Below, piece by piece: positions 1 through 64,000 of a stretch of DNA of 64,000 nucleotides; the first letter of the stretch is position 1, and each line of letters starts with the position of its first letter. This DNA comes from Deltaproteobacteria bacterium. Lineage in GTDB: Bacteria; Myxococcota_C; UBA6777. The notes beneath the pieces are model-generated. The model was not told the DNA's origin, searched no databases, and saw only the letters and a list, made by a program, of their open reading frames with translations. The DNA lies in the NCBI GenBank assembly GCA_002731275.1, contig PCBK01000119.1:1-64000 (forward strand), written 5' to 3'. The translations under genes and the position numbers were made by a program.

Positions 1-587
1 AAAAGATGAAAAAAGGAATACGTCAGGGCTTGGGTCAAGGCCATCAAGTTCGTTGTTCGTCGTTGGCAGAGCGTTGCTATGCCGCCTCCTCCCGCCTGCT
101 TGCCGGCTCTTGAGCCTGCACCCCTACGTATGCTTTTTTCTATCTTCTGACCTTTCGCCCTCACAGGGCGCTTGCTTTGGACGCAAGTGCAACGTCCGCC
201 GGAACAGATTTTGAGCCAAATTATCGTATACATCGGTGAATTGGTCCCTCCTCTCGAAAGGCTTGAGAGGAGGGAAGAGCCGAAGGCTCAGGGAGGTGAG
301 TTTGTTGAGGCGGATGATTGCAAGTGAAGACGCAAAAAACCCACTGAAAGCTCGAAAGCAAAAGGGAATCCAAGGATGTCGCCTGCGACATACGCCAGAA
401 AGGAGGGGATTATTTGGTGGAGTCAGGGGAGTTTGCGGAGACACAAGTGCAACATCCGCCGGATCAGATTTCAAGTATCTCTCGTGTATATCGGTTGATT
501 GCTCCCTCTTCTTGAAAAGCTTGAGTTGTATTTTTTCCCAAAATCGATACTCTGTGAATATGTTGCTTTTTCAAATACGGAGTCATC
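1..587. other. Gene-free 5' region with diverged repeat and hairpins
   Basis: I see no convincing gene here. Open frames exist on both strands but have poor starts and protein-unlike composition. Two related blocks can be aligned by eye: 184-268 and 443-525, both starting CAAGTGCAAC and running through a CCGCCGGA core to a shared CTTGAG. A perfect 10-bp inverted repeat lies at 246-255/265-274 (CCCTCCTCTC with GAGAGGAGGG, 9-nt loop). It is followed at once by GAGCC-GAA-GGCTC at 277-289. A third small hairpin, TGTCGC/GCGACA, lies near 377-390. The region looks like a decayed or dispersed non-coding repeat unit upstream of the lipoprotein gene at 588. Confidence 0.45.
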
Positions 588-1748
588 ATGCTTGGTCGTG
601 CTACGGTTTTGGTCATGTGTTTGTTCATGTTGTTTGGCGCGTGTACAGGGGCGATTCAGTCGCCATCTGAGCAGCAGGTGGAGAAAACAGTCAGTGACGC
701 GGCTGTTGAGTCTACGCCTGAATCCTCTTTTGAAGGTGTCTCTGAATCGACGATGACACCAGAGAGTGAGCCTTCTGTTCAGCCTGAAGAGACAGTCCCT
801 GAGAAGAGTGTTGTTGTCGAAAAAATCGTAGAGAAGGGACCAAAGGATGTCTCGAAAGAGGTATGTGGTGATGGTGTTTGTGGCACAGGGGAGAATGCGA
901 CGACCTGTCCAAAGGATTGTTTGTGTGGTAATGGCAAGTGCGATACGAGTGAGGATATAACGTCGTGTCCACAGGATTGTATGTGTGGCAATGGCAAGTG
1001 TGATGTGGGAGAGACACAGGTGTCATGCCCGAAGGATTGTGCATCTACAATTTGGGTTCCCAAACCTGGAACGACGTGGCAGTGGCAGCTTAATGGGACG
1101 ATCGATATGAGTGTAAATGTTGATGTGTATGACATTGATCTATTTGATGTACCAGTGAAGACCATTCAGTCACTGAAAGCAAAGGGGCGGAAGGTCGTTT
1201 GTTATTTTAGCGCGGGTTCATATGAGAAGTGGCGAACGGATGCTGATATGATCCCACAGGCAGCGCGTGGACAGAAGATGGATGGTTGGGATGAGTTGTG
1301 GTTAGATGTTCGTCACAAGGGGGTCTTAGATGTGATGAAGAAGCGTTTGGACTTGGCAAAGTCAAAGGGGTGTGATGGTGTTGAGCCCGATAATGTCGAT
1401 GGTTATCAGAACAAGACAGGGTTTCCATTCACGGCAGCAGATCAGTTGGCATACAACAAAGCGTTGGCAGCAGCGGCGCATCAGCGTGGTTTGTCGATTG
1501 GTTTAAAGAACGACCTTGATCAGGTGAAGCAGCTTGTGGGTGATTTTGATTTTGCAGTGAATGAGCAGTGTTTTGAATACAATGAATGCAAGATGATATC
1601 GCCATTTATCCAGGCTGGGAAGGCGGTTTTTCATGTCGAGTACCCACCACATTCGAAGTCGAAGGTGTGCAATGGATTAAAGGGTATGCAGTTTAGTACG
1701 CTGTTTAAAAAGCTCGATTTGAAGGAGTGGTACGAGGTTTGTCCGTAG
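588..1748 (+). CDS. Lipoprotein with Cys-rich repeats and GH114-like domain
   Basis: Secreted lipoprotein, 386 aa. The N-terminus has a short hydrophobic stretch ending in a lipobox (LFGAC, Cys about residue 19), so it should be lipidated and surface or periplasm anchored. Residues 30-85 are a low-complexity Ser/Glu/Pro/Val linker. Residues 88-150 hold three tandem CGNGxCxxxExxxxCPxDC modules. From about residue 153 to the end is a TIM-barrel-like domain (WQWQLNG, VYDIDLFD, VVCYFSAGSYE, GVEPDNVDGY, GLKNDL), matching the endo-alpha-1,4-polygalactosaminidase (GH114) pattern; the family acts on galactosamine-containing exopolysaccharide. GGAG precedes the ATG at 588. The same Cys module recurs in the lipoprotein at 29006-30061. 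Substrate is inferred from family only. Confidence 0.85.
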   Translation: MLGRATVLVMCLFMLFGACTGAIQSPSEQQVEKTVSDAAVESTPESSFEGVSESTMTPESEPSVQPEETVPEKSVVVEKIVEKGPKDVSKEVCGDGVCGTGENATTCPKDCLCGNGKCDTSEDITSCPQDCMCGNGKCDVGETQVSCPKDCASTIWVPKPGTTWQWQLNGTIDMSVNVDVYDIDLFDVPVKTIQSLKAKGRKVVCYFSAGSYEKWRTDADMIPQAARGQKMDGWDELWLDVRHKGVLDVMKKRLDLAKSKGCDGVEPDNVDGYQNKTGFPFTAADQLAYNKALAAAAHQRGLSIGLKNDLDQVKQLVGDFDFAVNEQCFEYNECKMISPFIQAGKAVFHVEYPPHSKSKVCNGLKGMQFSTLFKKLDLKEWYEVCP

Positions 1749-1888
1749 AGGGGGGAGTCGGAAGGGGGTTAGGGCTTGTAGCAATCATTTTTGACGCGGC
1801 GGCGGTAGCAGACTGTATTCAAAGTTCTTTTTCCATTCCTTTTCTTTGTCTTCGAGGAGTTGGGGCTTGGGAAGTCGTGTGAGCGATC

Positions 1889-3166
1889 TCATGCATCTTT
1901 CCCCAACACATCCCCAATCAAGTCATCGATATCCAGGTAAGAAAAGTATGACGGATTGAGTTCTTTGAGTTGTTTTTCGAGCTTTGTCTTTGTCTCTTGA
2001 TCATCTTCTTGAATGGCTTGTTTGCGTCTGGCCATGATGTCAGTAATTTCTTGGTTGAATGGAGATGTTGATTCAAACAAGGGTGACATCAAGATTTCAT
2101 CGACGGGGCGGTTGGCGTATTCTGCTGTTTCATCGACGACTTCGCAGTAGTCCGTTTTGGCTTTACATACAAAAAGCCGGGCATGAGGGACTGACGAGAT
2201 GATGAAAGGGGAGTGTGTTGTCGCGATGATTTGAAGGTTTGGGAAGAGAGTAAGGATACTTGATATGAAGCGTTTTTGCCATTTGGGGTGAAGTTGGTTC
2301 TCTGCTTCGTCGATGATGAGGATGCCTGGAGTTTGGCCGATGTTCTCCACTGGCGTTTTTCGAATGAAGTGAGAGGAGTACATCTTCCTCAAGAGACCGA
2401 GTAGGTGTTGGACGAGGTAGAGATTGCCACTGCTGAGATTGCCGAGTCGGATTTGTTGTCCATTTTGGATGATAATGGGATCGTAGGTTGTACGGGCGAC
2501 ATGACTGAGCTTTCCTCCGTCGAGTAGACTTAACTCAAAGATCCGTTCGAGCATACCCCAAAGGTGTTCTGCCATGTGTTTTTCGTCTGGGTCGCGACTA
2601 TCTCGTAGATAGTCAAGGTGACAAATCAGCTGTGTGAGGTCCGACTTTTCACGAGTCCCTTGGAGAGTGCCTCGCATGAAAGCGTAATGGTCGATATTTG
2701 CGAGGGAGTTAATGTTGTACGATTGCCCACTCGCCAACGAGGACGGCCAATAATCGAGTATCCAATTGGGACAAACTCCAGGCTCTTTTGATTGATATAA
2801 GTGAAATGGTATGGCGTCTAATTGAAGGCCGTCTATCCCAGGGAGGAGCTTGTCTGCATGACGTATCTTGTTTTCCATGATCCCTGTAGATTCCAACGAG
2901 AATAGTGATGTTGATGAGTTGTATGAGACAACACCAGACATCTTTATGCTTTGTTCTGTTGTTCCTGAACGGCGGATATCTCTTTCTAATAAACAGTATT
3001 GTGGACCAAAGATGCCTCTGATTGCGTCGAGGATGATGCTTTTTCCCGTGCCATTTTCACCTGTGATGAGGACGACAGGGGGTTTTTTTTCGTTGTCTTC
3101 AAAGAATGTAAGCGAGGCTTCTTTGAAGGGGCCGATGTTTTGCAGAGACAATTCTTTGGCATACAT
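1889..3166 (-). CDS. AAA-family ATPase of SMC/RecF/OLD type
   Basis: Predicted P-loop ATPase, 425 aa from the chosen start MYAKELSLQNIGPF, which is the typical beginning of this family. The frame stays open another 24 codons upstream (to 3238) with non-conserved sequence. Walker A is GENGTGKS at residues 36-43. Walker B is LIIDEAENQLHP in the C-terminal third, followed by the switch motif ATTHSPF. This is the compact ABC/SMC-like fold of AAA_15/AAA_21 ATPases. No TOPRIM nuclease is visible, so it is not a full OLD nuclease. It is transcribed divergently from the NACHT gene at 3411. Relatives often work in phage-defence or DNA-repair modules with a partner effector. That role is inference from family and neighbour. 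Confidence 0.85.
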   Translation of the reverse strand: MYAKELSLQNIGPFKEASLTFFEDNEKKPPVVLITGENGTGKSIILDAIRGIFGPQYCLLERDIRRSGTTEQSIKMSGVVSYNSSTSLFSLESTGIMENKIRHADKLLPGIDGLQLDAIPFHLYQSKEPGVCPNWILDYWPSSLASGQSYNINSLANIDHYAFMRGTLQGTREKSDLTQLICHLDYLRDSRDPDEKHMAEHLWGMLERIFELSLLDGGKLSHVARTTYDPIIIQNGQQIRLGNLSSGNLYLVQHLLGLLRKMYSSHFIRKTPVENIGQTPGILIIDEAENQLHPKWQKRFISSILTLFPNLQIIATTHSPFIISSVPHARLFVCKAKTDYCEVVDETAEYANRPVDEILMSPLFESTSPFNQEITDIMARRKQAIQEDDQETKTKLEKQLKELNPSYFSYLDIDDLIGDVLGKDA

Positions 3167-3285
3167 GATGGCTCTATTCGTCCTTCCTTCGGGTTGCAGG
3201 ATACAATCGCAATGTATCACAAGAGCCTCTCTTGTCAATGTCCCCCAATCTGTGGAGTGAGTCAGACAAAGTTTGTGTCTGCTTG

Positions 3286-3321
3286 ATGAATGTCGTGTTC
3301 TGGTCCAGAACTCACAAAATC
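3286..3321. repeat. Left copy of imperfect direct repeat flanking NACHT gene
   Basis: A 36-bp stretch starting ATGAATGTCGTGTTCTGGTC matches 7073-7108 in the same orientation with about seven mismatches by eye. The two copies sit just outside the two ends of the NACHT-pentapeptide gene. Confidence 0.35.
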
Positions 3322-3344
3322 TGCTTGGTCAACCTTATGTCGTC

Positions 3345-3373
3345 TTGTTGGATATTTGCTTTTGATGTATAAA
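3345..3373 (+). promoter_or_regulatory. Candidate sigma-70 promoter of the NACHT gene
   Basis: TTGTTG at 3345-3350 and TATAAA at 3368-3373 are separated by exactly 17 bp. Predicted transcription start is about 3380, giving a leader of about 30 nt before the start codon at 3411. Confidence 0.5.
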
Positions 3374-3410
3374 TTGAGAGTACACATCAAAAACACATAT
3401 GGAGAACGAA

Positions 3411-6400
3411 ATGGCGGATGTAATTTTGCTTGCGACAGCACTCAGCAAGCTCATTGGTATGGGTATGGCTGGGTGGAAAGCTGCGAAAGAAGATGGGGTC
3501 GGTGCAAGCGAATTGAGATGTTTAAAGGAGATCACAGGGTCGGTTTCGACCTTCGCCAAACTTTTTGGTTCTGAGCCTGACGCTCCTGCAAAACACCTTG
3601 AACTTGTTCTTCGCTCTTTTGGCGATGCTTTCAAAGAGCACTGGGGGGGGAATAATGCTCTCGCACCGAAGGTCTGGAAGAAGCGTTGGTATGATTTTTT
3701 CCACGAGAGCGAGGAGAGCGAACGGCGGAAAGAGCTTGCTGCTAGGGTCAGAACTGCTGTTGATAAATTCTCTGCGCAATTGAGCGCCGAAGGGGAGAGG
3801 GCGGGGTTGGAGCTGCTAGGGAGGCTGGTAAGTCATCCTCTGAAAAGTCCTTACTATGATGCTCTTTTTGATGTCTTTACAGACGAGGAACTATCTGGCG
3901 AAGATGATGAAATTTTGCTCGAACTGGGAGATGGGGGGAGGAGAAAGTTTGAAATGGATTTCCTTCTAGCCTACCGCAAGGGGTTGGCTGCTCCCCAAGG
4001 GCGTGAAATTCTTTCGTATATCCAAAGTCTGGAAGAACATTGGCCAGAACTCGTTCGGGTTCTCATTGCCCAAGAGCTTGTTGGGTGGAAAGAACGACAT
4101 GTATTTGGTAATGTCAGAGAACACGACGATATGGAGCATATGCCTCTGGAGAAAATGTATGTTGAGCCATTTGTCTCTGTTGAACTTGGTGATGCAGATG
4201 GTGAAGGCTCAACTTTTCCACGAAAGGCAAAAGAGTGCATTTATGAACTCCTCGAAAAGTATCCGATTGTTCTTGTGAGTGCCGACTTTGGACATGGCAA
4301 ATCCCTTACGGCTCGAACTCTGGCATGGGAGTGGGCACAACGTTACTTGGAGGATCCTGCCAACAGCCTGGAGCTTTTTTACCCACTCTTTGTCAAAAGT
4401 GGAGAGGATTTCCTTAGCCGAGAATGCGATATCAAAAAGGGTGCGAAGCGGGCGTTGCGAAGAGCCGCAAAAGGCTTTGGTTTGGAAAGGAGTATTGAGG
4501 ATCCTGGATTTGATTTTCCACCGGATGCACAAAGAACGGTAATTATTCTAGATGGTTTGGACGAAGTCCTCTTGAGTCCTGGAGAGTTAGGTGAATTATT
4601 TCAGCAGCTGAAGGATTTCTCATCCAACCAACATCGTTTTTTGGTTTTGTCTCGCCCTGCGGGTTTGCCTCATCAGACAAAGAGAGAAGGTATACCCGTA
4701 GTCAAGATTCAATCGTTTACGCTGGAGGCTGAAAGGCAAAAAACATCGCAGGTTGAACAATGGCTTGATCGTTGGAATACATTGAGGGTAACAAATAGCA
4801 CCCACCAAATCGTTACGATTGATGAGATTCGTACCAGAGATGAGGATGGGGAGCTCCTCAAAATCACACAGACACCAATCCTTCTCTTTATGCTCGCTTA
4901 CACTTGGCAGAATCACCAAAGCAAAGGAAAGACCATTGTCCGAAAGGATATTTACGAAGAGTTTTTTCGTGCAATAGCGAGGGGGAAATATAAACTGGGA
5001 AAAGAAGAGCATTCACCGATAGAATCAGCCTCCAAAAGGTTGTTGGAGAGTCTCACCAAGTGCGGTGAACTTGAGGAATGTGAGGATTCTGGAAACGGAG
5101 ACCAAGTTGTCCAGGCTATGTTGTGGTTGATGTCTCGTGTTGCCTGGGAAGCTCATCGACAACAGCAGAATAAACCGGATAGGCCGCTGACAAAAAGCAA
5201 AGTCGAAAATATTCTGGATGGTGAGTTGGAGATCCCTTCGGAAGACGTGCGCTGTGTTCAACTCGGGCTTTTGCTTGTGTTGCAAACCGACTTGGACGGA
5301 AACTCAGATCAAATTCTTTTCGGTCATAAATCGTTTCGGGAGTTTCTTGTAGCCAGATTTTGGCAACATCAGCTGAGAAAGTTAACAAAGACAAGAAATC
5401 GCCAGAAGCGAGCAAAGATCGAGTCTGCTCTCCACGGTGCTGAGTTAATTGTACATGAAGATCGCAGTTTTTCGTTTTTGAAGGAATTCCTGAACGGTGA
5501 TGATTGGACTGAACAAGAACGAAACGAGCTTTTTGAGTGGGCACAAGAAACTCTCAATGACGAGGAGCCTCACACGACTATTTCGTTTGGTAAGGATCCA
5601 AGGCCTGTTTTGCGTAGGGATGCTCTTGCCATTGGTTCTTCTCTTTATGAAACCTCGGGACAAAGAATAAAACTTGAGAGTGAAGGGGGCCTACGTTCGA
5701 TGATTGCTTGGTTTTGGTTGAAAAGTAAGCCACTTGTGCTCATTGCCTTAGATGTCGACTTCCAAGGAGCCAATCTCTCAGGAGCCAATCTCTCAGGAGC
5801 CAATCTCTCAGGAGCCAATCTCTCAGGAGCCAATCTCCAAGGAGTCAATCTCTCAAGAGTCAATCTCTCAAGAGTCAATCTCTCAGGAGCCAATCTCTTA
5901 GGAGCCAATCTACCAGGAGTCAATCTACCAGAAGTCAATCTCCAAGGAGCCAATCTCCAAGGAACCAATCTCCAAGGAACCAATCTCCAAGGAGCCAATC
6001 TCCAAGGAACCAATCTCCCTGGTGCCTACCTCGCGAGAGCCAATCTCTCAGGAGCCCATCTACGAGGAGTCAATCTCTCAGGAGCTCATCTACGAGGAGC
6101 CAATCTCTCAGGAGCCCATCTCCAGGGAACCTATCTTGTAAGAACTAGGCTCCAGGGAGCCGACCTTGAAGGAGCCGACCTTGAAGGAGCCAATCTTGAA
6201 GGAGCCAATCTCTCAGGAGCTAATCTCTCAGGAGTCAATCTTGAAGGAGCCAATCTTCGAAGGGTCAAGCTTGAAGGAGCCAACCTCCGAAGAGCCAAGC
6301 TCGAAGGAGCCAATCTTGAAAGGGCACGTTACAACAGTAAGACAAAGTGGCCGGGAAAATTCAAACACAAAAATGTGGGGATGATTGGACCAAAAGCTGT

Positions 6401-6956
6401 TCTTGTAGGGGCCGAGCTCGTAGGAGCCGACCTTGAAGGAGTCAATCTTGAAGGAGTCAATCTTGAAGGAGTCAATCTTGAAGGAGTCAATCTTGAAGGA
6501 GTCAATCTCCGAAGAGCCAAGCTCGAAGGAGCCAATCTTGAAGGAGCCCGTTACGATAGTAAGACAAAGTGGCCGGGAAAATTCAAACACAAAAATGTGG
6601 GGATGATTGGACCAAAAGCTGTTCTTGTAGGAGCCGAGCTCGTAGGAGTCAATCTTGAGAGAGCGGACCTCGAAGGAGCGGACCTCAAAGGAGTCGAGCT
6701 TTGCTTCTCTAATCTTGAAGGAGCCAAGCTTGAAGGAGCCAGCCTTAAAGGAGCCAACCTTGTAGCAACCCGGCTTCATAGAGCCGATTTCGAAGGAGCC
6801 GACCTTGAAGGAGCCAACCTTGAAGGAGCCAATCTTCGAAAAGCAAATTTGCATGGGACCAAGCTCAAAGGGGCCAAATATAACAATGATACCAAGTGGC
6901 CTGACAACTTCGACCCCATAGAATTCGGAGCAATTAACACAGACAAAGAGGCTTGA
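3411..6956 (+). CDS. NACHT NTPase with giant C-terminal pentapeptide-repeat domain
   Basis: STAND-type NTPase of 1,181 aa. I chose ATG 3411 because GGAG at 3401-3404 is correctly spaced for it; an in-frame ATG at 3399 lacks a ribosome site. Residues 1-270 are an uncharacterised helical N-terminal part and a linker. The NACHT core shows Walker A (ADFGHGKS, about 291-298) and Walker B (VIILDGLDEV, about 377-386), followed by helical winged-helix-like sequence. From about residue 782 to 1150 the protein is A(N/D)LxG pentapeptide repeats, expected to form a right-handed beta-helix. A non-pentapeptide module (YNSKTKWPGKFKHKN and onward) interrupts the helix twice and a decayed third copy ends it. 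Related STAND proteins sense ligands, often phage proteins, through C-terminal repeats. A defence role here is inference; the N-terminal effector type is not recognised. Confidence 0.85.
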   Translation: MADVILLATALSKLIGMGMAGWKAAKEDGVGASELRCLKEITGSVSTFAKLFGSEPDAPAKHLELVLRSFGDAFKEHWGGNNALAPKVWKKRWYDFFHESEESERRKELAARVRTAVDKFSAQLSAEGERAGLELLGRLVSHPLKSPYYDALFDVFTDEELSGEDDEILLELGDGGRRKFEMDFLLAYRKGLAAPQGREILSYIQSLEEHWPELVRVLIAQELVGWKERHVFGNVREHDDMEHMPLEKMYVEPFVSVELGDADGEGSTFPRKAKECIYELLEKYPIVLVSADFGHGKSLTARTLAWEWAQRYLEDPANSLELFYPLFVKSGEDFLSRECDIKKGAKRALRRAAKGFGLERSIEDPGFDFPPDAQRTVIILDGLDEVLLSPGELGELFQQLKDFSSNQHRFLVLSRPAGLPHQTKREGIPVVKIQSFTLEAERQKTSQVEQWLDRWNTLRVTNSTHQIVTIDEIRTRDEDGELLKITQTPILLFMLAYTWQNHQSKGKTIVRKDIYEEFFRAIARGKYKLGKEEHSPIESASKRLLESLTKCGELEECEDSGNGDQVVQAMLWLMSRVAWEAHRQQQNKPDRPLTKSKVENILDGELEIPSEDVRCVQLGLLLVLQTDLDGNSDQILFGHKSFREFLVARFWQHQLRKLTKTRNRQKRAKIESALHGAELIVHEDRSFSFLKEFLNGDDWTEQERNELFEWAQETLNDEEPHTTISFGKDPRPVLRRDALAIGSSLYETSGQRIKLESEGGLRSMIAWFWLKSKPLVLIALDVDFQGANLSGANLSGANLSGANLSGANLQGVNLSRVNLSRVNLSGANLLGANLPGVNLPEVNLQGANLQGTNLQGTNLQGANLQGTNLPGAYLARANLSGAHLRGVNLSGAHLRGANLSGAHLQGTYLVRTRLQGADLEGADLEGANLEGANLSGANLSGVNLEGANLRRVKLEGANLRRAKLEGANLERARYNSKTKWPGKFKHKNVGMIGPKAVLVGAELVGADLEGVNLEGVNLEGVNLEGVNLEGVNLRRAKLEGANLEGARYDSKTKWPGKFKHKNVGMIGPKAVLVGAELVGVNLERADLEGADLKGVELCFSNLEGAKLEGASLKGANLVATRLHRADFEGADLEGANLEGANLRKANLHGTKLKGAKYNNDTKWPDNFDPIEFGAINTDKEA
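5760..6330 (+). repeat. 15-bp tandem repeat array encoding pentapeptides
   Basis: Dozens of near-identical 15-mers of the type GGAGCCAATCTCTCA, each coding one pentapeptide, run head to tail in frame. Neighbouring units are often identical at the DNA level, including silent positions. That points to recent expansion or homogenisation by recombination or slippage rather than selection on protein alone. Confidence 0.85.
6336..6426 (+). repeat. Segmental duplication inside NACHT gene, copy 1
   Basis: This 91-bp block is repeated 222 bp downstream at 6558-6648 with one visible mismatch (position 6410). It encodes the non-pentapeptide module SKTKWPGKFKHKN through to the next pentapeptides. A diverged third version of the protein module (YNNDTKWPDNF) ends the gene. 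Confidence 0.9.
6558..6648 (+). repeat. Segmental duplication inside NACHT gene, copy 2
   Basis: Second copy of the 91-bp block at 6336-6426, in frame (offset 222 bp, 74 codons), so the duplication adds or removes whole beta-helix segments without breaking the frame. Confidence 0.9.
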
Positions 6957-7704
6957 CCTTTTGTGATATGACACACCAAAAACACCACGTGTGAAGGCGG
7001 CACTGTATGTACTGCTTTGTCTTTTTATCCAAAGAATTGATGGAATGAATATTGGATGCTGTGCTCTACTCAATGAATGTCATGCTCTGCTCCAGCACCC
7101 AAAAATCCCTTCCCTCCATCCACTCATACATCTCCACCACCAAAAAACTTCACTCCGTCAAGAACATTCTTTGCCTCCTCACCGCTGGGAATCTCTCTGT
7201 CAACAAAAGAACACGGCTCCTGAGAGGTCGATCACCCGCTCCGAACCAAAAAAATTCGCCTCCACAACAAAAATCTCCGGTCCGTTACACAAAAACAGAA
7301 GAAAACATATTCAAATGAGCAGTGAAACAACCTCGCCAGACCACTTCCGCAAGGTTCCAGAGGGGGGTGGTAACCTCTCCCGACTGGCAACTCAAGAGCA
7401 ACCGACCGGATTTTTTTGGTGCAGAGGCGACGACAATTATCCACCGACGGGGGTAGAACCTTGTTGAGACAAAAAAGGGGGGATAGGAAGGCTCTCGATG
7501 GGGATGGATGTGGTAGAACTGGCTAAACAAAGACCGAATTCGTGACGTTGGGGTGGGAAAAATCACGGGTTGACGTTGATGAGAAAAGGAGCGGAGCGAC
7601 TCAACTGTTTGGGAAGGCAAGCAAAGCGCGCCAGGGTCTTTTCAAAAGACCCGTTAGCCTACTCCCTCTCTGTTTTTCTTTCCAAAACCTGAATTCTTTA
7701 CTCA
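6957..7704. other. 748-bp region without a supported gene
   Basis: The longest open frame (6991-7467, plus strand, GTG start) has no ribosome site and a His/Pro/Ser-rich composition unlike a real protein, so I do not call it. The region holds the right flanking repeat (7073-7108) and a hairpin GGGTCTT-TTCAA-AAGACCC at 7634-7652 that has no following T-run on either strand. Confidence 0.5.
7073..7108. repeat. Right copy of imperfect direct repeat flanking NACHT gene
   Basis: Begins ATGAATGTCATGCTCTGCTC and pairs with 3286-3321. The copies are about 3.8 kb apart and bracket the NACHT gene and its promoter. Confidence 0.35.
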
Positions 7705-8199
7705 TCATTCATCAAGACACTCAAAAAACTCTTTAGCGATTTGTGTATGGAGTGAAAAGGCCAATTCGATGGGTTCATGGATCACGAGTCGTTCACTGCA
7801 CTCTTCGCTTGGTGTGAAGGCTGGCAGACCATCCTTCAAAAAGGTGTCGTAAATCCCAAAGATGATCACATGTTCGCCTCTTGGTGGACTCATCACACTG
7901 AAAAGCTCGATCTCATCTGCTACAAGTGTGATCCCTGTCTCCTCAAGGACCTCCCTCGCAGCTGCCTCTTGCCAACTCTCACCGTAATCGATGAACCCTC
8001 CGGGTAACGCGAGCTGTCCTTTTTGTGGTTCAACTCCCCTGCGGATCGTCAACAATCCTTCACCCACTGGGATCAACATCACCGCAACAGGGGTTGGATT
8101 GCGGTAGGTTACCTTGTGACATGATGAACAACGACGGGGCCACTTGCTGGTTTGAAAAGCCGTTCCACAATACGAACAATACTCATGAATTTGCGCCAT
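7705..8199 (-). CDS. Nudix hydrolase with N-terminal zinc ribbon
   Basis: Predicted soluble Nudix-family pyrophosphohydrolase, 164 aa. An N-terminal four-cysteine ribbon (C8, C11, C24, C27) precedes the catalytic domain. The Nudix box GFIDYGESWQEAAAREVLEE (from about residue 68) fits GX5EX7REUXEEXGU completely, so it should be active. The arrangement resembles zinc-ribbon Nudix proteins that hydrolyse nucleoside-diphosphate derivatives such as ADP-ribose, NADH or FAD; the exact substrate cannot be read. The frame is open 73 codons further upstream, but AGGAG just before MAQIHEYC fixes the start at 8199. The gene is monocistronic. A palindrome at 8269-8280 lies in its upstream region. Confidence 0.9.
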   Translation of the reverse strand: MAQIHEYCSYCGTAFQTSKWPRRCSSCHKVTYRNPTPVAVMLIPVGEGLLTIRRGVEPQKGQLALPGGFIDYGESWQEAAAREVLEETGITLVADEIELFSVMSPPRGEHVIIFGIYDTFLKDGLPAFTPSEECSERLVIHEPIELAFSLHTQIAKEFFECLDE

Positions 8200-8552
8200 A
8201 CACTTCTCCTGATCTCGGCGAATCACCCACACCGATGTGTGGTGCGTAACGATGTGAGTGTACCACAAGATCACGTGATCAGCTTGTGTGATCACCCTTG
8301 AACACTTCGTTTGTCTTTTTTTCGGTGAGGTAAAGATTTGATTTGTAGTGTGTTTTGATTTCTTTTCAAAAAGATCAGAACTTCTTTGGAGGCGTTGCGT
8401 AGTATATAGCAAATGCACGAAGCGAGCACGGTGACTTGCTACATCGATGAATCAAGCCTCGAAGAGGTCGTCAATTTACCGGTCATTTCCCTTTTGTGTT
8501 GTGTTGGGAGTTTTGTGCACTATCCCTTCTTAGAATCAACTCTAAGAATATT
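8200..8552. other. Intergenic region between Nudix and tRNA-like genes
   Basis: No supported gene. It contains the leader of the Nudix gene (minus strand), palindromes at 8269-8295, and a perfect 7-bp hairpin TCTTAGA-ATCAAC-TCTAAGA at 8528-8547 ending 5 bp before the first tRNA-like gene. Confidence 0.5.
8269..8295. promoter_or_regulatory. Palindromes GATCACGTGATC and GTGATCAC, possible operator
   Basis: A perfect 12-bp palindrome, GATCACGTGATC (8269-8280), and an 8-bp palindrome, GTGATCAC (8288-8295), share the same half-site. They lie 70-96 bp upstream of the Nudix start codon, a normal place for a dimeric regulator. The regulator is unknown. Confidence 0.35.
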
Positions 8553-8624
8553 AGCAATGAGGAGATTGGCATCTCAAGGTGTCTCATAAGCACTTCTCAG
8601 TGGGTTCGACTCCCACCATTGCTA
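8553..8624 (+). tRNA. tRNA-like gene with CAU anticodon loop, unusual
   Basis: A cloverleaf can be drawn by hand. Acceptor AGCAATG/CATTGCT pairs perfectly (7 bp). The D-stem is GAGA/TCTC with a very short TTGGCA loop. The anticodon stem is GGTGT/GCACT (extendable to 6 bp) with loop CTCATAA, giving anticodon CAT. The variable loop is TCTCA. The T-arm GTGGG-TTCGACT-CCCAC is perfect, with discriminator A. No CCA is encoded. Position 8 is A instead of the near-universal T and the D-loop is shorter than normal, so this is either a divergent tRNA-Met/Ile2-type gene or a tRNA mimic. Confidence 0.55.
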
Positions 8625-8650
8625 CAATGCCTCAATCAATAGAGGCGATT

Positions 8651-8726
8651 CGGAACGTTGTGTGAACAGGCAGCACGCCAAGCTCTAGAGAGTTTGGAAG
8701 TACAGGTTCGAATCCTGTCATTCCGT
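8651..8726 (+). tRNA. Second tRNA-like gene, anticodon uncertain
   Basis: It starts 26 bp after the first tRNA-like gene. Acceptor CGGAACG/CATTCCG has one C-A mismatch; T8 and T9 are present. The D-arm is GTGT/GCAC with a loop containing GGCA. The T-arm ACAGG-TTCGAAT-CCTGT is perfect and canonical. The anticodon arm is odd: six pairs CCAAGC/GTTTGG close an eight-nucleotide loop TCTAGAGA, so a normal seven-base loop with U33 does not fit. CTA or AGA are possible readings. No CCA is encoded. It is probably co-transcribed with the first gene up to the terminator at 8785. Confidence 0.5.
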
Positions 8727-8784
8727 ATGAGTGATAAGAACAGTCATTTCAATTTGGAGATATCAAATGGAAGTGCAACAAATG

Positions 8785-8815
8785 GGAGGTTAGCTTCAGC
8801 TGACCTCCTTTTTTT
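8785..8815 (+). terminator. Intrinsic terminator after the tRNA-like pair
   Basis: GGAGGTTAGC-TTCA-GCTGACCTCC forms a 10-bp stem with one G-T pair and a 4-nt loop, followed directly by seven T. It shows that the two tRNA-like genes lie in a transcribed plus-strand unit. Confidence 0.85.
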
Positions 8816-8833
8816 GTTTAGGCCACTCCAATT

Positions 8834-8882
8834 GAAGCGAGCTTGTGTAGGGATAAATCTATCGAAGCGAGATTGTGTAGGG
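8834..8882. repeat. Two copies of a 19-bp direct repeat, 30-bp period
   Basis: GAAGCGAGCTTGTGTAGGG (8834-8852) and GAAGCGAGATTGTGTAGGG (8864-8882) differ at one base. They lie between the tRNA terminator and the repeat-protein gene. Function unknown. Confidence 0.6.
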
Positions 8883-8968
8883 GGAATGTGTAAGATGGCT
8901 GCTTGTGTGGAAAAACTGGAGAGCAAGGATAGGTGTTGGGGGAGGGGGGAATCGGGGAGGTTGTTGTC

Positions 8969-9571
8969 TTATCGACGACGACGTTGTTTGGAGAAGATGG
9001 GACCAGACATAATGCAGGGGAAGATCGCTGCAAGTCTCGCAGGTGCGGGGATTCCCTTCAGACGGTCGTTGATGCGCCAGCGATTCCAGCTCTTGCTGAA
9101 CACTGTGCGGACAGACGCACGACCTGAACCCGTAATACGCCAGCGATTCCAGCTCTTGCTGAACACTGTGCGGATGTTAAAACGCTTGGTCACGTAACGA
9201 CGTCCTCGCTTGTAACGGACTGTCAAACGCCAGCGATTCCAGCTCTTGCTGAACACTGTGCGAAGCTCCGCGCGACCACCACGCCAGGTGATACGCCAGC
9301 GATTCCAACTCTTGCTGAACACTGTGCGAATATTTACATTTTTTCGACCCACACGTGCACGCCAGCGATTCCAGCTCTTGCTGAACACTGTGCGAAGACG
9401 AACGTTTTTTCTGCCCATACGGACATTCCAGCGATTCCAACTCTTACTGAACACTGTTCTGGCGCTCTTCACGCGCTGTGCATCTGCTTGTTGAATATGC
9501 AGTCCAAGAAAGCATCCTACGCTGAAAACAGCGATCATGCCGAGGCGAATAAGTTGATTTGTTTGTGACAT
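8969..9571 (-). CDS. Secreted protein with six RTVFSKSWNRW repeats
   Basis: Unrecognised secreted protein, 200 aa, very basic. A good ribosome site (AAGGAG, 8 nt before the ATG) fixes the start at 9571. Residues 1-31 are a signal peptide with a hydrophobic core and an ADA-Q type I cleavage site. The mature chain then carries six exact copies of RTVFSKSWNRW separated by linkers of 11, 11, 11, 19 and 10 residues. The linkers vary but stay Arg/Lys-rich with beta-like alternation (for example the GRKNV core in the first two). The tail (RINDRLKG to RRRR) is not repeated. Exact conservation of the 11-mer against variable linkers could reflect a multi-copy peptide precursor, a repeat beta-solenoid or a basic surface ligand. 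Neighbours give no clear clue. Confidence 0.8.
   Translation of the reverse strand: MSQTNQLIRLGMIAVFSVGCFLGLHIQQADAQRVKSARTVFSKSWNRWNVRMGRKNVRLRTVFSKSWNRWRARVGRKNVNIRTVFSKSWNRWRITWRGGRAELRTVFSKSWNRWRLTVRYKRGRRYVTKRFNIRTVFSKSWNRWRITGSGRASVRTVFSKSWNRWRINDRLKGIPAPARLAAIFPCIMSGPIFSKQRRRR
9075..9460 (-). repeat. Six 35-bp in-frame repeats inside the repeat protein
   Basis: Copies lie at 9075-9109, 9138-9172, 9228-9262, 9294-9328, 9360-9394 and 9426-9460. The unit begins CGCCAGCGATTCCAGCTCTT on the plus strand. Intervals are 63, 90, 66, 66 and 66 bp, all multiples of three. The first four copies differ by at most one base and the last is the most diverged. Confidence 0.95.
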
Positions 9572-9895
9572 CTAGGTCTCCTTTTGGATTCGTGTCGACT
9601 CTTCTTCATCGAATGCGACAAAGTCATGTTAATGGATTGGACGACGCTCGTTGTCATTTGTCGCAAAAAAAATGAACGTCTCTCACACTTTTTTTGTACT
9701 TGGTGTCAAATGTTCTGAAATCGTTCAAGAAATAGCTGACGTTGAGAGCATCAAATCCAGTCTGTGTATGTATCATGCCAGGGGAGAGTCTTCGAGGTTT
9801 GGGTGATGGGGGTCGTTTGTGGGAGTGATAAGGCCACTACAAGAAAAAAGAGTTGAGGAAAAAGCGCACGAAGTGTGTGGATGAGGAGCAGATGT
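9572..9895. other. 324-bp intergenic region, no gene seen
   Basis: It lies between the end of the AsmA-like gene and the start of the repeat-protein gene, both on the minus strand. I see no convincing ORF, terminator stem or tRNA. It must hold the promoter of the repeat-protein gene; a TTGACA hexamer occurs on the minus strand near 9700 but lacks a good partner -10 at 17 bp. Confidence 0.4.
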
Positions 9896-12800
9896 CTACC
9901 ACTTTTTGAGGGCGTCAAGACCTTTCTTCTTCGCGTCTTTGGCCTTCTTTTGGAGCATCTTTTTCTTTTTGGCGACTTGTTGGCGTGCCTTGGCTTTGGC
10001 GCGTTTGGCTTCAGCCATCGCTTTTGCTTTGGCTTTTTTGGCCTCAGCCATTGCTTTGGCCTTCGCTTTGTTTGCAGCAGCCATCGCCTTGGCTTTGGCT
10101 TTTTTGGCCTCAGCCATTGCTTTGGCTTTTGCCGCTGCAATCGCTGCTTTCGCCTTGGCTTTGGCTTTGTTTAGGGCAGCTTTGGCGGCGGCCTTCGCGC
10201 TCGCACCGAGGGATTTGCCTTTTCCGCCACCATTATCACCTGTGTCGACTTTTCCACCCTTGAAGCCCACAAACTTGTGCACCATCTTGCTGATACTACC
10301 AAAGTTCCCAATGATCGGGACAACACGTCCTTTTTTGTCACTTGGGATCAACTTCATCTTACCAAGTGCACCACCAACATGTCCCTTCAATTGATTGAGG
10401 AGAGGGTTGTTTCCACCGAGTTTTCCGAGCGCACCTTTGGCTGCACGCATCAATCGCTTTTGTTGGCGTAGGATTTTTCGGGAGATTCGACGACCCAAGA
10501 CGATATCCATCTTCATATTCATGATGGCGTCAAGGCCGATTGTTCCGTAACCCAAAAGCGCAAACTTGCGCGTGGGGATGTTGAGCTTGTCGATGTGAAT
10601 TTTGCCCTGCTTGACTACCATGTCGAGGGTTGTGCTACCACGTGAGCGGAGATTCTCCATCTTGGGGAGGAACTTCTGAACGATCTTTGGCAATGCACTC
10701 TTCATCGACTCAAAGATCGTCGCGCCTTTGATGCGACCTCGTGACAGGACCGTCTTGATGTTCCCCGAGAGATTCTTCTTGAATTGGTTCGTCGTAATCC
10801 CCGATGTCGTCAAATTGGAGTACATGTTGAGCTTTCCGTAGACGACGTTGTCCATACTACGGAGCTTATCAAAAAAACCACCATCAGGCTTGGGGACATC
10901 GTTGAAGTTGGAGATAAAGTCGTTGGCTTCGACTTTGAGCGCGTTGAGTGTGTTTTTGATTTTGATGCGCTTGGGGTTCGTCAGATCGACCGCGAGCTTC
11001 TCTACCATTTTTCCATCAAACCAGCCTGCGGACATATCCATATTCATCTTGCCTTTTTTGTAGGTCAAGGTGAGCTTGGCTTTCTTGATAGGGATAGTGG
11101 AGTATTGGAGCTTCGCGATGTTGATCTTTCCGACAAACTCGACATTCGGCAGCTTCGGAATGGAGTAAGGTTCGTTCCCTGTGCTCGAAGAGGAGGACGA
11201 TTTGCTCGCCTTGGCGACCTTTTTGGTCTTCCCGGACTTGCTGCTCTTGGAGGTGGATTTGATACCCAACATCTCGTTGAGATCCATCAACGGAGAATCC
11301 ATCGTGAAGGTCACGACCGTCGATTTATTACGGTGTTTTTTGGGCAAGACCTGCACGAGGTAGTCTTTGACTGTCAACGTCGTTGTAAAAGAAGAGCGTC
11401 CAATCTTGGTGGTCATCTTTGCGAGCTCGACTTTGTCGTTGCTGAAGACGAGTTTTCCGTTGACCTGAGTTGGTTTTTTGACGTAGGAGGTGACGGCGAC
11501 GACGTCCTTCATATCGACTGAACCGTCGACATTGATGGCGTCGTAGTTTTTGACATCGACGACCCCTTTGGCTTTGAGGTCTGCGACGATTTTCCCTTTA
11601 AGAGACATTCCCTTGGGCAATTTGACGGCATCTTTGAGGCCACCGAGATTGACATTTGCGTTGAGCTTGACGTCGATCTTGGGCTTCTTGAAGTTGTCAA
11701 CTTTGGCGGTCATACTGACAGGATCCGCACCCAAGAGCAGGGAAAATTTCTTCACGTTGACGGAGTTCATCGTGAAGGTGATGTCTGTGTTGAGCTTGTT
11801 GATCGCCTTCGGTAAGTCGGAGTATTTGAAGTAACCACCCATGATCTTGAATAGACCATTAATCGCTGGAAGGGTGCCTTTCTTACTGTCGTGTTTTCCT
11901 TTGACATTGACGGCGAGTTTGGCGTTCCCTTTGACCGACATTTTGCGTGCTTGAGGGAACATCGCAGGGGGCACTTCGCGGAACAGGTCTTGGAGACGAA
12001 GGGTGTTGGTTGTGATCTTGAGGTCGAGGTCACGGACAGGTTTGTCGTAGCCTTTGACAGTCCCTTTAGTCGTGATGTTGGTCTTCTGGAATCCAACGGT
12101 CAGCTCATCGAGCTTCATGTTGCCGGCCTTTGCGTTGACATGGAGCTTGTGCTTGAGTTTGAAGTAGAGTCCCGATTTTCTGACGGGAAGCCCACGACCA
12201 CTGACGGAGATCTTTTTGATCTCGAAGAGTCCCTCTGTGAGGATGTCTTTCATCGCGGAGTCAAAGGAGACTGAGAGCTTTTGATTGATGTCATCGAGGA
12301 CGATGAATTGTCCCGTTTTTTGGTTGAGGTAGGAGATCTTTGAGTTGATGATCTCGAAGGCGTTCAGGCGGATATTGAGTGGTTCGGATTTGGCCGAATC
12401 GCTTTCCTTGGGTGCCTTTTTGGCGACTTTTTTCTCGACTTTGGGGGCTTTTTTGGCTTTTTTATCGCTCTTGGGGATCAAGTCATCAAAGTTAAATGAG
12501 CCTCTTTTATCGACCTCGACGAGGATTTGAAGTTTGTCGAGTGTAATCTTTTGGATCTCGATGCGTCGGCTGAGCAAGGGCATGACCTTGACTGCGACGA
12601 GGAGCTTATTGATCGCAAAGAGGGGCTCGTCTGTTTTGAAGTCTTGTCGCGCGATCGCGAGTTTGTCACCTTTGGCGATTTTGATGTCTTCTTTGTCGAC
12701 GTCTTCGAGGTCTTTGCCGTTGCGTTTGACGAGGACATAGCGTTTGTCGAGGTTATCCCGCTTCAAGATGTCCCACAGCATCGCGTCTTTTTGCACAGTA

Positions 12801-13039
12801 AAGTGCCGAGAAGTGTTGCTGATCTTGAGCCCTTCGACGCTCACACCAAAGACAGGGAACAGAGAGAGGGAAGCATTTTTGACCTGAATGTCGCGCTTTG
12901 CGACATCACTGAGTTGTTTTTCTACGATCGCTCTGACTTTCTTGGGTGGATACATGACTTTGATGGCGATGACGCCAGCGATCAGTAATCCGATAAAGAT
13001 CAGAAAGAGGATCCCGAAAATTTTGAGGAGCTTTTTCAT
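9896..13039 (-). CDS. AsmA-family envelope protein with Lys/Ala coiled tail
   Basis: Large AsmA-like protein, 1,047 aa, anchored by one N-terminal transmembrane helix (about residues 5-28); the rest should be periplasmic. The family forms lipid-transfer or outer-membrane-assembly bridges. The AsmA signature SLFPVFGVSVEGLKISN is seen at about 58-74 and PLLSRRIEIQKITLDKLQI at about 150-170. Between them is an insertion of about 60 residues starting FTVQKDAMLWDILKR and ending GDKLAI that resembles a LysM domain. A C-terminal AsmA_2-like region includes GRGRIKGAT-type sequence. The last 110 residues are almost purely Ala/Lys/Met coiled coil (AKAKAMAEAKKAKAKAM). I chose MKKLLK at 13039, preceded by AAGGA, over an upstream Met at 13066. 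Confidence 0.85.
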   Translation of the reverse strand: MKKLLKIFGILFLIFIGLLIAGVIAIKVMYPPKKVRAIVEKQLSDVAKRDIQVKNASLSLFPVFGVSVEGLKISNTSRHFTVQKDAMLWDILKRDNLDKRYVLVKRNGKDLEDVDKEDIKIAKGDKLAIARQDFKTDEPLFAINKLLVAVKVMPLLSRRIEIQKITLDKLQILVEVDKRGSFNFDDLIPKSDKKAKKAPKVEKKVAKKAPKESDSAKSEPLNIRLNAFEIINSKISYLNQKTGQFIVLDDINQKLSVSFDSAMKDILTEGLFEIKKISVSGRGLPVRKSGLYFKLKHKLHVNAKAGNMKLDELTVGFQKTNITTKGTVKGYDKPVRDLDLKITTNTLRLQDLFREVPPAMFPQARKMSVKGNAKLAVNVKGKHDSKKGTLPAINGLFKIMGGYFKYSDLPKAINKLNTDITFTMNSVNVKKFSLLLGADPVSMTAKVDNFKKPKIDVKLNANVNLGGLKDAVKLPKGMSLKGKIVADLKAKGVVDVKNYDAINVDGSVDMKDVVAVTSYVKKPTQVNGKLVFSNDKVELAKMTTKIGRSSFTTTLTVKDYLVQVLPKKHRNKSTVVTFTMDSPLMDLNEMLGIKSTSKSSKSGKTKKVAKASKSSSSSSTGNEPYSIPKLPNVEFVGKINIAKLQYSTIPIKKAKLTLTYKKGKMNMDMSAGWFDGKMVEKLAVDLTNPKRIKIKNTLNALKVEANDFISNFNDVPKPDGGFFDKLRSMDNVVYGKLNMYSNLTTSGITTNQFKKNLSGNIKTVLSRGRIKGATIFESMKSALPKIVQKFLPKMENLRSRGSTTLDMVVKQGKIHIDKLNIPTRKFALLGYGTIGLDAIMNMKMDIVLGRRISRKILRQQKRLMRAAKGALGKLGGNNPLLNQLKGHVGGALGKMKLIPSDKKGRVVPIIGNFGSISKMVHKFVGFKGGKVDTGDNGGGKGKSLGASAKAAAKAALNKAKAKAKAAIAAAKAKAMAEAKKAKAKAMAAANKAKAKAMAEAKKAKAKAMAEAKRAKAKARQQVAKKKKMLQKKAKDAKKKGLDALKKW

Positions 13040-13254
13040 GAGTGAAAATCCTTTTCTACGAGTCAAGCTCTATACAAATGGGTTGCACTTATATTTGGGC
13101 GAGAATGTATCACCATCGTCTTTTTCGAGCAAGCTCGTTTGACATGATGGAGTCATCCGCCAACGGCCTATTCGTTGTGGTGGGGAGAAAATGACAATTA
13201 TTTGGATGGTTGCAAGGAGGCGTTCAAAAATAGCGAGGGAGGGGGGACGTGAAC

Positions 13255-14052
13255 TTAGGGAAGTAAGTCGCTCATGCCAGAGGCGAAGTCTTTTTTGCCG
13301 TCTTCGTTGATCGGCTCTTTGCCGATGTAGATGTCGAAGAGACACAGCGCGAGGCCCGCGTTGTCGATCGTACCTTTGTTTGTCCCGTCGACGATTGTGA
13401 CGAGTTTTCCATCTTCTTGCCAGATGAACAGGAGCTCCTGACCTTGTTTTGCAGGTGAATCAAAAAATCCCTTGAACTTGGTCAGTGCGTCTTTTGCCGC
13501 CTGTCTTTCGCCTTCGGGGATAAGTTTGTCGATACGACTTGAGATGGAGTCATCGAACGCTTGCGCCATGTCATCCGCGCTCGCGTCGAAGGTCATCTTC
13601 AAACGCATCATCTTGCTGAATTTCCCCTTGAGGAGTTTGTCGTAGAAGGTATCGTCTTTTTCAAGCTCGGATTTTGCTTTGCCTTTCCATGCAGCCAACT
13701 CTTTTTGTGCAGCGAGTGGCTCGACATAGAGGCCGAATGCGTAGACGTTGATGATGATTTTGACTCGCACACCCATTCCCATCAAAAAGAAGGGATCGTT
13801 TTGTCCTGCCACGTCCATCAACCCTTTAAACTCTGTCGAGGTCTTGGATTCCGTGAACTTCGAATCTTTTGTGCGATTGTATGAGCCTGTGGAACCATCG
13901 TCTGTCACTGTCGTTCCGTCGCTCGTCCCACCGTCGTTGTTGGTGGTTTTTTCCTGGTTGTTGTTGTTATTGTTATCACCACACGCGCTTCCAAATGTTG
14001 CAGCAAACAACATCGCGCTACACATACACACCACGATACTTTTTTTGAACAT
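13255..14052 (-). CDS. Lipoprotein with chalcone-isomerase-like domain
   Basis: Predicted lipoprotein of 265 aa with signal sequence and lipobox ending GSAC at about residue 24. A low-complexity linker rich in Asn, Gln and Thr follows (a run of six Asn). The folded part from about residue 70 has the bacterial chalcone-isomerase-like pattern: MGMGVRVKIIINVYAFGLYVE, then SKMMRLKMTFDAS, then a final LALCLFDIYIGKEPI. Bacterial members are non-enzymatic or of unknown role and may bind fatty acids. The start at 14052 (MFKKS) has AAAGGAG upstream; the frame stays open to 14124. It is followed 215 bp downstream by the AsmA gene on the same strand, so a lipid-related envelope role is plausible but unproven. 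Confidence 0.8.
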   Translation of the reverse strand: MFKKSIVVCMCSAMLFAATFGSACGDNNNNNNQEKTTNNDGGTSDGTTVTDDGSTGSYNRTKDSKFTESKTSTEFKGLMDVAGQNDPFFLMGMGVRVKIIINVYAFGLYVEPLAAQKELAAWKGKAKSELEKDDTFYDKLLKGKFSKMMRLKMTFDASADDMAQAFDDSISSRIDKLIPEGERQAAKDALTKFKGFFDSPAKQGQELLFIWQEDGKLVTIVDGTNKGTIDNAGLALCLFDIYIGKEPINEDGKKDFASGMSDLLP

Positions 14053-14220
14053 ACCAAAACACTCCTTTGGTCGTTGTCTATTGAGGTCATCTGCAATGAA
14101 CGCCAAATGTCGCACAACAATCATGAGATAGCAAGAAGCCTGTGATTCTTTTTGGCTATGGTTGTTTGCGTGGTTTGTGGGCGGGGGAGTCGGAAGCTCG
14201 CTTTGTGAGGAGCAAGTCGC

Positions 14221-17200
14221 TCACTGAAAGGTGTGTTTGCCGACGGTGAGTGTGTTGCCTTCAAAGAGGTAGACTTTTCCGTTGCCAAAACGCAGGCTCA
14301 TTTTGTGTGCACCACTGGGGAGGTTGAGTGATTTTGTGAGGTTTTTACCATCTTTATCGAAGAGGTACCAGAGCGCGATTTGTGCCCCTGGGTTTTCGAA
14401 AAAGAGGGCAAATTCACCACTCGCGTTCGTTGGGATACGGGCGTGGAAGCTGTCTTGTACGTAAGCGGCTGGAAAGGGGAGTTGAGTAATTGGCGTACCC
14501 ACACCGAAGACTGCTGACTGAGGGGGGGCTGGGAGCCTTTGCGCCCGCACGCCCATTTGGACTGGGTTTCCAAAGGACTCTTGCCACATCACGATGTGTC
14601 GATCTGCGTTGTTGAATCCCAAAACGTATGCAAAAGGCTCTTTGATTGCCTTTCCAACACTGCCATTTATCGCAACATCACTACCTGAGAGACTACTTCC
14701 TTGAATTTTACGGTAGTAAATGGTGCCTGTGTCGATGTCCTGGCAGGTGATGGTTCCATTGCCTGCGGCGTTGACGTCGATATGGACATTGCCATTTTTG
14801 TTTTTACAAGATGAGAAAATAGGTGTTGGTCCTGTGATTGTAGTACCATCTTGCTTGTATATCGAGAAGATAGGCAGTTCGCCGTTCATGTTTGTGTGGC
14901 GTATGGTGTAAACTTGCCCCTTGTCATCAATGTCGACATCGAAGTGTTGGGGGTGCGCAGGTGAATTGCCAGTAGAGGCGTCGCTCCAGTCGACAATTTG
15001 TCCAGAGGATTTGCAGTTCGCACCATACGTTCGAAAGAGGTACCTTCCTTTTTGGATGCCCAGATAACGTCTCTCCAACCATGCGACGACTGTAAACATC
15101 CCATTGGGAGAGCGCTTCACGATGGGCTTGGTGGCGTACTGATTCATCTCATTGATGACGAGGGTCTTGGGTGTTGTCTGTTGTTGGGATGTATTCAGGC
15201 AATAGCCAATGAGCGACGTTCCGTACTGGTGTTTGGAGAGCTTCGCAATGAACGACGAACCGTCTGTCGATACGTCGTAATCTGTCGCGCCTATCGTGTC
15301 GAATTCTTTTGCATTACCGCATCCTTCGTCTACATTTCCGTCACAGTCGTCGTCTACGCTGTTGTTGCAGATCTCTTGCTTGGGGATGGTTTGTCGAAAA
15401 CATCCACTCCAGGTTCCGTTTGTACAATTTTGCGTTCCTGTTGTGCAGGGTGCGGTGGCGGTCAAGCCAGCGTAACAACTTCTTGTTGTGCCGGACTTGC
15501 ACTCACAGAGAGAGCCACCGCATGCGGGATTGTTTGAGTAGATCGTACTGTTTGGTGTTTTGGTGATGACCTTTTGCACAACGTCGTAAAAATAGGTGTC
15601 CTTGTCACTGACACGGATAGACCAGCCTGCGGTATCTTTGCTTCCAAACAAGTGATTTGTGATTTGGAGTGCGCTGTTGATCTTCATCCATTGGGGAGGG
15701 ATATCTTTGAATCCGTTATTGTGGATAATCAAGTCCCCTTGGGGGTGAAGGGTGATGTGTTGGTTGCTTCTCGTAAATGCGTTGTATCCGTCATCCGCGA
15801 CACCTCGATATACAGAGGTGGAGGGTTTTCCCTTTAGGCCCGGAAAGATCGTTAGAGCGAGTTGGTATGTTTTGAAGTATTGGTGGACGAACAAGAAGTC
15901 ATTTTGTGAGCGGATGTATGTGGTGTGGCTTTGGATTTCAGAGCTTTCTGAACGCGAGCTTCCCAAAGTGACGACTTTGCTATCGATGGACTTGCCATCT
16001 TTTTCAAACCGCTGGTATCGAATGGGCTCTGTACTATCTCCTTGGCAACTAAACAAGATCGTACCATCCGTGCGGGATTTTGAGACACGTACACCGTAGG
16101 GTTTGCCTGTTGGGCAGCTTGTGGCGGGGAACACTTTCGTCGCTTTGGAGTTGGCCTTTGAGTCGTACACATGGAGTGTCACTTGCTCTTTGTTGTCTGC
16201 GTCTCTGTAAGCAAATGCAAAGGCTCCGCTGTTGTCTATTGCGCTGTCAAACGTGGAAAATGCGCTCTTGGTTTGACCTGTCAAGATAGCTTTATCCAGG
16301 GTGCAATCAGGCTTGAACCGTGTCGCAAAATGTTGATACATAGGGCCTTTGGGTTGAAGCCATGTGACGAGAAAGGATTTGTTGGTGTAGGATATTTTGA
16401 CGCGGGGAGCGACGAGGTCCCTGCCGAATGTGGAGATCGGAAAGATGTCTCGCTTCGAGGTTCCATCGGGGTTATAGCAGATCCCTGAGAGTTGGAGATG
16501 ATTTTTGAAGATGACGATCACGCTTCCATCGCCGGAGACTGCGTAATCTTCTAAGGCAGGTGGGACGATCTTGTCTGATTGTGTGGGGCATTGCTCATCG
16601 ACGGTGCCATCGCAATCGTTGTCGAGGCTGTCTCCACATACTTCTTGGAGGGGGGTGATCTGCTTGTCACACGTTGTCCATGAGGCTTTGTCGCCGGCAC
16701 ACACAAAGGAACCTTCTTTGCATCGAGCTGTCGCAGTGGGCGTGATATGTGAGCCACTATAGCAAGAGACGGTCTCTGTCGGGAGACAGAAGCACGCGTT
16801 GTTTTTACATGGTGTGTACTTGCCTTGCAAGTCCATGATGTTTCTCTGCAGTTTGGTCCCTACAAGATCGAACGTGTAGGGGATGTCGTCTCGTATGCGC
16901 AAGAGTGACGGATGAAAAGCGTCGAAGATATCTTTTTCCAACACACCATCGGCCTTTACGATGTGCCAGGTCGTACGAATGACGCTGTTGTCGATGCGTT
17001 GGTCTTTGACCGGGATGACAAACTTGTTTTTGTAGATCTGTATCGTCTGGTGTGGGCCAGAGAACATCATCGCGCCTGTCCCAAAAAGGGCACGGAGTGT
17101 GCCTTGGTGTTTGACCTTTCCTGCTGCGTCGATGGTGGTCACGTTCATATGACTGTTGTAAGTTGCCCATGCGATCGCGGCTTCGTTCTTGTTGTTTATC

Positions 17201-19128
17201 CCAACGATCGTGCTTCGAGGGGTCCCTGAAGTTTCTTTATCAACTTGTGCAGAACCTGCGGTGGCTGCGATGGGGCCATTTGTGTCGAAGTAGAAGTAGT
17301 TGATCACGCCGCTCAGGCCATTTTCGCAGATATACACACCTTTGTTGTTTCCGTATGCGAGCTTGAGCGCGTGTCCAAAGGCTTTACTGCAATCGACTTT
17401 GACAGTCGTGAGGTCCACGTGTTTTGTGGCCGTAAAGGTCGTGTCGTAGAGACTGAGTTGTGGTGAGCCGTCAGGTTTTCTGTAGGCGAGGAAGAGTTCA
17501 CCTGTTTTGGAGAATGAGACGTCGTATTGGGCGTGGGGGCCCACTCCGGCTTCCCATACAAATGCAGTACTTTGTGCGGTACAGTCGAGCGCGTTGAAGA
17601 CCTTTGATTTGATCTCGCGTTTGTCTGAGTCAGTCGTCGATTGTTCGATCCAAGAGACAAAGAATGCGCCTTTGTGTGTCGAATAGACACTTGGGTAGAG
17701 GATCTTTTCGCCGGCTGTTACGATAGGGACAGTCACAGATTTGTTGTTTTTGAGCAGACAATGACCTGTCAGGATTTTTTTGGAGGCGTCGAGCTGCAGG
17801 TGCATCAGTTCATGGTTTTTCGAGACGTCATAGTCGATGGGTTGAGCCGTGAGAAGTTGTGTTCCTGTACAGTCATTTTCATCGATACTGCCATCGCAAT
17901 CGTTGTCTTTTCCGTCGTAGCATTGGTCTGTTGGCTGTGGCTGGTTTGTTTGTTCACAAACCAGTTTTCCTTTTTTGCATGTTTGTGTACTGTCTTCGCA
18001 CAATCCAGATTGGCCTGTGACTTTGCAATAGGTGCCGGTATCTGTGGGGTTATCATCGACCATGCCGTTGCAATCATCATCTTTGTTGTTGCATAACTCT
18101 TGGCTCGGGAGAATTGCGTTGGCACATACACCCCACTTGCTATCAGCGCCGCATGTTTGGGTGCCTTTGGAGCATTCGCCTGTGTCACTTCCACACGATT
18201 GTGTTTCGTTGGGTTTGCATTGACAATCAGAGGAGTTGTCGTTGATACCATCGCAGTCTTCGTCGATTTGGTTGTTGCATATCTCTTTGGTAGGGGCGGA
18301 ACCTGTACAGACAAGTTTTCCGCCCTGACAGGCAGTGAAGGTTCCTTGTTGACATGGGCCTTTTTTGCTGAGGTCTGTACAAGATGAACCTTTCTTGAAG
18401 AAGTTTGTGTCTATCAGGCCATCACAGTCATCGTCTTTGCCATTGCACTCTTCTGTTTTTGGGGTTTGTTCGCCTTCACAGCGTCCCCACTTGGCAGCTC
18501 CCGTGCAGACCCGAACGCCTGATGTACAAGGCGATGTACACTGGTATTCCCCGTCTGGTTGTCGGACACAGCCTTGTGTTCCTGTGAAGCAAAATTCTTT
18601 TGTGCCTGGAATACAGGTGCAACTATTCTGGTTGCCATTGACATCATCGACTTTTCCGTTGCAATCGTCATCTTCGCCGTTACATTCTTCTTTTTTGGGA
18701 GCGCCTGCACCTGTGCATGTGCCCCAGCGCCCGTCGGCCAAGCAGAGTTGCTTGCCTTCTTTGCAGCGTCCGACACCTTTTTGTGTGGCGTCGCCATCAA
18801 AGCAGCTGCGTTCAGTGCCAGGGATACACTCTGCGACTGGTTTATCAGGTGATGCGTCGTTTGAAGAGGGAGTGTCAGTGGGGGCTGCGTCTTTGTCGAC
18901 GTTGGTCTCTTCCTGTGTTGGTATTTTTTCTTGTTGAGGGACATACTCACCCTCTTTGCAAGTGTTCTGGATACAGTGAAAGCCCGCACCACAGTCTTCG
19001 TGGTGTAAGCACGGTAAACCCGATGGACCAGGACTAACGACATAGCAGCCTTGGAGGAACAATAGCGTAGAAAAGAGGAAAAATGATGTAATCTTCAATG
19101 TTTTCGATGCCCATAACTTGGATGTCAT
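14221..19128 (-). CDS. Giant Cys-rich MopE-type lipoprotein
   Basis: Secreted lipoprotein of 1,635 aa (lipobox LFLQGC at about residue 28). The first 430 residues and two internal hinges carry seven ExCNxxDDDCxGxxDE motifs, the Asp/Cys signature of MopE-like proteins thought to bind calcium or copper. Between the hinges lie three long regions of about 350 residues (starting near KIVPPALEDYAVSG, FDTIGATDYDVSTDG and TAQPIDYDVSKN) that are alike in layout and probably form repeated beta-propeller-like domains. Each ends with a CKxxxTxSCYxG-type knot. No enzymatic motif is seen. It heads a run of four Cys-rich lipoproteins (14221-30061), all on the minus strand. Likely a surface-displayed adhesive or metal-dependent structural protein. 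Confidence 0.85.
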   Translation of the reverse strand: MTSKLWASKTLKITSFFLFSTLLFLQGCYVVSPGPSGLPCLHHEDCGAGFHCIQNTCKEGEYVPQQEKIPTQEETNVDKDAAPTDTPSSNDASPDKPVAECIPGTERSCFDGDATQKGVGRCKEGKQLCLADGRWGTCTGAGAPKKEECNGEDDDCNGKVDDVNGNQNSCTCIPGTKEFCFTGTQGCVRQPDGEYQCTSPCTSGVRVCTGAAKWGRCEGEQTPKTEECNGKDDDCDGLIDTNFFKKGSSCTDLSKKGPCQQGTFTACQGGKLVCTGSAPTKEICNNQIDEDCDGINDNSSDCQCKPNETQSCGSDTGECSKGTQTCGADSKWGVCANAILPSQELCNNKDDDCNGMVDDNPTDTGTYCKVTGQSGLCEDSTQTCKKGKLVCEQTNQPQPTDQCYDGKDNDCDGSIDENDCTGTQLLTAQPIDYDVSKNHELMHLQLDASKKILTGHCLLKNNKSVTVPIVTAGEKILYPSVYSTHKGAFFVSWIEQSTTDSDKREIKSKVFNALDCTAQSTAFVWEAGVGPHAQYDVSFSKTGELFLAYRKPDGSPQLSLYDTTFTATKHVDLTTVKVDCSKAFGHALKLAYGNNKGVYICENGLSGVINYFYFDTNGPIAATAGSAQVDKETSGTPRSTIVGINNKNEAAIAWATYNSHMNVTTIDAAGKVKHQGTLRALFGTGAMMFSGPHQTIQIYKNKFVIPVKDQRIDNSVIRTTWHIVKADGVLEKDIFDAFHPSLLRIRDDIPYTFDLVGTKLQRNIMDLQGKYTPCKNNACFCLPTETVSCYSGSHITPTATARCKEGSFVCAGDKASWTTCDKQITPLQEVCGDSLDNDCDGTVDEQCPTQSDKIVPPALEDYAVSGDGSVIVIFKNHLQLSGICYNPDGTSKRDIFPISTFGRDLVAPRVKISYTNKSFLVTWLQPKGPMYQHFATRFKPDCTLDKAILTGQTKSAFSTFDSAIDNSGAFAFAYRDADNKEQVTLHVYDSKANSKATKVFPATSCPTGKPYGVRVSKSRTDGTILFSCQGDSTEPIRYQRFEKDGKSIDSKVVTLGSSRSESSEIQSHTTYIRSQNDFLFVHQYFKTYQLALTIFPGLKGKPSTSVYRGVADDGYNAFTRSNQHITLHPQGDLIIHNNGFKDIPPQWMKINSALQITNHLFGSKDTAGWSIRVSDKDTYFYDVVQKVITKTPNSTIYSNNPACGGSLCECKSGTTRSCYAGLTATAPCTTGTQNCTNGTWSGCFRQTIPKQEICNNSVDDDCDGNVDEGCGNAKEFDTIGATDYDVSTDGSSFIAKLSKHQYGTSLIGYCLNTSQQQTTPKTLVINEMNQYATKPIVKRSPNGMFTVVAWLERRYLGIQKGRYLFRTYGANCKSSGQIVDWSDASTGNSPAHPQHFDVDIDDKGQVYTIRHTNMNGELPIFSIYKQDGTTITGPTPIFSSCKNKNGNVHIDVNAAGNGTITCQDIDTGTIYYRKIQGSSLSGSDVAINGSVGKAIKEPFAYVLGFNNADRHIVMWQESFGNPVQMGVRAQRLPAPPQSAVFGVGTPITQLPFPAAYVQDSFHARIPTNASGEFALFFENPGAQIALWYLFDKDGKNLTKSLNLPSGAHKMSLRFGNGKVYLFEGNTLTVGKHTFQ

Positions 19129-19301
19129 GAAGAATGTCTGACTCGTTTGGCTATGTTAGCCTATCCAAGAGGGGATGGAAAGCCCCATCACACGTGACCA
19201 ATTCAGGACAATTGTGTCGTGCCCACACATTCGATTGTCCAACTGTCGCTTTTGGCTGAAGAGAGTGGACGTGTGAGAGCGCTTTGTTTTCACAATTCTT
19301 T

Positions 19302-19330
19302 TTGTTTTTGCTTGAGCTGGTCTGTATTTT
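19302..19330 (+). promoter_or_regulatory. Candidate promoter of the small KOW-like gene
   Basis: TTGTTT (19302-19307), a 17-bp spacer and TATTTT (19325-19330). The predicted leader to the ATG at 19389 is about 50 nt. Confidence 0.4.
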
Positions 19331-19388
19331 GCTTTGTTTTGGTGTACTGCAAACATCTTCATACGTAATCAGGTAGAAAGGAGGAGCG

Positions 19389-19697
19389 ATGTCGAATTTG
19401 CAACACCATCCGTCAGGCGCTCCAGAGGCGCTCTCGATTGGAGACAAAGTCCTCGTCGTCTCTGGCGAACCTTTTGTCTTTGGCTGTATGGGAGTGGTCG
19501 TCCAGTTGTTTGTCAGTCATGAGTATAACACCCCGGCACTCGCGCGGGTGACGTTTACTCCCACCTCCTTTGAAGTCCTTTTGCCCGTCACCTCACTGAG
19601 GAAGTTATCAGGTGCTGGTCGAGAGAGGACCCTACAAACTCCTCCCGGATCGTTTCTTTCTATCCCGACCTCGCAAACCATTTCGAAAGAAAAATAA
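19389..19697 (+). CDS. Small protein with KOW/SH3-like barrel, function unknown
   Basis: 102-aa soluble protein with an excellent ribosome site (AAGGAGGAG, 3 nt before the ATG). The centre (IGDKVLVVSGEPFVFGCMGVVVQLF through LARVTFTPTSFEVLLPVTSLRKL) reads like a small beta-barrel of KOW or SH3 type as found in transcription, ribosome or carbon-dioxide-concentrating proteins. The tail is Ser/Thr-rich and disordered. It is the only plus-strand protein gene between 8.8 and 38 kb and is followed by a hairpin-rich gene-free stretch. It could be read together with that RNA; the terminator at 20230 is the first one downstream. No specific function can be assigned. Confidence 0.7.
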   Translation: MSNLQHHPSGAPEALSIGDKVLVVSGEPFVFGCMGVVVQLFVSHEYNTPALARVTFTPTSFEVLLPVTSLRKLSGAGRERTLQTPPGSFLSIPTSQTISKEK

Positions 19698-19719
19698 TCA
19701 TCTGTGTCAGGTTGTGACA

Positions 19720-20260
19720 GCTTCGTCTTGTATAAGTCATCTGGACCGTTTTTGGAAAGAATAGGCTCCTTGATGGTGTGAGGTTTGTGGAGCAAGCTGG
19801 GAAGTCGTCGTAGCCAACGCCAAACTGACCGAGTTTACGGAAATAAAGAGGGCGGAACCACGGCGTTCATTTGCAGCCTTGAGACACAAGTCGTCCATCA
19901 GATCACTTTGATAAATGAGTGATCTTTACGACCCGCTGACGTGTTCGCGATACGAATGCTGAGGGCCAAGGGCTTTCACGCAAGGTGACGCACTGCCAGA
20001 CGTTTGGTAGGCGCTTTTTGCCGTAGGAGACGCGGCGTAACGCGCTCCTACGTCTCGTTCGTTTCTCTTTGCGGAAGAGTCTCGTGGGGCCGCGAGTAGA
20101 CAACGGATAAGTGTCTACGTCGCGGCCGGGCAGCAATGTCAGAGCACAAGAACATGATTGAGCTGCTTGGAAAATGCTCAAGATTCTCCTTCAGGTGAAA
20201 GATCTTTCGCTATTGTTTTCCAGGGTGTGAGCGCTGACAGCATGCTGTCAGCGCTTTTTG
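19720..20260 (+). ncRNA. Candidate structured RNA of unknown family
   Basis: About 540 bp with no credible ORF but several strong stems on the plus strand. They are 19900-19925 (AGATCACT/AGTGATCT), 20022-20052 (CGTAGGAG-A-CGCG/CGCG-CTCCTACG), 20088-20127 (GGCCGCGA-GTAGACA/TGTCTAC-G-TCGCGGCC, 15 pairs with one bulged base), a TTGAGC/GCTCAA pair near 20158-20181 and GAAAGATCTTTC near 20200. A perfect intrinsic terminator closes the unit at 20230-20259. I compared it with the consensus motifs of RNase P RNA, tmRNA and SRP RNA from memory and found no match. The 5' end is uncertain, and it could instead be a 3' extension of the mRNA of the gene at 19389. Confidence 0.4.
20230..20259 (+). terminator. 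Strong intrinsic terminator
   Basis: A perfect 26-bp palindrome (20230-20255; AGCGCTGACAG on the left arm, CTGTCAGCGCT on the right, CATG in the loop) runs into TTTTT at 20255-20259. No T-run exists on the other side, so it works on plus-strand transcripts. It ends the candidate RNA just before the convergent M50 gene. Confidence 0.9.
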
Positions 20261-20281
20261 GTTTGTAGGGGAGAGTGGTTT

Positions 20282-21697
20282 TCAGGAGAGCGTCAGGAGG
20301 TAGAGGAAGGCCATCATACTGCCGAGGATTGCGAGGGCAAAAAAGAAGTCGTTGTACTCTTTACGTGTCCATTTGAATGGATCTGTGGGGCGGTGTATGG
20401 ACGACTCAAACTCGGATTGGAGCCAACACTGCACTTTTCGTGCGGAGCTGTCATTTCCTCTGCGTTGGAAACATCTTTGCGCTGCTGTTAATGCGATACG
20501 TCGGGGACGAATGTACTCTATTTTTTCTTGGACGGATGGCGTCGAGGAGAGCCATGCTTCGAGAGTGACGATGTATTGCTCATAGAGCTGCTCTGCGATG
20601 TCCCAGCGCATGAGCACCTCTTGTTGCTGGGCTAGCTCGGCGGTCAGGTCAGGAGGGACAAAGGTTGAGCACTGATGGCTCAAGCGTTCTGCGTTGTCTT
20701 GTAATTCTTCTTTGTCGAGCTGTGAGAGTGTAGGCTCATAAAGAAGGCAGCGCAGCCACTCGATGTCCAAAAAGAGCGAGAGGTTTGTGTATGTTGATGA
20801 TAAAGATGGAAGCTGAGACCACGCCTCCTCTGCTTTTCTGCGCTCTCCACGTCGGTGATAGTGTTCAATGCGGGTCAGTTGTGCGAAGAAGCGCCCTTCA
20901 AGATCATCGATACTGGAGAACAGGTGTTCTGCCTCGTCGATATCTACGTCAAAGGGATGTTGTGTGCCCTTGAGCATTGTGACGTGTGCTCTGGTCAACA
21001 AGTAATGTGCTCTCAGGTATGGATCTGTTGGTGGTTGTTGGGGGAGCGCGTTCCATTTTTTGATCGCGAGCTCATCGGCGCCCCACTGTTTGCATCCGAG
21101 GATCTCATGTACATCGAGTAGCATAGAGCACTCTTTTTCACCGAGTTGATGGAGAACAGAGTCGTCTTCGGAGGGGAGGTATCCTGGCCAGGAGAGGCTA
21201 TGTGAAGAGGTGATGTGCGTGAGGATATGCCACCCATCGTTTCCTTGTGTGAGCCCTGGTAGTGGGATGCCTGGAAGGGGGATAGCGTTGATCAGGAAGG
21301 CGAGCGCGTTGATCCAGGCGAACATCACCCAGTAGGGTTGGGACCAGTTGGATTGGTAACACATCGCCAATGAGAGCCCAAGGAGCAAGAGGTGGACGAG
21401 TGGACCACCGGCGGAGAGGATGACTTGTTTGTATGTGGAGTCTTGGGTTTGGGGGTAATAAACATATGCGATACCGCCGCCAGGTAAGAAGTTTCTTCCG
21501 ACAAAACATCTGACACCAAGTAGCTCGAATTGTAAGAGCGGATCGCGATTTCCCATGCCAATCGCGACGACTCTCCCTCCTGTTAACCAACCAGCCACTG
21601 CGTGTCCCAACTCATGCAGGATGACGGACAGGTAGTAAAGGAAGAAGAACGCGAGCATAGGGGGGATGAATTCATACCAATGGGTCCACGGTTGCAT
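20282..21697 (-). CDS. M50-family membrane metalloprotease with cytosolic tail
   Basis: Predicted site-2-protease-like intramembrane zinc protease, 471 aa. HELGH at residues 28-32 lies in the first hydrophobic helix. GGGIAYVYYP and further membrane segments follow, with NAIPLPGIPLPGLTQGNDGWHIL carrying a plausible third-ligand region (NDG). Roughly residues 180-450 are a soluble, helix-rich region with TPR-like spacing (YLRAHYLLTRAHVTML, RFFAQLTRIEHYHRRGE), and one membrane helix closes the protein (FALAILGSMMAFLYLL). Such proteases release membrane-bound regulators or clear signal peptides. The gene stands alone on the minus strand between Cys-rich lipoprotein genes. The substrate is unknown. 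Confidence 0.85.
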   Translation of the reverse strand: MQPWTHWYEFIPPMLAFFFLYYLSVILHELGHAVAGWLTGGRVVAIGMGNRDPLLQFELLGVRCFVGRNFLPGGGIAYVYYPQTQDSTYKQVILSAGGPLVHLLLLGLSLAMCYQSNWSQPYWVMFAWINALAFLINAIPLPGIPLPGLTQGNDGWHILTHITSSHSLSWPGYLPSEDDSVLHQLGEKECSMLLDVHEILGCKQWGADELAIKKWNALPQQPPTDPYLRAHYLLTRAHVTMLKGTQHPFDVDIDEAEHLFSSIDDLEGRFFAQLTRIEHYHRRGERRKAEEAWSQLPSLSSTYTNLSLFLDIEWLRCLLYEPTLSQLDKEELQDNAERLSHQCSTFVPPDLTAELAQQQEVLMRWDIAEQLYEQYIVTLEAWLSSTPSVQEKIEYIRPRRIALTAAQRCFQRRGNDSSARKVQCWLQSEFESSIHRPTDPFKWTRKEYNDFFFALAILGSMMAFLYLLTLS

Positions 21698-21979
21698 TGA
21701 TGGTACACACCTCTCCTCAAAAGAAATCGATAGGTAACAGTGATATCGATGCGTATATTGTGGTGTGTTGTCAAGTGTACGTGGGTGGAATGAGGTGGTG
21801 CCATGGAGGAGTGGGGGAAATGCTCCCCAAATCTATAGCAAGCATCGTTGTAAATTTGGAAGGGGCCTTCATCCCTTTGAGAAAGAAATTCCGTTACAAG
21901 GTGAAGGCATCAGATGTGTGGGAGGATTTCCCTTGCACTGTGATGTTTGGAGAGGTGATGCAGTGTTTTTGTGGGCTGC

Positions 21980-24900
21980 TTATGGTCTGATGTTCTCGCC
22001 ACCCATGTAGGGTTCCTCGCCAATATAGAACGGTAGCATGTAGAAGCCCCAATTGGCAGAGGTGTTTGTTGAGTTGTTAAACGTCAGCGTTCCTTTGTAC
22101 TGGCCGTACAAGAACAACTCGTCACTGTCGCCTTTCGTTCCGTAAGTGTACACCTCAGAAGAGGCACCACCACCACGGTAGAACCAGAGCGGATCAGCGT
22201 TGAGTTTCATTCCTAACAAGAAGATGTCTCTCGTGCCGACTTGTGGGCTATTTGCCAACGTGCCGATCTTCATGCTTCCTGTGGTTTCGCCTAGGACAAT
22301 GATGTAGCGGAAGTCGACAAGGATGTCTTTTCCGATACTCAATCCACTTGATGTGGGGAAGGATTTGGCCGCGAGGAATGTACCAGAGCTGCTGATCTTT
22401 GCGTAGAATGCTTCACCTGTGGTCGAGGTGGGGTTGAGGGTCAGGTTCCCAAGTTTTGTGTTGGGGGTGATCGCGCCTGTGATGAAGAGGTTTTGGTTCT
22501 GATCTGCGGTGAATTGTGTCAGGATATCATCGCCCTGTCCACCACCTGCGGTGATCGATGAGACATCACCTGTTGAGGCGTTGAGCTTCGCGAAGAATAA
22601 ATCTTTTCCACCTGTAGAAGTGACCTTTTGTGTGCCACTCTTGTCTTGAAGTGTGCCTTCGAATTGACCCCCGACAAAGAGGTTGGGTTGGATGCTCATG
22701 AAGATAGCAGCACCGTCTACAGATTTGCTCGCACCAAGTGAAATCGCCCATGTCAGGGCACCTGTGTTGTAATTGAATGAGGCGACAAACAGCGCTTGAC
22801 CACCTGCTGGGGCTGTCAGAGTTGTTTTGACCTGCAGACCAAATTCAACAGTTGTCGTGAAGGTCCCCAGCACATACACCTGCGATCCATACTCATAGAC
22901 AGCTTTGGGTACGATTGTTCCGCCACCTTTGTTGTATGCTTTCGCCAAAAAGCGGGTGTTGGTGGTGGAGCGTTTCAACAGGAACATGTGGTTTGTGGCT
23001 GTGGGGTATGGATTGTCGAATGTATAGGCTGTTCCGATGTTTCCTGAGAAAGCAGCTTTGTAGGTTCCTGCGATGTACATACTGTATATCGAATTTCCAG
23101 CAAATGCGGTGAGCTTTTCATCTCCGGGGCCTTTGAGATCGAGGAGGACGCTTGAGAATTTCTTTTGGGATGTGGAGTACTGGGCGATGTAGATATCTGA
23201 TGCGCCTTGGCCTGTCAGCGTTGAAGTGCCCAAAACGAGCGTTCCTGAGTAGTTACCTGCGACGGTGATCGTGCTGTAGCTGGGGATCAGCCCAACTGTC
23301 GAGCGGCTTGTTTGGGGGACGAGCGAGATACCATTCCCTTTACATTCACCGGAAATACAGGAGTAGATATTGCTATTTGGACAGCTGGTGTTGGTTGTAC
23401 ATCCACGAACACAGCTACCTCGCAGACAGCTTTCACTTCGTTGACATGCGAAGCCACAACTACCGCAGTGATTGAACTCTGTTTGGAGTTTTACACAAGC
23501 GCCTGCACAGCAGCTTTCGCCTGTACCACATTTAACGCCACACGCGCCGCAATTGTTGTTGTCTGTTTGGAGATCAAAACATCCTGAACCACAACATGTT
23601 TGTCCCGCAAAGCAGAAGTTTCCACAAGCGCCGCAGTGTCTTTGGCTTGTCAGTGAGGTACATGTTCCGTTACAACAGCCTTCGCCTGTTGCGCAGGTTT
23701 TTCCACAAGCGCCGCAGTTATTCGCATCGTTTTGTAGGTCAGCGCAGGCGTTTCCACAGCAAGATTCGCCAACTTTACAGGTTTTGTTACACGCACCGCA
23801 GTGTGTGACGTTGCCTGTTGTGCCTACGCATCGACCATTACAGCAGCTTTGTCCACTTCCGCAAGCGACGCCACAACCGCCACAGTTGTTGGTGTCATTG
23901 AGGAAGTCAATACAACCACCACCACAACAGATCTCACCAGGTTTACATTGTTTTCCACAACCGCCACAGTTTGTGCGGTCGAAGCGGGTGTCGATACACT
24001 GGTCACTACAACACGCGAGCTGGGATGAGCAACAGCCCGAACCACAAACTGTTTCGCTTTGTGTACATTGCGTACATTTCCCATTCACGCAGCGCTCCGT
24101 GTCTTTACAGGGTGAGTCACAACCACCGCAATGTTTAGGGTGGATTTGGAGATCAACACATTGGTCTGTACAGAGAGATTGTGCGCCGGGGCAGATGCAT
24201 TTTCCGCTGACACATGCCTGTCCTGGTTTGCAAGACGTCCCGCATGCTCCACAGTGTTGGAAGTCACGTGTTGTATCGACACATTGGCCACTGCAAACCG
24301 TTTGCTTGTCTGGGCAGATCAGGACACAAGAACCATCCTGGCAGGATTCACCGACTTTGCAGACTTGTCCACATTTTCCACAATGTTTGACGTCTGATTT
24401 GATATCCCGGCAGTATCCATCGCATTCTGTGTAGGTTTCGGGGCAGATACATTTTCCTTCGGAGCATTGTTTGATGCCTGTGCAGGAGGGGACACAGATG
24501 TTGGGAGATTGGCAACGTTTTTGGAGGCAGACGAGTCCTTCTGTACAGTCTGCGTTTACTTCGCAGGGGCGGTTGATACAACCTTCATCCACCTGGTTGT
24601 CACAGTCGTTATCTTTTCCGTCACAGATTTCGGGAGTGGGTGTTTGTTGGTTTTGACACTCGCTCCATGAACCGTCACTTCCGCAGGTACGTGTCCCTGG
24701 AGAGCAGATACCTATATTTTTTGTGCCCTCTGGCCCAGTGTAGCAGGCTTCTGTTGTGTTGGGGGTGGGGCAGCTACAATCGATGTCATTATCTGTCTTG
24801 CCGTCGCAGTCGTCGTCTTTTCCGTTGCATGTTTCGGCTTGTGGAAGGAGCTGTGAGAGGCAAGGGCCCCAAGTCTTGTCGTCCTGGCATACACGTGAAC

Positions 24901-25636
24901 CTGCTTTACAGATACCGACGTTTTGGGTACCTGCAGCGCCAGCATAACAGGTCTCTTTGTCGCCGGGTTTGTCACATGTACAGCCGCTCGGTGTGTCGTC
25001 GATTTTTCCGTTACAGTCGTCATCTTTTCCGTTACATTCTTCTTTTGTGGGGCTGCCACTTCCTTGGCAGGAGCCCCACTTGTTGTCACTTCCACACTCA
25101 CGCACGCCAATTTTACATTCGCCGATATTGCGGGTGCCTGCTGGACCTTCGTAACAGGGCTGACTGGAGCCGGGTTCACAAAAAGAGGTACATTCTGAGT
25201 CGAATTTGTCGATGTTTCCATCACAATCATTGTCGATATTGTCGAAGCACTTGTCTTTGGTGTCTTCTTTTTCGATCTTGATGGGTAAACAATCCCCCCA
25301 TTTTCCATCGAGTCCTTCGTCTTCTGCGCCACAAGTTTGTTGTCCTGTTTTACAAAAGTTACCGATGTCGTTGGGGAGCAAGGCACATGAGCGGATCTCG
25401 CCTTTGGTTTTGCACGTCTCGCGCTTGGTCGCGGAGCATTTTCCAGAGTAACAACCTCCGACATAGTCGACGTTGTTACATTCACAGTCCTGGCTACAGG
25501 GGCTGCCATTTGGATCGATTGTAAAGTCGCTGATGCGTTTCCCATCCACGCACACAGATGGTGCCGAACAGGCTGTAGGGCCTATGAGTAGCGCTGCACA
25601 GATAATGAGAGCGCCCATCCGAATGATTGTGTACAT
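21980..25636 (-). CDS. Cys-rich lipoprotein with MopE motifs and beta-repeat tail
   Basis: 1,218-aa secreted protein. The signal sequence ends with GPTAC (Cys about residue 23), probably lipidated; a second Met at residue 7 is an alternative start. Residues 60-390 contain four Asp/Cys MopE motifs (EECNGKDDDCNGKIDD type), each followed by a CYxGxxGTxNIGIC knot. Residues 395-780 contain ten repeats of about 30-40 residues with HCGACG or NCGGCG cores and six or more Cys each. The C-terminal 430 residues are Cys-poor with repeating beta strands (ASDIYIAQYSTSQKKF, ALFVASFNYNTG, DLFFAKLNASTGDV, AFYAKISSSGTFL), like SBBP/beta-propeller repeats. Likely a surface adhesin or scaffold. It shares modules with its neighbours at 14221 and 25736. 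Confidence 0.85.
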   Translation of the reverse strand: MYTIIRMGALIICAALLIGPTACSAPSVCVDGKRISDFTIDPNGSPCSQDCECNNVDYVGGCYSGKCSATKRETCKTKGEIRSCALLPNDIGNFCKTGQQTCGAEDEGLDGKWGDCLPIKIEKEDTKDKCFDNIDNDCDGNIDKFDSECTSFCEPGSSQPCYEGPAGTRNIGECKIGVRECGSDNKWGSCQGSGSPTKEECNGKDDDCNGKIDDTPSGCTCDKPGDKETCYAGAAGTQNVGICKAGSRVCQDDKTWGPCLSQLLPQAETCNGKDDDCDGKTDNDIDCSCPTPNTTEACYTGPEGTKNIGICSPGTRTCGSDGSWSECQNQQTPTPEICDGKDNDCDNQVDEGCINRPCEVNADCTEGLVCLQKRCQSPNICVPSCTGIKQCSEGKCICPETYTECDGYCRDIKSDVKHCGKCGQVCKVGESCQDGSCVLICPDKQTVCSGQCVDTTRDFQHCGACGTSCKPGQACVSGKCICPGAQSLCTDQCVDLQIHPKHCGGCDSPCKDTERCVNGKCTQCTQSETVCGSGCCSSQLACCSDQCIDTRFDRTNCGGCGKQCKPGEICCGGGCIDFLNDTNNCGGCGVACGSGQSCCNGRCVGTTGNVTHCGACNKTCKVGESCCGNACADLQNDANNCGACGKTCATGEGCCNGTCTSLTSQRHCGACGNFCFAGQTCCGSGCFDLQTDNNNCGACGVKCGTGESCCAGACVKLQTEFNHCGSCGFACQRSESCLRGSCVRGCTTNTSCPNSNIYSCISGECKGNGISLVPQTSRSTVGLIPSYSTITVAGNYSGTLVLGTSTLTGQGASDIYIAQYSTSQKKFSSVLLDLKGPGDEKLTAFAGNSIYSMYIAGTYKAAFSGNIGTAYTFDNPYPTATNHMFLLKRSTTNTRFLAKAYNKGGGTIVPKAVYEYGSQVYVLGTFTTTVEFGLQVKTTLTAPAGGQALFVASFNYNTGALTWAISLGASKSVDGAAIFMSIQPNLFVGGQFEGTLQDKSGTQKVTSTGGKDLFFAKLNASTGDVSSITAGGGQGDDILTQFTADQNQNLFITGAITPNTKLGNLTLNPTSTTGEAFYAKISSSGTFLAAKSFPTSSGLSIGKDILVDFRYIIVLGETTGSMKIGTLANSPQVGTRDIFLLGMKLNADPLWFYRGGGASSEVYTYGTKGDSDELFLYGQYKGTLTFNNSTNTSANWGFYMLPFYIGEEPYMGGENIRP

Positions 25637-25735
25637 CTTTTTTCCTTGTTGGTTAAAAATTCTTCCAGTGTGTAGAGTCTATCTTACATGGGGCGATGAT
25701 GTAAAGTGAGTGACTGTATTTTTACAGCCGCATTT

Positions 25736-28700
25736 TTAATCACAGATAAGGCACGTACAGCTTGCGTTCTTGCACTTGAGCTTGAAGGGTTGGTTGCACT
25801 TGTTATAACAACGTCCACAATGGTCCTTGGTGTCGCGTCTATCGTAGCATTTCCCACCACAACAGATATGGTTGGTTGGGCAGGCGTTGCCACAGCTCGT
25901 GCAGTGGTTGTTGTTGTGAAGGAGGTCGACACACGAGCCGCTGCAGCAAGTTTGACCTGATGGACAGACGTTCCCGCAAGCGCCGCAATGGTTTCTGTCG
26001 ATATCTGTGGTGACACACTTGCCCCCACAGCACGTGAAGCCCGTTGGACAACACGTATCTCCACAGGGGGTCGCCGTTTGTGGGCAGTCGGTCACACATT
26101 GGCTTGCGACACATTTTTTGCCGGACGGGCAACCATTTCCACATTGACCACAGTGCGCGATGTCCGACTGTAAATCGACACATTTCCCAGCACAGAGGGC
26201 TTTTCCTTGTGGACAGACACAGCTACCGCCGCTGCAGATTTTGTCCGCTGCGCAGCGATTCCCACATTGGCCACAATGATCGCTGTCTGTCATTGCATCC
26301 ACACATTTTCCGCTACAAAAGCGTTGTCCGCCAGGGCATTCACAAATGCCGTTGTTGCACGTTTGGGTTCCAGGACATGGGGTGTCACACTTTCCACAGT
26401 GGTCTTTCGCGGACATCAAATCGATACATTGTGATTGGCTCAAACAGTACGAAAATCCCTTTGGGCAACAATGGCCTACACTGCACAATTCATCCATTTT
26501 GCAGGACGACGCGCAAGCGCTGCAGTGGGCTGTATTTCGCTGAAGATCTACACATTGACCGGCACAACAAGTCTCCTGTTTGGCGCAACCATTTTGGCAG
26601 GCTCCACAGTGATCGTTGTTATCCGTGAGTGAGATACACGTCCCACCACAGCAACCGAATCCTTTTGTGGGGCAACATGTTCCGCCACATACAGAGGTCC
26701 CTGACGGGCAAGAAGACACACACACACCAGCCGCGCACTTTTCACCTCCCATGCAACTTTTTCCACATACGCCGCAGTGGTTGGGGTCCGTCTGGATGTT
26801 TGTGCATGCGCCATTGCAGAGCTGTTGTCCCTTTGGGCATTCGCATCTTCCGGCGATACAGAGTTGTCCCGTTTGGCAGGAATATTTGCACACACCACAG
26901 TGTGAGACGTCTTTGGATTTGTCGACACATACACCATCGCAGCGGGTCAATTGGCCTGGACATTCGCATGTACCGGATTGGCATGTCTGTGGGGAGGGGC
27001 AAGAAGTCGTACACGTCCCGCAGTGGCTGTTATTTGCGCGTAGATCAATGCACCGTTTGACATTCTCGCACCAAGTGTATCCTTGTGGGCAGCAGTGTCC
27101 GGCTGAGCATTGTTCATCTTGTTGGCAGAGTAAATTACAAGCCCCACAGTGTTTGGAGTCCTTGGCGAGGTCGTGACAGCTTTGTCCGCAGCACGTTTCA
27201 TCTTTCCCGCAAGCGTTGCCACAAGCGCCACAATGTGTCGGGTTGTTTTGCAGTGATACACATTGGTCGGCGCAGCAAGCCGTTTGAAGGTTTGCATTTG
27301 CGCAGCATGTGTCTCCACAACTGTTTGTGTCCGTTGGGCAGGACGCCACACAGCTCCCTAGATAGCATTTTTCGCCTTGTTGACAGGCAACACCGCAGGC
27401 TGAACAGTGCTGTGTGTTTTTCGTCGTGTCGACACACGTTTGGCCACAAAGAGTGGTGCCTGAAGGGCAAACGCACCGGCCTTCTGTGCAGACTTGTTCA
27501 TCGACACAGGCTTGATTGCACGCCCCACAGTGTTTGTCGTTGGTGGTGAGCTTTACACAAACCCCCTGGCAGCACGTTTGGTTGGTTGCGCAGGCATTTC
27601 CACACTGTCCACAGTGTTTGGGAGAGTTTTGGGTGTCCACGCAGGTCTTGGTTGTGGTCCCACAAGCCTGTTCACCTGCCTGACAACAGAGTCCTCCGAG
27701 GCACGATTCACCTGTGGCGCAAGCATTCCCACATGCGCCACAGTGTGTGGTGTTGTTTGTTGTGTCAACACATGTGTCTTTGCACCAACGCTCCGTTTTC
27801 TTACAACAGTGCGACTGTTGACAAGTTTCGTCTTGTGAGCAGGTCGTTCCACAACGGCCACAGTGATTTGGATCATCGGTCAGGTCGACACAAGAACCTT
27901 CACACCACTGTTTGCCTGCAGGGCAGCAGTGTCCATTGACGCAGATGTTGTTTCCGGTACATCGGGTGTTACACTGTCCACAGTGTTCGACGTCTTTGTT
28001 GAGGTCTACGCATTTTTGGGGACTTTCGCACCAACTCTTCGTTGAGGGGCAGCAGTGTCCCTCCTGGCAAGTTTCGTTGTTTTGGCAGGATTGCGAACAT
28101 GCCCCACAGTGTTTGAGGTCATTTTTGATTCGGACACATGTGCCTTTGCAACAGAGCCCTTCTCCTGCGCAGGGAGTGTCTTCGTCAACTTTTCCATCGC
28201 AATCGTTGTCTTTTCCATCGCAGATTTCGGGGGGGCAGAGCATACAGTGGGCGTCATTGGATTTGAGCTTCGCTTTTCCCGATGGATCTGTACCAAAGAG
28301 GTCGATGTAGAATGCACATCGTTCTCCCTCCTTGCTGAAGCAGTCGTACTCGGGAGCTTGAATGATGCTACATGACTCCTGCATTTTTTGATGATAGGCT
28401 TTGTGGACGATATAGAGCCTGAAGTAGATATCTGTCGCTTCGAATTCCGTAGGAAGTTTGAGTAGCTTGTAGGGGGGCGAGCCGTCTGTTTGTGTCGGGA
28501 TAATGGAGCCGTCTGGTTGGATCGTTACGGCTGTATAGTAGTCCCCTTTTTGTTGGGTGTTTCGACCTTTCCAAAGGGTGACGAGGCAGCCTCTCTCCGC
28601 GGTCGCTTGTCCAGTGACGCCACCAAACAAGTCTTTGTAAGCTGTCATGGATTGGTACGCCGGGAGGGCGAGGACCTGTTTGGGATCACATTGTCCCTGC

Positions 28701-28822
28701 CCAAAGACGATTTTTTCCGGAGTATTTTGACAATGTGTGAGTAACACACTGAGGGAAAAAAACAGAAGCAATTTGAGGAAGTGTTGTAACCGTGTGTATG
28801 TTTTACGGTGACCTGTACGCAT
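25736..28822 (-). CDS. Lipoprotein with twenty Cys-knot repeats
   Basis: 1,028 aa; the ATG at 28822 has AAGGA upstream. Signal sequence and lipobox LLTHC at about residue 32. Residues 35-190 are an N-terminal domain without repeats (QSMTAYKDLFGG, DIYFRLYIVHKAY). One MopE motif (EICDGKDNDCDGKVDE) follows, then twenty tandem repeats of about 40 residues. Each has the pattern CVDxxxDxxHCGxCGxxCxxxxxCxxGxCxC and ends in a CC pair or a PxGxxxC turn. The repeats resemble Stig1/TILa-like Cys-rich modules described in myxobacterial surface proteins. More than a tenth of residues are Cys, so an oxidising envelope location is certain. No catalytic site is visible. Only 99 bp separate it from the next lipoprotein gene, so co-expression is likely. 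Confidence 0.85.
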   Translation of the reverse strand: MRTGHRKTYTRLQHFLKLLLFFSLSVLLTHCQNTPEKIVFGQGQCDPKQVLALPAYQSMTAYKDLFGGVTGQATAERGCLVTLWKGRNTQQKGDYYTAVTIQPDGSIIPTQTDGSPPYKLLKLPTEFEATDIYFRLYIVHKAYHQKMQESCSIIQAPEYDCFSKEGERCAFYIDLFGTDPSGKAKLKSNDAHCMLCPPEICDGKDNDCDGKVDEDTPCAGEGLCCKGTCVRIKNDLKHCGACSQSCQNNETCQEGHCCPSTKSWCESPQKCVDLNKDVEHCGQCNTRCTGNNICVNGHCCPAGKQWCEGSCVDLTDDPNHCGRCGTTCSQDETCQQSHCCKKTERWCKDTCVDTTNNTTHCGACGNACATGESCLGGLCCQAGEQACGTTTKTCVDTQNSPKHCGQCGNACATNQTCCQGVCVKLTTNDKHCGACNQACVDEQVCTEGRCVCPSGTTLCGQTCVDTTKNTQHCSACGVACQQGEKCYLGSCVASCPTDTNSCGDTCCANANLQTACCADQCVSLQNNPTHCGACGNACGKDETCCGQSCHDLAKDSKHCGACNLLCQQDEQCSAGHCCPQGYTWCENVKRCIDLRANNSHCGTCTTSCPSPQTCQSGTCECPGQLTRCDGVCVDKSKDVSHCGVCKYSCQTGQLCIAGRCECPKGQQLCNGACTNIQTDPNHCGVCGKSCMGGEKCAAGVCVSSCPSGTSVCGGTCCPTKGFGCCGGTCISLTDNNDHCGACQNGCAKQETCCAGQCVDLQRNTAHCSACASSCKMDELCSVGHCCPKGFSYCLSQSQCIDLMSAKDHCGKCDTPCPGTQTCNNGICECPGGQRFCSGKCVDAMTDSDHCGQCGNRCAADKICSGGSCVCPQGKALCAGKCVDLQSDIAHCGQCGNGCPSGKKCVASQCVTDCPQTATPCGDTCCPTGFTCCGGKCVTTDIDRNHCGACGNVCPSGQTCCSGSCVDLLHNNNHCTSCGNACPTNHICCGGKCYDRRDTKDHCGRCYNKCNQPFKLKCKNASCTCLICD

Positions 28823-29005
28823 CAATCAACCGGTCCTTGTTGCTCGTTATGTTTTGTGTGTCGTGGCGCGGTCGTTCCAAAGGAGGTCGGAGCCTGCTTC
28901 CTTTGTATACGACAGATTGAAACGTGTTTCAACTTTGGCGTGGTGGTCTTTTTGGGTGGGCTGGGTTGAAGGTTCTTTTTTATGAGCCAAGAGGAGCAGG
29001 GCGAG

Positions 29006-30061
29006 TTACCAAAGAGAGAATTTACATTTTCCGCTCTTGCACTTCTCAAATGTACCGCACTTGTCGACTTGTTTCCATTCTTTACAGGTACATTCTTGTA
29101 CTGTGTCGCCAGAACATCGTCTTTTGCCTTCTGGGCATGCACAACATTGTTTGTTTTGGCATCCGCTCTTGCATTGTTTGGATTCCCACCCTGTGCAGTC
29201 TGCTTTGCAAGTCTTGAGCGCGTCACCATCACACTTGATGGTTCCTGGCGTGCAGGTACAACAAGCCCCATTTTGACATTGTGCGCCTCCAGGACAGGCA
29301 CAATCTTGTGGACAGGTGGTGCAATTTTCGCCTGCGTTACACTTCCCATCGCCACATGCGTTGACACATTGGAATCCATTGCAGAGCTGGTTGGCTGCGC
29401 ACTGACAGTCTTTTGCACAGGTCTGGCAATTTTCATTGCTCGCAGCGTCACAGTTGCCGTCACCACAAGGGGAGATACATTGTCCTTTGGTCGCGTCGCA
29501 GTTGCTCCCTGCGGCGCAAGTCTCTTTGAGTGTCCAACTCTTGCAATCTGCCGAACATAGAGAGAGCTTTGTGCCTTCACACTTGAGCTGACCTGGAAAG
29601 CACAAGCAACCGTTACACAGGCCACTTTGGCAGCTTGAGTTTTGTGGGCAAGGGCAATCTTTGGTGCAGGTTGAGCAATTTTCTCCTTGAGCGGCATCGC
29701 AGGTGCCGTCTCCACACTTGATATTGATGATACAATTTCCATTGTTGCAGATCCGTGTATTCGGGCACTTACAGTCTACAGGACAAATGGTACAGTTCTC
29801 GCCGATGTCAACTTGACAGGTGCCGTTTCCACATGGCGTAGGGGGTTGTTCGGTGTGGGGCTCTGTATGTGTGGAGGTGTCTTGTGCGGCGTCTGGAAGA
29901 GACAGTGGCTCTGCGCCGCGGAGGGCTAAGCACTTGCTTCTGTTGTATTGTGTTCCGTTGATATCGCAAGGGTGATCGGCTGGAAAGTCATCGATATTCA
30001 CGCAGGAGACGAGGATGAGAAACCCGAACAAAATGCTTACCTTTGTGAATCGGACATTCAT
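29006..30061 (-). CDS. Cys-rich lipoprotein with CGNGxC modules
   Basis: 351-aa lipoprotein (lipobox LILVSC at about residue 20; AAAGG upstream of the ATG). From residue 75 on it consists of repeated modules CGxGxCxxxxGENCxxCPxDCxC, at least five of them, alternating with CxxGxxKCxGxxLxxCxxDCxxW modules. The same CGNGxC unit occurs three times in the GH114-like lipoprotein at 588. The C-terminus ends with a compact basic Cys motif. It is the first gene of the Cys-rich lipoprotein run in the direction of transcription, with 183 bp to the next gene. Role unknown; probable surface or periplasmic binding protein. Confidence 0.8.
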   Translation of the reverse strand: MNVRFTKVSILFGFLILVSCVNIDDFPADHPCDINGTQYNRSKCLALRGAEPLSLPDAAQDTSTHTEPHTEQPPTPCGNGTCQVDIGENCTICPVDCKCPNTRICNNGNCIINIKCGDGTCDAAQGENCSTCTKDCPCPQNSSCQSGLCNGCLCFPGQLKCEGTKLSLCSADCKSWTLKETCAAGSNCDATKGQCISPCGDGNCDAASNENCQTCAKDCQCAANQLCNGFQCVNACGDGKCNAGENCTTCPQDCACPGGAQCQNGACCTCTPGTIKCDGDALKTCKADCTGWESKQCKSGCQNKQCCACPEGKRRCSGDTVQECTCKEWKQVDKCGTFEKCKSGKCKFSLW

Positions 30062-30173
30062 CAGACTAAAACCTTTCGTTGATTTCCATTTACTTCCCGG
30101 AGATGTTTGTTTTCTTTGAGAAACTTCTCTTTTTTTGTACCGCCCCTACTGTGTTTTGTCAAGTGACGTCGGC

Positions 30174-31493
30174 TTACTCTCTGCGTCCAACAGACGGGAG
30201 TGCTTGAGCAGGAGGTGTCGTTGTGCACTTGGGTCGTGGAGGGGTTTTTGTGATGAGGAAGATGAATGCGCCTGTGCCAGCGATAACGCCTCCTGCGACG
30301 AGGCCGATGATCGAGACATGTCCGTAGAGATTACCTGTGCTGTTCAGGTCGAGGAACTCTCCGTACAAGTCGTTGAGTTGAAGCTGGCTACATGTTGTAC
30401 AAGTTTTGTATTCGTCGTATTTACCTGCGGCTGTGCTGTGGTTTGAGAGTGAGGCTATTGCGAAACCTCCGCCTACGGCGAACAGCGCTCCTCCGACGAT
30501 GATGGTGCCGAGCGCGATGGTTTTTTGAAGCTCTGCGGCCTTTCTCTTCTGGCGGGTTTGTGGATCGTTTCCTTTTTCGAAGAGCGTAAAGTTCAAGGAC
30601 AGAGGGGTTTGGGCTTTGAGTGTGATGATACGTTGCTTTGTGATGTAACAAGGTTTGAGCAGCGAGAGGCGTTTTGGGCCAGGTGGGAGTGTGACGTTGA
30701 GTGGTGTCGTGCCTTTGCGAACGCCGTTGATCATGACGATGGCGCCAGAAGGCTGTGTTTGGATTCCAAGTGAGACGGCTCGATTTGCCGGTGAGACAGC
30801 TCGAATCATCTCAAAATGTAGGGGCTGATTGGATTGTTCGACCACCAACGCCTCGATCTTTGGCTGGTATCCAGGCATCATCAGGCGAAGAGAGTAAGTA
30901 CCACGGGGCAACGTGAGTTTGAGGGGGGTGGTACCTTTGTAGTCGTTGTTGATGAGCAGTCTCGCGCCGACAGGATTGCTCGTGATGGAGATAGAGGGGT
31001 GTTGTGGTCTTTGGCTTTTGTTGCGACGTCTGTATTGACTCCACAAGCGGTCGTAGAGGCGCTTTCGTTTTTTGACGACGTGCAGATACGCTGCTGTTTT
31101 TGTACGACAACGTCGTCCGACTGGACCTGCGCACATCTTTTTTCGTTGGATCCTTCGGAGGAGATAATATGCCTGTCGTGTCCAGCTTCTTTTGGCGATA
31201 AAGCCTTTGCGTTTTCTTCGTGAGCGCAAATCTCGATATCGATACCCGAATGAGGTCACCTTCAGATAGGATTGAACTGCACGTAAGAGGTCAGTCGCGC
31301 GGTAGAGTTTGTTTCCGCGTCGCTTGGCTGTTCGCTGAAAGCATCGAGCTGCACGTGCATATCGTTTTGATTTGTAATGGGAAAAGCAGGTGTTGGCTGC
31401 TGCTGGGGGACTCCAGGCAAATGCGAGCAACACGAATATGGCGACGAAACCAAAGTGTACAAAGAGTCGAAGCAGACACTGGTTCACTGTCAT
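30174..31493 (-). CDS. PEGA-domain envelope protein
   Basis: 439 aa with the start chosen at MTVNQCLL (31493), where a signal peptide begins (cleavage near AAA-NTC); the frame is open to 31580. A helical TPR-like region (about 30-170; YKSKRYARAARCFQRTAKRR, LLRAVQSYLKV) is followed by two PEGA domains (ISITSNPVGARLLINNDYKGTTPLKLTLPRGTYSL and LGIQTQPSGAIVMINGVRKGTTPLNVTLPPG). Two transmembrane helices come near the C-terminus (GTIIVGGALFAVGGGFAIA and HVSIIGLVAGGVIAGTGAFIFL). PEGA repeats are surface or cell-wall associated and are often encoded next to Ser/Thr kinases, as here. It is the last gene of the minus-strand cluster that starts with the beta-barrel and sigma-factor genes. Confidence 0.85.
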   Translation of the reverse strand: MTVNQCLLRLFVHFGFVAIFVLLAFAWSPPAAANTCFSHYKSKRYARAARCFQRTAKRRGNKLYRATDLLRAVQSYLKVTSFGYRYRDLRSRRKRKGFIAKRSWTRQAYYLLRRIQRKKMCAGPVGRRCRTKTAAYLHVVKKRKRLYDRLWSQYRRRNKSQRPQHPSISITSNPVGARLLINNDYKGTTPLKLTLPRGTYSLRLMMPGYQPKIEALVVEQSNQPLHFEMIRAVSPANRAVSLGIQTQPSGAIVMINGVRKGTTPLNVTLPPGPKRLSLLKPCYITKQRIITLKAQTPLSLNFTLFEKGNDPQTRQKRKAAELQKTIALGTIIVGGALFAVGGGFAIASLSNHSTAAGKYDEYKTCTTCSQLQLNDLYGEFLDLNSTGNLYGHVSIIGLVAGGVIAGTGAFIFLITKTPPRPKCTTTPPAQALPSVGRRE

Positions 31494-31670
31494 TGGGAGG
31501 CCTGTCTCTCCACGTGAGGGCGATGAAAATGATAAGAACATTCGGTGCATCGTGTGTCTTCGACACGATTTTGTCGGCACAATGTAACAGAATATGATTC
31601 GGGTTTCAAGTTCTTGTAACAGAGCTGTCGTGATGGAGAGATGGAGTGGGGAGCGGTGCGAGAATATGGG

Positions 31671-33338
31671 TTATTTACGCCATGTGCGTTGGCATTGTTT
31701 GGCGGTCGCTCTGCTCGCTGACTTTCCATAGTATCGACGAACAGATCGAAGAACACGAGAGGTTGAGACAAAGTGACGACACAATCTGATGTAGCCTGCC
31801 TTGCTTTTTCCTTTTTTACTACGGAAGCTTTGGTTGAGGTAGGCTTTGCAGTACATCTTGTAATCACAACCACAAGAACGTCGGCACTGTTTGGCGACTG
31901 TGGAGACATCACTGATCTGGCAATATCCCGAACGTCCACCAAAACCATTCATTGAGAGCAAGAGCTTGCGGAAGTTTCTGGAGACACAACGCCTACACTT
32001 GGACTTGCTACCAGGACCACAACGTCTTTGCCGTGGGGGAGGTCTTTTGACAACTTTACGTGGTTTGACCTTACGTGGCTCGACTTTGCGCGGTTCGACT
32101 TTGCGAGGCTCGACTTTACGAGGCTCGACTTTACGTGGCTCGACTTTGCGAGGCTCGACTTTGCGCGTTGTGGTGCCTCCTTCGGGTGTGGGTTGGATGG
32201 GGTTGTTGTTCGAACGTTGTCCTATGAGATAAAAGAGGACGCCTGTGAGTCCGATTGATACGATGATAAGGGCGATCATCATCATGTTGGAGCCTGACTT
32301 TTTGACGGGCGGATGAAGAGGAGGGGCTGCGACGGCGGGGTGTGGTTGTGGTGTTGCTGGCGGGGGAGCCGTTGGTTGAGGTGTGACTGGCTGTGGAGTG
32401 AGCATCGCTGGATCGGAGGGAAGCTCGTCACCATCGAAGATCATGGTCGAGGCCGAAGCCTCTTCATTTTTGGCTGGTTCGAGGATGATCTCACTTTGTG
32501 GGAGTGAGGCGAGTGCCTGTGCAAACTCGTCGCAACTTTGGAATCGGGCAGCCGGATCCTTGGAGATGGATTTCATGATGATGGATTCGAGGCGGGGGTC
32601 CGGCTCATGTAGCCATGTTTTCAATGGGGGGGCTTCACGAGAGCATTGCGCCATAATCACGCTGATAGCGTCGTCTCCTTGGAAGGGGAGTTCGCCAGTC
32701 ACCATCTGATAGAGCATGATCCCGAGGGCGTAGATGTCGACTCTGTGGTCTATTTTTTTGCCGAGGACCAGCTCTGGGGACATATAGTTGGGCGTTCCGA
32801 GGATCAGGCCTGTTTTGGTTTTCCATCCTGTGTCGGTGAAGGATTTTGCGATACCAAAGTCCATGACCTTCGGCATTTCGCGACCTGAGTCTCCCTGAAG
32901 GACGATGTTCGCGGGCTTGAGATCTCTGTGGACGATTTGTTTTTCGTGTGCAAAGCCGATGACTTTGAGGACCGGAAGGACGATTCTTTGTACTTCTTGG
33001 AGCGTTGGGAGCCCGTCTTTGTCTTTGAGATAGTCTTTGAGGTCTTTGCCGGAGACAAACTCCATGGCCATCCCCAAAATCCCTTCTTCATCGAGCAAAC
33101 CGTGGACTTTTACGAGGTTGGGGTGAGCGAGCTCAAACTGGATTTGTGCTTCTCGCTTAAATCGCAACTTGGTCTCTTCTTGCCGTGTATGTTCTGGGAA
33201 GAGGACCTTGATAGCGACGGTCTCTTTGGTGTTTTGATCGGTGGCTTTGTATACATATGCCATTCCACCTTCACCGATCAATTCGTGTATATCATAATGA
33301 CCGAGTGTTTTTCCGGTCAGTTGATCCGCGTGCAGCAT
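31671..33338 (-). CDS. Ser/Thr kinase, PASTA-less, with KVEPR-repeat outer tail
   Basis: Hanks-type kinase, 555 aa; AGGAG precedes MLHADQ at 33338. The catalytic domain spans about residues 13-280 with all key motifs: GEGGMAYVY, VAIKV, HRDLKPAN, DFG and GTPNYMSPE. A Pro-rich juxtamembrane stretch leads to one transmembrane helix (MMMIALIIVSIGLTGVLFY, about 350-372). Outside, seven tandem KVEPR units are followed by a basic Cys-rich domain (about 430-555; CGPGSKSKCRRCVSR, CKYM-type knots). The outer part may sense the envelope or bind peptidoglycan; this is inference. It follows the FecR/lipoprotein genes and precedes the PEGA gene. Confidence 0.9.
   Translation of the reverse strand: MLHADQLTGKTLGHYDIHELIGEGGMAYVYKATDQNTKETVAIKVLFPEHTRQEETKLRFKREAQIQFELAHPNLVKVHGLLDEEGILGMAMEFVSGKDLKDYLKDKDGLPTLQEVQRIVLPVLKVIGFAHEKQIVHRDLKPANIVLQGDSGREMPKVMDFGIAKSFTDTGWKTKTGLILGTPNYMSPELVLGKKIDHRVDIYALGIMLYQMVTGELPFQGDDAISVIMAQCSREAPPLKTWLHEPDPRLESIIMKSISKDPAARFQSCDEFAQALASLPQSEIILEPAKNEEASASTMIFDGDELPSDPAMLTPQPVTPQPTAPPPATPQPHPAVAAPPLHPPVKKSGSNMMMIALIIVSIGLTGVLFYLIGQRSNNNPIQPTPEGGTTTRKVEPRKVEPRKVEPRKVEPRKVEPRKVEPRKVKPRKVVKRPPPRQRRCGPGSKSKCRRCVSRNFRKLLLSMNGFGGRSGYCQISDVSTVAKQCRRSCGCDYKMYCKAYLNQSFRSKKGKSKAGYIRLCRHFVSTSRVLRSVRRYYGKSASRATAKQCQRTWRK
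32060..32165 (-). repeat. 15-bp tandem repeats encoding KVEPR
   Basis: Seven near-identical 15-bp units (minus strand CGTAAAGTCGAGCCA-like) lie in the outer part of the kinase gene. They are prone to slippage but always change the protein by whole pentapeptides. Confidence 0.85.
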
Positions 33339-33604
33339 CCCTTTGCTCCTGGTCAGTTCTTTTTGGTTTGCGAGGCTGGCGGCCTCTATATAATGACGCC
33401 GACAAACCAAAATGGTCTGCAAGAGCTTATCAAAGCCTATGGCGCTCGTCAAGAAGTAAGGCCATCGCTGGGAAAAAAGTGGCTATGGAGGAGCAAAGGT
33501 GTGCTGCGAAGACCTCTATTGCTTTGGCTTTGGGTTCTCGGACAAAGCCCTCGGGAGACGCATACGCTTCGTCCAAAGATACAGTTGTTGGGGGAAGGGC
33601 ATCT

Positions 33605-34330
33605 TTACGGGGATGGGGGTTTTTGGCGACTATGAATGAAAGGCTCTATCTTTGGATGGCCGATGATCAGTTTGATTTCGCTGTTGGTTTTGGGCGCATC
33701 ACATGAGAGTTGGAACTCTACCTCCAAGGTATTGTTGGAGATGCGAACGCTTGGTGGGGATTTGGAGCGCTGTGTCCCAGGTGGCAAAAACACGATAAGC
33801 TTTTTGGGATCGATGTTTAGGCCTTGTGGAAGTGGTCGAATCGACTCAAAGGAGAGTTCCTCGTTGAGTTCATTACCCTTACACGGGGTGCCTGGCTTGG
33901 GACGAAGCGCGATAGAGGGAGGGGTCTCGCCGAGTAAAGGTTGGAATGTCTTACAAGTGCCATCTTTATAAGTGAATTTGATGGTACCAGGCTCTTTTTT
34001 GAGGGGAGTGATGACGAGTACAAGGTCGCTTCTTTCGGAGACAAATGGGCTTGTGGGTTTGATATCCCAAGAGTCGCTTTCTCTGGCCGGGATATCATCA
34101 AACGAGACACCAAGCAAAAGCAGGCCGGGACTGTTTGTGGTCGGAGCGGTGAGCGTGCGGATGTCCTGCTCCGAAAGGGCTCCGCACTCTGTTTGAATGT
34201 TGTTTTCGTCTTTGGGTTGGAGCTCTAAAATCTCAGCATCACAGCCTGTTAAGGTCAGATGCAATAAGCACAACACGAGCCACGAGAGTAAGCGCTTGTT
34301 GGTCTTGTGAGCAAAGAACACAACGGACAT
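33605..34330 (-). CDS. Lipoprotein of unknown function
   Basis: 241 aa from MSVVFFAHK, with a basic N-terminus, hydrophobic core and lipobox LTLTGC; Asp follows the lipidated Cys. The frame is open further upstream but would overlap the FecR-like gene. The mature part shows two beta-rich halves (LLLLGVSFDDIPARES, LVLVITPLKKEPGTIKFTYKDG; then IVFLPPGTQRSKSPPSVRISNNTLEVEF) that resemble Ig-like folds. I do not recognise the family. It sits 24 bp after the FecR-like gene and before the kinase gene, so it probably belongs to that operon. Confidence 0.7.
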   Translation of the reverse strand: MSVVFFAHKTNKRLLSWLVLCLLHLTLTGCDAEILELQPKDENNIQTECGALSEQDIRTLTAPTTNSPGLLLLGVSFDDIPARESDSWDIKPTSPFVSERSDLVLVITPLKKEPGTIKFTYKDGTCKTFQPLLGETPPSIALRPKPGTPCKGNELNEELSFESIRPLPQGLNIDPKKLIVFLPPGTQRSKSPPSVRISNNTLEVEFQLSCDAPKTNSEIKLIIGHPKIEPFIHSRQKPPSP

Positions 34331-34353
34331 GGGAGAGGCGCTTTGTGTTGGCG

Positions 34354-35574
34354 CTATTGTGGGAGTTTGGACAGGCAATGTGCTGGGTCTTTTGCGAGTT
34401 TGCACAGTCTTTTCAACCCCTTGAGTGTTTGGTTGCGAAGCCGAGAGATCGTGTGTGTTTTGAACCATGCGACGGATTGCTGGACACAACTGGCGGCTTC
34501 TTGTTTGGAGAGCTTACCACACAACTCAAACGTTTCGTTGAGTGCAAAGACTCTCATTCGCTTTGGCCCGTACTGCAAAGTGTTGCGGTGGATTTTGAGG
34601 AGCAGGTCGAGCAAGCGCGCTTGTTGCTGTTTGGGTGCGTATTGTCTGAGCAAGAAGATGGTGTCTTTCAACTCAAAGACCTCTTCGAAGGAGCGCGTTT
34701 GTTTGTCTCCTGCATGTCGCAGGAGGTCAAGCTGGTCCAATATGTACTGTGCGAGTCCCAAGGGATCTTTGTTCTTTTTGAAGGTCTTCTCCCAAGCGAA
34801 GTGATTGGGGTGTGTTGGTGTTGGGAGAGTGTAGCGTTGAATCGCATTTTTTTGGTGAAGGGCAAAGCGAATCCCTTGGCCGCGTGTAATGGTGTGGATT
34901 TTTTTGTAGGAAGCTGTGACTTTTCCTCTCGCGACTTCAACACGTACCCACTTGGGTCCGTCTGGTGTTTCTGGACCACGATGGACAGAGAAGATCGTTC
35001 CTTTGACGAGGACTTGGACGCCTGCACATTTGATGGAGACACGCTTCATCGTATTGGGGACGACATTTACGTCGATGCGGCCTTTGTTGAGCTGCACATC
35101 GACCTGTTTGGCGGCGGGACGTACAAGCGCGAGCTGTGTTCCTTTTTGCGCTTGCAGTGTCCACTGCTTGTCGACTTTTAAGACACCTGCACGCTCGCCA
35201 GTCACCGAAAATGCTGTCTGTTGGAGTTGTTTTGAAGCGTGTGAAGAAGGGGGCGCGGTCTGGATATGCTGAGAAGACATGGGCGCGATGTTGGCTTGAT
35301 GAGCTGGAGTCATCCAAAAGACAAGCGCCGCACAGGCCGCTGCAAATGTTCCTGCAAAGGCCCACAATTTGGGGCTACGACTCAAGGTTTTGGGAGTCCT
35401 TGATGGTTGTGGGGAGGCGATTGCATCGAGCAGTTGTTTTTCTACTCTGCTGATAATCACCTCCTCTTGCATATCTGTGAGAGGGGTTGGGGCTTCGAGA
35501 CGTATAGGAGGTTCACCGTACAGGTGACCTGCTTGTGAGGAATGGTCGTTGTTGGGTTGCTTTTTCTTAGTCAT
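34354..35574 (-). CDS. FecR-like anti-sigma factor
   Basis: 406 aa, with the start at MTKKKQ (35574), which overlaps the end of the sigma-factor gene by 8 bp. A short cytosolic N-terminus (about 1-70, VIISRVEKQLLDAI) precedes one transmembrane helix (LWAFAGTFAAACAALVFWM, about 80-98). The outer part holds a FecR domain: GTQLALVRPAAKQVDVQLNKGRIDVNVVP through VLVKGTIFSVH and VARGKVTASYKK. The C-terminal 150 residues are helical, TPR-like (LAQYILDQLDLLRHAGDKQTR, FALNETFELCGKLSKQEAA). By analogy with FecI/FecR it should hold or activate the adjacent ECF sigma factor in response to an envelope signal. The overlap implies translational coupling. Confidence 0.85.
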   Translation of the reverse strand: MTKKKQPNNDHSSQAGHLYGEPPIRLEAPTPLTDMQEEVIISRVEKQLLDAIASPQPSRTPKTLSRSPKLWAFAGTFAAACAALVFWMTPAHQANIAPMSSQHIQTAPPSSHASKQLQQTAFSVTGERAGVLKVDKQWTLQAQKGTQLALVRPAAKQVDVQLNKGRIDVNVVPNTMKRVSIKCAGVQVLVKGTIFSVHRGPETPDGPKWVRVEVARGKVTASYKKIHTITRGQGIRFALHQKNAIQRYTLPTPTHPNHFAWEKTFKKNKDPLGLAQYILDQLDLLRHAGDKQTRSFEEVFELKDTIFLLRQYAPKQQQARLLDLLLKIHRNTLQYGPKRMRVFALNETFELCGKLSKQEAASCVQQSVAWFKTHTISRLRNQTLKGLKRLCKLAKDPAHCLSKLPQ

Positions 35575-36265
35575 CGAACACATCTCCCCAAGAGAGGCCT
35601 TGTTTGTGTAATTCTTTATCAGCGATATGTTTGACTTTTTTTCGTGCATGATGAAGCCGTGAGGCGACTGTCCCTCTCGGAAGCGAGAGGGATTCAGCGA
35701 TGTGATCGATCGTCTTCCCTTCGAGGTCACAGAGCATCAACACAGTGCGATGTTCTGGGGAGATACGATCGAGAATTTGCTTCATCCATTGCCAGATCTC
35801 CTGTTTGGCATATGTCGTTTCCTGGCTTTGTTGTCCACTGGGTAAAGGGGACGTGTCATAAAAACCGAGCTTCTCTTTCACCGTCCTTGATTTCCATTGC
35901 CTCTTGTACACCTTCATCGCGACGCGCTCTGCAATTTTATGAAGCCAACTTGAAAAGTTGCCATCTCCTCGGTAGTGAGCGAGCGACTTGTGCGCCTCAA
36001 GGAACACTTGTTGCAGCGCATCTTCTGCTTGGTGAGGATCTCCAATGAGTCGATGCAGTCGCCTTAAAATCGCTGGTGAGTGGCGTCTGTATAGTTTTTG
36101 GAATGCGCCCTGATCAGAGGTGGCAAGGATCGCATCGATTAATTCTTGATCTTCAACTGTTGTACCGTCGTTAGTTGGTTTGTTGGACGCCTTTAATTCT
36201 GGGGCCATCGTGCTCGCTCTTTGTGTCAGAAAGATAGCAGGGCCACCGACCAGATGGTATGCCAT
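35567..36265 (-). CDS. ECF-type RNA polymerase sigma factor
   Basis: 232 aa. The sigma-2 region is at about 50-115 (FQKLYRRHSPAILRRLHRLIGDPHQAEDALQQVFLEAH) and sigma-4 with its helix-turn-helix at about 155-210 (LDRISPEHRTVLMLCDLEGKTIDHIAESLSLPRGTVASRLHHARKKV). No sigma-3 region is present, as expected of ECF factors. ATG 36265 has AAGGTGA six bases upstream; GTG 36298 and ATG 36208 are alternatives. It overlaps the anti-sigma gene. Likely directs transcription of envelope genes in this cluster. Confidence 0.9.
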   Translation of the reverse strand: MAYHLVGGPAIFLTQRASTMAPELKASNKPTNDGTTVEDQELIDAILATSDQGAFQKLYRRHSPAILRRLHRLIGDPHQAEDALQQVFLEAHKSLAHYRGDGNFSSWLHKIAERVAMKVYKRQWKSRTVKEKLGFYDTSPLPSGQQSQETTYAKQEIWQWMKQILDRISPEHRTVLMLCDLEGKTIDHIAESLSLPRGTVASRLHHARKKVKHIADKELHKQGLSWGDVFDD

Positions 36266-36339
36266 GTGCTCACCTTGTTGGTGTTGGTTCGTTTTCACCT
36301 GGTAAGTGCTCGGTTGTCTTGAAAGATTTCAATTGTTTT

Positions 36340-37938
36340 TCAAAAAAAATCAAAATTGATGCCTAAGTGCGCTGAAATACGCCAGTTTTCGATAGTTGTT
36401 TGAAGGTCTCCTTGGATACGAATGTGGTAAGGTTGGAAAAACCCTTGCACACCAATGTCCGCAAAGAGCCCGAATCCTCCCGCCCACTTCCACCATAGCG
36501 CAATCCCAAGATGTCCTCCTGGTCGTACTCTCCAAAATTCGACTTCTTCTCTCGCCAGTCTGAATCCATCGATTAACACACCCAACTCCAATCGGATGTC
36601 GAGGTTGCGACTCGCGTAACGAGGGAGCGGTGGGCTGATCATGAAACCGCCTCGCCACGACAGCAGGTCGATGCCTTGATTCAATCCTGGTATCGTGCCG
36701 ATCGATGCGTTGATGCGAAGCCTCCATCCCTCAAGCCATCCTCGCCGTTTCCCCAGATAGACCCCCAGAGATCCTCCTAGCGGGAATGCGGGCTGAGAAG
36801 AGAGCGTCGTGTCTGTCTGGCTCTGGACCCCTCTCGATATGTACAACGCACCATTTCCTGCAATCTGTGCCCCAAACTCCCACGCTGACGTGATTCTCGG
36901 CTGTATTCGGTTGACGACACTTCCCCCTAAAGCCACTTTTCTTCCGACAGGTCGTCTCTTTTCTGGTTTTTTGTTCGCGGTGATTCTTCTCGGTGATGTG
37001 CGGTTTTTTACAGGCGGAACTGTTCGACGTGGCGCCGTCTTTGTTCCTGTGTTGCCCTGTACACTACCTCCTGTTGCTGGTGGTGTCGTAAGAGTTGGCG
37101 TTGTGCGACTCGGTGGTGCCGTACGATTTGGTGATGCCGTACTGTTCGATGGTGCCGTATTGTTCGATGGTGCCGTATTGTTCGGTGATGCTGTACTGTT
37201 CGATGGTGTCGTACTGTTCGATGGTTCCGTACTGTTCGGTGGTGTCGTGCGAACTGGTTTTCTACGAGGCGGTGGTGTCGTGCGAGCTGGTTTTCTACGA
37301 GGCGGTGGTGTCGTGCGAGCTGGTTTTCTGCGAGGTGGTGATGAACCTTTAGGACGTGCTGTGCGTGTTGATGGTGTTGTTCGTCTTTTGGGGGCACTGG
37401 TCAGAGGTGAGCCTGTCTTCGCTCTTTTAGAGCGGAGAGAAGGTGTTTGACGTCTGCGTTTGCGTGGACGCTTTGGGGGGGTTGTGCGCATCTTTTGTGA
37501 TGCCTTTTGTGCCTTTCGGTTTGGTCGCGTTCGAGGGGGAGAGGGGGGAGGCGAAAGGTATGGGTCCTTTACGAGCACAGAACGTACAAGGCGGACGTCT
37601 GGAGCTATTTTGATAAAGTGTTCAAAGTGGGTCAGGATGGTCCGGGCTTTCACCCATGGATCGTTCATCGTTGCAGGTAACGTTAAGGAGTAGCTCTGTT
37701 TTCCTCTTCGGAATTGAACTTCTTGGGGTTGTCTCCAGATGAGGTGGATGACTCCTGTGCTGGAGTTCCAGGTGACAAGGTATCCTCTGCGTGTCAAAAA
37801 GCGCGAAAGCATCTTGTACGAGCGCTTATGTCTTGTGCGATCGGAGTGGACGATGGAGATGTGAGTTCTTGCTGCAAACACTGCAGACGGCAAACTACAT
37901 ACCCAAATCAAACATCCAATCCAAATTGATATTTTCAT
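36340..37938 (-). CDS. Outer-membrane beta-barrel protein with Pro/Thr-rich stalk
   Basis: 532 aa from ATG 37938 (GTG 37944 is possible). Signal peptide with AFA-ART cleavage at about residue 22. Residues 22-120 form a small domain (YKMLSRFLTRRGYLVTW). Residues 125-310 are low complexity: three copies of RRKPARTTPP, then a run of NSTxPSNNTAP-type hexapeptides. The last 180 residues show alternating amphipathic strands (LRINASIGTIPG, LDIRLELGVLIDGF, GFGLFADIGVQGFFQPYHIRIQGDL) and end in Phe, the classic signature for Bam-dependent barrels. It is first in the sigma/anti-sigma/kinase run, 74 bp before the sigma gene. The unusual stalk may cross the cell wall or surface layer. Confidence 0.75.
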   Translation of the reverse strand: MKISIWIGCLIWVCSLPSAVFAARTHISIVHSDRTRHKRSYKMLSRFLTRRGYLVTWNSSTGVIHLIWRQPQEVQFRRGKQSYSLTLPATMNDPWVKARTILTHFEHFIKIAPDVRLVRSVLVKDPYLSPPPSPPRTRPNRKAQKASQKMRTTPPKRPRKRRRQTPSLRSKRAKTGSPLTSAPKRRTTPSTRTARPKGSSPPRRKPARTTPPPRRKPARTTPPPRRKPVRTTPPNSTEPSNSTTPSNSTASPNNTAPSNNTAPSNSTASPNRTAPPSRTTPTLTTPPATGGSVQGNTGTKTAPRRTVPPVKNRTSPRRITANKKPEKRRPVGRKVALGGSVVNRIQPRITSAWEFGAQIAGNGALYISRGVQSQTDTTLSSQPAFPLGGSLGVYLGKRRGWLEGWRLRINASIGTIPGLNQGIDLLSWRGGFMISPPLPRYASRNLDIRLELGVLIDGFRLAREEVEFWRVRPGGHLGIALWWKWAGGFGLFADIGVQGFFQPYHIRIQGDLQTTIENWRISAHLGINFDFF

Positions 37939-38277
37939 ACTCACCCAGCATCACATTGTTTACCTTCACACTATAGCAAGGGCCCCATCGGTTCCGCAAC
38001 GCCCTGACGGGTTTATTCTTGCTGATCTTTTGATGCTCTGGGTATTTGTTTGTGTTCACATCTTCTATGCATTGTTGCGAAATGATGAATGTTTCTTCTT
38101 TTTGGAGTGGTTTGTTTCATGAAGTGTTTACTTTTTGCAAAATATGAAATGTTTTTCGTTGACTTGCTTGGTGGATGCTGATACTTTCTTTGCGATGCGA
38201 GAACGGACTCTTCCATGTAGTTGCGTGTTTGGATGTTCTCGGGATACGTCTTGACCATCGAATGATTGAGGTGAGTG
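37939..38277. other. Divergent intergenic region, no gene
   Basis: 339 bp between the minus-strand barrel gene and the plus-strand metalloprotease gene. Apart from the promoter at 38159-38187 I see no other structure. Confidence 0.5.
38159..38187 (+). promoter_or_regulatory. Candidate sigma-70 promoter of the metalloprotease gene
   Basis: TTGACT (38159-38164), a 17-bp spacer and TACTTT (38182-38187). Predicted leader of about 84 nt to the start at 38278. Confidence 0.4.
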
Positions 38278-41202
38278 ATGCGTTCTTTGATGATAGGATT
38301 TGGAAGCCTTCTTCTTTTGTCTGTTGTGTGGGGAGGGTGTGTCCCTGTGCAGCAGCGATGTGTTGCGGATGGGGATTGTCCATCGCTTCAAAGATGCCAA
38401 TCAGGTACTTGTACGGGGTGCCAATCAAACGATGATTGTTCTGCGAATCACACATGTCAGGTGGGGCAATGTGTGCCTTCATCGTCTGGGGTTTGTCAGT
38501 CGACAGAGCGACAGTGTGAGGGGAACACGCTTAAAGTGTGTCGCTCTGATGGGTCCGGTTGGGCAGCAGTTCCTTGTGGAGAGTTTCACGTTTGTGCGGA
38601 TGGGCAGTGTAAGCGCAAGCAACTCTCGACTTGTGGAAACAACACGGTGGAGAGTGGGGAGCAATGTGACGATGGTAACCAGATCTCTGGTGACGGTTGT
38701 TCTCGCCACTGTCTCAAAGAGAACGTCGAGATTTTCGAGCCGATGCAGGCTCCGCAGGGGATGGAAGGGTCTCCATTTGTGCTTGGTTCACGGACCTGTC
38801 GTTCATCAACAACCCGCAATAAATACGCAAATACGACGTCGACGCTGTATGTCAAGGTGTCCCCAATTATCTGTAAATTGGACGACAAAGACGTGATCAG
38901 TTTGGATGAGGTGAAGTCACACATCAACTTCCTCAGCAATGTCTACAAGGGCGCACACGTAAAGTTTGTGCTCGGTAGCGTTCGCTATGAGACCGACAAA
39001 GATGAGTGCGAAGTGTTCTTCGACACCGAAGGTAGTAGCATCTTACGTAAGTATTCAAAGCGTGATGCGATCTCTGTCTTTTATGCGCGCAATATCTTTG
39101 GAGGGAACTTTCCAATCGGTGGATTCGCAAATCTCTCAGGTGTTGTGATGAACGCCAGCGCTTTTGGACAGCGCAACATACTCGCTCATGAGTTGGGGCA
39201 CAGCTTTGGCCTTGACCATCCCCATTCGTGTTACCACGGCAAGGACACATCAAGTCGAACTTGTGGCACGCGAGGTGATCAACTCTGCGATACACCTGCT
39301 GACCCTGGTCCCGCAGGTGTCAATGGTCTCGATCGATGTTCAGATGGGACCACAAAGAATGGCGCTTGTACTGTCACGCGTTGTGAGAGCATCAGCTGTC
39401 CTGGAGGTGAAAAGCCACACTTTAAAAACTTGATGTCGTATTACCATTGCGGGGTTGAGCTGACACAAGAGCAAAACTTGGTCGTTCGTTGTGTGGCTGA
39501 GAACGATCAAAAAGCCCGTACGAGTGCTCGTCGTCCTTGCACAGTAAATACAGAGTGTGATGGTGGGACGTGTGAGAGTGGTTTTTGCACAAACAAGCCC
39601 GCCAATGTCTGCACAGCGCACAGTCAATGTACCGATGGGAAAGTCTGTGTTGGTGGTCAGTGTGGGACATGTCGAGCGGATGGTCTGGTCGTCTCTGATG
39701 TCGCGCTTTGTTGTGGTAAAAAGGTCGACAACATTGGACGTTGTTGTACTGGAAACAATTGTTGTTTATCTTCTGTCAATGCGTTTGTGACCTCCACTGG
39801 AGCTTGCCAATGCAAGGACGGTTATGAACGTATTCGTCCTGGTGACGCTTCCGATGTCAGGTGCCAAAAAATCGTTCCACAATGTGTTGCGGACGGAGAC
39901 AGCGCGTCTTCTGACGCTGCTTGTTGTAGTCACGAACGAAACGATCAGGGGAAATGTTGTACTGGCAAGGTTTGTTGTGGACCTCAAAACAACTCTTTCA
40001 CGACATCTTCAGGCAAGTGTACTTGCAACAGTGGTTATGAGTGGGTGACGACCAATGATCCAAAGGATTTTCGTTGTCAGCTAAAACAACAACCCACCTG
40101 TAAAGCAGATGGAGAGGCCGCCACCAGCGCGACAGATTGTTGCAGCAAAGAACGCGATGACAGCGGAGTCTGTTGTCGTGGAGTGGCTTGTTGTACAGCG
40201 GCGGTCAACGCTGTCCCTGGAGCCAATGGGGCATGTTCTTGTCAGGCTGGATATGTGCGCATCAATCCACAGGATCCCAACGATGTCAGGTGTAAAGTTA
40301 AACCCGCAGCGGCTGTAAAGTGTACGCTTCAACATACGTTCTCTGCAGGTGGGTTTTTGCGCTCAGGACATACCGATATCATCTCGAATATGGCGTTTTC
40401 ATCTGATGGTAAAACACTTGCTTCTGCGTCGTGGGATAAAACGATCATTCTTTGGGATGTCAGCGCGAACAAGAGAATCCGCACGATAAAAGGTCATACC
40501 AGCGGTGTAACAGGTGTTGTGTTTTCCTTGGACGGGAAGACTCTGTATACAGTCGGGTATGACAAAACGATTCGTTCGTGGAATGTCTCGACAGGTAAGC
40601 AGACACAGGCGCTCAGCTTGTTTGAGCCACAGCGCAGTTTGGCGATTCGTCCTGATGGCAAGCAGCTTATGCTCGGTTCACAGGGAGGGTTTCAGCTCTG
40701 GGACATCGCGACGAGGAGAGGCTTGGTCCCGTCGAGCTCGTACTATGTGCGTTCAGGCGCTTACTATATGGATTCGAGTCGTGTCGCGACAGGTACAAAG
40801 AGTCAATCTGTCCAGGTATGGGATACACGTACAGGACGTCAACTGGCACAGCTGAATGGTCATCAGTCGATCGTATACGGGTTGGATTACAGTGGGGATG
40901 GGAAGTATCTTGCGTCGGCGGACCAGAGTCAGGTCAGAGTATGGGATGGGAAGACTCATTCGCTCATTCACCAGTTGACTGTTGCCGGAGCGTATAGTCT
41001 CTCTTTCCGGTCCACATCGTCGTTTTTTGCGACAGGTCATAAGGACGCCAAAACACGCCTTTGGGATGCAAAGAGCGGGAAGCTGCTGCAGACTCTCTCC
41101 GATCACACGAGCGGTGTGTACGCTGTAAAGTTTTCTGCAGACGGGCAACAACTCGCGACAGGTTCCAAGGACAAAACGGTTCGTTTATATCGATGTCAGT
41201 AA
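38278..41202 (+). CDS. Lipoprotein metalloprotease (M43-like) fused to WD40 repeats
   Basis: 974 aa; GAGGTGAG precedes ATG 38278 (GTG 38275 in frame). Signal sequence with lipobox VWGGC (Cys about 21). Residues 25-120 are Cys-rich EGF-like knots, followed by a DUF4215 motif (GEQCDDGNQISGDGCSRHC, about 125-145). The protease domain (about 160-410) has HELGHSFGLDH, the HExxHxxGxxH zinc site of metzincins, at about 302-312 and a Met-turn NLMSYYHC at about 383-390, consistent with pappalysin/M43 enzymes. A Cys-rich segment with three CKxDGExATSxxDCCSxERxDxGxCC repeats follows. Residues 690-974 are six or so WD40 repeats (HTDIISNMAFSSDGKTLASASWDKTIILWDV). A WD40 propeller outside the cytoplasm on a protease is unusual. 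Confidence 0.85.
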   Translation: MRSLMIGFGSLLLLSVVWGGCVPVQQRCVADGDCPSLQRCQSGTCTGCQSNDDCSANHTCQVGQCVPSSSGVCQSTERQCEGNTLKVCRSDGSGWAAVPCGEFHVCADGQCKRKQLSTCGNNTVESGEQCDDGNQISGDGCSRHCLKENVEIFEPMQAPQGMEGSPFVLGSRTCRSSTTRNKYANTTSTLYVKVSPIICKLDDKDVISLDEVKSHINFLSNVYKGAHVKFVLGSVRYETDKDECEVFFDTEGSSILRKYSKRDAISVFYARNIFGGNFPIGGFANLSGVVMNASAFGQRNILAHELGHSFGLDHPHSCYHGKDTSSRTCGTRGDQLCDTPADPGPAGVNGLDRCSDGTTKNGACTVTRCESISCPGGEKPHFKNLMSYYHCGVELTQEQNLVVRCVAENDQKARTSARRPCTVNTECDGGTCESGFCTNKPANVCTAHSQCTDGKVCVGGQCGTCRADGLVVSDVALCCGKKVDNIGRCCTGNNCCLSSVNAFVTSTGACQCKDGYERIRPGDASDVRCQKIVPQCVADGDSASSDAACCSHERNDQGKCCTGKVCCGPQNNSFTTSSGKCTCNSGYEWVTTNDPKDFRCQLKQQPTCKADGEAATSATDCCSKERDDSGVCCRGVACCTAAVNAVPGANGACSCQAGYVRINPQDPNDVRCKVKPAAAVKCTLQHTFSAGGFLRSGHTDIISNMAFSSDGKTLASASWDKTIILWDVSANKRIRTIKGHTSGVTGVVFSLDGKTLYTVGYDKTIRSWNVSTGKQTQALSLFEPQRSLAIRPDGKQLMLGSQGGFQLWDIATRRGLVPSSSYYVRSGAYYMDSSRVATGTKSQSVQVWDTRTGRQLAQLNGHQSIVYGLDYSGDGKYLASADQSQVRVWDGKTHSLIHQLTVAGAYSLSFRSTSSFFATGHKDAKTRLWDAKSGKLLQTLSDHTSGVYAVKFSADGQQLATGSKDKTVRLYRCQ

Positions 41203-41219
41203 GGGAAGGTTGAGGAGGC

Positions 41220-41531
41220 TTAGGAGGCGAGGGCTTTGGTGATGCAATCGGCGATGTGAGAGGCCATCTGTGGGCGTTGTTCTGGGGGGGTGAGGTAGTG
41301 GATACGCAATTGGATGCGATTGGTTTTGGGGATGTAAACGATGCGGTGCTCGTCTGGGTGGAGAAAGAGTCGTAGCCAAAGTTGTTCGGTGATGTCGGAG
41401 AATCCAGCCTTGATCAGTTTGGCTCCGATGTCATCGAAGGAGGCGTCATCAGGAGGAGTATAGCGCCAGAGGAGGGCGTTGGTGCAACCAGCTTCGAGGG
41501 TGATGCGGTCAGAGAGGATGTTGTCGCTCAT
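41220..41531 (-). CDS. Small protein coupled to the PaaX-like gene
   Basis: 103-aa soluble protein (MSDNILSD to ITKALAS), mixed alpha/beta, with no signal peptide or recognised domain. It starts only 3 bp after the stop of the PaaX-like regulator gene, so it is almost surely co-translated. Acidic and Leu/Ile-rich, it could be a regulatory partner. Function unknown. Confidence 0.65.
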   Translation of the reverse strand: MSDNILSDRITLEAGCTNALLWRYTPPDDASFDDIGAKLIKAGFSDITEQLWLRLFLHPDEHRIVYIPKTNRIQLRIHYLTPPEQRPQMASHIADCITKALAS

Positions 41532-41534
41532 GTG

Positions 41535-42365
41535 TCACGCTGCTTTGAAGGAGTTTTGGATCGCTTCTGCCCAGTAACTCTTTCCTTTTTCGTAGTACTC
41601 TTTCATGGTTTCAGCGAGCGCGATACGTTTGTCTGTGTCGACAAATGGGTAAGGGAGCAGTGGGTCGTAGATCAGGCAACGAATGACTTTTGAACCGAGC
41701 TCAAAGGTCTCTCTTGCGGCGACCTCAACGGCGAGGTCATCCAGTCGGGCGGTGCTCTCTTTCATCTCAAGGATGAGGGACTCGTATGTTTGTGTATAGT
41801 TGTGGTTGTCCCAGAGTTTTCGCGCTTTTTGCTCGATTTTGTGTGAGAGGTCGGTGATACGGAAGGCAAACATATGCTGGTCAAGCTCGAGCTCTGTGAG
41901 CTTTTTTCGTGCGATCTCCACGCAGTTTTTCACGTTGTTGGGGCGCAACGCGAGATTGGGTTCGAGGTATTCAAGACCAAGGGTGAAAAAGGCCTCCGCA
42001 GCTTTTTTGGAGGCTTTGCGGTTGGAGCGTAGGGTGGAGTGCTGGTGGACGCCGAGCCAACTTTTGTCCCACTCTTCGTGGATCTTGTCTTCACGGTGTT
42101 GCCATGAGGAGAATTCTTCTTTGATAGAGTGTCCGAATGTGCCCAGCTTGTACTCTCCGCGTCGATGTGTTTGAACCATCTTCTCGGACTTCAGGCGCGC
42201 AAGTGATACACGTAAGTTGTTCTCTGAGATACCAAGAATGCCCGCGCCGTGGATGAGAAATTTGACGGGGACGTTTGTCTCTGGGTAGACCAGCATGAGT
42301 TGGAAGATGACGCGTTTTGGACTGGGTTTTGCGTGAATTTTATTGGGATTTTTCTCTATCAACAA
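41535..42365 (-). CDS. PaaX-like transcriptional regulator
   Basis: 276-aa cytosolic protein. The N-terminal 70 residues (SPKRVIFQLMLVYPETNVPVKFLIHGAGILGISENNLRVSLARLKSEKMV followed by a basic THRRGEYKLG wing) match the winged-helix domain of PaaX-type repressors. A central segment with W-rich spacing (EEFSSWQHREDKIHEEWDKSWLGVHQ) also fits that family. The helical C-terminus ends LPYPFVDTDKRIALAETMKEYYEKG. Classical PaaX represses phenylacetate catabolism through phenylacetyl-CoA. No such genes are in the window, so its effector and targets differ. The gene lies 114 bp after the receiver-HPt gene on the same strand. Confidence 0.75.
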   Translation of the reverse strand: MLIEKNPNKIHAKPSPKRVIFQLMLVYPETNVPVKFLIHGAGILGISENNLRVSLARLKSEKMVQTHRRGEYKLGTFGHSIKEEFSSWQHREDKIHEEWDKSWLGVHQHSTLRSNRKASKKAAEAFFTLGLEYLEPNLALRPNNVKNCVEIARKKLTELELDQHMFAFRITDLSHKIEQKARKLWDNHNYTQTYESLILEMKESTARLDDLAVEVAARETFELGSKVIRCLIYDPLLPYPFVDTDKRIALAETMKEYYEKGKSYWAEAIQNSFKAA

Positions 42366-42479
42366 GGTCCCGTGCTCCTTTTTCGACCGATATCAACTCG
42401 ACAGCATACACGGTGCGAGGGGGACTGTCAACGGCTGCCGTGTTCTCGTAAGGCTTCGAAGACTGAGTTTGTGGGAGTT

Positions 42480-44045
42480 TCAGGTGGATGGCTTGTTCAT
42501 TTGTTGACTGAGTCTACTCCGTGCGATGTATGTTTCCATCCTCACGAGTAGTTCTTCGAAGGTTGAGGCGTGTTTGGTCATATAGTCATCGATCCCCATC
42601 CGGAAGGTCTTGAGTCGTACATCCTGTATTTTATGTTTGGAGAGGAGAAAGATAGGGGTCAGATGCCACTTGGGATGGGAGCGGATCGTTGCGCTAAGTG
42701 TAAACATATCAAAAGTCGTAGATTCGAGATCGAGGAGCAGAAGATCCGGCTGAATTTCGCTCAATGTATCCCACAGCCTATGGGCGGAGTCGATAACTGT
42801 GATGTGCGCTACTTCTTGCCCGACAGTCCTGAGTTGGTGTGCGTATTCGAAATCTTCGGAGAACAACAGGACGTTGGCTTTTGGTAGGTTTTGGTTGAGC
42901 AGGTATGTCTCCACGACAAGGTCTTCATGAGGCTGGAAGGGAAGATCTATAAAGAAGCTGTGTGGGATTTGTGCGGCCTCTAAGCGTTCTTCGAAGGTTG
43001 GATGCTCGCCGAAGAAGAGGATCGGGGTGCGTTTGTGCAATGGAAGTTGTCGAATTTGCTGGGCGAGCTGTGTGGCGCCTGTGTGGATGTGGGCAGAGAA
43101 GTTAATAGCAGCCGCTTGGATGGAAAAATCGATCGCGATCCCCATCGGAGTCGCTCCATCCTTCAATGTTTGAAGCAGTTCACCTGCGCTTCGCAGAAGG
43201 GTCTTTTCAAACTCAATCAGTGCGTTATCCCGCCGAAGGAGCATGTTTGGGTCGAGCACGAGCAGTGATTTGGATTTTTGTGTCGGTGTGTTGTTGTCAG
43301 CTGAGGAACCTGAAGAGAGCTCAAGGGCCTTTGAGAGAGTGGTAAAGACCTCTTCCCAGAATGTTTCGTCAGGTTCGATCAGGCCGGTCATGAGTCCGGA
43401 GGTTAAATCTTCGAGTTCTTCGGCGTGGAGGCTGACTTGTCTCCAGCCAAAGGTGCCCGCTGTACCGTGGATTTTGTGGGCGGACTGATGGATCGCTTCC
43501 AAGAGACTCTCATCTTCGGGTTGGGTTTGCAGCTTGCGAAAGTTTTCGTTGAGTTGGTTGAGCTGCGCGACGAGTTTTTGTTGGTAGGCTTCTTTTTGCT
43601 TGAGCAACAGGCCATCAAGAGAAGATTGCGAGTTTATGTCGGCTTGAAGTATAGGGCTGGCACCTGATTTTTTCTTGAACAGGACGTCGTCGATGTGGTG
43701 GATGAGTTTTGGGATCGCGATGGGTTTTTTGAGGGTTCTGGAGACTTTGAGTTGTCGGAGTTTTTCGAGCTGCTTGGGAGTGTTTGTGTAGGATGAGAAG
43801 GCGGAAAAGAAAACGATTTCGCCACTGTATCCATTTCTGCGTGCCTGCTCAATAAACGTGATCCCATTGCTGTCGGGGAGGTGTCCATCGACAAGCATGA
43901 GCTGTGGGGTGATCTTTTTGATGATTTCGAGCGCTTGCTCTGCTTTTGATATGCGTATGATATCGTGGTTTTTTTCAGTCAAAGCAGTGGCGATAGCGTC
44001 ACGAAGGTCGAGATCATCTTCGAGGATCAAAATCAAGTCTGACAT
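42480..44045 (-). CDS. Receiver-HPt-receiver phosphorelay protein
   Basis: 521 aa, cytosolic; GAAGG precedes the ATG. The first receiver (1-122) has acidic residues E9-D11, acceptor D53 (MLVDGHLPD) and K107-P108. An HPt domain (about 150-250) carries the phospho-His motif SAHKIHGTAGTFG (H190). A degenerate receiver-like part (about 265-375; SLLVLDPN, PILFFGE) lacks clear acceptor sites. A second good receiver (about 385-505) has LLLLDLES and a conserved MTK lysine. No kinase or output domain is present, so it should pass phosphate between partners. It is the last gene of the kinase/ParA/Roadblock/V4R unit, 106 bp after the V4R gene. Confidence 0.85.
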   Translation of the reverse strand: MSDLILILEDDLDLRDAIATALTEKNHDIIRISKAEQALEIIKKITPQLMLVDGHLPDSNGITFIEQARRNGYSGEIVFFSAFSSYTNTPKQLEKLRQLKVSRTLKKPIAIPKLIHHIDDVLFKKKSGASPILQADINSQSSLDGLLLKQKEAYQQKLVAQLNQLNENFRKLQTQPEDESLLEAIHQSAHKIHGTAGTFGWRQVSLHAEELEDLTSGLMTGLIEPDETFWEEVFTTLSKALELSSGSSADNNTPTQKSKSLLVLDPNMLLRRDNALIEFEKTLLRSAGELLQTLKDGATPMGIAIDFSIQAAAINFSAHIHTGATQLAQQIRQLPLHKRTPILFFGEHPTFEERLEAAQIPHSFFIDLPFQPHEDLVVETYLLNQNLPKANVLLFSEDFEYAHQLRTVGQEVAHITVIDSAHRLWDTLSEIQPDLLLLDLESTTFDMFTLSATIRSHPKWHLTPIFLLSKHKIQDVRLKTFRMGIDDYMTKHASTFEELLVRMETYIARSRLSQQMNKPST

Positions 44046-44150
44046 GGAGAACCTTCAGAGGTAAATGTTTTATTTGTAAAGGAAAAACGACTCTACGACG
44101 TGGTGCAGTGGTAGAGCGCGTTTGGGGGCGAGAGGATAGTATAGCAGGAA

Positions 44151-45413
44151 TCAGCGCAGGTGCACTTGTGTTTCGCAGAATTCATCACCTTTGCTGATGC
44201 ATTTTGTTTCTTCAACCACCCATGGGACCCCACGTCGGAAGAGGTCATTGTAGAGATCCTGATCGAAGTCGGGTTTGGACTTCCAGTCGACTCTGTGGGC
44301 GAGCTGCATCATCGCGAGACTTGCCCCTTGGAAGAAGAAACAGCGACCTTCGTTCGCCATTTCGTGTCGATTGACGTGGTAGTTCGATTCATAGGTGCTT
44401 GGTGTGCGGAGGGTCAACGATTGGTTGGGGGCAAAGTCGTGGATGGTCCAGTGTCCAAATCCGAGCGCACGTCCGATGGCACAACATCCGACGATAATGT
44501 CGAGCGGGTTGCCTGTGATAGGCCCGACGAGACCTTCCCACTCAGGTGAGTTGAGGATCCCACCAAATGTGTTGAAGACACAAACATGCCCTGATTCCCG
44601 CAGCAGCCCACCCATGACACCTGTGGATTGTGGCATTTGTTTTGTGATGTGGTAGAAGGCGTCATAGGAGATGCGGTTGTAGTACTCTGCCAAGTGCATT
44701 GTGACGAAAACACCGAATCCTTGGAGAAGTCCACGTTCATCGGTCGAGAGTGTGCCGAGGAACTGCACGAGCCCTTGCGCGATGTTGGCGATGGTCTCTT
44801 CTTGGTCGCCGTGAAAGACGGTTTTGAGTGCTTTTTTTGTTTCGTTGAGGCGTACAGGGCTTTGGCGTTTGGTGGTCGTCCCTGATGGGGAGAGGGTAAA
44901 CTCGCAGTTGGGGGCACCTGTTGCGATGCAAGTGGTCTCTTCGGCTTTGAGCGAGCCGAGGGGGAGATCGTACGCGACCTCGACTGCAGCCGCAGCATAC
45001 CCTGCGCCAAAGGCGTCCGCGGGCAGTGTGCGACGGACGGCCTTTCCGTACTTATCTTTCCAGGAGAAGCCGTAATGGGTGTAGTCTCCGCGAACTGTTC
45101 CGCCACGTTGGTTGGCGGAGAAGTGCAGGCTGCCATGACCCATCGCGGCGAAGACGGTGGAGGCGACCTGGATTCGGTCGAGAGGTAACTTGATCTTGGC
45201 GAAGTGGCAGATGCTTTCGAGCAGATTGTAGGTGGCTTCTTGTGCGGCATGTGTGCGCAACTCAAGGCCTTGTTTGGAACCCAGCGCGTCGTCGATGGTT
45301 TGATCCAAAAACAGGTTAAAGTGATGGCAGTGATATACAACCGGTGTGTGTGCAAAGAATGTATGGTTGTGACTGGCCATGTATTGGATGAGTTCTTTCA
45401 GGTTGAAGCTCAT
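44151..45413 (-). CDS. V4R-type (hydrocarbon-binding) sensor protein
   Basis: 420 aa from MSFNLKELIQ (45413), chosen over an upstream Met at 45479. Two related halves can be seen. Each ends with a Cys pair in a short strand-turn: TTCIATGAPNCEFTL at about 178-192 and TKCISKGDEFCETQVHL at the C-terminus. This is the mark of V4R (4-vinyl reductase) domains, which bind small hydrophobic ligands or metal. Conserved His and Phe residues surround an AAMGHGSLHFSANQRGG stretch. V4R domains are input modules for kinases and EBP regulators. Here it stands alone inside a signalling operon and so likely senses a ligand for the partner kinase or receiver. The domain call rests on motif reading. Confidence 0.6.
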   Translation of the reverse strand: MSFNLKELIQYMASHNHTFFAHTPVVYHCHHFNLFLDQTIDDALGSKQGLELRTHAAQEATYNLLESICHFAKIKLPLDRIQVASTVFAAMGHGSLHFSANQRGGTVRGDYTHYGFSWKDKYGKAVRRTLPADAFGAGYAAAAVEVAYDLPLGSLKAEETTCIATGAPNCEFTLSPSGTTTKRQSPVRLNETKKALKTVFHGDQEETIANIAQGLVQFLGTLSTDERGLLQGFGVFVTMHLAEYYNRISYDAFYHITKQMPQSTGVMGGLLRESGHVCVFNTFGGILNSPEWEGLVGPITGNPLDIIVGCCAIGRALGFGHWTIHDFAPNQSLTLRTPSTYESNYHVNRHEMANEGRCFFFQGASLAMMQLAHRVDWKSKPDFDQDLYNDLFRRGVPWVVEETKCISKGDEFCETQVHLR

Positions 45414-45509
45414 GGGTCTATCTTCCTCATCTTTGGTGGTAGGAACATTGTTTATCAATTGGAAAACCGGGGTCACCAAAATGGAACGGGCGAGCCAGGT
45501 TGCGCGCGA

Positions 45510-46094
45510 TTAAATATGGAGCTCGCTCAGACCGAGGATCTCCTGTACCGCGACCTCAATGGAGTCCAGGTATTCCTCCGAGAGGAGATGAGGCTCATTG
45601 AGGGAGTCGATGGGGATACCGGTCTTCAGGGCCAAACGCATCAAAGAGGCGTGTGGGTCTGGAGCGTAGCGTTGGAGGTAATCAATGATCCTGACAGCGC
45701 GCGGAGCTTCTTCTGGATCTGCCTGGAAGGAGGCGAGCATTTGCTCGATGTTACGGAGCATCTTTTGAACATGTAAACGAACCATACCGATGGGGGTGCC
45801 GAGGTTGAAAATGAAGCCAATCACAAACTGCTCTTGGACTTCCTTCAGGATAATCAGTGACTCGGAGGACTCGATGGTGACCTGCATATCAGAAGACCAG
45901 TTATCCATCGACTTGAGCGCTTCGCGGTTGGCACGGACGAGGTCGCCAAAGTATGAGGCGACGCTCTCGGGTGTCCATGTTGTGTTGCTCGGAAGGTACG
46001 CGTCAAACATGAGACAATCAGGCATCGCTGTGATCAGTACGCCCTGAAGGGAAGGCACATCCGAAGCAATTTGGGTGAGAGAAGTCGGGGTCAT
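45510..46094 (-). CDS. Roadblock/LC7-like protein
   Basis: 194 aa. The first 120 residues fit the small alpha/beta Roadblock fold: SDVPSLQGVLITAMPDCLMFDAY, then a long helix, then ESLIILKEVQEQFVIGFIFNLGTPIGMVRLHVQKML. The C-terminal 70 residues are helical. Roadblock/LC7 proteins regulate small GTPases or bind Ras-like or ParA-like switches; in myxobacteria MglB acts on MglA. It is encoded 18 bp after the second, more diverged Roadblock-like gene. Assignment by pattern; moderate certainty. Confidence 0.55.
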   Translation of the reverse strand: MTPTSLTQIASDVPSLQGVLITAMPDCLMFDAYLPSNTTWTPESVASYFGDLVRANREALKSMDNWSSDMQVTIESSESLIILKEVQEQFVIGFIFNLGTPIGMVRLHVQKMLRNIEQMLASFQADPEEAPRAVRIIDYLQRYAPDPHASLMRLALKTGIPIDSLNEPHLLSEEYLDSIEVAVQEILGLSELHI

Positions 46095-46112
46095 GTGTCG
46101 GTCTCCTATTTA

Positions 46113-46796
46113 TTATTCCAAGATGGAGCGAAGTGGATCACAAAGAGCGTCAAATTCATGTGGTGTTAGGATCTCTGCGAGCCACAAACCAAGGGTCACC
46201 AAACCCTGTCCTGTTTGCAGCCATGTCATGGTCAGATAGCCTTCAGCATCCATTTGAAAGATGATTTGATCGATCATGGGGAACACGATGTCTGGTTCGA
46301 TGAACTGTTCTCGAAAGCTGTTGAGTTGGCTTGTGAGATAGGAACCCATTGGGATCATGGAGTCGGGAATGTTGTTGTTGACAATGGGAAGCCCCTCGTG
46401 GTTGGCGATATACCCACCACGACCTTCTTTCCAAGTGAGCGCCCAGTCGAGATAGTTCCCGAGCACAACTTCAAGCGGGCCTTTTCTCGATTCTTCGGGG
46501 AATGGAGGTGGTCTCAGGAGCTGTAATGCGCCCGTCGGAGAACTTGGGAGCGAGGGTTGGGAGAGATGATCGTTGGACACCTCAACTTGAGGGAAGTCCG
46601 AAAAGGAAAGAGGGTGGGAGTCCTGCGTCGGTCGCAAAGAGATCGTACTGGAGACGCTCGATGACAGAACTGGCGCGCTTGGAATGGGGCTGGGGGGAGG
46701 TTGGACGGGTGGTGTTGGAACACGTGTGGCACATCCAGCGTGGGCAAACAGTTGTTGCAGTTTGTTCGGCTCAATCCACGAGAGCGAAGTTTTCAT
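46113..46796 (-). CDS. Diverged Roadblock-like protein with Pro/Ser-rich N-terminus
   Basis: 227 aa. Residues 1-105 are Pro/Ser-rich and disordered. Residues 108-227 read like a Roadblock fold (LDWALTWKEGRGGYIANHEGLPIVNNNIPDSM, helix, then IIFQMDAEGYLTMTWLQTGQGLVTLGLWLAE). Its start overlaps the end of the ParA-like gene by 26 bp, so expression is coupled. It may form a heterodimer with the neighbour at 45510 and act on the ParA-like ATPase. That is inference from context. Confidence 0.5.
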   Translation of the reverse strand: MKTSLSWIEPNKLQQLFAHAGCATRVPTPPVQPPPSPIPSAPVLSSSVSSTISLRPTQDSHPLSFSDFPQVEVSNDHLSQPSLPSSPTGALQLLRPPPFPEESRKGPLEVVLGNYLDWALTWKEGRGGYIANHEGLPIVNNNIPDSMIPMGSYLTSQLNSFREQFIEPDIVFPMIDQIIFQMDAEGYLTMTWLQTGQGLVTLGLWLAEILTPHEFDALCDPLRSILE

Positions 46797-47577
46797 CTTC
46801 AGGCTCCTTCTCTATCAGTGAGAGTTTGCTCTCGCATTCCATGGCGAGCTGGTCAAAGAGGCTGGCTGTTGGGACGAGGTTTCTGCTCAAGAGACCTAGT
46901 GGTACGCCCTTTGCGGCTGCCTTCATGACTTGTCTATCCAAAGGCAACATGGTTCGAAAGAGTGTAGGCTCCGGGAAACTCTGTTGTATCTCTTGTACGA
47001 CCTCAGCGGAAGTTGGATCCTGGATGTCCCACATGTTGATAATAAAACCAGCGATGTCGAGGGGCTCTCGTTGCTCTTGAATCCAGGCCAGTTGTTCGAG
47101 AAACTGTGGAATCCCACGCAGTGTAAGTGGATCTGCGCGCAGTGGGCTGATCACGGAGTCGACATTCCAGTAGGCACCCTGCACGATAGGTCCAAACCCA
47201 GAAGGCGCATCGAAGATGACGATGTCGTTTGATGTTTCAAGCTCATCAAGCAACTGTTTGAGGAGCGCTCCATCGCCGAGCGCGACTGACATACTCGCGC
47301 GCTCTTGAGGTGTTGAAGGACCAAATGGGAGGACCTGCAAACTCTTGAGTCTTGTCGCGTACATTAACGTCGGAAGGGGATGTCCTTCGAGGGCATACTG
47401 ACATAGACCTGGGGCTTGCATCACTTTGGGTGAGAGAAGTCGACCAACCCCTCCTTGGGGATCGAGATCGACGAGAGATGTTCGCCATCCCCTTTTTGCG
47501 AGCGCGTAAGCTAGATTGAGTGCGATTGTCGTGCGTCCTACACCACCTTTTTCGCTCGATATAAGCAGCGTTTTCAC
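46771..47577 (-). CDS. ParA/MinD-type ATPase with altered P-loop
   Basis: 268 aa, soluble. The deviant Walker A reads KGGVGRTT at residues 10-17: the signature lysine K10 is present but the P-loop lysine is Arg15. The other motifs are normal: LVDLDPQGGVGRLL (A' motif, about 36-49) and DIVIFDAPSGFGP (Walker B, about 117-129). The change is unusual for true segregation ATPases and recalls atypical TadZ/CpaE-like members that bind nucleotide weakly. ATPase activity may be reduced. The gene overlaps the kinase gene upstream by 4 bp (ATGA) and the Roadblock-like gene downstream by 26 bp. No parB or parS-like element is seen, so spatial control of a signalling complex is more likely than DNA partition. 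Confidence 0.8.
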   Translation of the reverse strand: MKTLLISSEKGGVGRTTIALNLAYALAKRGWRTSLVDLDPQGGVGRLLSPKVMQAPGLCQYALEGHPLPTLMYATRLKSLQVLPFGPSTPQERASMSVALGDGALLKQLLDELETSNDIVIFDAPSGFGPIVQGAYWNVDSVISPLRADPLTLRGIPQFLEQLAWIQEQREPLDIAGFIINMWDIQDPTSAEVVQEIQQSFPEPTLFRTMLPLDRQVMKAAAKGVPLGLLSRNLVPTASLFDQLAMECESKLSLIEKEPEDENFALVD

Positions 47578-49400
47578 TTCTGTTCAAGCCTCTTTTCAAG
47601 TTTTTCGATGTTTTGTTGGATCGTCGGGTCATCAGGCTTCATAATTTGACACTCTCGAAAGAGCTGGAGGGCTGATTTGTACTCCCTGCGAATGTACTTC
47701 ATCTTTGCGAGTTGTAGTTTTTTGTCGAATTCGCTTTGGGAAGGAGTATGTGCCTGTTTTTTTAAGCCTGTAGGTTGCGTGGATGGCTGAAAGGAGCCGG
47801 AGGAATATTGGTGACCTGTGCTGGTCTTCCAAACACCTGATTTCATCGCAGACGTAAAGGTTCCCGACGCTGAAGTCTCTGCACGTAGCGCAAGCTCTAG
47901 CGCTTTGGCCAACATCACATCACTTTTTTTGGCGTTCGCTGGTAGGCTGGCTGTGATGGATGGGGAGCTGGTGCTGGCAGGCGTGTGCTTTGGCTCTGGT
48001 GGCTCAAAGGGGGTCGTTTGAGAGGGGGCCATTTTGGGCCAATTCGGTTTAGAAGGGGACAACTCCTCTTCTGGGATAAAGTCCGAGACATCTACAAGTT
48101 GACCACTTGGCGACTCGTTGTGTGTGTACTGTTCGATCTCAGAGATGCCTGTGAAGTCATTCATCTCCAGAGGACGTGCGCCTATCTGCAAAGCTTCCAA
48201 GTCCATGAGCAGCTCGTAGCAATCAGCGTATCGGTGTGCTGGGACCATTTGGGTCATGTTATGAAGCACCTGTACGATACTTGGGGAGAGCGTTGGGACG
48301 AGCGCGCGGGGATCAGGGAAGGGCTCTTTGAACCTCTTGAGCACCGCAGCCATCGCTGTTTCACCCTCGAAGGGGACGCTGCCTGTTAAGAGCTCGTAGA
48401 AGACGATCCCCAATGAGTAGATATCCGTACGTAGATCGACCTGTTCTCCCATCGCTTGTTCGGGGGAGAAGTAGTGAGGTGTCCCTAAGATGACACCTGT
48501 TTGCGTCGATTTATCCTGTTTCATCGTCTTGGCGACACCAAAGTCTGTGAGCGTGAGGTGTCCGTTCTGATCGATGATTAAGTTGGAGGGCTTGATGTCA
48601 CGGTGGATGACGCCGTTGGCGTGTGCGGACTGTAGTCCTTTGGCGGCTTGCTTGATCAGGTCCATCGCCTTAAATTCAGGCATCTTTTTGTTGTGTGCCA
48701 AGTACGTCTCAAGGTTTTGTCCTTTGAGGTATTCCATCGTGATATAGAAGATGTTTTCGTTGTAGAAACCAGCTTCGTACACCTGCACGATGTGTTGGTC
48801 TTTGATACTCGCGATCGTTTTGGCTTCTTTTTGTAGTCTATGCAGGTAGTTGAGCTGTTCGTGCTCCTGACTTTGCATGACCTTGATCGCCACCTGTCTG
48901 TTGAGCGATTTTTGATAACCGAGGTAGACAACACCCATCCCCCCACGTCCAACTTCACGCTCAATGGTCGAAGAGCCAATCGTTTTTCCGATCAATGAGC
49001 CTTGTGATGTCGGGAGCTGCTCGCTAGATTCCGTCTGGAGCAAGCCTTTGAGCATACTGAGCAGGGTCTCTTTGCGAAAGGGTTTTTCCAAAAAGAAGGC
49101 GTGGCTGTTGTCTGTTAAGTTACCTACGAGATTGGATTGACCGGGCTCGATGATGAAAATACATGGCAGTTGGTTGAGCTTTTCTTGCGCGGTGAGCCAG
49201 TAGTACAGCTCGAAGAAACGAGCATTTCGTACATCTACTGTGATCAGCAGCAGTCCCCAGTGCTCTGCGAGCAGAGCCTGCTTTGCCGACGGAAAATGCT
49301 CAAGCGAGATGTCTTGTGTTGGGTATACTTTGAGAAAACTCTGAAGCGCTTTCATGATTCGCTTGTCCGTTCCCAAAATGGCCAACTTCTTCATATTCAT
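47574..49400 (-). CDS. Ser/Thr kinase with N-terminal receiver-like domain
   Basis: 608 aa, no membrane helix, so cytosolic. Residues 1-120 look like a receiver fold (LAILGTDKRIMKALQSFL, LLLITVDVRN with Asp, FFLEKPFRK with Lys-Pro). The kinase domain, about 140-400, has GRGGMGVVY, VAIKV, HRDIKPSN, TDFG and GTPHYFSPE, so it should be active. A long linker (410-540) is followed by a C-terminal TPR-like helix pair (YIRREYKSALQLFRECQIMKPDDPTIQQNIEKLEK). It is the first gene of the operon running to 42480. The candidate sigma-54 site at 49504-49519 gives a leader of about 94 nt. Confidence 0.9.
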   Translation of the reverse strand: MNMKKLAILGTDKRIMKALQSFLKVYPTQDISLEHFPSAKQALLAEHWGLLLITVDVRNARFFELYYWLTAQEKLNQLPCIFIIEPGQSNLVGNLTDNSHAFFLEKPFRKETLLSMLKGLLQTESSEQLPTSQGSLIGKTIGSSTIEREVGRGGMGVVYLGYQKSLNRQVAIKVMQSQEHEQLNYLHRLQKEAKTIASIKDQHIVQVYEAGFYNENIFYITMEYLKGQNLETYLAHNKKMPEFKAMDLIKQAAKGLQSAHANGVIHRDIKPSNLIIDQNGHLTLTDFGVAKTMKQDKSTQTGVILGTPHYFSPEQAMGEQVDLRTDIYSLGIVFYELLTGSVPFEGETAMAAVLKRFKEPFPDPRALVPTLSPSIVQVLHNMTQMVPAHRYADCYELLMDLEALQIGARPLEMNDFTGISEIEQYTHNESPSGQLVDVSDFIPEEELSPSKPNWPKMAPSQTTPFEPPEPKHTPASTSSPSITASLPANAKKSDVMLAKALELALRAETSASGTFTSAMKSGVWKTSTGHQYSSGSFQPSTQPTGLKKQAHTPSQSEFDKKLQLAKMKYIRREYKSALQLFRECQIMKPDDPTIQQNIEKLEKRLEQK

Positions 49401-49736
49401 CGTTCAAAAGTCCTCGTCTTGGTGAGGCGTGAAGACTCCCTTGTCTAGAGGGGGAGAGGTTGTTGATTCCCTGTATCGTTGTGTGAGACATATAACTGGT
49501 TTTGGCAAGTTCTATGCCATGATCCTGTATTTGGGGAACATGGGGGCAACATGAACTCACCTGGATCAAGGAATATTCCTACTCATACCACGTCGAGTGC
49601 CCTCAATCAAGTGCTAAGGAGGGGGGAGTCTGGGAGGGATCGAACATTTTGAGGGCGAAGTATCTTCGGATGCGGTTGTGAGAGACTTGGAAGCAAGATG
49701 TAAGAAATATGATTATAGTGGAGGGTGCTTTTTGAC
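49401..49736. other. Promoter region of the kinase operon, no gene
   Basis: 336 bp. Contains the sigma-54-like element at 49504-49519 (minus strand) and otherwise no ORF or RNA gene that I can support. Confidence 0.5.
49504..49519 (-). promoter_or_regulatory. Candidate sigma-54 (-24/-12) promoter
   Basis: The minus strand reads TGGCATAGAACTTGCC. The GG and GC elements have the exact 24/12 spacing of TGGCAC-N5-TTGCW; mismatches are at consensus C6, G7 and W16. Predicted start of transcription is about 49494. Confidence 0.5.
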
Positions 49737-50366
49737 TTATGGGGTGCATTTTGTCTCAAGGGATAGTAGTTTCCAGGTGTTTGCGCCGTGGTTGTGGATG
49801 TGGAAGGTGGTCTTTGTCCCTTTGGGTAGGTCATTTTTGACTATGAGGGTGACTTCGTACACATCAGCAGTGTGTGGAATGTTGATCTCATTTTCGTATA
49901 CAATTTGTTGTGCAAATGCCAGTCCTACATAACCTTTTGCTGGAGATTCATTGTAGAGATCGAGATGCCAGTACAAGAGAGTGATCTGGGTTCCTTTTGG
50001 TAAGGCATGTTGGAGTGGTTGTGAGACGGAGTGGAACCGGCAGATATTGGTGTCAAATTCGATCACACCATCTTCGACCTTTGTGCCGTTTGGAGCGCAG
50101 TACATGCCGCTCTTTTTCAGGTGCGCGAATGGATCATCTTCAAGAGATAGTTTTTTCCATTTTGTGTGGTCGATCAATTGCTTCGAAGTACAGGTGTCTG
50201 GTGTGGGGATGACCTCATGCTTGCGTTCAGGCGCTCTCTCTGCAGAAGCATCAAAAGAATGCTGCTCTGGTGTGTGTTCTTGTGGCAGAGGGGAGGTACA
50301 TTGTACGGCGAGGAGAGCGTAGAGGGCGATGAGTATGGTTTGTAGGTTGTGTGTGATTCTGTTCAT
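49737..50366 (-). CDS. Lipoprotein of unknown function
   Basis: 209 aa. ATG 50366 overlaps the TGA of the upstream gene (ATGA), so translation is coupled. Signal sequence with lipobox LLAVQC at about residue 22, a Glu/Pro-rich linker to about 55, then a beta-rich domain (TKWKKLSLEDDPFAHLKKSGMYC, GTQITLLYWHLDLYNESPAKGYVGLAF, YEVTLIVKNDLPKGTKTTFHIHNHGANTW). The middle resembles a jelly-roll or carbohydrate-binding module. No catalytic motif. Partner of the zinc-ribbon protein at 50363. Confidence 0.7.
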   Translation of the reverse strand: MNRITHNLQTILIALYALLAVQCTSPLPQEHTPEQHSFDASAERAPERKHEVIPTPDTCTSKQLIDHTKWKKLSLEDDPFAHLKKSGMYCAPNGTKVEDGVIEFDTNICRFHSVSQPLQHALPKGTQITLLYWHLDLYNESPAKGYVGLAFAQQIVYENEINIPHTADVYEVTLIVKNDLPKGTKTTFHIHNHGANTWKLLSLETKCTP

Positions 50367-51757
50367 CGAGACATCTCTGGAGGTGCCCATCGCTTTTGGC
50401 AGTCTCGGTAGCAAGGGCGTCTCATTCGTCTTCTTTTTCTTTTGCAGGTCCGGTAACAACGCTTTCTCTTTTGTGCAAATGAGCGCTTTAGGCTCGCAAA
50501 GGCTCTCAACTGTCCGGCTTTTCCCTCTTGATGTGAAGGGCTTATTCGCAGGATGGTTTGGTAGAGCGTAAGCGCCTGTTTATATTGGGCGGCTTGTTCA
50601 AATTGTGTGGCTTTTTTGAGCGCGCTTTGGATTCGTTTTTTTCTCCAGATGTTGCGTAAGGCTTGTCTCTTTGTCGCAAAGGCAGGGAGCGTCGGGAGGC
50701 GCTCTAGCAGGGCTTTTGCTGCGGAGAGTCGATGTTCCCGGAGCATTCTCTCTACGTTGGCGAGCTGGATGTGAGTGTATTCGCTTTTTTGAAGGGTGCC
50801 AAAGAGTGCCCTGGCCTGTGTTTGGAGCGGCTCGCTTTTCGAATGTGTCAGGATATGTGTGAGCTCTTTTTTCCCTTTATCCCACTGTCTTTGTTTGATC
50901 GCCTGTTTTGCTCTGAGGAGTCGTTTTTGTGCAGACAAAAGGGGTCGAGTCCGCGAAGGACGATGTTGGGAGGGGGTCACGTAGACCCCTGGTTCGAGTA
51001 CCCAAACATACACGATGACACCTATGGAGAAGGAGAGGAGCGCGGTCAAGAGGACCATTGCGTTTGAGCTTGTTTTTGCTGGAGGGGTTTTTTTGCGAGG
51101 GGGTGGTGTTGGGATGGTACGTTTGCGTTTTGGTTTGGGTGGGAGGGAGGGGCGGTGTGTTTCTTTTAGCGCAGGCTTGGGTGGGAACTTCATCCCGTAC
51201 TGTCTTACGACTTCAGGGGTGACATCTTTGGTCTCTTTGAGGATTTGTCGCTTCTCTTTTCGTGGCAAGAGGTCGGTCTCTTGGCCAACATCATGTTTCT
51301 TCTGGAATGGTTGTTGACGTGAGAGCATTTGTTTGAGCTGTTCAGTGCTCTCCTGAGAGTCTATGATTGTCGGTGTGTCGATACTTTTTTGCTCGCTCAC
51401 AAGCGTTTTATCTTGTGCGTCGTCCTCAAAATCTGGAAGTTCTTCGATGGCTTCGAGTGCATCATAGGAGATATTGTGCCTGAGATGATCCGCAGAGAGG
51501 ATCGGAGGGGCCGTCTCTTGAGGGGCGTTTTGATTGTGTGTCTCTGGCGCGGCGTGCATGTCGTATTCTGTCAGCGCCGGGGGGTCATATGGGAGAGCTT
51601 GTTCGCTTCGCACTGGACTGCGTGTATCTGGTCTTGTTTGTTGTTTGTCTTGGGGGAGTGTTGCGTGGCATTGTGGACAAGCCGACAATCCATCTTTGAC
51701 CATGATCCCACATCGATAACAAAGCTTCACAAAACCATCCTTTTTGCTTGTGAGCAT
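50363..51757 (-). CDS. Zinc-ribbon membrane protein with TPR-like tail
   Basis: 464 aa. An N-terminal zinc ribbon (C13-x2-C16 and C27-x2-C30) is followed by a long acidic, disordered cytosolic region (35-245). One transmembrane helix (AMVLLTALLSFSIGVIVYVWV, about 246-268) leads to a C-terminal outer part of helix-turn-helix pairs with TPR spacing (LLRAKQAIKQRQWDKGKKELTHIL, VERMLREHRLSAAKALLERL, ATQFEQAAQYKQALTLYQTIL). The very C-terminus is basic and Cys-containing (KRCYRTCKRKRRR). The layout, ribbon inside and TPR outside, is typical of myxobacterial regulators of surface processes. It forms a two-gene operon with 49737. Confidence 0.75.
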   Translation of the reverse strand: MLTSKKDGFVKLCYRCGIMVKDGLSACPQCHATLPQDKQQTRPDTRSPVRSEQALPYDPPALTEYDMHAAPETHNQNAPQETAPPILSADHLRHNISYDALEAIEELPDFEDDAQDKTLVSEQKSIDTPTIIDSQESTEQLKQMLSRQQPFQKKHDVGQETDLLPRKEKRQILKETKDVTPEVVRQYGMKFPPKPALKETHRPSLPPKPKRKRTIPTPPPRKKTPPAKTSSNAMVLLTALLSFSIGVIVYVWVLEPGVYVTPSQHRPSRTRPLLSAQKRLLRAKQAIKQRQWDKGKKELTHILTHSKSEPLQTQARALFGTLQKSEYTHIQLANVERMLREHRLSAAKALLERLPTLPAFATKRQALRNIWRKKRIQSALKKATQFEQAAQYKQALTLYQTILRISPSHQEGKAGQLRAFASLKRSFAQKRKRCYRTCKRKRRRMRRPCYRDCQKRWAPPEMSR

Positions 51758-52033
51758 GTGCTCATTTGCTGCCTTCGTTGAACATTATGGCGTTCTTTGT
51801 CTGAATGTCAAAATGAGCTACACCAAAAATGCGTGTGGTGGATTGAATAGTGTAAAGCAAACGAAACATGTTGTGAGCCTTGGTTGACACTTCTTTATTC
51901 GTTCATTGGGTTTATCGCGATAGCTTCTGGAGTGTATGTGGTGTGGGTAAGGGCTTCGTGTTCTCAAGTCTTTTGTGTTTTCGGTATGTATATTGCTATC
52001 ACAGCAGTAAACATTTGATGATGGAGAGTCAAT

Positions 52034-53131
52034 ATGAGAGCATTGCAGTCTTGTGACATGGTCGGTCGCTATATGATTGAGGGGGCCCTTGGGAAGGGAG
52101 GTTTTGGTGCGGTGTACAAGGCATTGGACACAAAGCTCCGCAAGACTGTCGCCATCAAGGTTCTTTCAGATTCAGAAGGCGCAGAAGAGTCGTATACTCG
52201 CTTTATTCATGAAATCAAAAGTATTCTCCAACTCCACCATCCAAATATCATCCAGATATTCGATTACGATCTTGGTGGAGACACGCCTTTTTACGCGATG
52301 GAGTATCTCAAGGGGGAAGATCTTGAGAGCCTTCTACATCGAGAAAAGCGTTTGAAGTTGTCCAGTGTCTTCAATCTCTGCCAACAGCTCTGTGGAGCAC
52401 TTCACGCAGTGCATCAAGACGGCATCATCTACCGGGATCTCAAGCCTCAAAATATCTTCTTGGTGAAGACACACACTTACCATTTCGTGAAGCTGCTCGA
52501 TTTTGGTCTCGCGTTGGCACCTGACACAAGCCGCGTGACTGGTTCTGGAAAAGTCGTTGGTACACCTCTGTTTATGTCCCCCGAACAGATCACCAAGCCC
52601 CAACAGTTGACAGCGCGGGCTGATATCTACGCCTTTGGAATGTTGCTCTTTCATATGATCACTGGAGAGTTCCCATACACTGGTGAGGATCGATTTGAGC
52701 TTTTGCGCCAACATATCATGGAAGAACCTCAACTTTCCCATCCACTTATCAGTGATGAGATGAAGTCTTTTTTGGAGCGCTTGCTTCACAAGACCCCAAA
52801 AGAGCGACCTGAGAATATGTTGAGTGTCTGGAAGGAGTTGAGAAGGATTTTGATCCGAGAGATGAGAAGACAAGGGACGACCTCTTGTGATGGGATTGAG
52901 GTGCAAAAGACCTACTCCATCGAAGGTTTACCTGGTGTACCGCTGCTCTCCGAAAGTCATAGTGCGCTTTGGCAGACAAAAGAATTTCATCCAGGAGAAA
53001 ACAGTCAGGTTGCGACGTCTGAGGTCGATGTGATCGTGCCAGCCGAGCGAGGTGTTGAGTGGTTGATACCTTCTGCGAAAGAGACGATCGCCAAGCCCGA
53101 TGTGTCACTGCTCGGCTCGGAGGAAGAGTGA
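52034..53131 (+). CDS. Soluble Ser/Thr protein kinase
   Basis: 365 aa; GGAG lies 7 nt before the ATG. The kinase domain spans about residues 12-275 with GKGGFGAVY, VAIKV, YRDLKPQN (Tyr replaces the usual His of HRD), DFGLA and GTPLFMSPE. Catalytic Asp and Lys are present, so it is probably active. Residues 280-365 are an unstructured tail with Ser/Thr and acidic stretches. No membrane helix. It is convergent with the DUF3592-like gene, 15 bp away, and shares no operon. Confidence 0.9.
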   Translation: MRALQSCDMVGRYMIEGALGKGGFGAVYKALDTKLRKTVAIKVLSDSEGAEESYTRFIHEIKSILQLHHPNIIQIFDYDLGGDTPFYAMEYLKGEDLESLLHREKRLKLSSVFNLCQQLCGALHAVHQDGIIYRDLKPQNIFLVKTHTYHFVKLLDFGLALAPDTSRVTGSGKVVGTPLFMSPEQITKPQQLTARADIYAFGMLLFHMITGEFPYTGEDRFELLRQHIMEEPQLSHPLISDEMKSFLERLLHKTPKERPENMLSVWKELRRILIREMRRQGTTSCDGIEVQKTYSIEGLPGVPLLSESHSALWQTKEFHPGENSQVATSEVDVIVPAERGVEWLIPSAKETIAKPDVSLLGSEEE

Positions 53132-53146
53132 GCGCAGATGTATCGA

Positions 53147-53794
53147 TTACGATGCTTTTCCTTTTCCTAGAATAATCGGTGTTTTTGCACTGAAGGTCAG
53201 AAAGTCTTTCTTGTAGGAGGGGTGGGTTAAAACAGGGAGAGATTCTTGTTTCTCGAAGATGTGGAACATGGACGGCATCTCGATCGTGGAGGTGTATTGT
53301 CCGCCTTGGGGGAGGCGATACGAGATGCTGATGACGTGTTCGATTTGTTGCTCTTTTCGGAGCATTTTGCTGTCTTCTATCCGCGCTTCAGAGAGCGTTC
53401 CTTCTTTGAGGAGAGTGGTGATCTTTTTATGTGATTGACGCCAGATCCAGAAACACACTCCCCATACGACAATTGAGATACCAAGGCACACCAACAGCGG
53501 CTGAAACGCGTACATAAATCCCTTGGAAGTGCTTCCAAAATAGGAGCTGAGCCCTGCGGCGAGACATAGCGCGTCAAGTGCTCCAAACAGCAGGATAAAC
53601 ATCACCAGAATGTTCCTGTACACAAGGACCATATCTTGTATCAGTTGCTGTACGATGGGGTGGTGTACATCTCTCGGAGAGGGGCTGTTGTAGTACGTTT
53701 GAAAAAACGTATCGGTGTGGTTATGTTGGGAGTGTTGTGATTTTTCTTCGATGTGGTCGAAGTAAGTGTTGTTTTGCACGTCTTCTTCCTTCAT
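53147..53794 (-). CDS. DUF3592-like membrane protein
   Basis: 215 aa. The N-terminal 60 residues are hydrophilic. Two transmembrane helices follow (ILVMFILLFGALDALCLAAG at about 61-80 and PLLVCLGISIVVWGVCFWIW at about 97-116), then a small beta domain (ITTLLKEGTLSEARIEDSKML, VISISYRLPQGGQYTSTIEM, SYKKDFLTFSAKT) typical of DUF3592. Function of the family is unknown. Divergent from the GH113-like gene at 53877. Confidence 0.65.
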   Translation of the reverse strand: MKEEDVQNNTYFDHIEEKSQHSQHNHTDTFFQTYYNSPSPRDVHHPIVQQLIQDMVLVYRNILVMFILLFGALDALCLAAGLSSYFGSTSKGFMYAFQPLLVCLGISIVVWGVCFWIWRQSHKKITTLLKEGTLSEARIEDSKMLRKEQQIEHVISISYRLPQGGQYTSTIEMPSMFHIFEKQESLPVLTHPSYKKDFLTFSAKTPIILGKGKAS

Positions 53795-53876
53795 TGTGAA
53801 GTGATTACATGGTTACTGTGGACACAATGCTCATCAGGTCTGTTACGTCAAGCAGAGACAGAAAAAGGGAGCCCGG

Positions 53877-55007
53877 ATGCAAATCAGTCCGACACAAGCA
53901 ACAGGCAGCAATGTGTGGTCTCGTCCTCTCGTCTGGGTCCCATTGATGGGACTCTTTGTTTGGGTCGTTTGTTTGCTGTGTAGTGGACAGGCGCCAGCTC
54001 GCGAGGGGTTGTCTTCGGAGAAAAAGTCCAGGGGACAAACAAGTCGACCAACGCAATCGCCAAAAACGCTATCCAAGGCGACTGGCCAAAAAGTACGTAT
54101 GAAGGGTATGACGATCAGTTGTTTTGGGTGGGGAGCTGCGTGGGCGACACCTTTGATGAGGAAGGCGATGGTCGATGTCAAACGACTTGGGGGGAACTGG
54201 ATCAGTTACCACCCTTATGCTTCGATTCGAGATGATGGTTCCTTATCTTTTTCAACTTCGACGAAGCAACCGACTGTTTTGACACCGATGCGGTACGCAA
54301 AGCAGTTGGGGATGAAGATCTTGCTGAAACCGCACATTGGCTACTGGCGTTCGAATTTTTCATGGCGAGGGAGTATTTCATTCCAAAAAGAGTCGAATTG
54401 GAAGCGTTTTTTTCGCGATTACAAGCAGTGGATCGTCGTACAAGCGAAGATGGCGGCGAAAGGGAAGGCGGATTTGTTTTCCGTTGGGATCGAGTACCAA
54501 AAAACCCTTCACCGTAAGCAAGATTGGCTGGAGATCATTCGGGCTGTGCGCAAAGTCTACTCGGGGAAATTGACGTACTCCGCAAATTGGGACGCCTACC
54601 ACAAGGTGCCCTTTTGGGATAAACTTGACTACATCGGTATCCAGGCGTACTTTCCATTGACCAAAAAGACACCGACAACAAAGCGTCTCCGCAGTGCGTG
54701 GGATGGTATTCTACAAAAGCTTCAACGCTTCTCCAAAAAGCACAAAAAGCCCATCATCTTAACGGAGCTTGGGTACAATCGCGCCGCCCACACTGCTGCA
54801 CGTCCATGGGACCATAAAGAAGGTGGCCAGGGTGCCGACTCCATCAAGCTTCGTTGTGTTGACGTGGCCTTGTCGAAATTGCGTAAAGCGCCATATATCC
54901 ACGGTGTCTTTCTATGGAAGTGGTTTCCAACGCTGTGGGATATCTCTTCCAATTACACCTTGCAGTACCCGGCGATGAAGAAGGTCCTTAAGCGCGCTTG
55001 GAAATAA
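53877..55007 (+). CDS. GH113-like TIM-barrel glycoside hydrolase
   Basis: 376 aa; GGGAG lies about 5 nt before the ATG. An N-terminal hydrophobic segment (PLVWVPLMGLFVWVVCLLCSG, about 17-37) is a signal anchor or signal peptide. The catalytic barrel covers about 75-376: MTISCFGWGAAW, GNWISYHPYAS, LLKPHIGYW, DLFSVGIEYQ with a Glu at the expected acid/base position, YSANWDAY, YIGIQAYFPL and IILTELGY with a Glu in the nucleophile position. The order matches family 113 beta-mannanases. The substrate is therefore a mannan-like polymer by analogy. Confidence 0.8.
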   Translation: MQISPTQATGSNVWSRPLVWVPLMGLFVWVVCLLCSGQAPAREGLSSEKKSRGQTSRPTQSPKTLSKATGQKVRMKGMTISCFGWGAAWATPLMRKAMVDVKRLGGNWISYHPYASIRDDGSLSFSTSTKQPTVLTPMRYAKQLGMKILLKPHIGYWRSNFSWRGSISFQKESNWKRFFRDYKQWIVVQAKMAAKGKADLFSVGIEYQKTLHRKQDWLEIIRAVRKVYSGKLTYSANWDAYHKVPFWDKLDYIGIQAYFPLTKKTPTTKRLRSAWDGILQKLQRFSKKHKKPIILTELGYNRAAHTAARPWDHKEGGQGADSIKLRCVDVALSKLRKAPYIHGVFLWKWFPTLWDISSNYTLQYPAMKKVLKRAWK

Positions 55008-55085
55008 AGCCAAAGAAGACGCCTTGAATGAATGGAGACTTTTTTTCGTCCAAAACATGTCGCCACAACGAAGAAGGACACGTTG

Positions 55086-55427
55086 ATGCTCATTTACGAA
55101 GTGAATTTACAAGTTGAAGCCTCAAGCGCGACTGCATTTGCGCAGTGGCTTTCACCTCATATTCAGGAGATGTTGGCATTTGATGGGTTTCTCAAAGCTC
55201 GATGGTTCCAGCGTGATCCCGCTGATGACTCGACAGTGGAAAATGTTGACACTTCAGAGTTTGTGTTTTGGACCGTTCACTACTTTGTGAAGGATCGCGC
55301 TGCACTGGATGATTATTTTTTGCTTCATGCGGCTCGAATGAGAGAGGATGGTCTACGACTGTTCTCTGGAAAGTTCTCTGCAAGTCGACGGATACTGCAA
55401 TCGTATCGAGATTTCGAAAAATCTTGA
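55086..55427 (+). CDS. DUF4286-like small protein
   Basis: 113 aa from MLIYEVNLQV (55086), supported by AAGGA 8 nt upstream; the frame stays open to 55032. The sequence IYEVNLQVEASSATAFAQWLSPHIQEMLAFDGFLKARWF with DDYFLLHAARMREDGLRLF is the DUF4286 pattern, a ferredoxin-like alpha-beta fold of unknown role. 79 bp after the GH113-like gene. Confidence 0.75.
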   Translation: MLIYEVNLQVEASSATAFAQWLSPHIQEMLAFDGFLKARWFQRDPADDSTVENVDTSEFVFWTVHYFVKDRAALDDYFLLHAARMREDGLRLFSGKFSASRRILQSYRDFEKS

Positions 55428-55628
55428 GGCTTTTCCCTGACGGGAGACGTGTTGACTGTGCACTATGTGCGACATTTTGTATCCTCATTCACACTTGGTT
55501 TCTATGATTTTGATGTGCTATAAGGATAAGGAGAATTTCTTCGGCAATTAAAGTGAGCATTGTTCACAGTCTTGGAGGCTTTGAGTCACTTGAAGGATCC
55601 TACAAACAATAACCACCCCCCTGGAGGG

Positions 55629-56684
55629 ATGAGGCAAGGAGATCATTCTGTACAGCGTACGGATGCTACGCGTCCCTATTTGTCACAGCATACGCCTTTA
55701 GGGCGTCTTGATTTTCAACAACAATCTTCCCCTTTTACCCCAATGAGTACATCACCTCCTGTGCAAAGTCACCCTCCCGAACGTGCACCAGAAGAGGCGA
55801 CGGTCATCACACAAGTCCCCGAAAACCTGATCCGAAAGGAAGTACAAAGAGACCGGATGTATCTTCTGGTGATCGCAGGGGCATTCACAGGACAAATGTT
55901 TCACTTTGACGGGCAACGTGCGAATATTGGACGCAGCTCGAACTGTGATATTGTCCTTCGGGACAATGATATCTCTCGGGTCCATGTCGAGCTGGAAGTG
56001 TTGCCTGACGGTGATGTTTTGATGGTCGACAAAGGCAGCACCAACGGCACCTTTGTCAATGGTCGGAAAGTCTCACAGGCGATCATTGTAGATGGTGATC
56101 GCATCCAGCTTGGACTGAGCACGATCCTCAAATTTTCCCTCCACGATGAGCTCGAAGAACAGCTCCAGAGAAGGCTCTACCAAAACGCTATCCTCGACGG
56201 TTTGACACAACTCCATAACCGAAAGTACTTCGACGAGCAGCTCGCGACTGAGTTCAGTTTTGCCAAACGACATCAGTCTGCGCTCTCCATCTTGTTAATG
56301 GACGTCGATCATTTCAAATCGGTCAACGACACTTATGGACACCCTGTTGGGGATGTCGTCTTGCAACAAGTCGCAATGTCTCTACAAAACGTAATTCGCA
56401 AGGAAGATCTCGTCGCCCGTTACGGCGGGGAGGAGTTTGTGATCCTCACAAGAGGCATCATGCCGACACAGGCAGCCATCCTTGGTGAGCGCATCCGTTC
56501 TAGTATTGAGGCTCTCTCCATCCCTGTCTCAGGGTACCCACCGCTCAAAATCACGATCTCGATCGGTTGTGTCACAATGCACAAGCAGCAATTTGATACA
56601 CCCGAGACATTATTACAAGAATCCGATGATCGCCTCTACATGGCGAAAAGAAACGGTCGAAATCAGGTCGTCGCTGAACGATAG
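55629..56684 (+). CDS. FHA-GGDEF diguanylate cyclase
   Basis: 351 aa from ATG 55629; the frame extends to a TTG at 55560 and the true start is uncertain. After a disordered N-terminus (1-75) comes an FHA domain (about 80-175) with GRSSNCDIVL, SRVH and GSTNGTFVNG, the phospho-Thr binding motifs. The GGDEF domain follows (about 190-351): DGLTQLHNRKYFDEQ, LLMDVDHFKSVNDTYGH and ARYGGEEF. The active site is intact and an RxxD inhibitory site (RKED) lies five residues before it, so c-di-GMP synthesis with product inhibition is expected. FHA binding suggests control by one of the nearby Ser/Thr kinases. Confidence 0.9.
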   Translation: MRQGDHSVQRTDATRPYLSQHTPLGRLDFQQQSSPFTPMSTSPPVQSHPPERAPEEATVITQVPENLIRKEVQRDRMYLLVIAGAFTGQMFHFDGQRANIGRSSNCDIVLRDNDISRVHVELEVLPDGDVLMVDKGSTNGTFVNGRKVSQAIIVDGDRIQLGLSTILKFSLHDELEEQLQRRLYQNAILDGLTQLHNRKYFDEQLATEFSFAKRHQSALSILLMDVDHFKSVNDTYGHPVGDVVLQQVAMSLQNVIRKEDLVARYGGEEFVILTRGIMPTQAAILGERIRSSIEALSIPVSGYPPLKITISIGCVTMHKQQFDTPETLLQESDDRLYMAKRNGRNQVVAER

Positions 56685-56808
56685 CGTGCGTGAACCTGCC
56701 TGCACACCTTCTTCTTGCGCTCTCTTCCTTTAGATCTTTCCCACACAAGCTTCGTTTTGATACAATCAAACCATTGGGATCATTGTACCAGTAGAGGAGA
56801 ACATCGAG

Positions 56809-59800
56809 ATGCGTGTGAGAAAAAGATTCAATATCAGTGGTGTATGGTTATTGCTCGCCGTTTTACTGTTTGCGGGGTGTCCTGCGATGCGCAAAATGGA
56901 GTCGAAGAGGGCATCCGATTCCAACTCCGTTGCGCCGATGTTGGCCAAGGTAAAAGCGGTTAAGAAGTCTCCCATTGGAGGTAAAAAGAAAGTCAGAGCT
57001 TCTCCACAGATGTGGAAGCGGACACCAGAGGGGACCATCTTGTCAAAGGTCTCCGTTGGGGGGAAGAAATATCTCACGCTGAAGAAGCTACGAGTCACAG
57101 TAAAGGTCGATGGGATCCGTGTTCGTACAGTCATGGATCATATCTACCACAATCCGCATAAGAGACAGTTACAAGGGACATTTAAGTACACATTGCCTGC
57201 AGATGCGTCGATCTCATACTACGCGATGTTTGTCGGGCGTCAACAGCGAACACCTCGCTTTTTTGGACCAAAAGGGGCACCTTCTCGTCGCGCATTGACA
57301 CGTATGGCACCTCAAGAGGTGGTACGTCGTCAACCTGCGAAGGGTTGGACAAATCTGCGAGAAGCACGTCTTGTGCCTGCTGAAAAAGGCCGCGAAGTCT
57401 TTGAACACATCACCCGTCAGCGCGTCGATCCCGCGCTCCTCGAACAAGAAGCTCCTAACACATTCTCTGGGCGTGTCTTCCCGATCCCGGCAAATGGATA
57501 CAACAGGATCATTATCGCGTATGAACAAACACTCCCACGTTTTGGTTCATACAGGCCTTACCGTTTCCGTTTTCCACCTGAAGTTGCCGACAACATCGAT
57601 TTTGTCTTGGAGTACAATCCAACACTCTCCTCATTGGCAAAGCACAATCTGCGAAACATTCGGTGTCGCCAAAAGAAGAAGGCCGCTTTTTTTCAATGTA
57701 TGTGGGAGAAGAATATGCCCGATCGCGACGCCATTTTTTACTTCACACCCAAGCAAAAAGTGTCCTATCTCGCGGGGACGGAACCACCGACAACACCAAA
57801 GGGGCAAGCGTCGCGATTTTTGTTCGCGCAGCTTCCAATCAAGCTCCCTACCAACGCTGTCAAAACGTCTGCTCGCGCCATTTTCATGCTCGACACGTCG
57901 ATGTCCAGTGATCCACAGCGTTTCGCTGCGAGTGTGCAGTTGATGAAGGAGATCCTGGAAAAGAACAAGATCTCATCGTTCAACGTGTTACTCTTTGACG
58001 TCGGCGCGAGCTGGATGTCCCCGAAGGGGTGGATGAAAAATACAAAGCAGAGCAGAGCTGCGTGTTTTGCGCGAATTGACAAGATTCTCCTCGAAGGCGC
58101 CACTGATCTTGGAAGGGCTCTTACAATGGTGGCCTCGCCATCATGGTTGAAGGAGAAGTCATTGGGGGCTGTGAATGTGTTCTTTTTGAGTGATGGACAG
58201 CTCAACTGGGGGCAACGTGAACAAGGACGTGCGCTCAGCGCATTTTGGCAACGTCAACGCTGGTCTTCACTTAAGTTTTTTGCCTATCGTTTGGGGCTTG
58301 GCTCGGAAAATGTCGAGCTTTACAACCAGATGGTGCGAAGAGGTGGGGCGACGTTCTCATGTCTTGGTGCTTCTGAGATCAAGCGCTGCGCAACAGCCCA
58401 TACCAAACAGTCGATGACGCTCGATAGTCTGAGGGTTGATGGAATCGATGCGTATGACACATTGATCGCTGGACGCCAGTCCAATCTGTATCCGGGTGGA
58501 TTGCTCACATTTGCCAGTCAATACAAACGCGATGGTATCGCAAAAATCGAATTGAAAGGTCGATATATGGGGAAGGTGATGACCCTCTCCTATTCGATAA
58601 CAGTGAAGGCTCACGGAGATCTTGCACCTCGTGCCTGGGCGGAGCTGGCGGTTCGTCAATTGTTGGAGCTTGAAGATCCTTCATACACCAACTTGATCGT
58701 GGCTTTCTCACAGCGTTATCGCATCGCCAACAAACACTGCTCATTTTTGATCCTTGAGACAGACAGAGAATACAAACAGTACGGACTTGAGCAGGAGACA
58801 AAAAAGTCGGGCCTGTCTTCTGTCTCTGCGTTCTTGCAAAAGGCCTGGAAGCAGATGGGCGCGCCTATCACATCGAGACAACTGTGGATGTCCATGTTGC
58901 AGAAGGTGTTGATGCGTTTCAAGATGACGCAAAAGACCTCTGGAAAAGCGGTTTTGTCCTTGCTTCAAGAGATCCCTGATGCACAACTCGAACTTTCAGG
59001 TCATCGAACACACGGCCTTGTCGAAAAGGAGAATGTGCCGAAAAGCTACCAGAAAGTGTACCAAAAGAGCAGGGATGATTTTTCACCCTTTGTCAAAGAG
59101 TCAAAGCGGCGGCTGAAGCGAGTGAATGTTGCCGCAGCGATGCGTAGCCTCTCGTGTATTGTCGAGCTTCATCCAACCAACCCAAAAGCCTTACGCCTAG
59201 TTGGGTACTATTTGATGGATTGGCAGCGCTTTGAAGAGGCAGCGCAGGTCTTCTTACGTGTCTTGGAGAGGCGTTCATTCGAACCCCATGCATACCGAGA
59301 TCTGGCGCGGGCGTTGATCAAGATGAACCGCTTTGGGCTCGCAGCAGCGCTCTATGAGATCGTCCTCGCTGGAAAGTGGGACCGCCGCTTTCATTCGATT
59401 GGGACGGTTGCTCGTGAAGAATATGCGTTCTTGATGAGAGGCGCGATGAGTGACGGAAAGCTTAAGGCCTCTGTTCGTTCTTTGTTGTCTCAGAGGAAAA
59501 CGCTGCTCGGACTCCATGTGACACGCTCGAAGTTACGTGTGACCCTGACCTGGAATACCGACAACACGGACATTGATCTGTGGGTGGAGGAACCATTTGG
59601 CGAAAAGTGTTGGTATAAAAACAAGAAGACGAGGAACGGTGGTCACCTTCTTCAGGATGTAACGCAGGGCTACGGTCCTGAACGCTACGAGAACAAAGGG
59701 GGACGAGGTGGACAATACACCGTGCGTCTCAAGTTTTATGGTCATCGTTCGACAGTGTTGGGCAATGAGACCCACGCGAATGTCACGATGATTATGAACG

Positions 59801-59889
59801 CAGGCACCAAGGACGAAAAAATCGTCGAGAAGAATCTCGTCTTAAAGAAGAGAAAGGAAGTGGTCAAAGTGATGACACTTTCTCTGTAG
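56809..59889 (+). CDS. VIT/vWA lipoprotein with TPR and DUF2135-like end
   Basis: 1,026-aa lipoprotein (lipobox LLFAGC, Cys about 24; GAGGAG before the ATG). VIT domain at about 75-240 (LRVTVKVDGIRVRTVMDHIYHNPHKRQLQGTFKYTLP). vWA domain at about 345-520 with the MIDAS DTSMS. A TPR-like helical region is at about 755-840 (LSCIVELHPTNPKALRLVGYYLMDWQRFEEAAQ). The C-terminal domain, about 900-1026 (VTLTWNTDNTDIDLWVEEPFGEKCWYKNKKT through GGQYTVRLKFYG), resembles YfaP/DUF2135. The layout matches inter-alpha-trypsin-inhibitor-like bacterial surface proteins that mediate adhesion or protein complexes. No enzymatic motif. Confidence 0.85.
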   Translation: MRVRKRFNISGVWLLLAVLLFAGCPAMRKMESKRASDSNSVAPMLAKVKAVKKSPIGGKKKVRASPQMWKRTPEGTILSKVSVGGKKYLTLKKLRVTVKVDGIRVRTVMDHIYHNPHKRQLQGTFKYTLPADASISYYAMFVGRQQRTPRFFGPKGAPSRRALTRMAPQEVVRRQPAKGWTNLREARLVPAEKGREVFEHITRQRVDPALLEQEAPNTFSGRVFPIPANGYNRIIIAYEQTLPRFGSYRPYRFRFPPEVADNIDFVLEYNPTLSSLAKHNLRNIRCRQKKKAAFFQCMWEKNMPDRDAIFYFTPKQKVSYLAGTEPPTTPKGQASRFLFAQLPIKLPTNAVKTSARAIFMLDTSMSSDPQRFAASVQLMKEILEKNKISSFNVLLFDVGASWMSPKGWMKNTKQSRAACFARIDKILLEGATDLGRALTMVASPSWLKEKSLGAVNVFFLSDGQLNWGQREQGRALSAFWQRQRWSSLKFFAYRLGLGSENVELYNQMVRRGGATFSCLGASEIKRCATAHTKQSMTLDSLRVDGIDAYDTLIAGRQSNLYPGGLLTFASQYKRDGIAKIELKGRYMGKVMTLSYSITVKAHGDLAPRAWAELAVRQLLELEDPSYTNLIVAFSQRYRIANKHCSFLILETDREYKQYGLEQETKKSGLSSVSAFLQKAWKQMGAPITSRQLWMSMLQKVLMRFKMTQKTSGKAVLSLLQEIPDAQLELSGHRTHGLVEKENVPKSYQKVYQKSRDDFSPFVKESKRRLKRVNVAAAMRSLSCIVELHPTNPKALRLVGYYLMDWQRFEEAAQVFLRVLERRSFEPHAYRDLARALIKMNRFGLAAALYEIVLAGKWDRRFHSIGTVAREEYAFLMRGAMSDGKLKASVRSLLSQRKTLLGLHVTRSKLRVTLTWNTDNTDIDLWVEEPFGEKCWYKNKKTRNGGHLLQDVTQGYGPERYENKGGRGGQYTVRLKFYGHRSTVLGNETHANVTMIMNAGTKDEKIVEKNLVLKKRKEVVKVMTLSL

Positions 59890-60038
59890 ACGTCCTATCG
59901 CACAAACTCTCGACACACCTTCTTAGCGGTCGTAGTGTTGGTGTGTGATTTGGGGTATCATCTACACCGTCCACCTGTTGTTGGGTATTCTTTGTTTGTT
60001 GGCCAACTTTTTTAGCGAGCGATTGAGGTGAAAAGGCG

Positions 60039-61271
60039 ATGGAGTACTGGTTGCAAGTGACTCGGATCGGGTTGTATGCGTCGATGTCTTTGTTTTTGGT
60101 CGTTTTGTCGGGGGCGATGTTGAGCGATTGTGTGACAAAACGTCCACCTCTTGCAGAGCGTTTAGGGCGCTATACAGTCGACAAAGTCGTCGAGACTGTG
60201 AAGGCGAAAGATGGTGCATTTGTGGCCAACCTCGTCAAAAAGCTTCGCCCCTCCGAGGTGAAGAGGAACAAACGCAAGCGCAAGAACCAACAAAGGCAGG
60301 CTGAGTTACTAGAGCGATTGGGGCGATACACTGTCGATACGTTGTTAAAGACTGCGACCGCACAAGAAGGGAAGTTGATCGTGGGGATCCTTCGACAGGT
60401 GCGTGAGAATAGAGCCAAAACCCCACTGCCAGCGCGGCGCAATCTGGCGCTTGAGAAGAGCATGACGACACTGGGCAAACATCTGATCGACAAGGTGTTG
60501 GTGTTGCTGGAGAAAGACAAAGGCCGTTTCATCGAGAATCTACTCAAAACATTACGTGGTAAGCGAACACCTCGCTCTGCGCGACAGCGAGCGGCGCAAC
60601 AGGCAGCGATGAGAGCCGTGTTGAAAGATGTTTTAACCTTCGCGGCCAAGAGGATTGTCGATAAAGGCACCGCGAATGAGGCGAAGTTGGTGATTAAGGT
60701 GATCAAGTCACTTCAGTTACCACAAGGAGAACGTCTGAAGAACAAAAAGCGCAACCAAAAGGGGATGCAGAAAATGCTCGGTGGTGTGCTCAAATATGCT
60801 GTCGCGCGGCTCCTCAAAAGTGACGCGCTTGGGGGTCTGTTAGGGGATGTTCGCTTGCTCGTCAAAGACGCCCGAAGAAAGCTGTGGCCGAGTCTGATCA
60901 AAGCGGTCTCAAAAGCCGCAGAGAGGGCCATTTTCCAGATGGAACAAAATCGCTTGGAGCGAAAGTCCACAAAGCGATCCAAAAAAGCTCAATTGAGCGA
61001 TATTCAGAAGCGTGTCAGAGTGCTCCGGGACACTGTGTGGGCGAAGACCCGTGCGAAGTTTTATTGTATCAAGAAGAAGGCCAATTGGGGGAATTGGGCA
61101 GTGGTCAAGAGCATGACCCACCTAAAGATTCATCTAAAGTGGAAGAAACAATGTCGGACTGGGACGCGTTGTTTGCGACTGAAAGAGCAAGTTCGGCAGT
61201 ATATCAAGAGACAATTTTCCCCCTCTTGGAAGGACTTACGTCTCGTGGAGATGGCGACCAACTGTCGTTAG
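60039..61271 (+). CDS. Basic helical-repeat protein, unknown
   Basis: 410 aa; GAGGTGAAAAGG before the ATG. The N-terminus is hydrophobic (about 8-30) with a possible lipobox-like LSDC at 31. The rest is strongly basic and helical, with four to five related units of about 60 residues: LGRYTVDKVVETVKAKDGAF, LGRYTVDTLLKTATAQEGKL, LGKHLIDKVLVLLEKDKGRF, AAKRIVDKGTANEAKLVIKV and a weaker LKYAVARLLK. I do not recognise a family. 150 bp after the VIT/vWA gene on the same strand, so the two may be co-expressed. Confidence 0.6.
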   Translation: MEYWLQVTRIGLYASMSLFLVVLSGAMLSDCVTKRPPLAERLGRYTVDKVVETVKAKDGAFVANLVKKLRPSEVKRNKRKRKNQQRQAELLERLGRYTVDTLLKTATAQEGKLIVGILRQVRENRAKTPLPARRNLALEKSMTTLGKHLIDKVLVLLEKDKGRFIENLLKTLRGKRTPRSARQRAAQQAAMRAVLKDVLTFAAKRIVDKGTANEAKLVIKVIKSLQLPQGERLKNKKRNQKGMQKMLGGVLKYAVARLLKSDALGGLLGDVRLLVKDARRKLWPSLIKAVSKAAERAIFQMEQNRLERKSTKRSKKAQLSDIQKRVRVLRDTVWAKTRAKFYCIKKKANWGNWAVVKSMTHLKIHLKWKKQCRTGTRCLRLKEQVRQYIKRQFSPSWKDLRLVEMATNCR

Positions 61272-61341
61272 GGCGTTGAACTTATACAGGGGCTCTGTTA
61301 TCATTCTCACTCTGTTCCATGCTTATTTTCCAAGGCGATGA

Positions 61342-64000
61342 ATGATGATACGTGCCGCATTGGCTTCCGAAACACATGCACCTCCGTTGTTGAAGACCAA
61401 GTTGTACCCGCCTGTTCTGCGACCCGGTCTGGTCCCCCGGCGTTTCCTCTTAGAGGAACTCCATCACACACGCTATCGTCGGTTGAGTGTGCTCTCTGCA
61501 CCTGCGGGGTTTGGCAAGACGACACTTGCAGCATCCTGGTCGCTTCGCTTTGAGGGGGTTGCCTGTTGGCTCTCCCTCGATCCACACGACATGACACCTC
61601 GCCAGCTTCTGCGGTATCTGCTCGCGTCCTTTCAAGAACATATTCCGAACTTTGCGAGGAATGTCTCCTCACGACTTCAGGCTCCCGATTACCCACTTGA
61701 ACAAGTTGTGATCCATTTTGTCAACGAACTTTCCAGTCTACATGAGCCATTTTTATTGGTTCTGGATGATCTGCACTTGCTCCCTGTTGGTCCTGTAACG
61801 ACGATGCTCTGCGAGCTGATCGAAAAGTGGCCAAAGCACGGTCATATCTGCGTGACAACACGTTCTTCGGAGATGTTACCGATGAATCGCTGGCGTGCGA
61901 AAGGTTTTGTGGGTGAGTGGACTGGTGCACAACTTCGTTTCTCGAAAGAGGAGAGTGAGCTGCTCTTCGAGGGAGGGCGTTCTCTACAACCAGCGCAAAT
62001 GCAGGCGCTCTACGAGCAGTCAGAAGGCTGGGTCGCTGGTCTGTTGTTGTCCATCTCTTATTTGCAAAATCATCAGGTCTCTGGGCTGTCTCAGTTTTCA
62101 CGCATTGCCGAAAATGAATACACGCTGGGGTTTCTCTGTGAGGAGATCCTTCTCAAATTGCCAGATGATGTTCAGCATTTCTTGCTCAAAACTTCGATCG
62201 TTCGTCAGTTTGACGTATCTCTATGTGTCGCACTCACTGGACGGACTGATTGTGAGGTGTTGTTGTCTTTTGTCGAGCATCAAAACCTGTTTATTGAGCG
62301 TGTCGGGACGGCACATCAATGGTTTCGGTATCACAGTCTGTTTCGCAAGATGCTCAACACACAACTCAAGGACAAGCATCCGACTTGGGTTCCTTCGTTG
62401 CATCAGAATGCCTACACATGGTATCGCGAACACGCGATGTACAAGGAGGCTCTTGAGCACGCGAGCGCAAACGACGATGAGGGAGCTTGTGTATCCTTAC
62501 TCGATGAGGTGATGGAACCTCTTCACAGACAACACGATTTACACGAGCTTCAGGGTTTGTTTTCAGTCCTCTCGGAAGATTGTATTGTGTCACATGAGAG
62601 GACGTTGTTTTATTCTCTTTGGTTGCACATCGATTTGGGGTCGTGGGACCATGCTTGTGAGCGGATGTTGGCAGAATCTTCTCTTCATCACTCATCAAAA
62701 AACGCGGCCTTGTGGCATTTTTTGCAAGGGGTGCTGGCGCTTCATCATGAAAAGCACGGTGATGCAATCGAATCTTTTGAGCGTGTGATCGATTGCCAAG
62801 GGCATCCCTACATCGAGCTGTGGGCTGTATATTACCTTGGTATGTCCTACTCTGTTGCGGATGTCCCGCTTCATCGAACATGTCAACTGATGACAAATAT
62901 TCTCTCTCAATATGCGTCCAACCATGTTCATGATTATTTGTACGTTTCAGCCGTCCTTGCGAGCGTTTGGGCGGAGTATAAGCGAGGACATTTACAGCTC
63001 GCCATTCATCGCTGCGAGGAGCATCTTCGTCTCTTCGAGGCCTCCGTACATTACGAGGAATTACGTGTGTTGTATGCGCCTGTCTATGCCTTTGTGGGAT
63101 ATTTTTATCTGGAGAGAGGGCAAGAGGAGAGGGCGAGGGCGAATATTGATCGTGCATACGCAGCGATCGATAAAGTGGGGTGGTTTTATCGGAAGGTGAT
63201 CTCTTTGTTTTGGTTACAGGTCCACATGGAAGACGAAGAATCTGAAGCGTTGGTACATCAAGTGCTTGAGGATGTCTCTGTTGGGGACCTTGTGTTCTCT
63301 CAACCTGGGAGAATGCCCTTGGAGGGGTACATCGCACTATTCCATCTCTTTCTCGGTGGGCAGACGTACGTGAGGGCGTGGAGCGAGAAGCGCTCCTTCT
63401 CCGTGGATATGGAGATTGTGTACGCTGATATCGCGGACGTGTTTGTTTACGTGCAGTGGTTGTTGGTCTCAGGAGGCCGCGAAGAGTTAGGACCATTGTT
63501 GCAAAAAATCAAAACACATGCCCATCGCAATCACGATGTGCGGGCTGTCATCGAATCGTGTATTTTTTTGTCCGCTTACCACACACAAAGAGGCGAACAG
63601 ACAGAGGCTCTTGCAGCTCTGAGGGAGGGCATTCTTTTGGCGGTACCTGGGGGATATCTCGGGATCTTCATGTGGTTTGCTTCTTTGATCGAACAAGCCC
63701 TGTGCTCCTTACTCCAAGAGCCATTTGAAGGGGATGAAGAGAGCGTACGTTTTGTACAAACACTCCGTGAGCGCCTTGGGGGGTTGCAGGTCGCAGAAGG
63801 TGGTGAGCTTTCCGAAGATGACGACGAATTTGTTGTTGATGTCGATGTGGATGTCAAGCTGAGCAAGCGGGAAGTTGAGGTCTTGGGGCTTGTCGCGCAG
63901 GGGATGACCAATCGCGATATTGCAACCGATTTGTATATCTCTGTGGAGACGGTCAAAAAACATATGAAGAACATCTTCCAAAAGCTGGAAGTTCGCAATC
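61342..64000 (+). CDS. MalT-like LuxR-family regulator (3' end cut off)
   Basis: Reads off the window end after 886 codons; only the last residues of the HTH domain are missing. Start ATG 61342 (ATG 61345 follows at once) with AAGG upstream. An N-terminal LLKTKLYPPVLRPGLVPRRFLLEEL and Walker A SAPAGFGKTTLAAS (about 49-62) with Walker B FLLVLDDLHLLP (about 135-146) are the STAND-ATPase signature of large LuxR regulators. A long TPR-like central part follows. The LuxR helix-turn-helix is at about 838-886 (LSKREVEVLGLVAQGMTNRDIATDLYISVETVKKHMKNIFQKLEVRN). Such proteins activate transcription upon ligand binding. Inducer unknown. Confidence 0.9.
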   Translation, partial: MMIRAALASETHAPPLLKTKLYPPVLRPGLVPRRFLLEELHHTRYRRLSVLSAPAGFGKTTLAASWSLRFEGVACWLSLDPHDMTPRQLLRYLLASFQEHIPNFARNVSSRLQAPDYPLEQVVIHFVNELSSLHEPFLLVLDDLHLLPVGPVTTMLCELIEKWPKHGHICVTTRSSEMLPMNRWRAKGFVGEWTGAQLRFSKEESELLFEGGRSLQPAQMQALYEQSEGWVAGLLLSISYLQNHQVSGLSQFSRIAENEYTLGFLCEEILLKLPDDVQHFLLKTSIVRQFDVSLCVALTGRTDCEVLLSFVEHQNLFIERVGTAHQWFRYHSLFRKMLNTQLKDKHPTWVPSLHQNAYTWYREHAMYKEALEHASANDDEGACVSLLDEVMEPLHRQHDLHELQGLFSVLSEDCIVSHERTLFYSLWLHIDLGSWDHACERMLAESSLHHSSKNAALWHFLQGVLALHHEKHGDAIESFERVIDCQGHPYIELWAVYYLGMSYSVADVPLHRTCQLMTNILSQYASNHVHDYLYVSAVLASVWAEYKRGHLQLAIHRCEEHLRLFEASVHYEELRVLYAPVYAFVGYFYLERGQEERARANIDRAYAAIDKVGWFYRKVISLFWLQVHMEDEESEALVHQVLEDVSVGDLVFSQPGRMPLEGYIALFHLFLGGQTYVRAWSEKRSFSVDMEIVYADIADVFVYVQWLLVSGGREELGPLLQKIKTHAHRNHDVRAVIESCIFLSAYHTQRGEQTEALAALREGILLAVPGGYLGIFMWFASLIEQALCSLLQEPFEGDEESVRFVQTLRERLGGLQVAEGGELSEDDDEFVVDVDVDVKLSKREVEVLGLVAQGMTNRDIATDLYISVETVKKHMKNIFQKLEVRN

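Follow-up and report, generated by a model that had tools for sequence, protein, structure and literature searches.

A basic, putatively secreted repeat protein with six identical RTVFSKSWNRW motifs, coded by a hairpin-forming DNA repeat

The window (the whole stretch of DNA analysed, 64,000 nucleotides) carries on its reverse strand a gene for a 200-residue basic protein, in which six exact copies of RTVFSKSWNRW alternate with variable linkers behind a putative signal peptide. Our preferred reading, held tentatively, is that the gene product is a lineage-restricted, Sec-secreted structural repeat protein whose stacked cationic β-units would bind polyanions at the cell envelope or in the matrix. 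The DNA coding for the motif also folds into a hairpin, and other explanations have to be weighed against this one.

Reading frame and repeat organisation

The repeat array is stop-free in only one of the six frames. Hydropathy in the ORF at 8969–9571 peaks at residues 10–23; the N-terminal hydrophobic core, LGMIAVFSVGCFLG, is followed by HIQQADA/Q and, judged by eye, the whole resembles a Sec signal peptide. The sequence-only reading had described a secreted repeat protein with six exact copies of the motif and no named family. The six copies were confirmed and their residue positions and DNA copies located (Table 1), while the putative signal peptide and the lack of a family match in the profile searches support the remainder of that description.

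The motif copies start 22, 22, 22, 30 and 21 residues apart, which in gene order corresponds to 66, 66, 66, 90 and 63 nucleotides, and the five intervening linkers, all basic, are 11, 11, 11, 19 and 10 residues long. The 33-nucleotide motif sequence varies at four sites (1, 3, 15 and 21), each of them synonymously; random changes would produce a synonymous-only pattern with a probability of about 0.0006, a value that must be read in the knowledge that the motif was picked for its constant protein sequence. The linkers, which had been said to drift, are not simply drifting. Linkers 1 and 2 keep GRKNV in common through four synonymous differences, linkers 3 and 5 keep RIT..GRA, again with synonymous codon changes, and in both pairs about half of the shared codons differ synonymously. 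From the synonymous-only changes in the motif and the shared pattern of the linkers, we take the frame to be translated, with a repeat unit of some 22 residues composed of motif plus linker.

Table 1. Features of the repeat gene, with positions in the window
Feature	Position	Strand	Remarks
ORF, putatively secreted basic repeat protein, 200 aa	8969..9571	(-)	ATG start; stop codon 8969-8971
Shine-Dalgarno AGGAG, 6 nt ahead of ATG	9578..9582	(-)	read from sequence
Putative Sec signal peptide, residues 1-31 (MSQTNQLIRLGMIAVFSVGCFLGLHIQQADA)	9479..9571	(-)	hydropathy and inspection
Motif copy 1, residues 38-48	9428..9460	(-)	differs from the other copies by three synonymous codons; little of the hairpin remains
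Linker 1, NVRMGRKNVRL	9395..9427	(-)	
Motif copy 2, residues 60-70	9362..9394	(-)	
Linker 2, RARVGRKNVNI	9329..9361	(-)	
Motif copy 3, residues 82-92	9296..9328	(-)	one synonymous difference
Linker 3, RITWRGGRAEL	9263..9295	(-)	
Motif copy 4, residues 104-114	9230..9262	(-)	
Linker 4, RLTVRYKRGRRYVTKRFNI	9173..9229	(-)	8 residues longer
Motif copy 5, residues 134-144	9140..9172	(-)	
Linker 5, RITGSGRASV	9110..9139	(-)	
Motif copy 6, residues 155-165	9077..9109	(-)	
Non-repeat C-terminal tail, RINDRLKGIPAPARLAAIFPCIMSGPIFSKQRRRR	8972..9076	(-)	model confidence low

Composition and predicted structure

The mature chain has 169 residues, among them 37 Arg, 13 Lys, 13 Trp and only 2 acidic ones; its pI is about 12 and its charge about +48. 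Single-sequence AlphaFold2, run without an alignment, placed about two β-strands in each unit in both models, with the units in a solenoid-like stack. Confidence was low, the mean pLDDT being 53.5 for the full chain and 63.5 for residues 32–172, and with tandem repeats the program may be biased towards solenoids. Foldseek with this low-confidence model returned no significant structural match (best E 0.39). The best rows from VIA-align were β-helices (Z about 10, rmsd 3.4) and the CsgA fibril (Z 9.1, rmsd 9.5), matches that show only that the model is solenoid-like. A modular β-solenoid, one of two interpretations offered in the sequence-only reading, agrees with the predicted strands and the solenoid-type matches, but the models are of low confidence and Foldseek lends it no significant match. 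Between those two interpretations we favour the modular β-repeat over the multi-copy peptide precursor.

In the arrangement that we envisage, each unit of about 22 residues would form two β-strands. The constant 11-mer would provide one strand and a tryptophan-containing turn, setting the stack, and the linker would provide a second strand, exposed and cationic, together with a loop of variable length; linker 4, being longer, and linker 5, being shorter, could be accommodated as loops or hairpins of corresponding length. The resulting stacked, strongly cationic sheet, at the envelope or in the matrix, would most likely bind polyanions, with LPS, exopolysaccharide or extracellular DNA as candidates. 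For a secreted, cationic, β-rich repeat, polyanion binding is the simplest role, a function that we infer from the charge alone.

Search for relatives

The sparsely sampled phylum is represented in the collection searched by five genomes, all from one family, and the four besides this one yielded no homologue. Nor was there one in some 970 other genomes, from two further phyla (195 and 398 genomes) and from a set of 386 domain-wide genomes, where the best other match (E 8e-4) has stops inside it and was read as chance. Plasmid and phage collections yielded no homologue, and neither PDB sequences nor the Pfam, NCBIfam, PHROGs and PADLOC profiles matched the repeat protein. Scans of collections of genome contigs and of viral contigs with exact 8-residue patterns, which diverged motifs would escape, found nothing, and a literature search for RTVFSKSWNRW returned no report. 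A profile and sequence search had been proposed in the sequence-only reading, and no characterised repeat domain was matched. We therefore use the word orphan with respect to the collections covered (genomes, phage, plasmid, viral, PDB and profiles, with metagenomes outside this scope). Because there is no relative, between-species conservation gives no test of these proposals.

A hairpin in the motif DNA

The 36-nucleotide motif repeat folds into a hairpin of 14 bp with an energy of −17.0 kcal/mol. This was noticed in passing and not predicted beforehand, and the six copies count as one observation, not six. When the repeat was recoded synonymously 20,000 times, 0.01% of the sequences folded as well under the codon usage of the long ORFs of the window, which stands in for genome-wide usage, and 0.035% did so with uniform codons. 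The corresponding z is about −4.3; among 862 in-frame 36-mers taken as controls, 1 reached this value. The dyad symmetry is present in the coding repeat except in copy 1, where the stable hairpin has been lost (−6.6, z −0.6). The fold of the whole-gene RNA is unremarkable (z −1.38).

These observations raise the possibility that a hairpin of DNA or RNA has spread or been kept uniform, the constant peptide being partly a by-product, as in coding palindromes of the RPE or PARCEL type. Besides the fold itself, this proposal draws on the synonymous codon identity among the motif copies, which at 0.87 exceeds both the 0.34 expected of independent draws and the value of about 0.5 seen at residues shared by linkers, and on the greater stability of the mRNA strand (−17 versus −12.4), in which two variable bases of the motif keep G–U pairs. 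Against it, copy 1 is without a stable hairpin, no pair is altered on both sides among the six copies, and the contrast between motif and linkers in synonymous change reaches only p = 0.06. Moreover, gene conversion is an equally simple cause of uniform codons, and recent duplication could also give them. The motif DNA is absent elsewhere in the 10.75-Mb genome by pattern search (at most 3 mismatches in 30), and a covariance model applied to five genomes, this one and four relatives, gave no credible further copy, the next match in the same genome having an E of 0.9. We regard this explanation as unlikely, though by no means negligible.

Palindromic DNA can code for tandem protein repeats, as exemplified by PARCEL, the palindromic amphipathic repeat coding elements (DUF285/TIGR02167; PMC2996958). 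Shared with the present gene are the tandem repeats, there in surface proteins, and coding DNA with dyad symmetry at the repeat period (PMC2996958). PARCEL, however, has a 25-residue period and a defining HMM and is widespread, whereas here there is a single orphan gene. The PARCEL HMM gave no match in Pfam and NCBIfam scans of the repeat protein and membership is rejected on this basis, in spite of the dyad symmetry. Rickettsia palindromic elements (RPE) likewise consist of palindromic DNA that is translated in frame (PMC2996958), but they are stand-alone insertions in assorted genes, whereas here six copies occupy one gene and none lies elsewhere.

The gene may also have arisen from the palindromic hairpin, or still be shaped by it, with selection or homogenisation acting both on the peptide and on the 36-nucleotide hairpin, and one sequence serving as β-repeat and nucleic-acid element alike; this we consider rather unlikely. 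Palindromic DNA has been proposed as a route to new proteins, one that is rarely caught. If the hairpin reading were true, the gene would show in compact form how a palindromic DNA element can give rise to a protein repeat; without it, the gene would still stand for a family of secreted repeat proteins that is new and restricted to its lineage, in a phylum with only five genomes in the collection. The hairpin-coded motif raises the interest of the gene, which the absence of relatives keeps moderate.

Other explanations

The VIA-align match to the CsgA fibril recalls a functional-amyloid subunit of the curli kind, in which secreted repeats of about 22 residues stack into fibres. The two proteins would have in common tandem units of about 22 residues behind a signal peptide, with two strands per unit (predicted here), but there is no sequence similarity between them. 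The Pfam curlin repeat profile gave no match to the repeat protein at a maximum E-value of 10, and CsgG (PF03783) had no match in the genome (94.65% complete), while 4 of 14 positive controls matched. CsgA repeats carry a Gln/Asn ladder, which is lacking from this extremely positive chain. Because CsgG is absent and the composition differs, we consider a curli-type amyloid improbable. The multi-copy peptide precursor suggested in the sequence-only reading, from which proteolysis would free cationic, Trp-rich RTVFSKSWNRW-type peptides with antimicrobial or signalling roles, is quite improbable. An exact, Arg- and Trp-rich 11-mer repeated behind a putative signal peptide is what such a precursor would contain, and linkers 1, 2 and 4 have dibasic sites. 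Linkers 3 and 5 have none, however, the linker pattern is conserved and β-strand-like, and Pfam recognised no processing, transport or tailoring (RiPP) gene, and no dedicated exporter, among the 18 ORFs scanned (0.6–44 kb); it is the irregular cleavage sites and the lack of recognised enzymes that weaken this proposal.

A non-coding or CRISPR-like array, with 36-nucleotide hairpin repeats, spacers of about 30 nucleotides and an accidental ORF, would account for the resemblance in repeat length, spacer length and hairpin to a small CRISPR array, since in such arrays, too, hairpin repeats that hardly differ are separated by variable spacers of comparable length. Here, in contrast, the array is translated and in frame: all spacings are multiples of three, the frame runs into a putative signal peptide with a ribosome site, and the spacers are alike as protein (linkers 1 and 2 are 64% identical). 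No cas gene was recognised among the same 18 ORFs, and the sole Cas1 match in the genome, on another contig (C79:51820–52158), is interrupted by a stop within the alignment. The coding evidence makes a CRISPR array very unlikely, to the point of being scarcely credible.

Genomic neighbourhood

The upstream neighbour of the repeat gene is an AsmA-family gene, conserved at about 54% identity in three relatives. In two of them a different gene follows the AsmA gene, and the site is not syntenic. Those relatives that have a name are MAGs carrying the label Myxococcota or Myxococcales. Downstream of the repeat gene lie two convergent tRNA genes with a terminator-like stem, and an Rfam scan found two tRNAs, one weak tRNA-like match and nothing else. 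The neighbours scanned point to no pathway.

Several other features of the window may be recorded. ARAGORN assigns a two-base anticodon but no amino acid to a tRNA-like gene at 8651–8726 (+), whose Rfam tRNA score of 26.8 is just below the cut-off of 29; its anticodon arm has a possible 8-bp stem, CCAAGCTC/GAGTTTGG, around TAGA. Past the tRNA terminator, at 8831–8882 (+), ATTGAAGCGAGCTTGTGTAGGG occurs as two 22-nucleotide direct copies (91%), 30 nucleotides apart. The gene at 1889–3238 (−) strongly matches the PADLOC model of the PtuA (Septu) ATPase (E 5.7e-142), and that at 3399–6956 (+) codes for an 1185-residue protein whose C-terminal region carries a long run of pentapeptide repeats and which has, by eye, a P-loop-like stretch, GHGKS. 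The plant-named STIG1-like family is matched 6 and 9 times by two large proteins encoded at 21980–28825 (−), and a protein encoded at 36340–37944 (−) combines a signal-like N-terminus with tandem repeats of the PRRKPARTTP and SNSTAP types.
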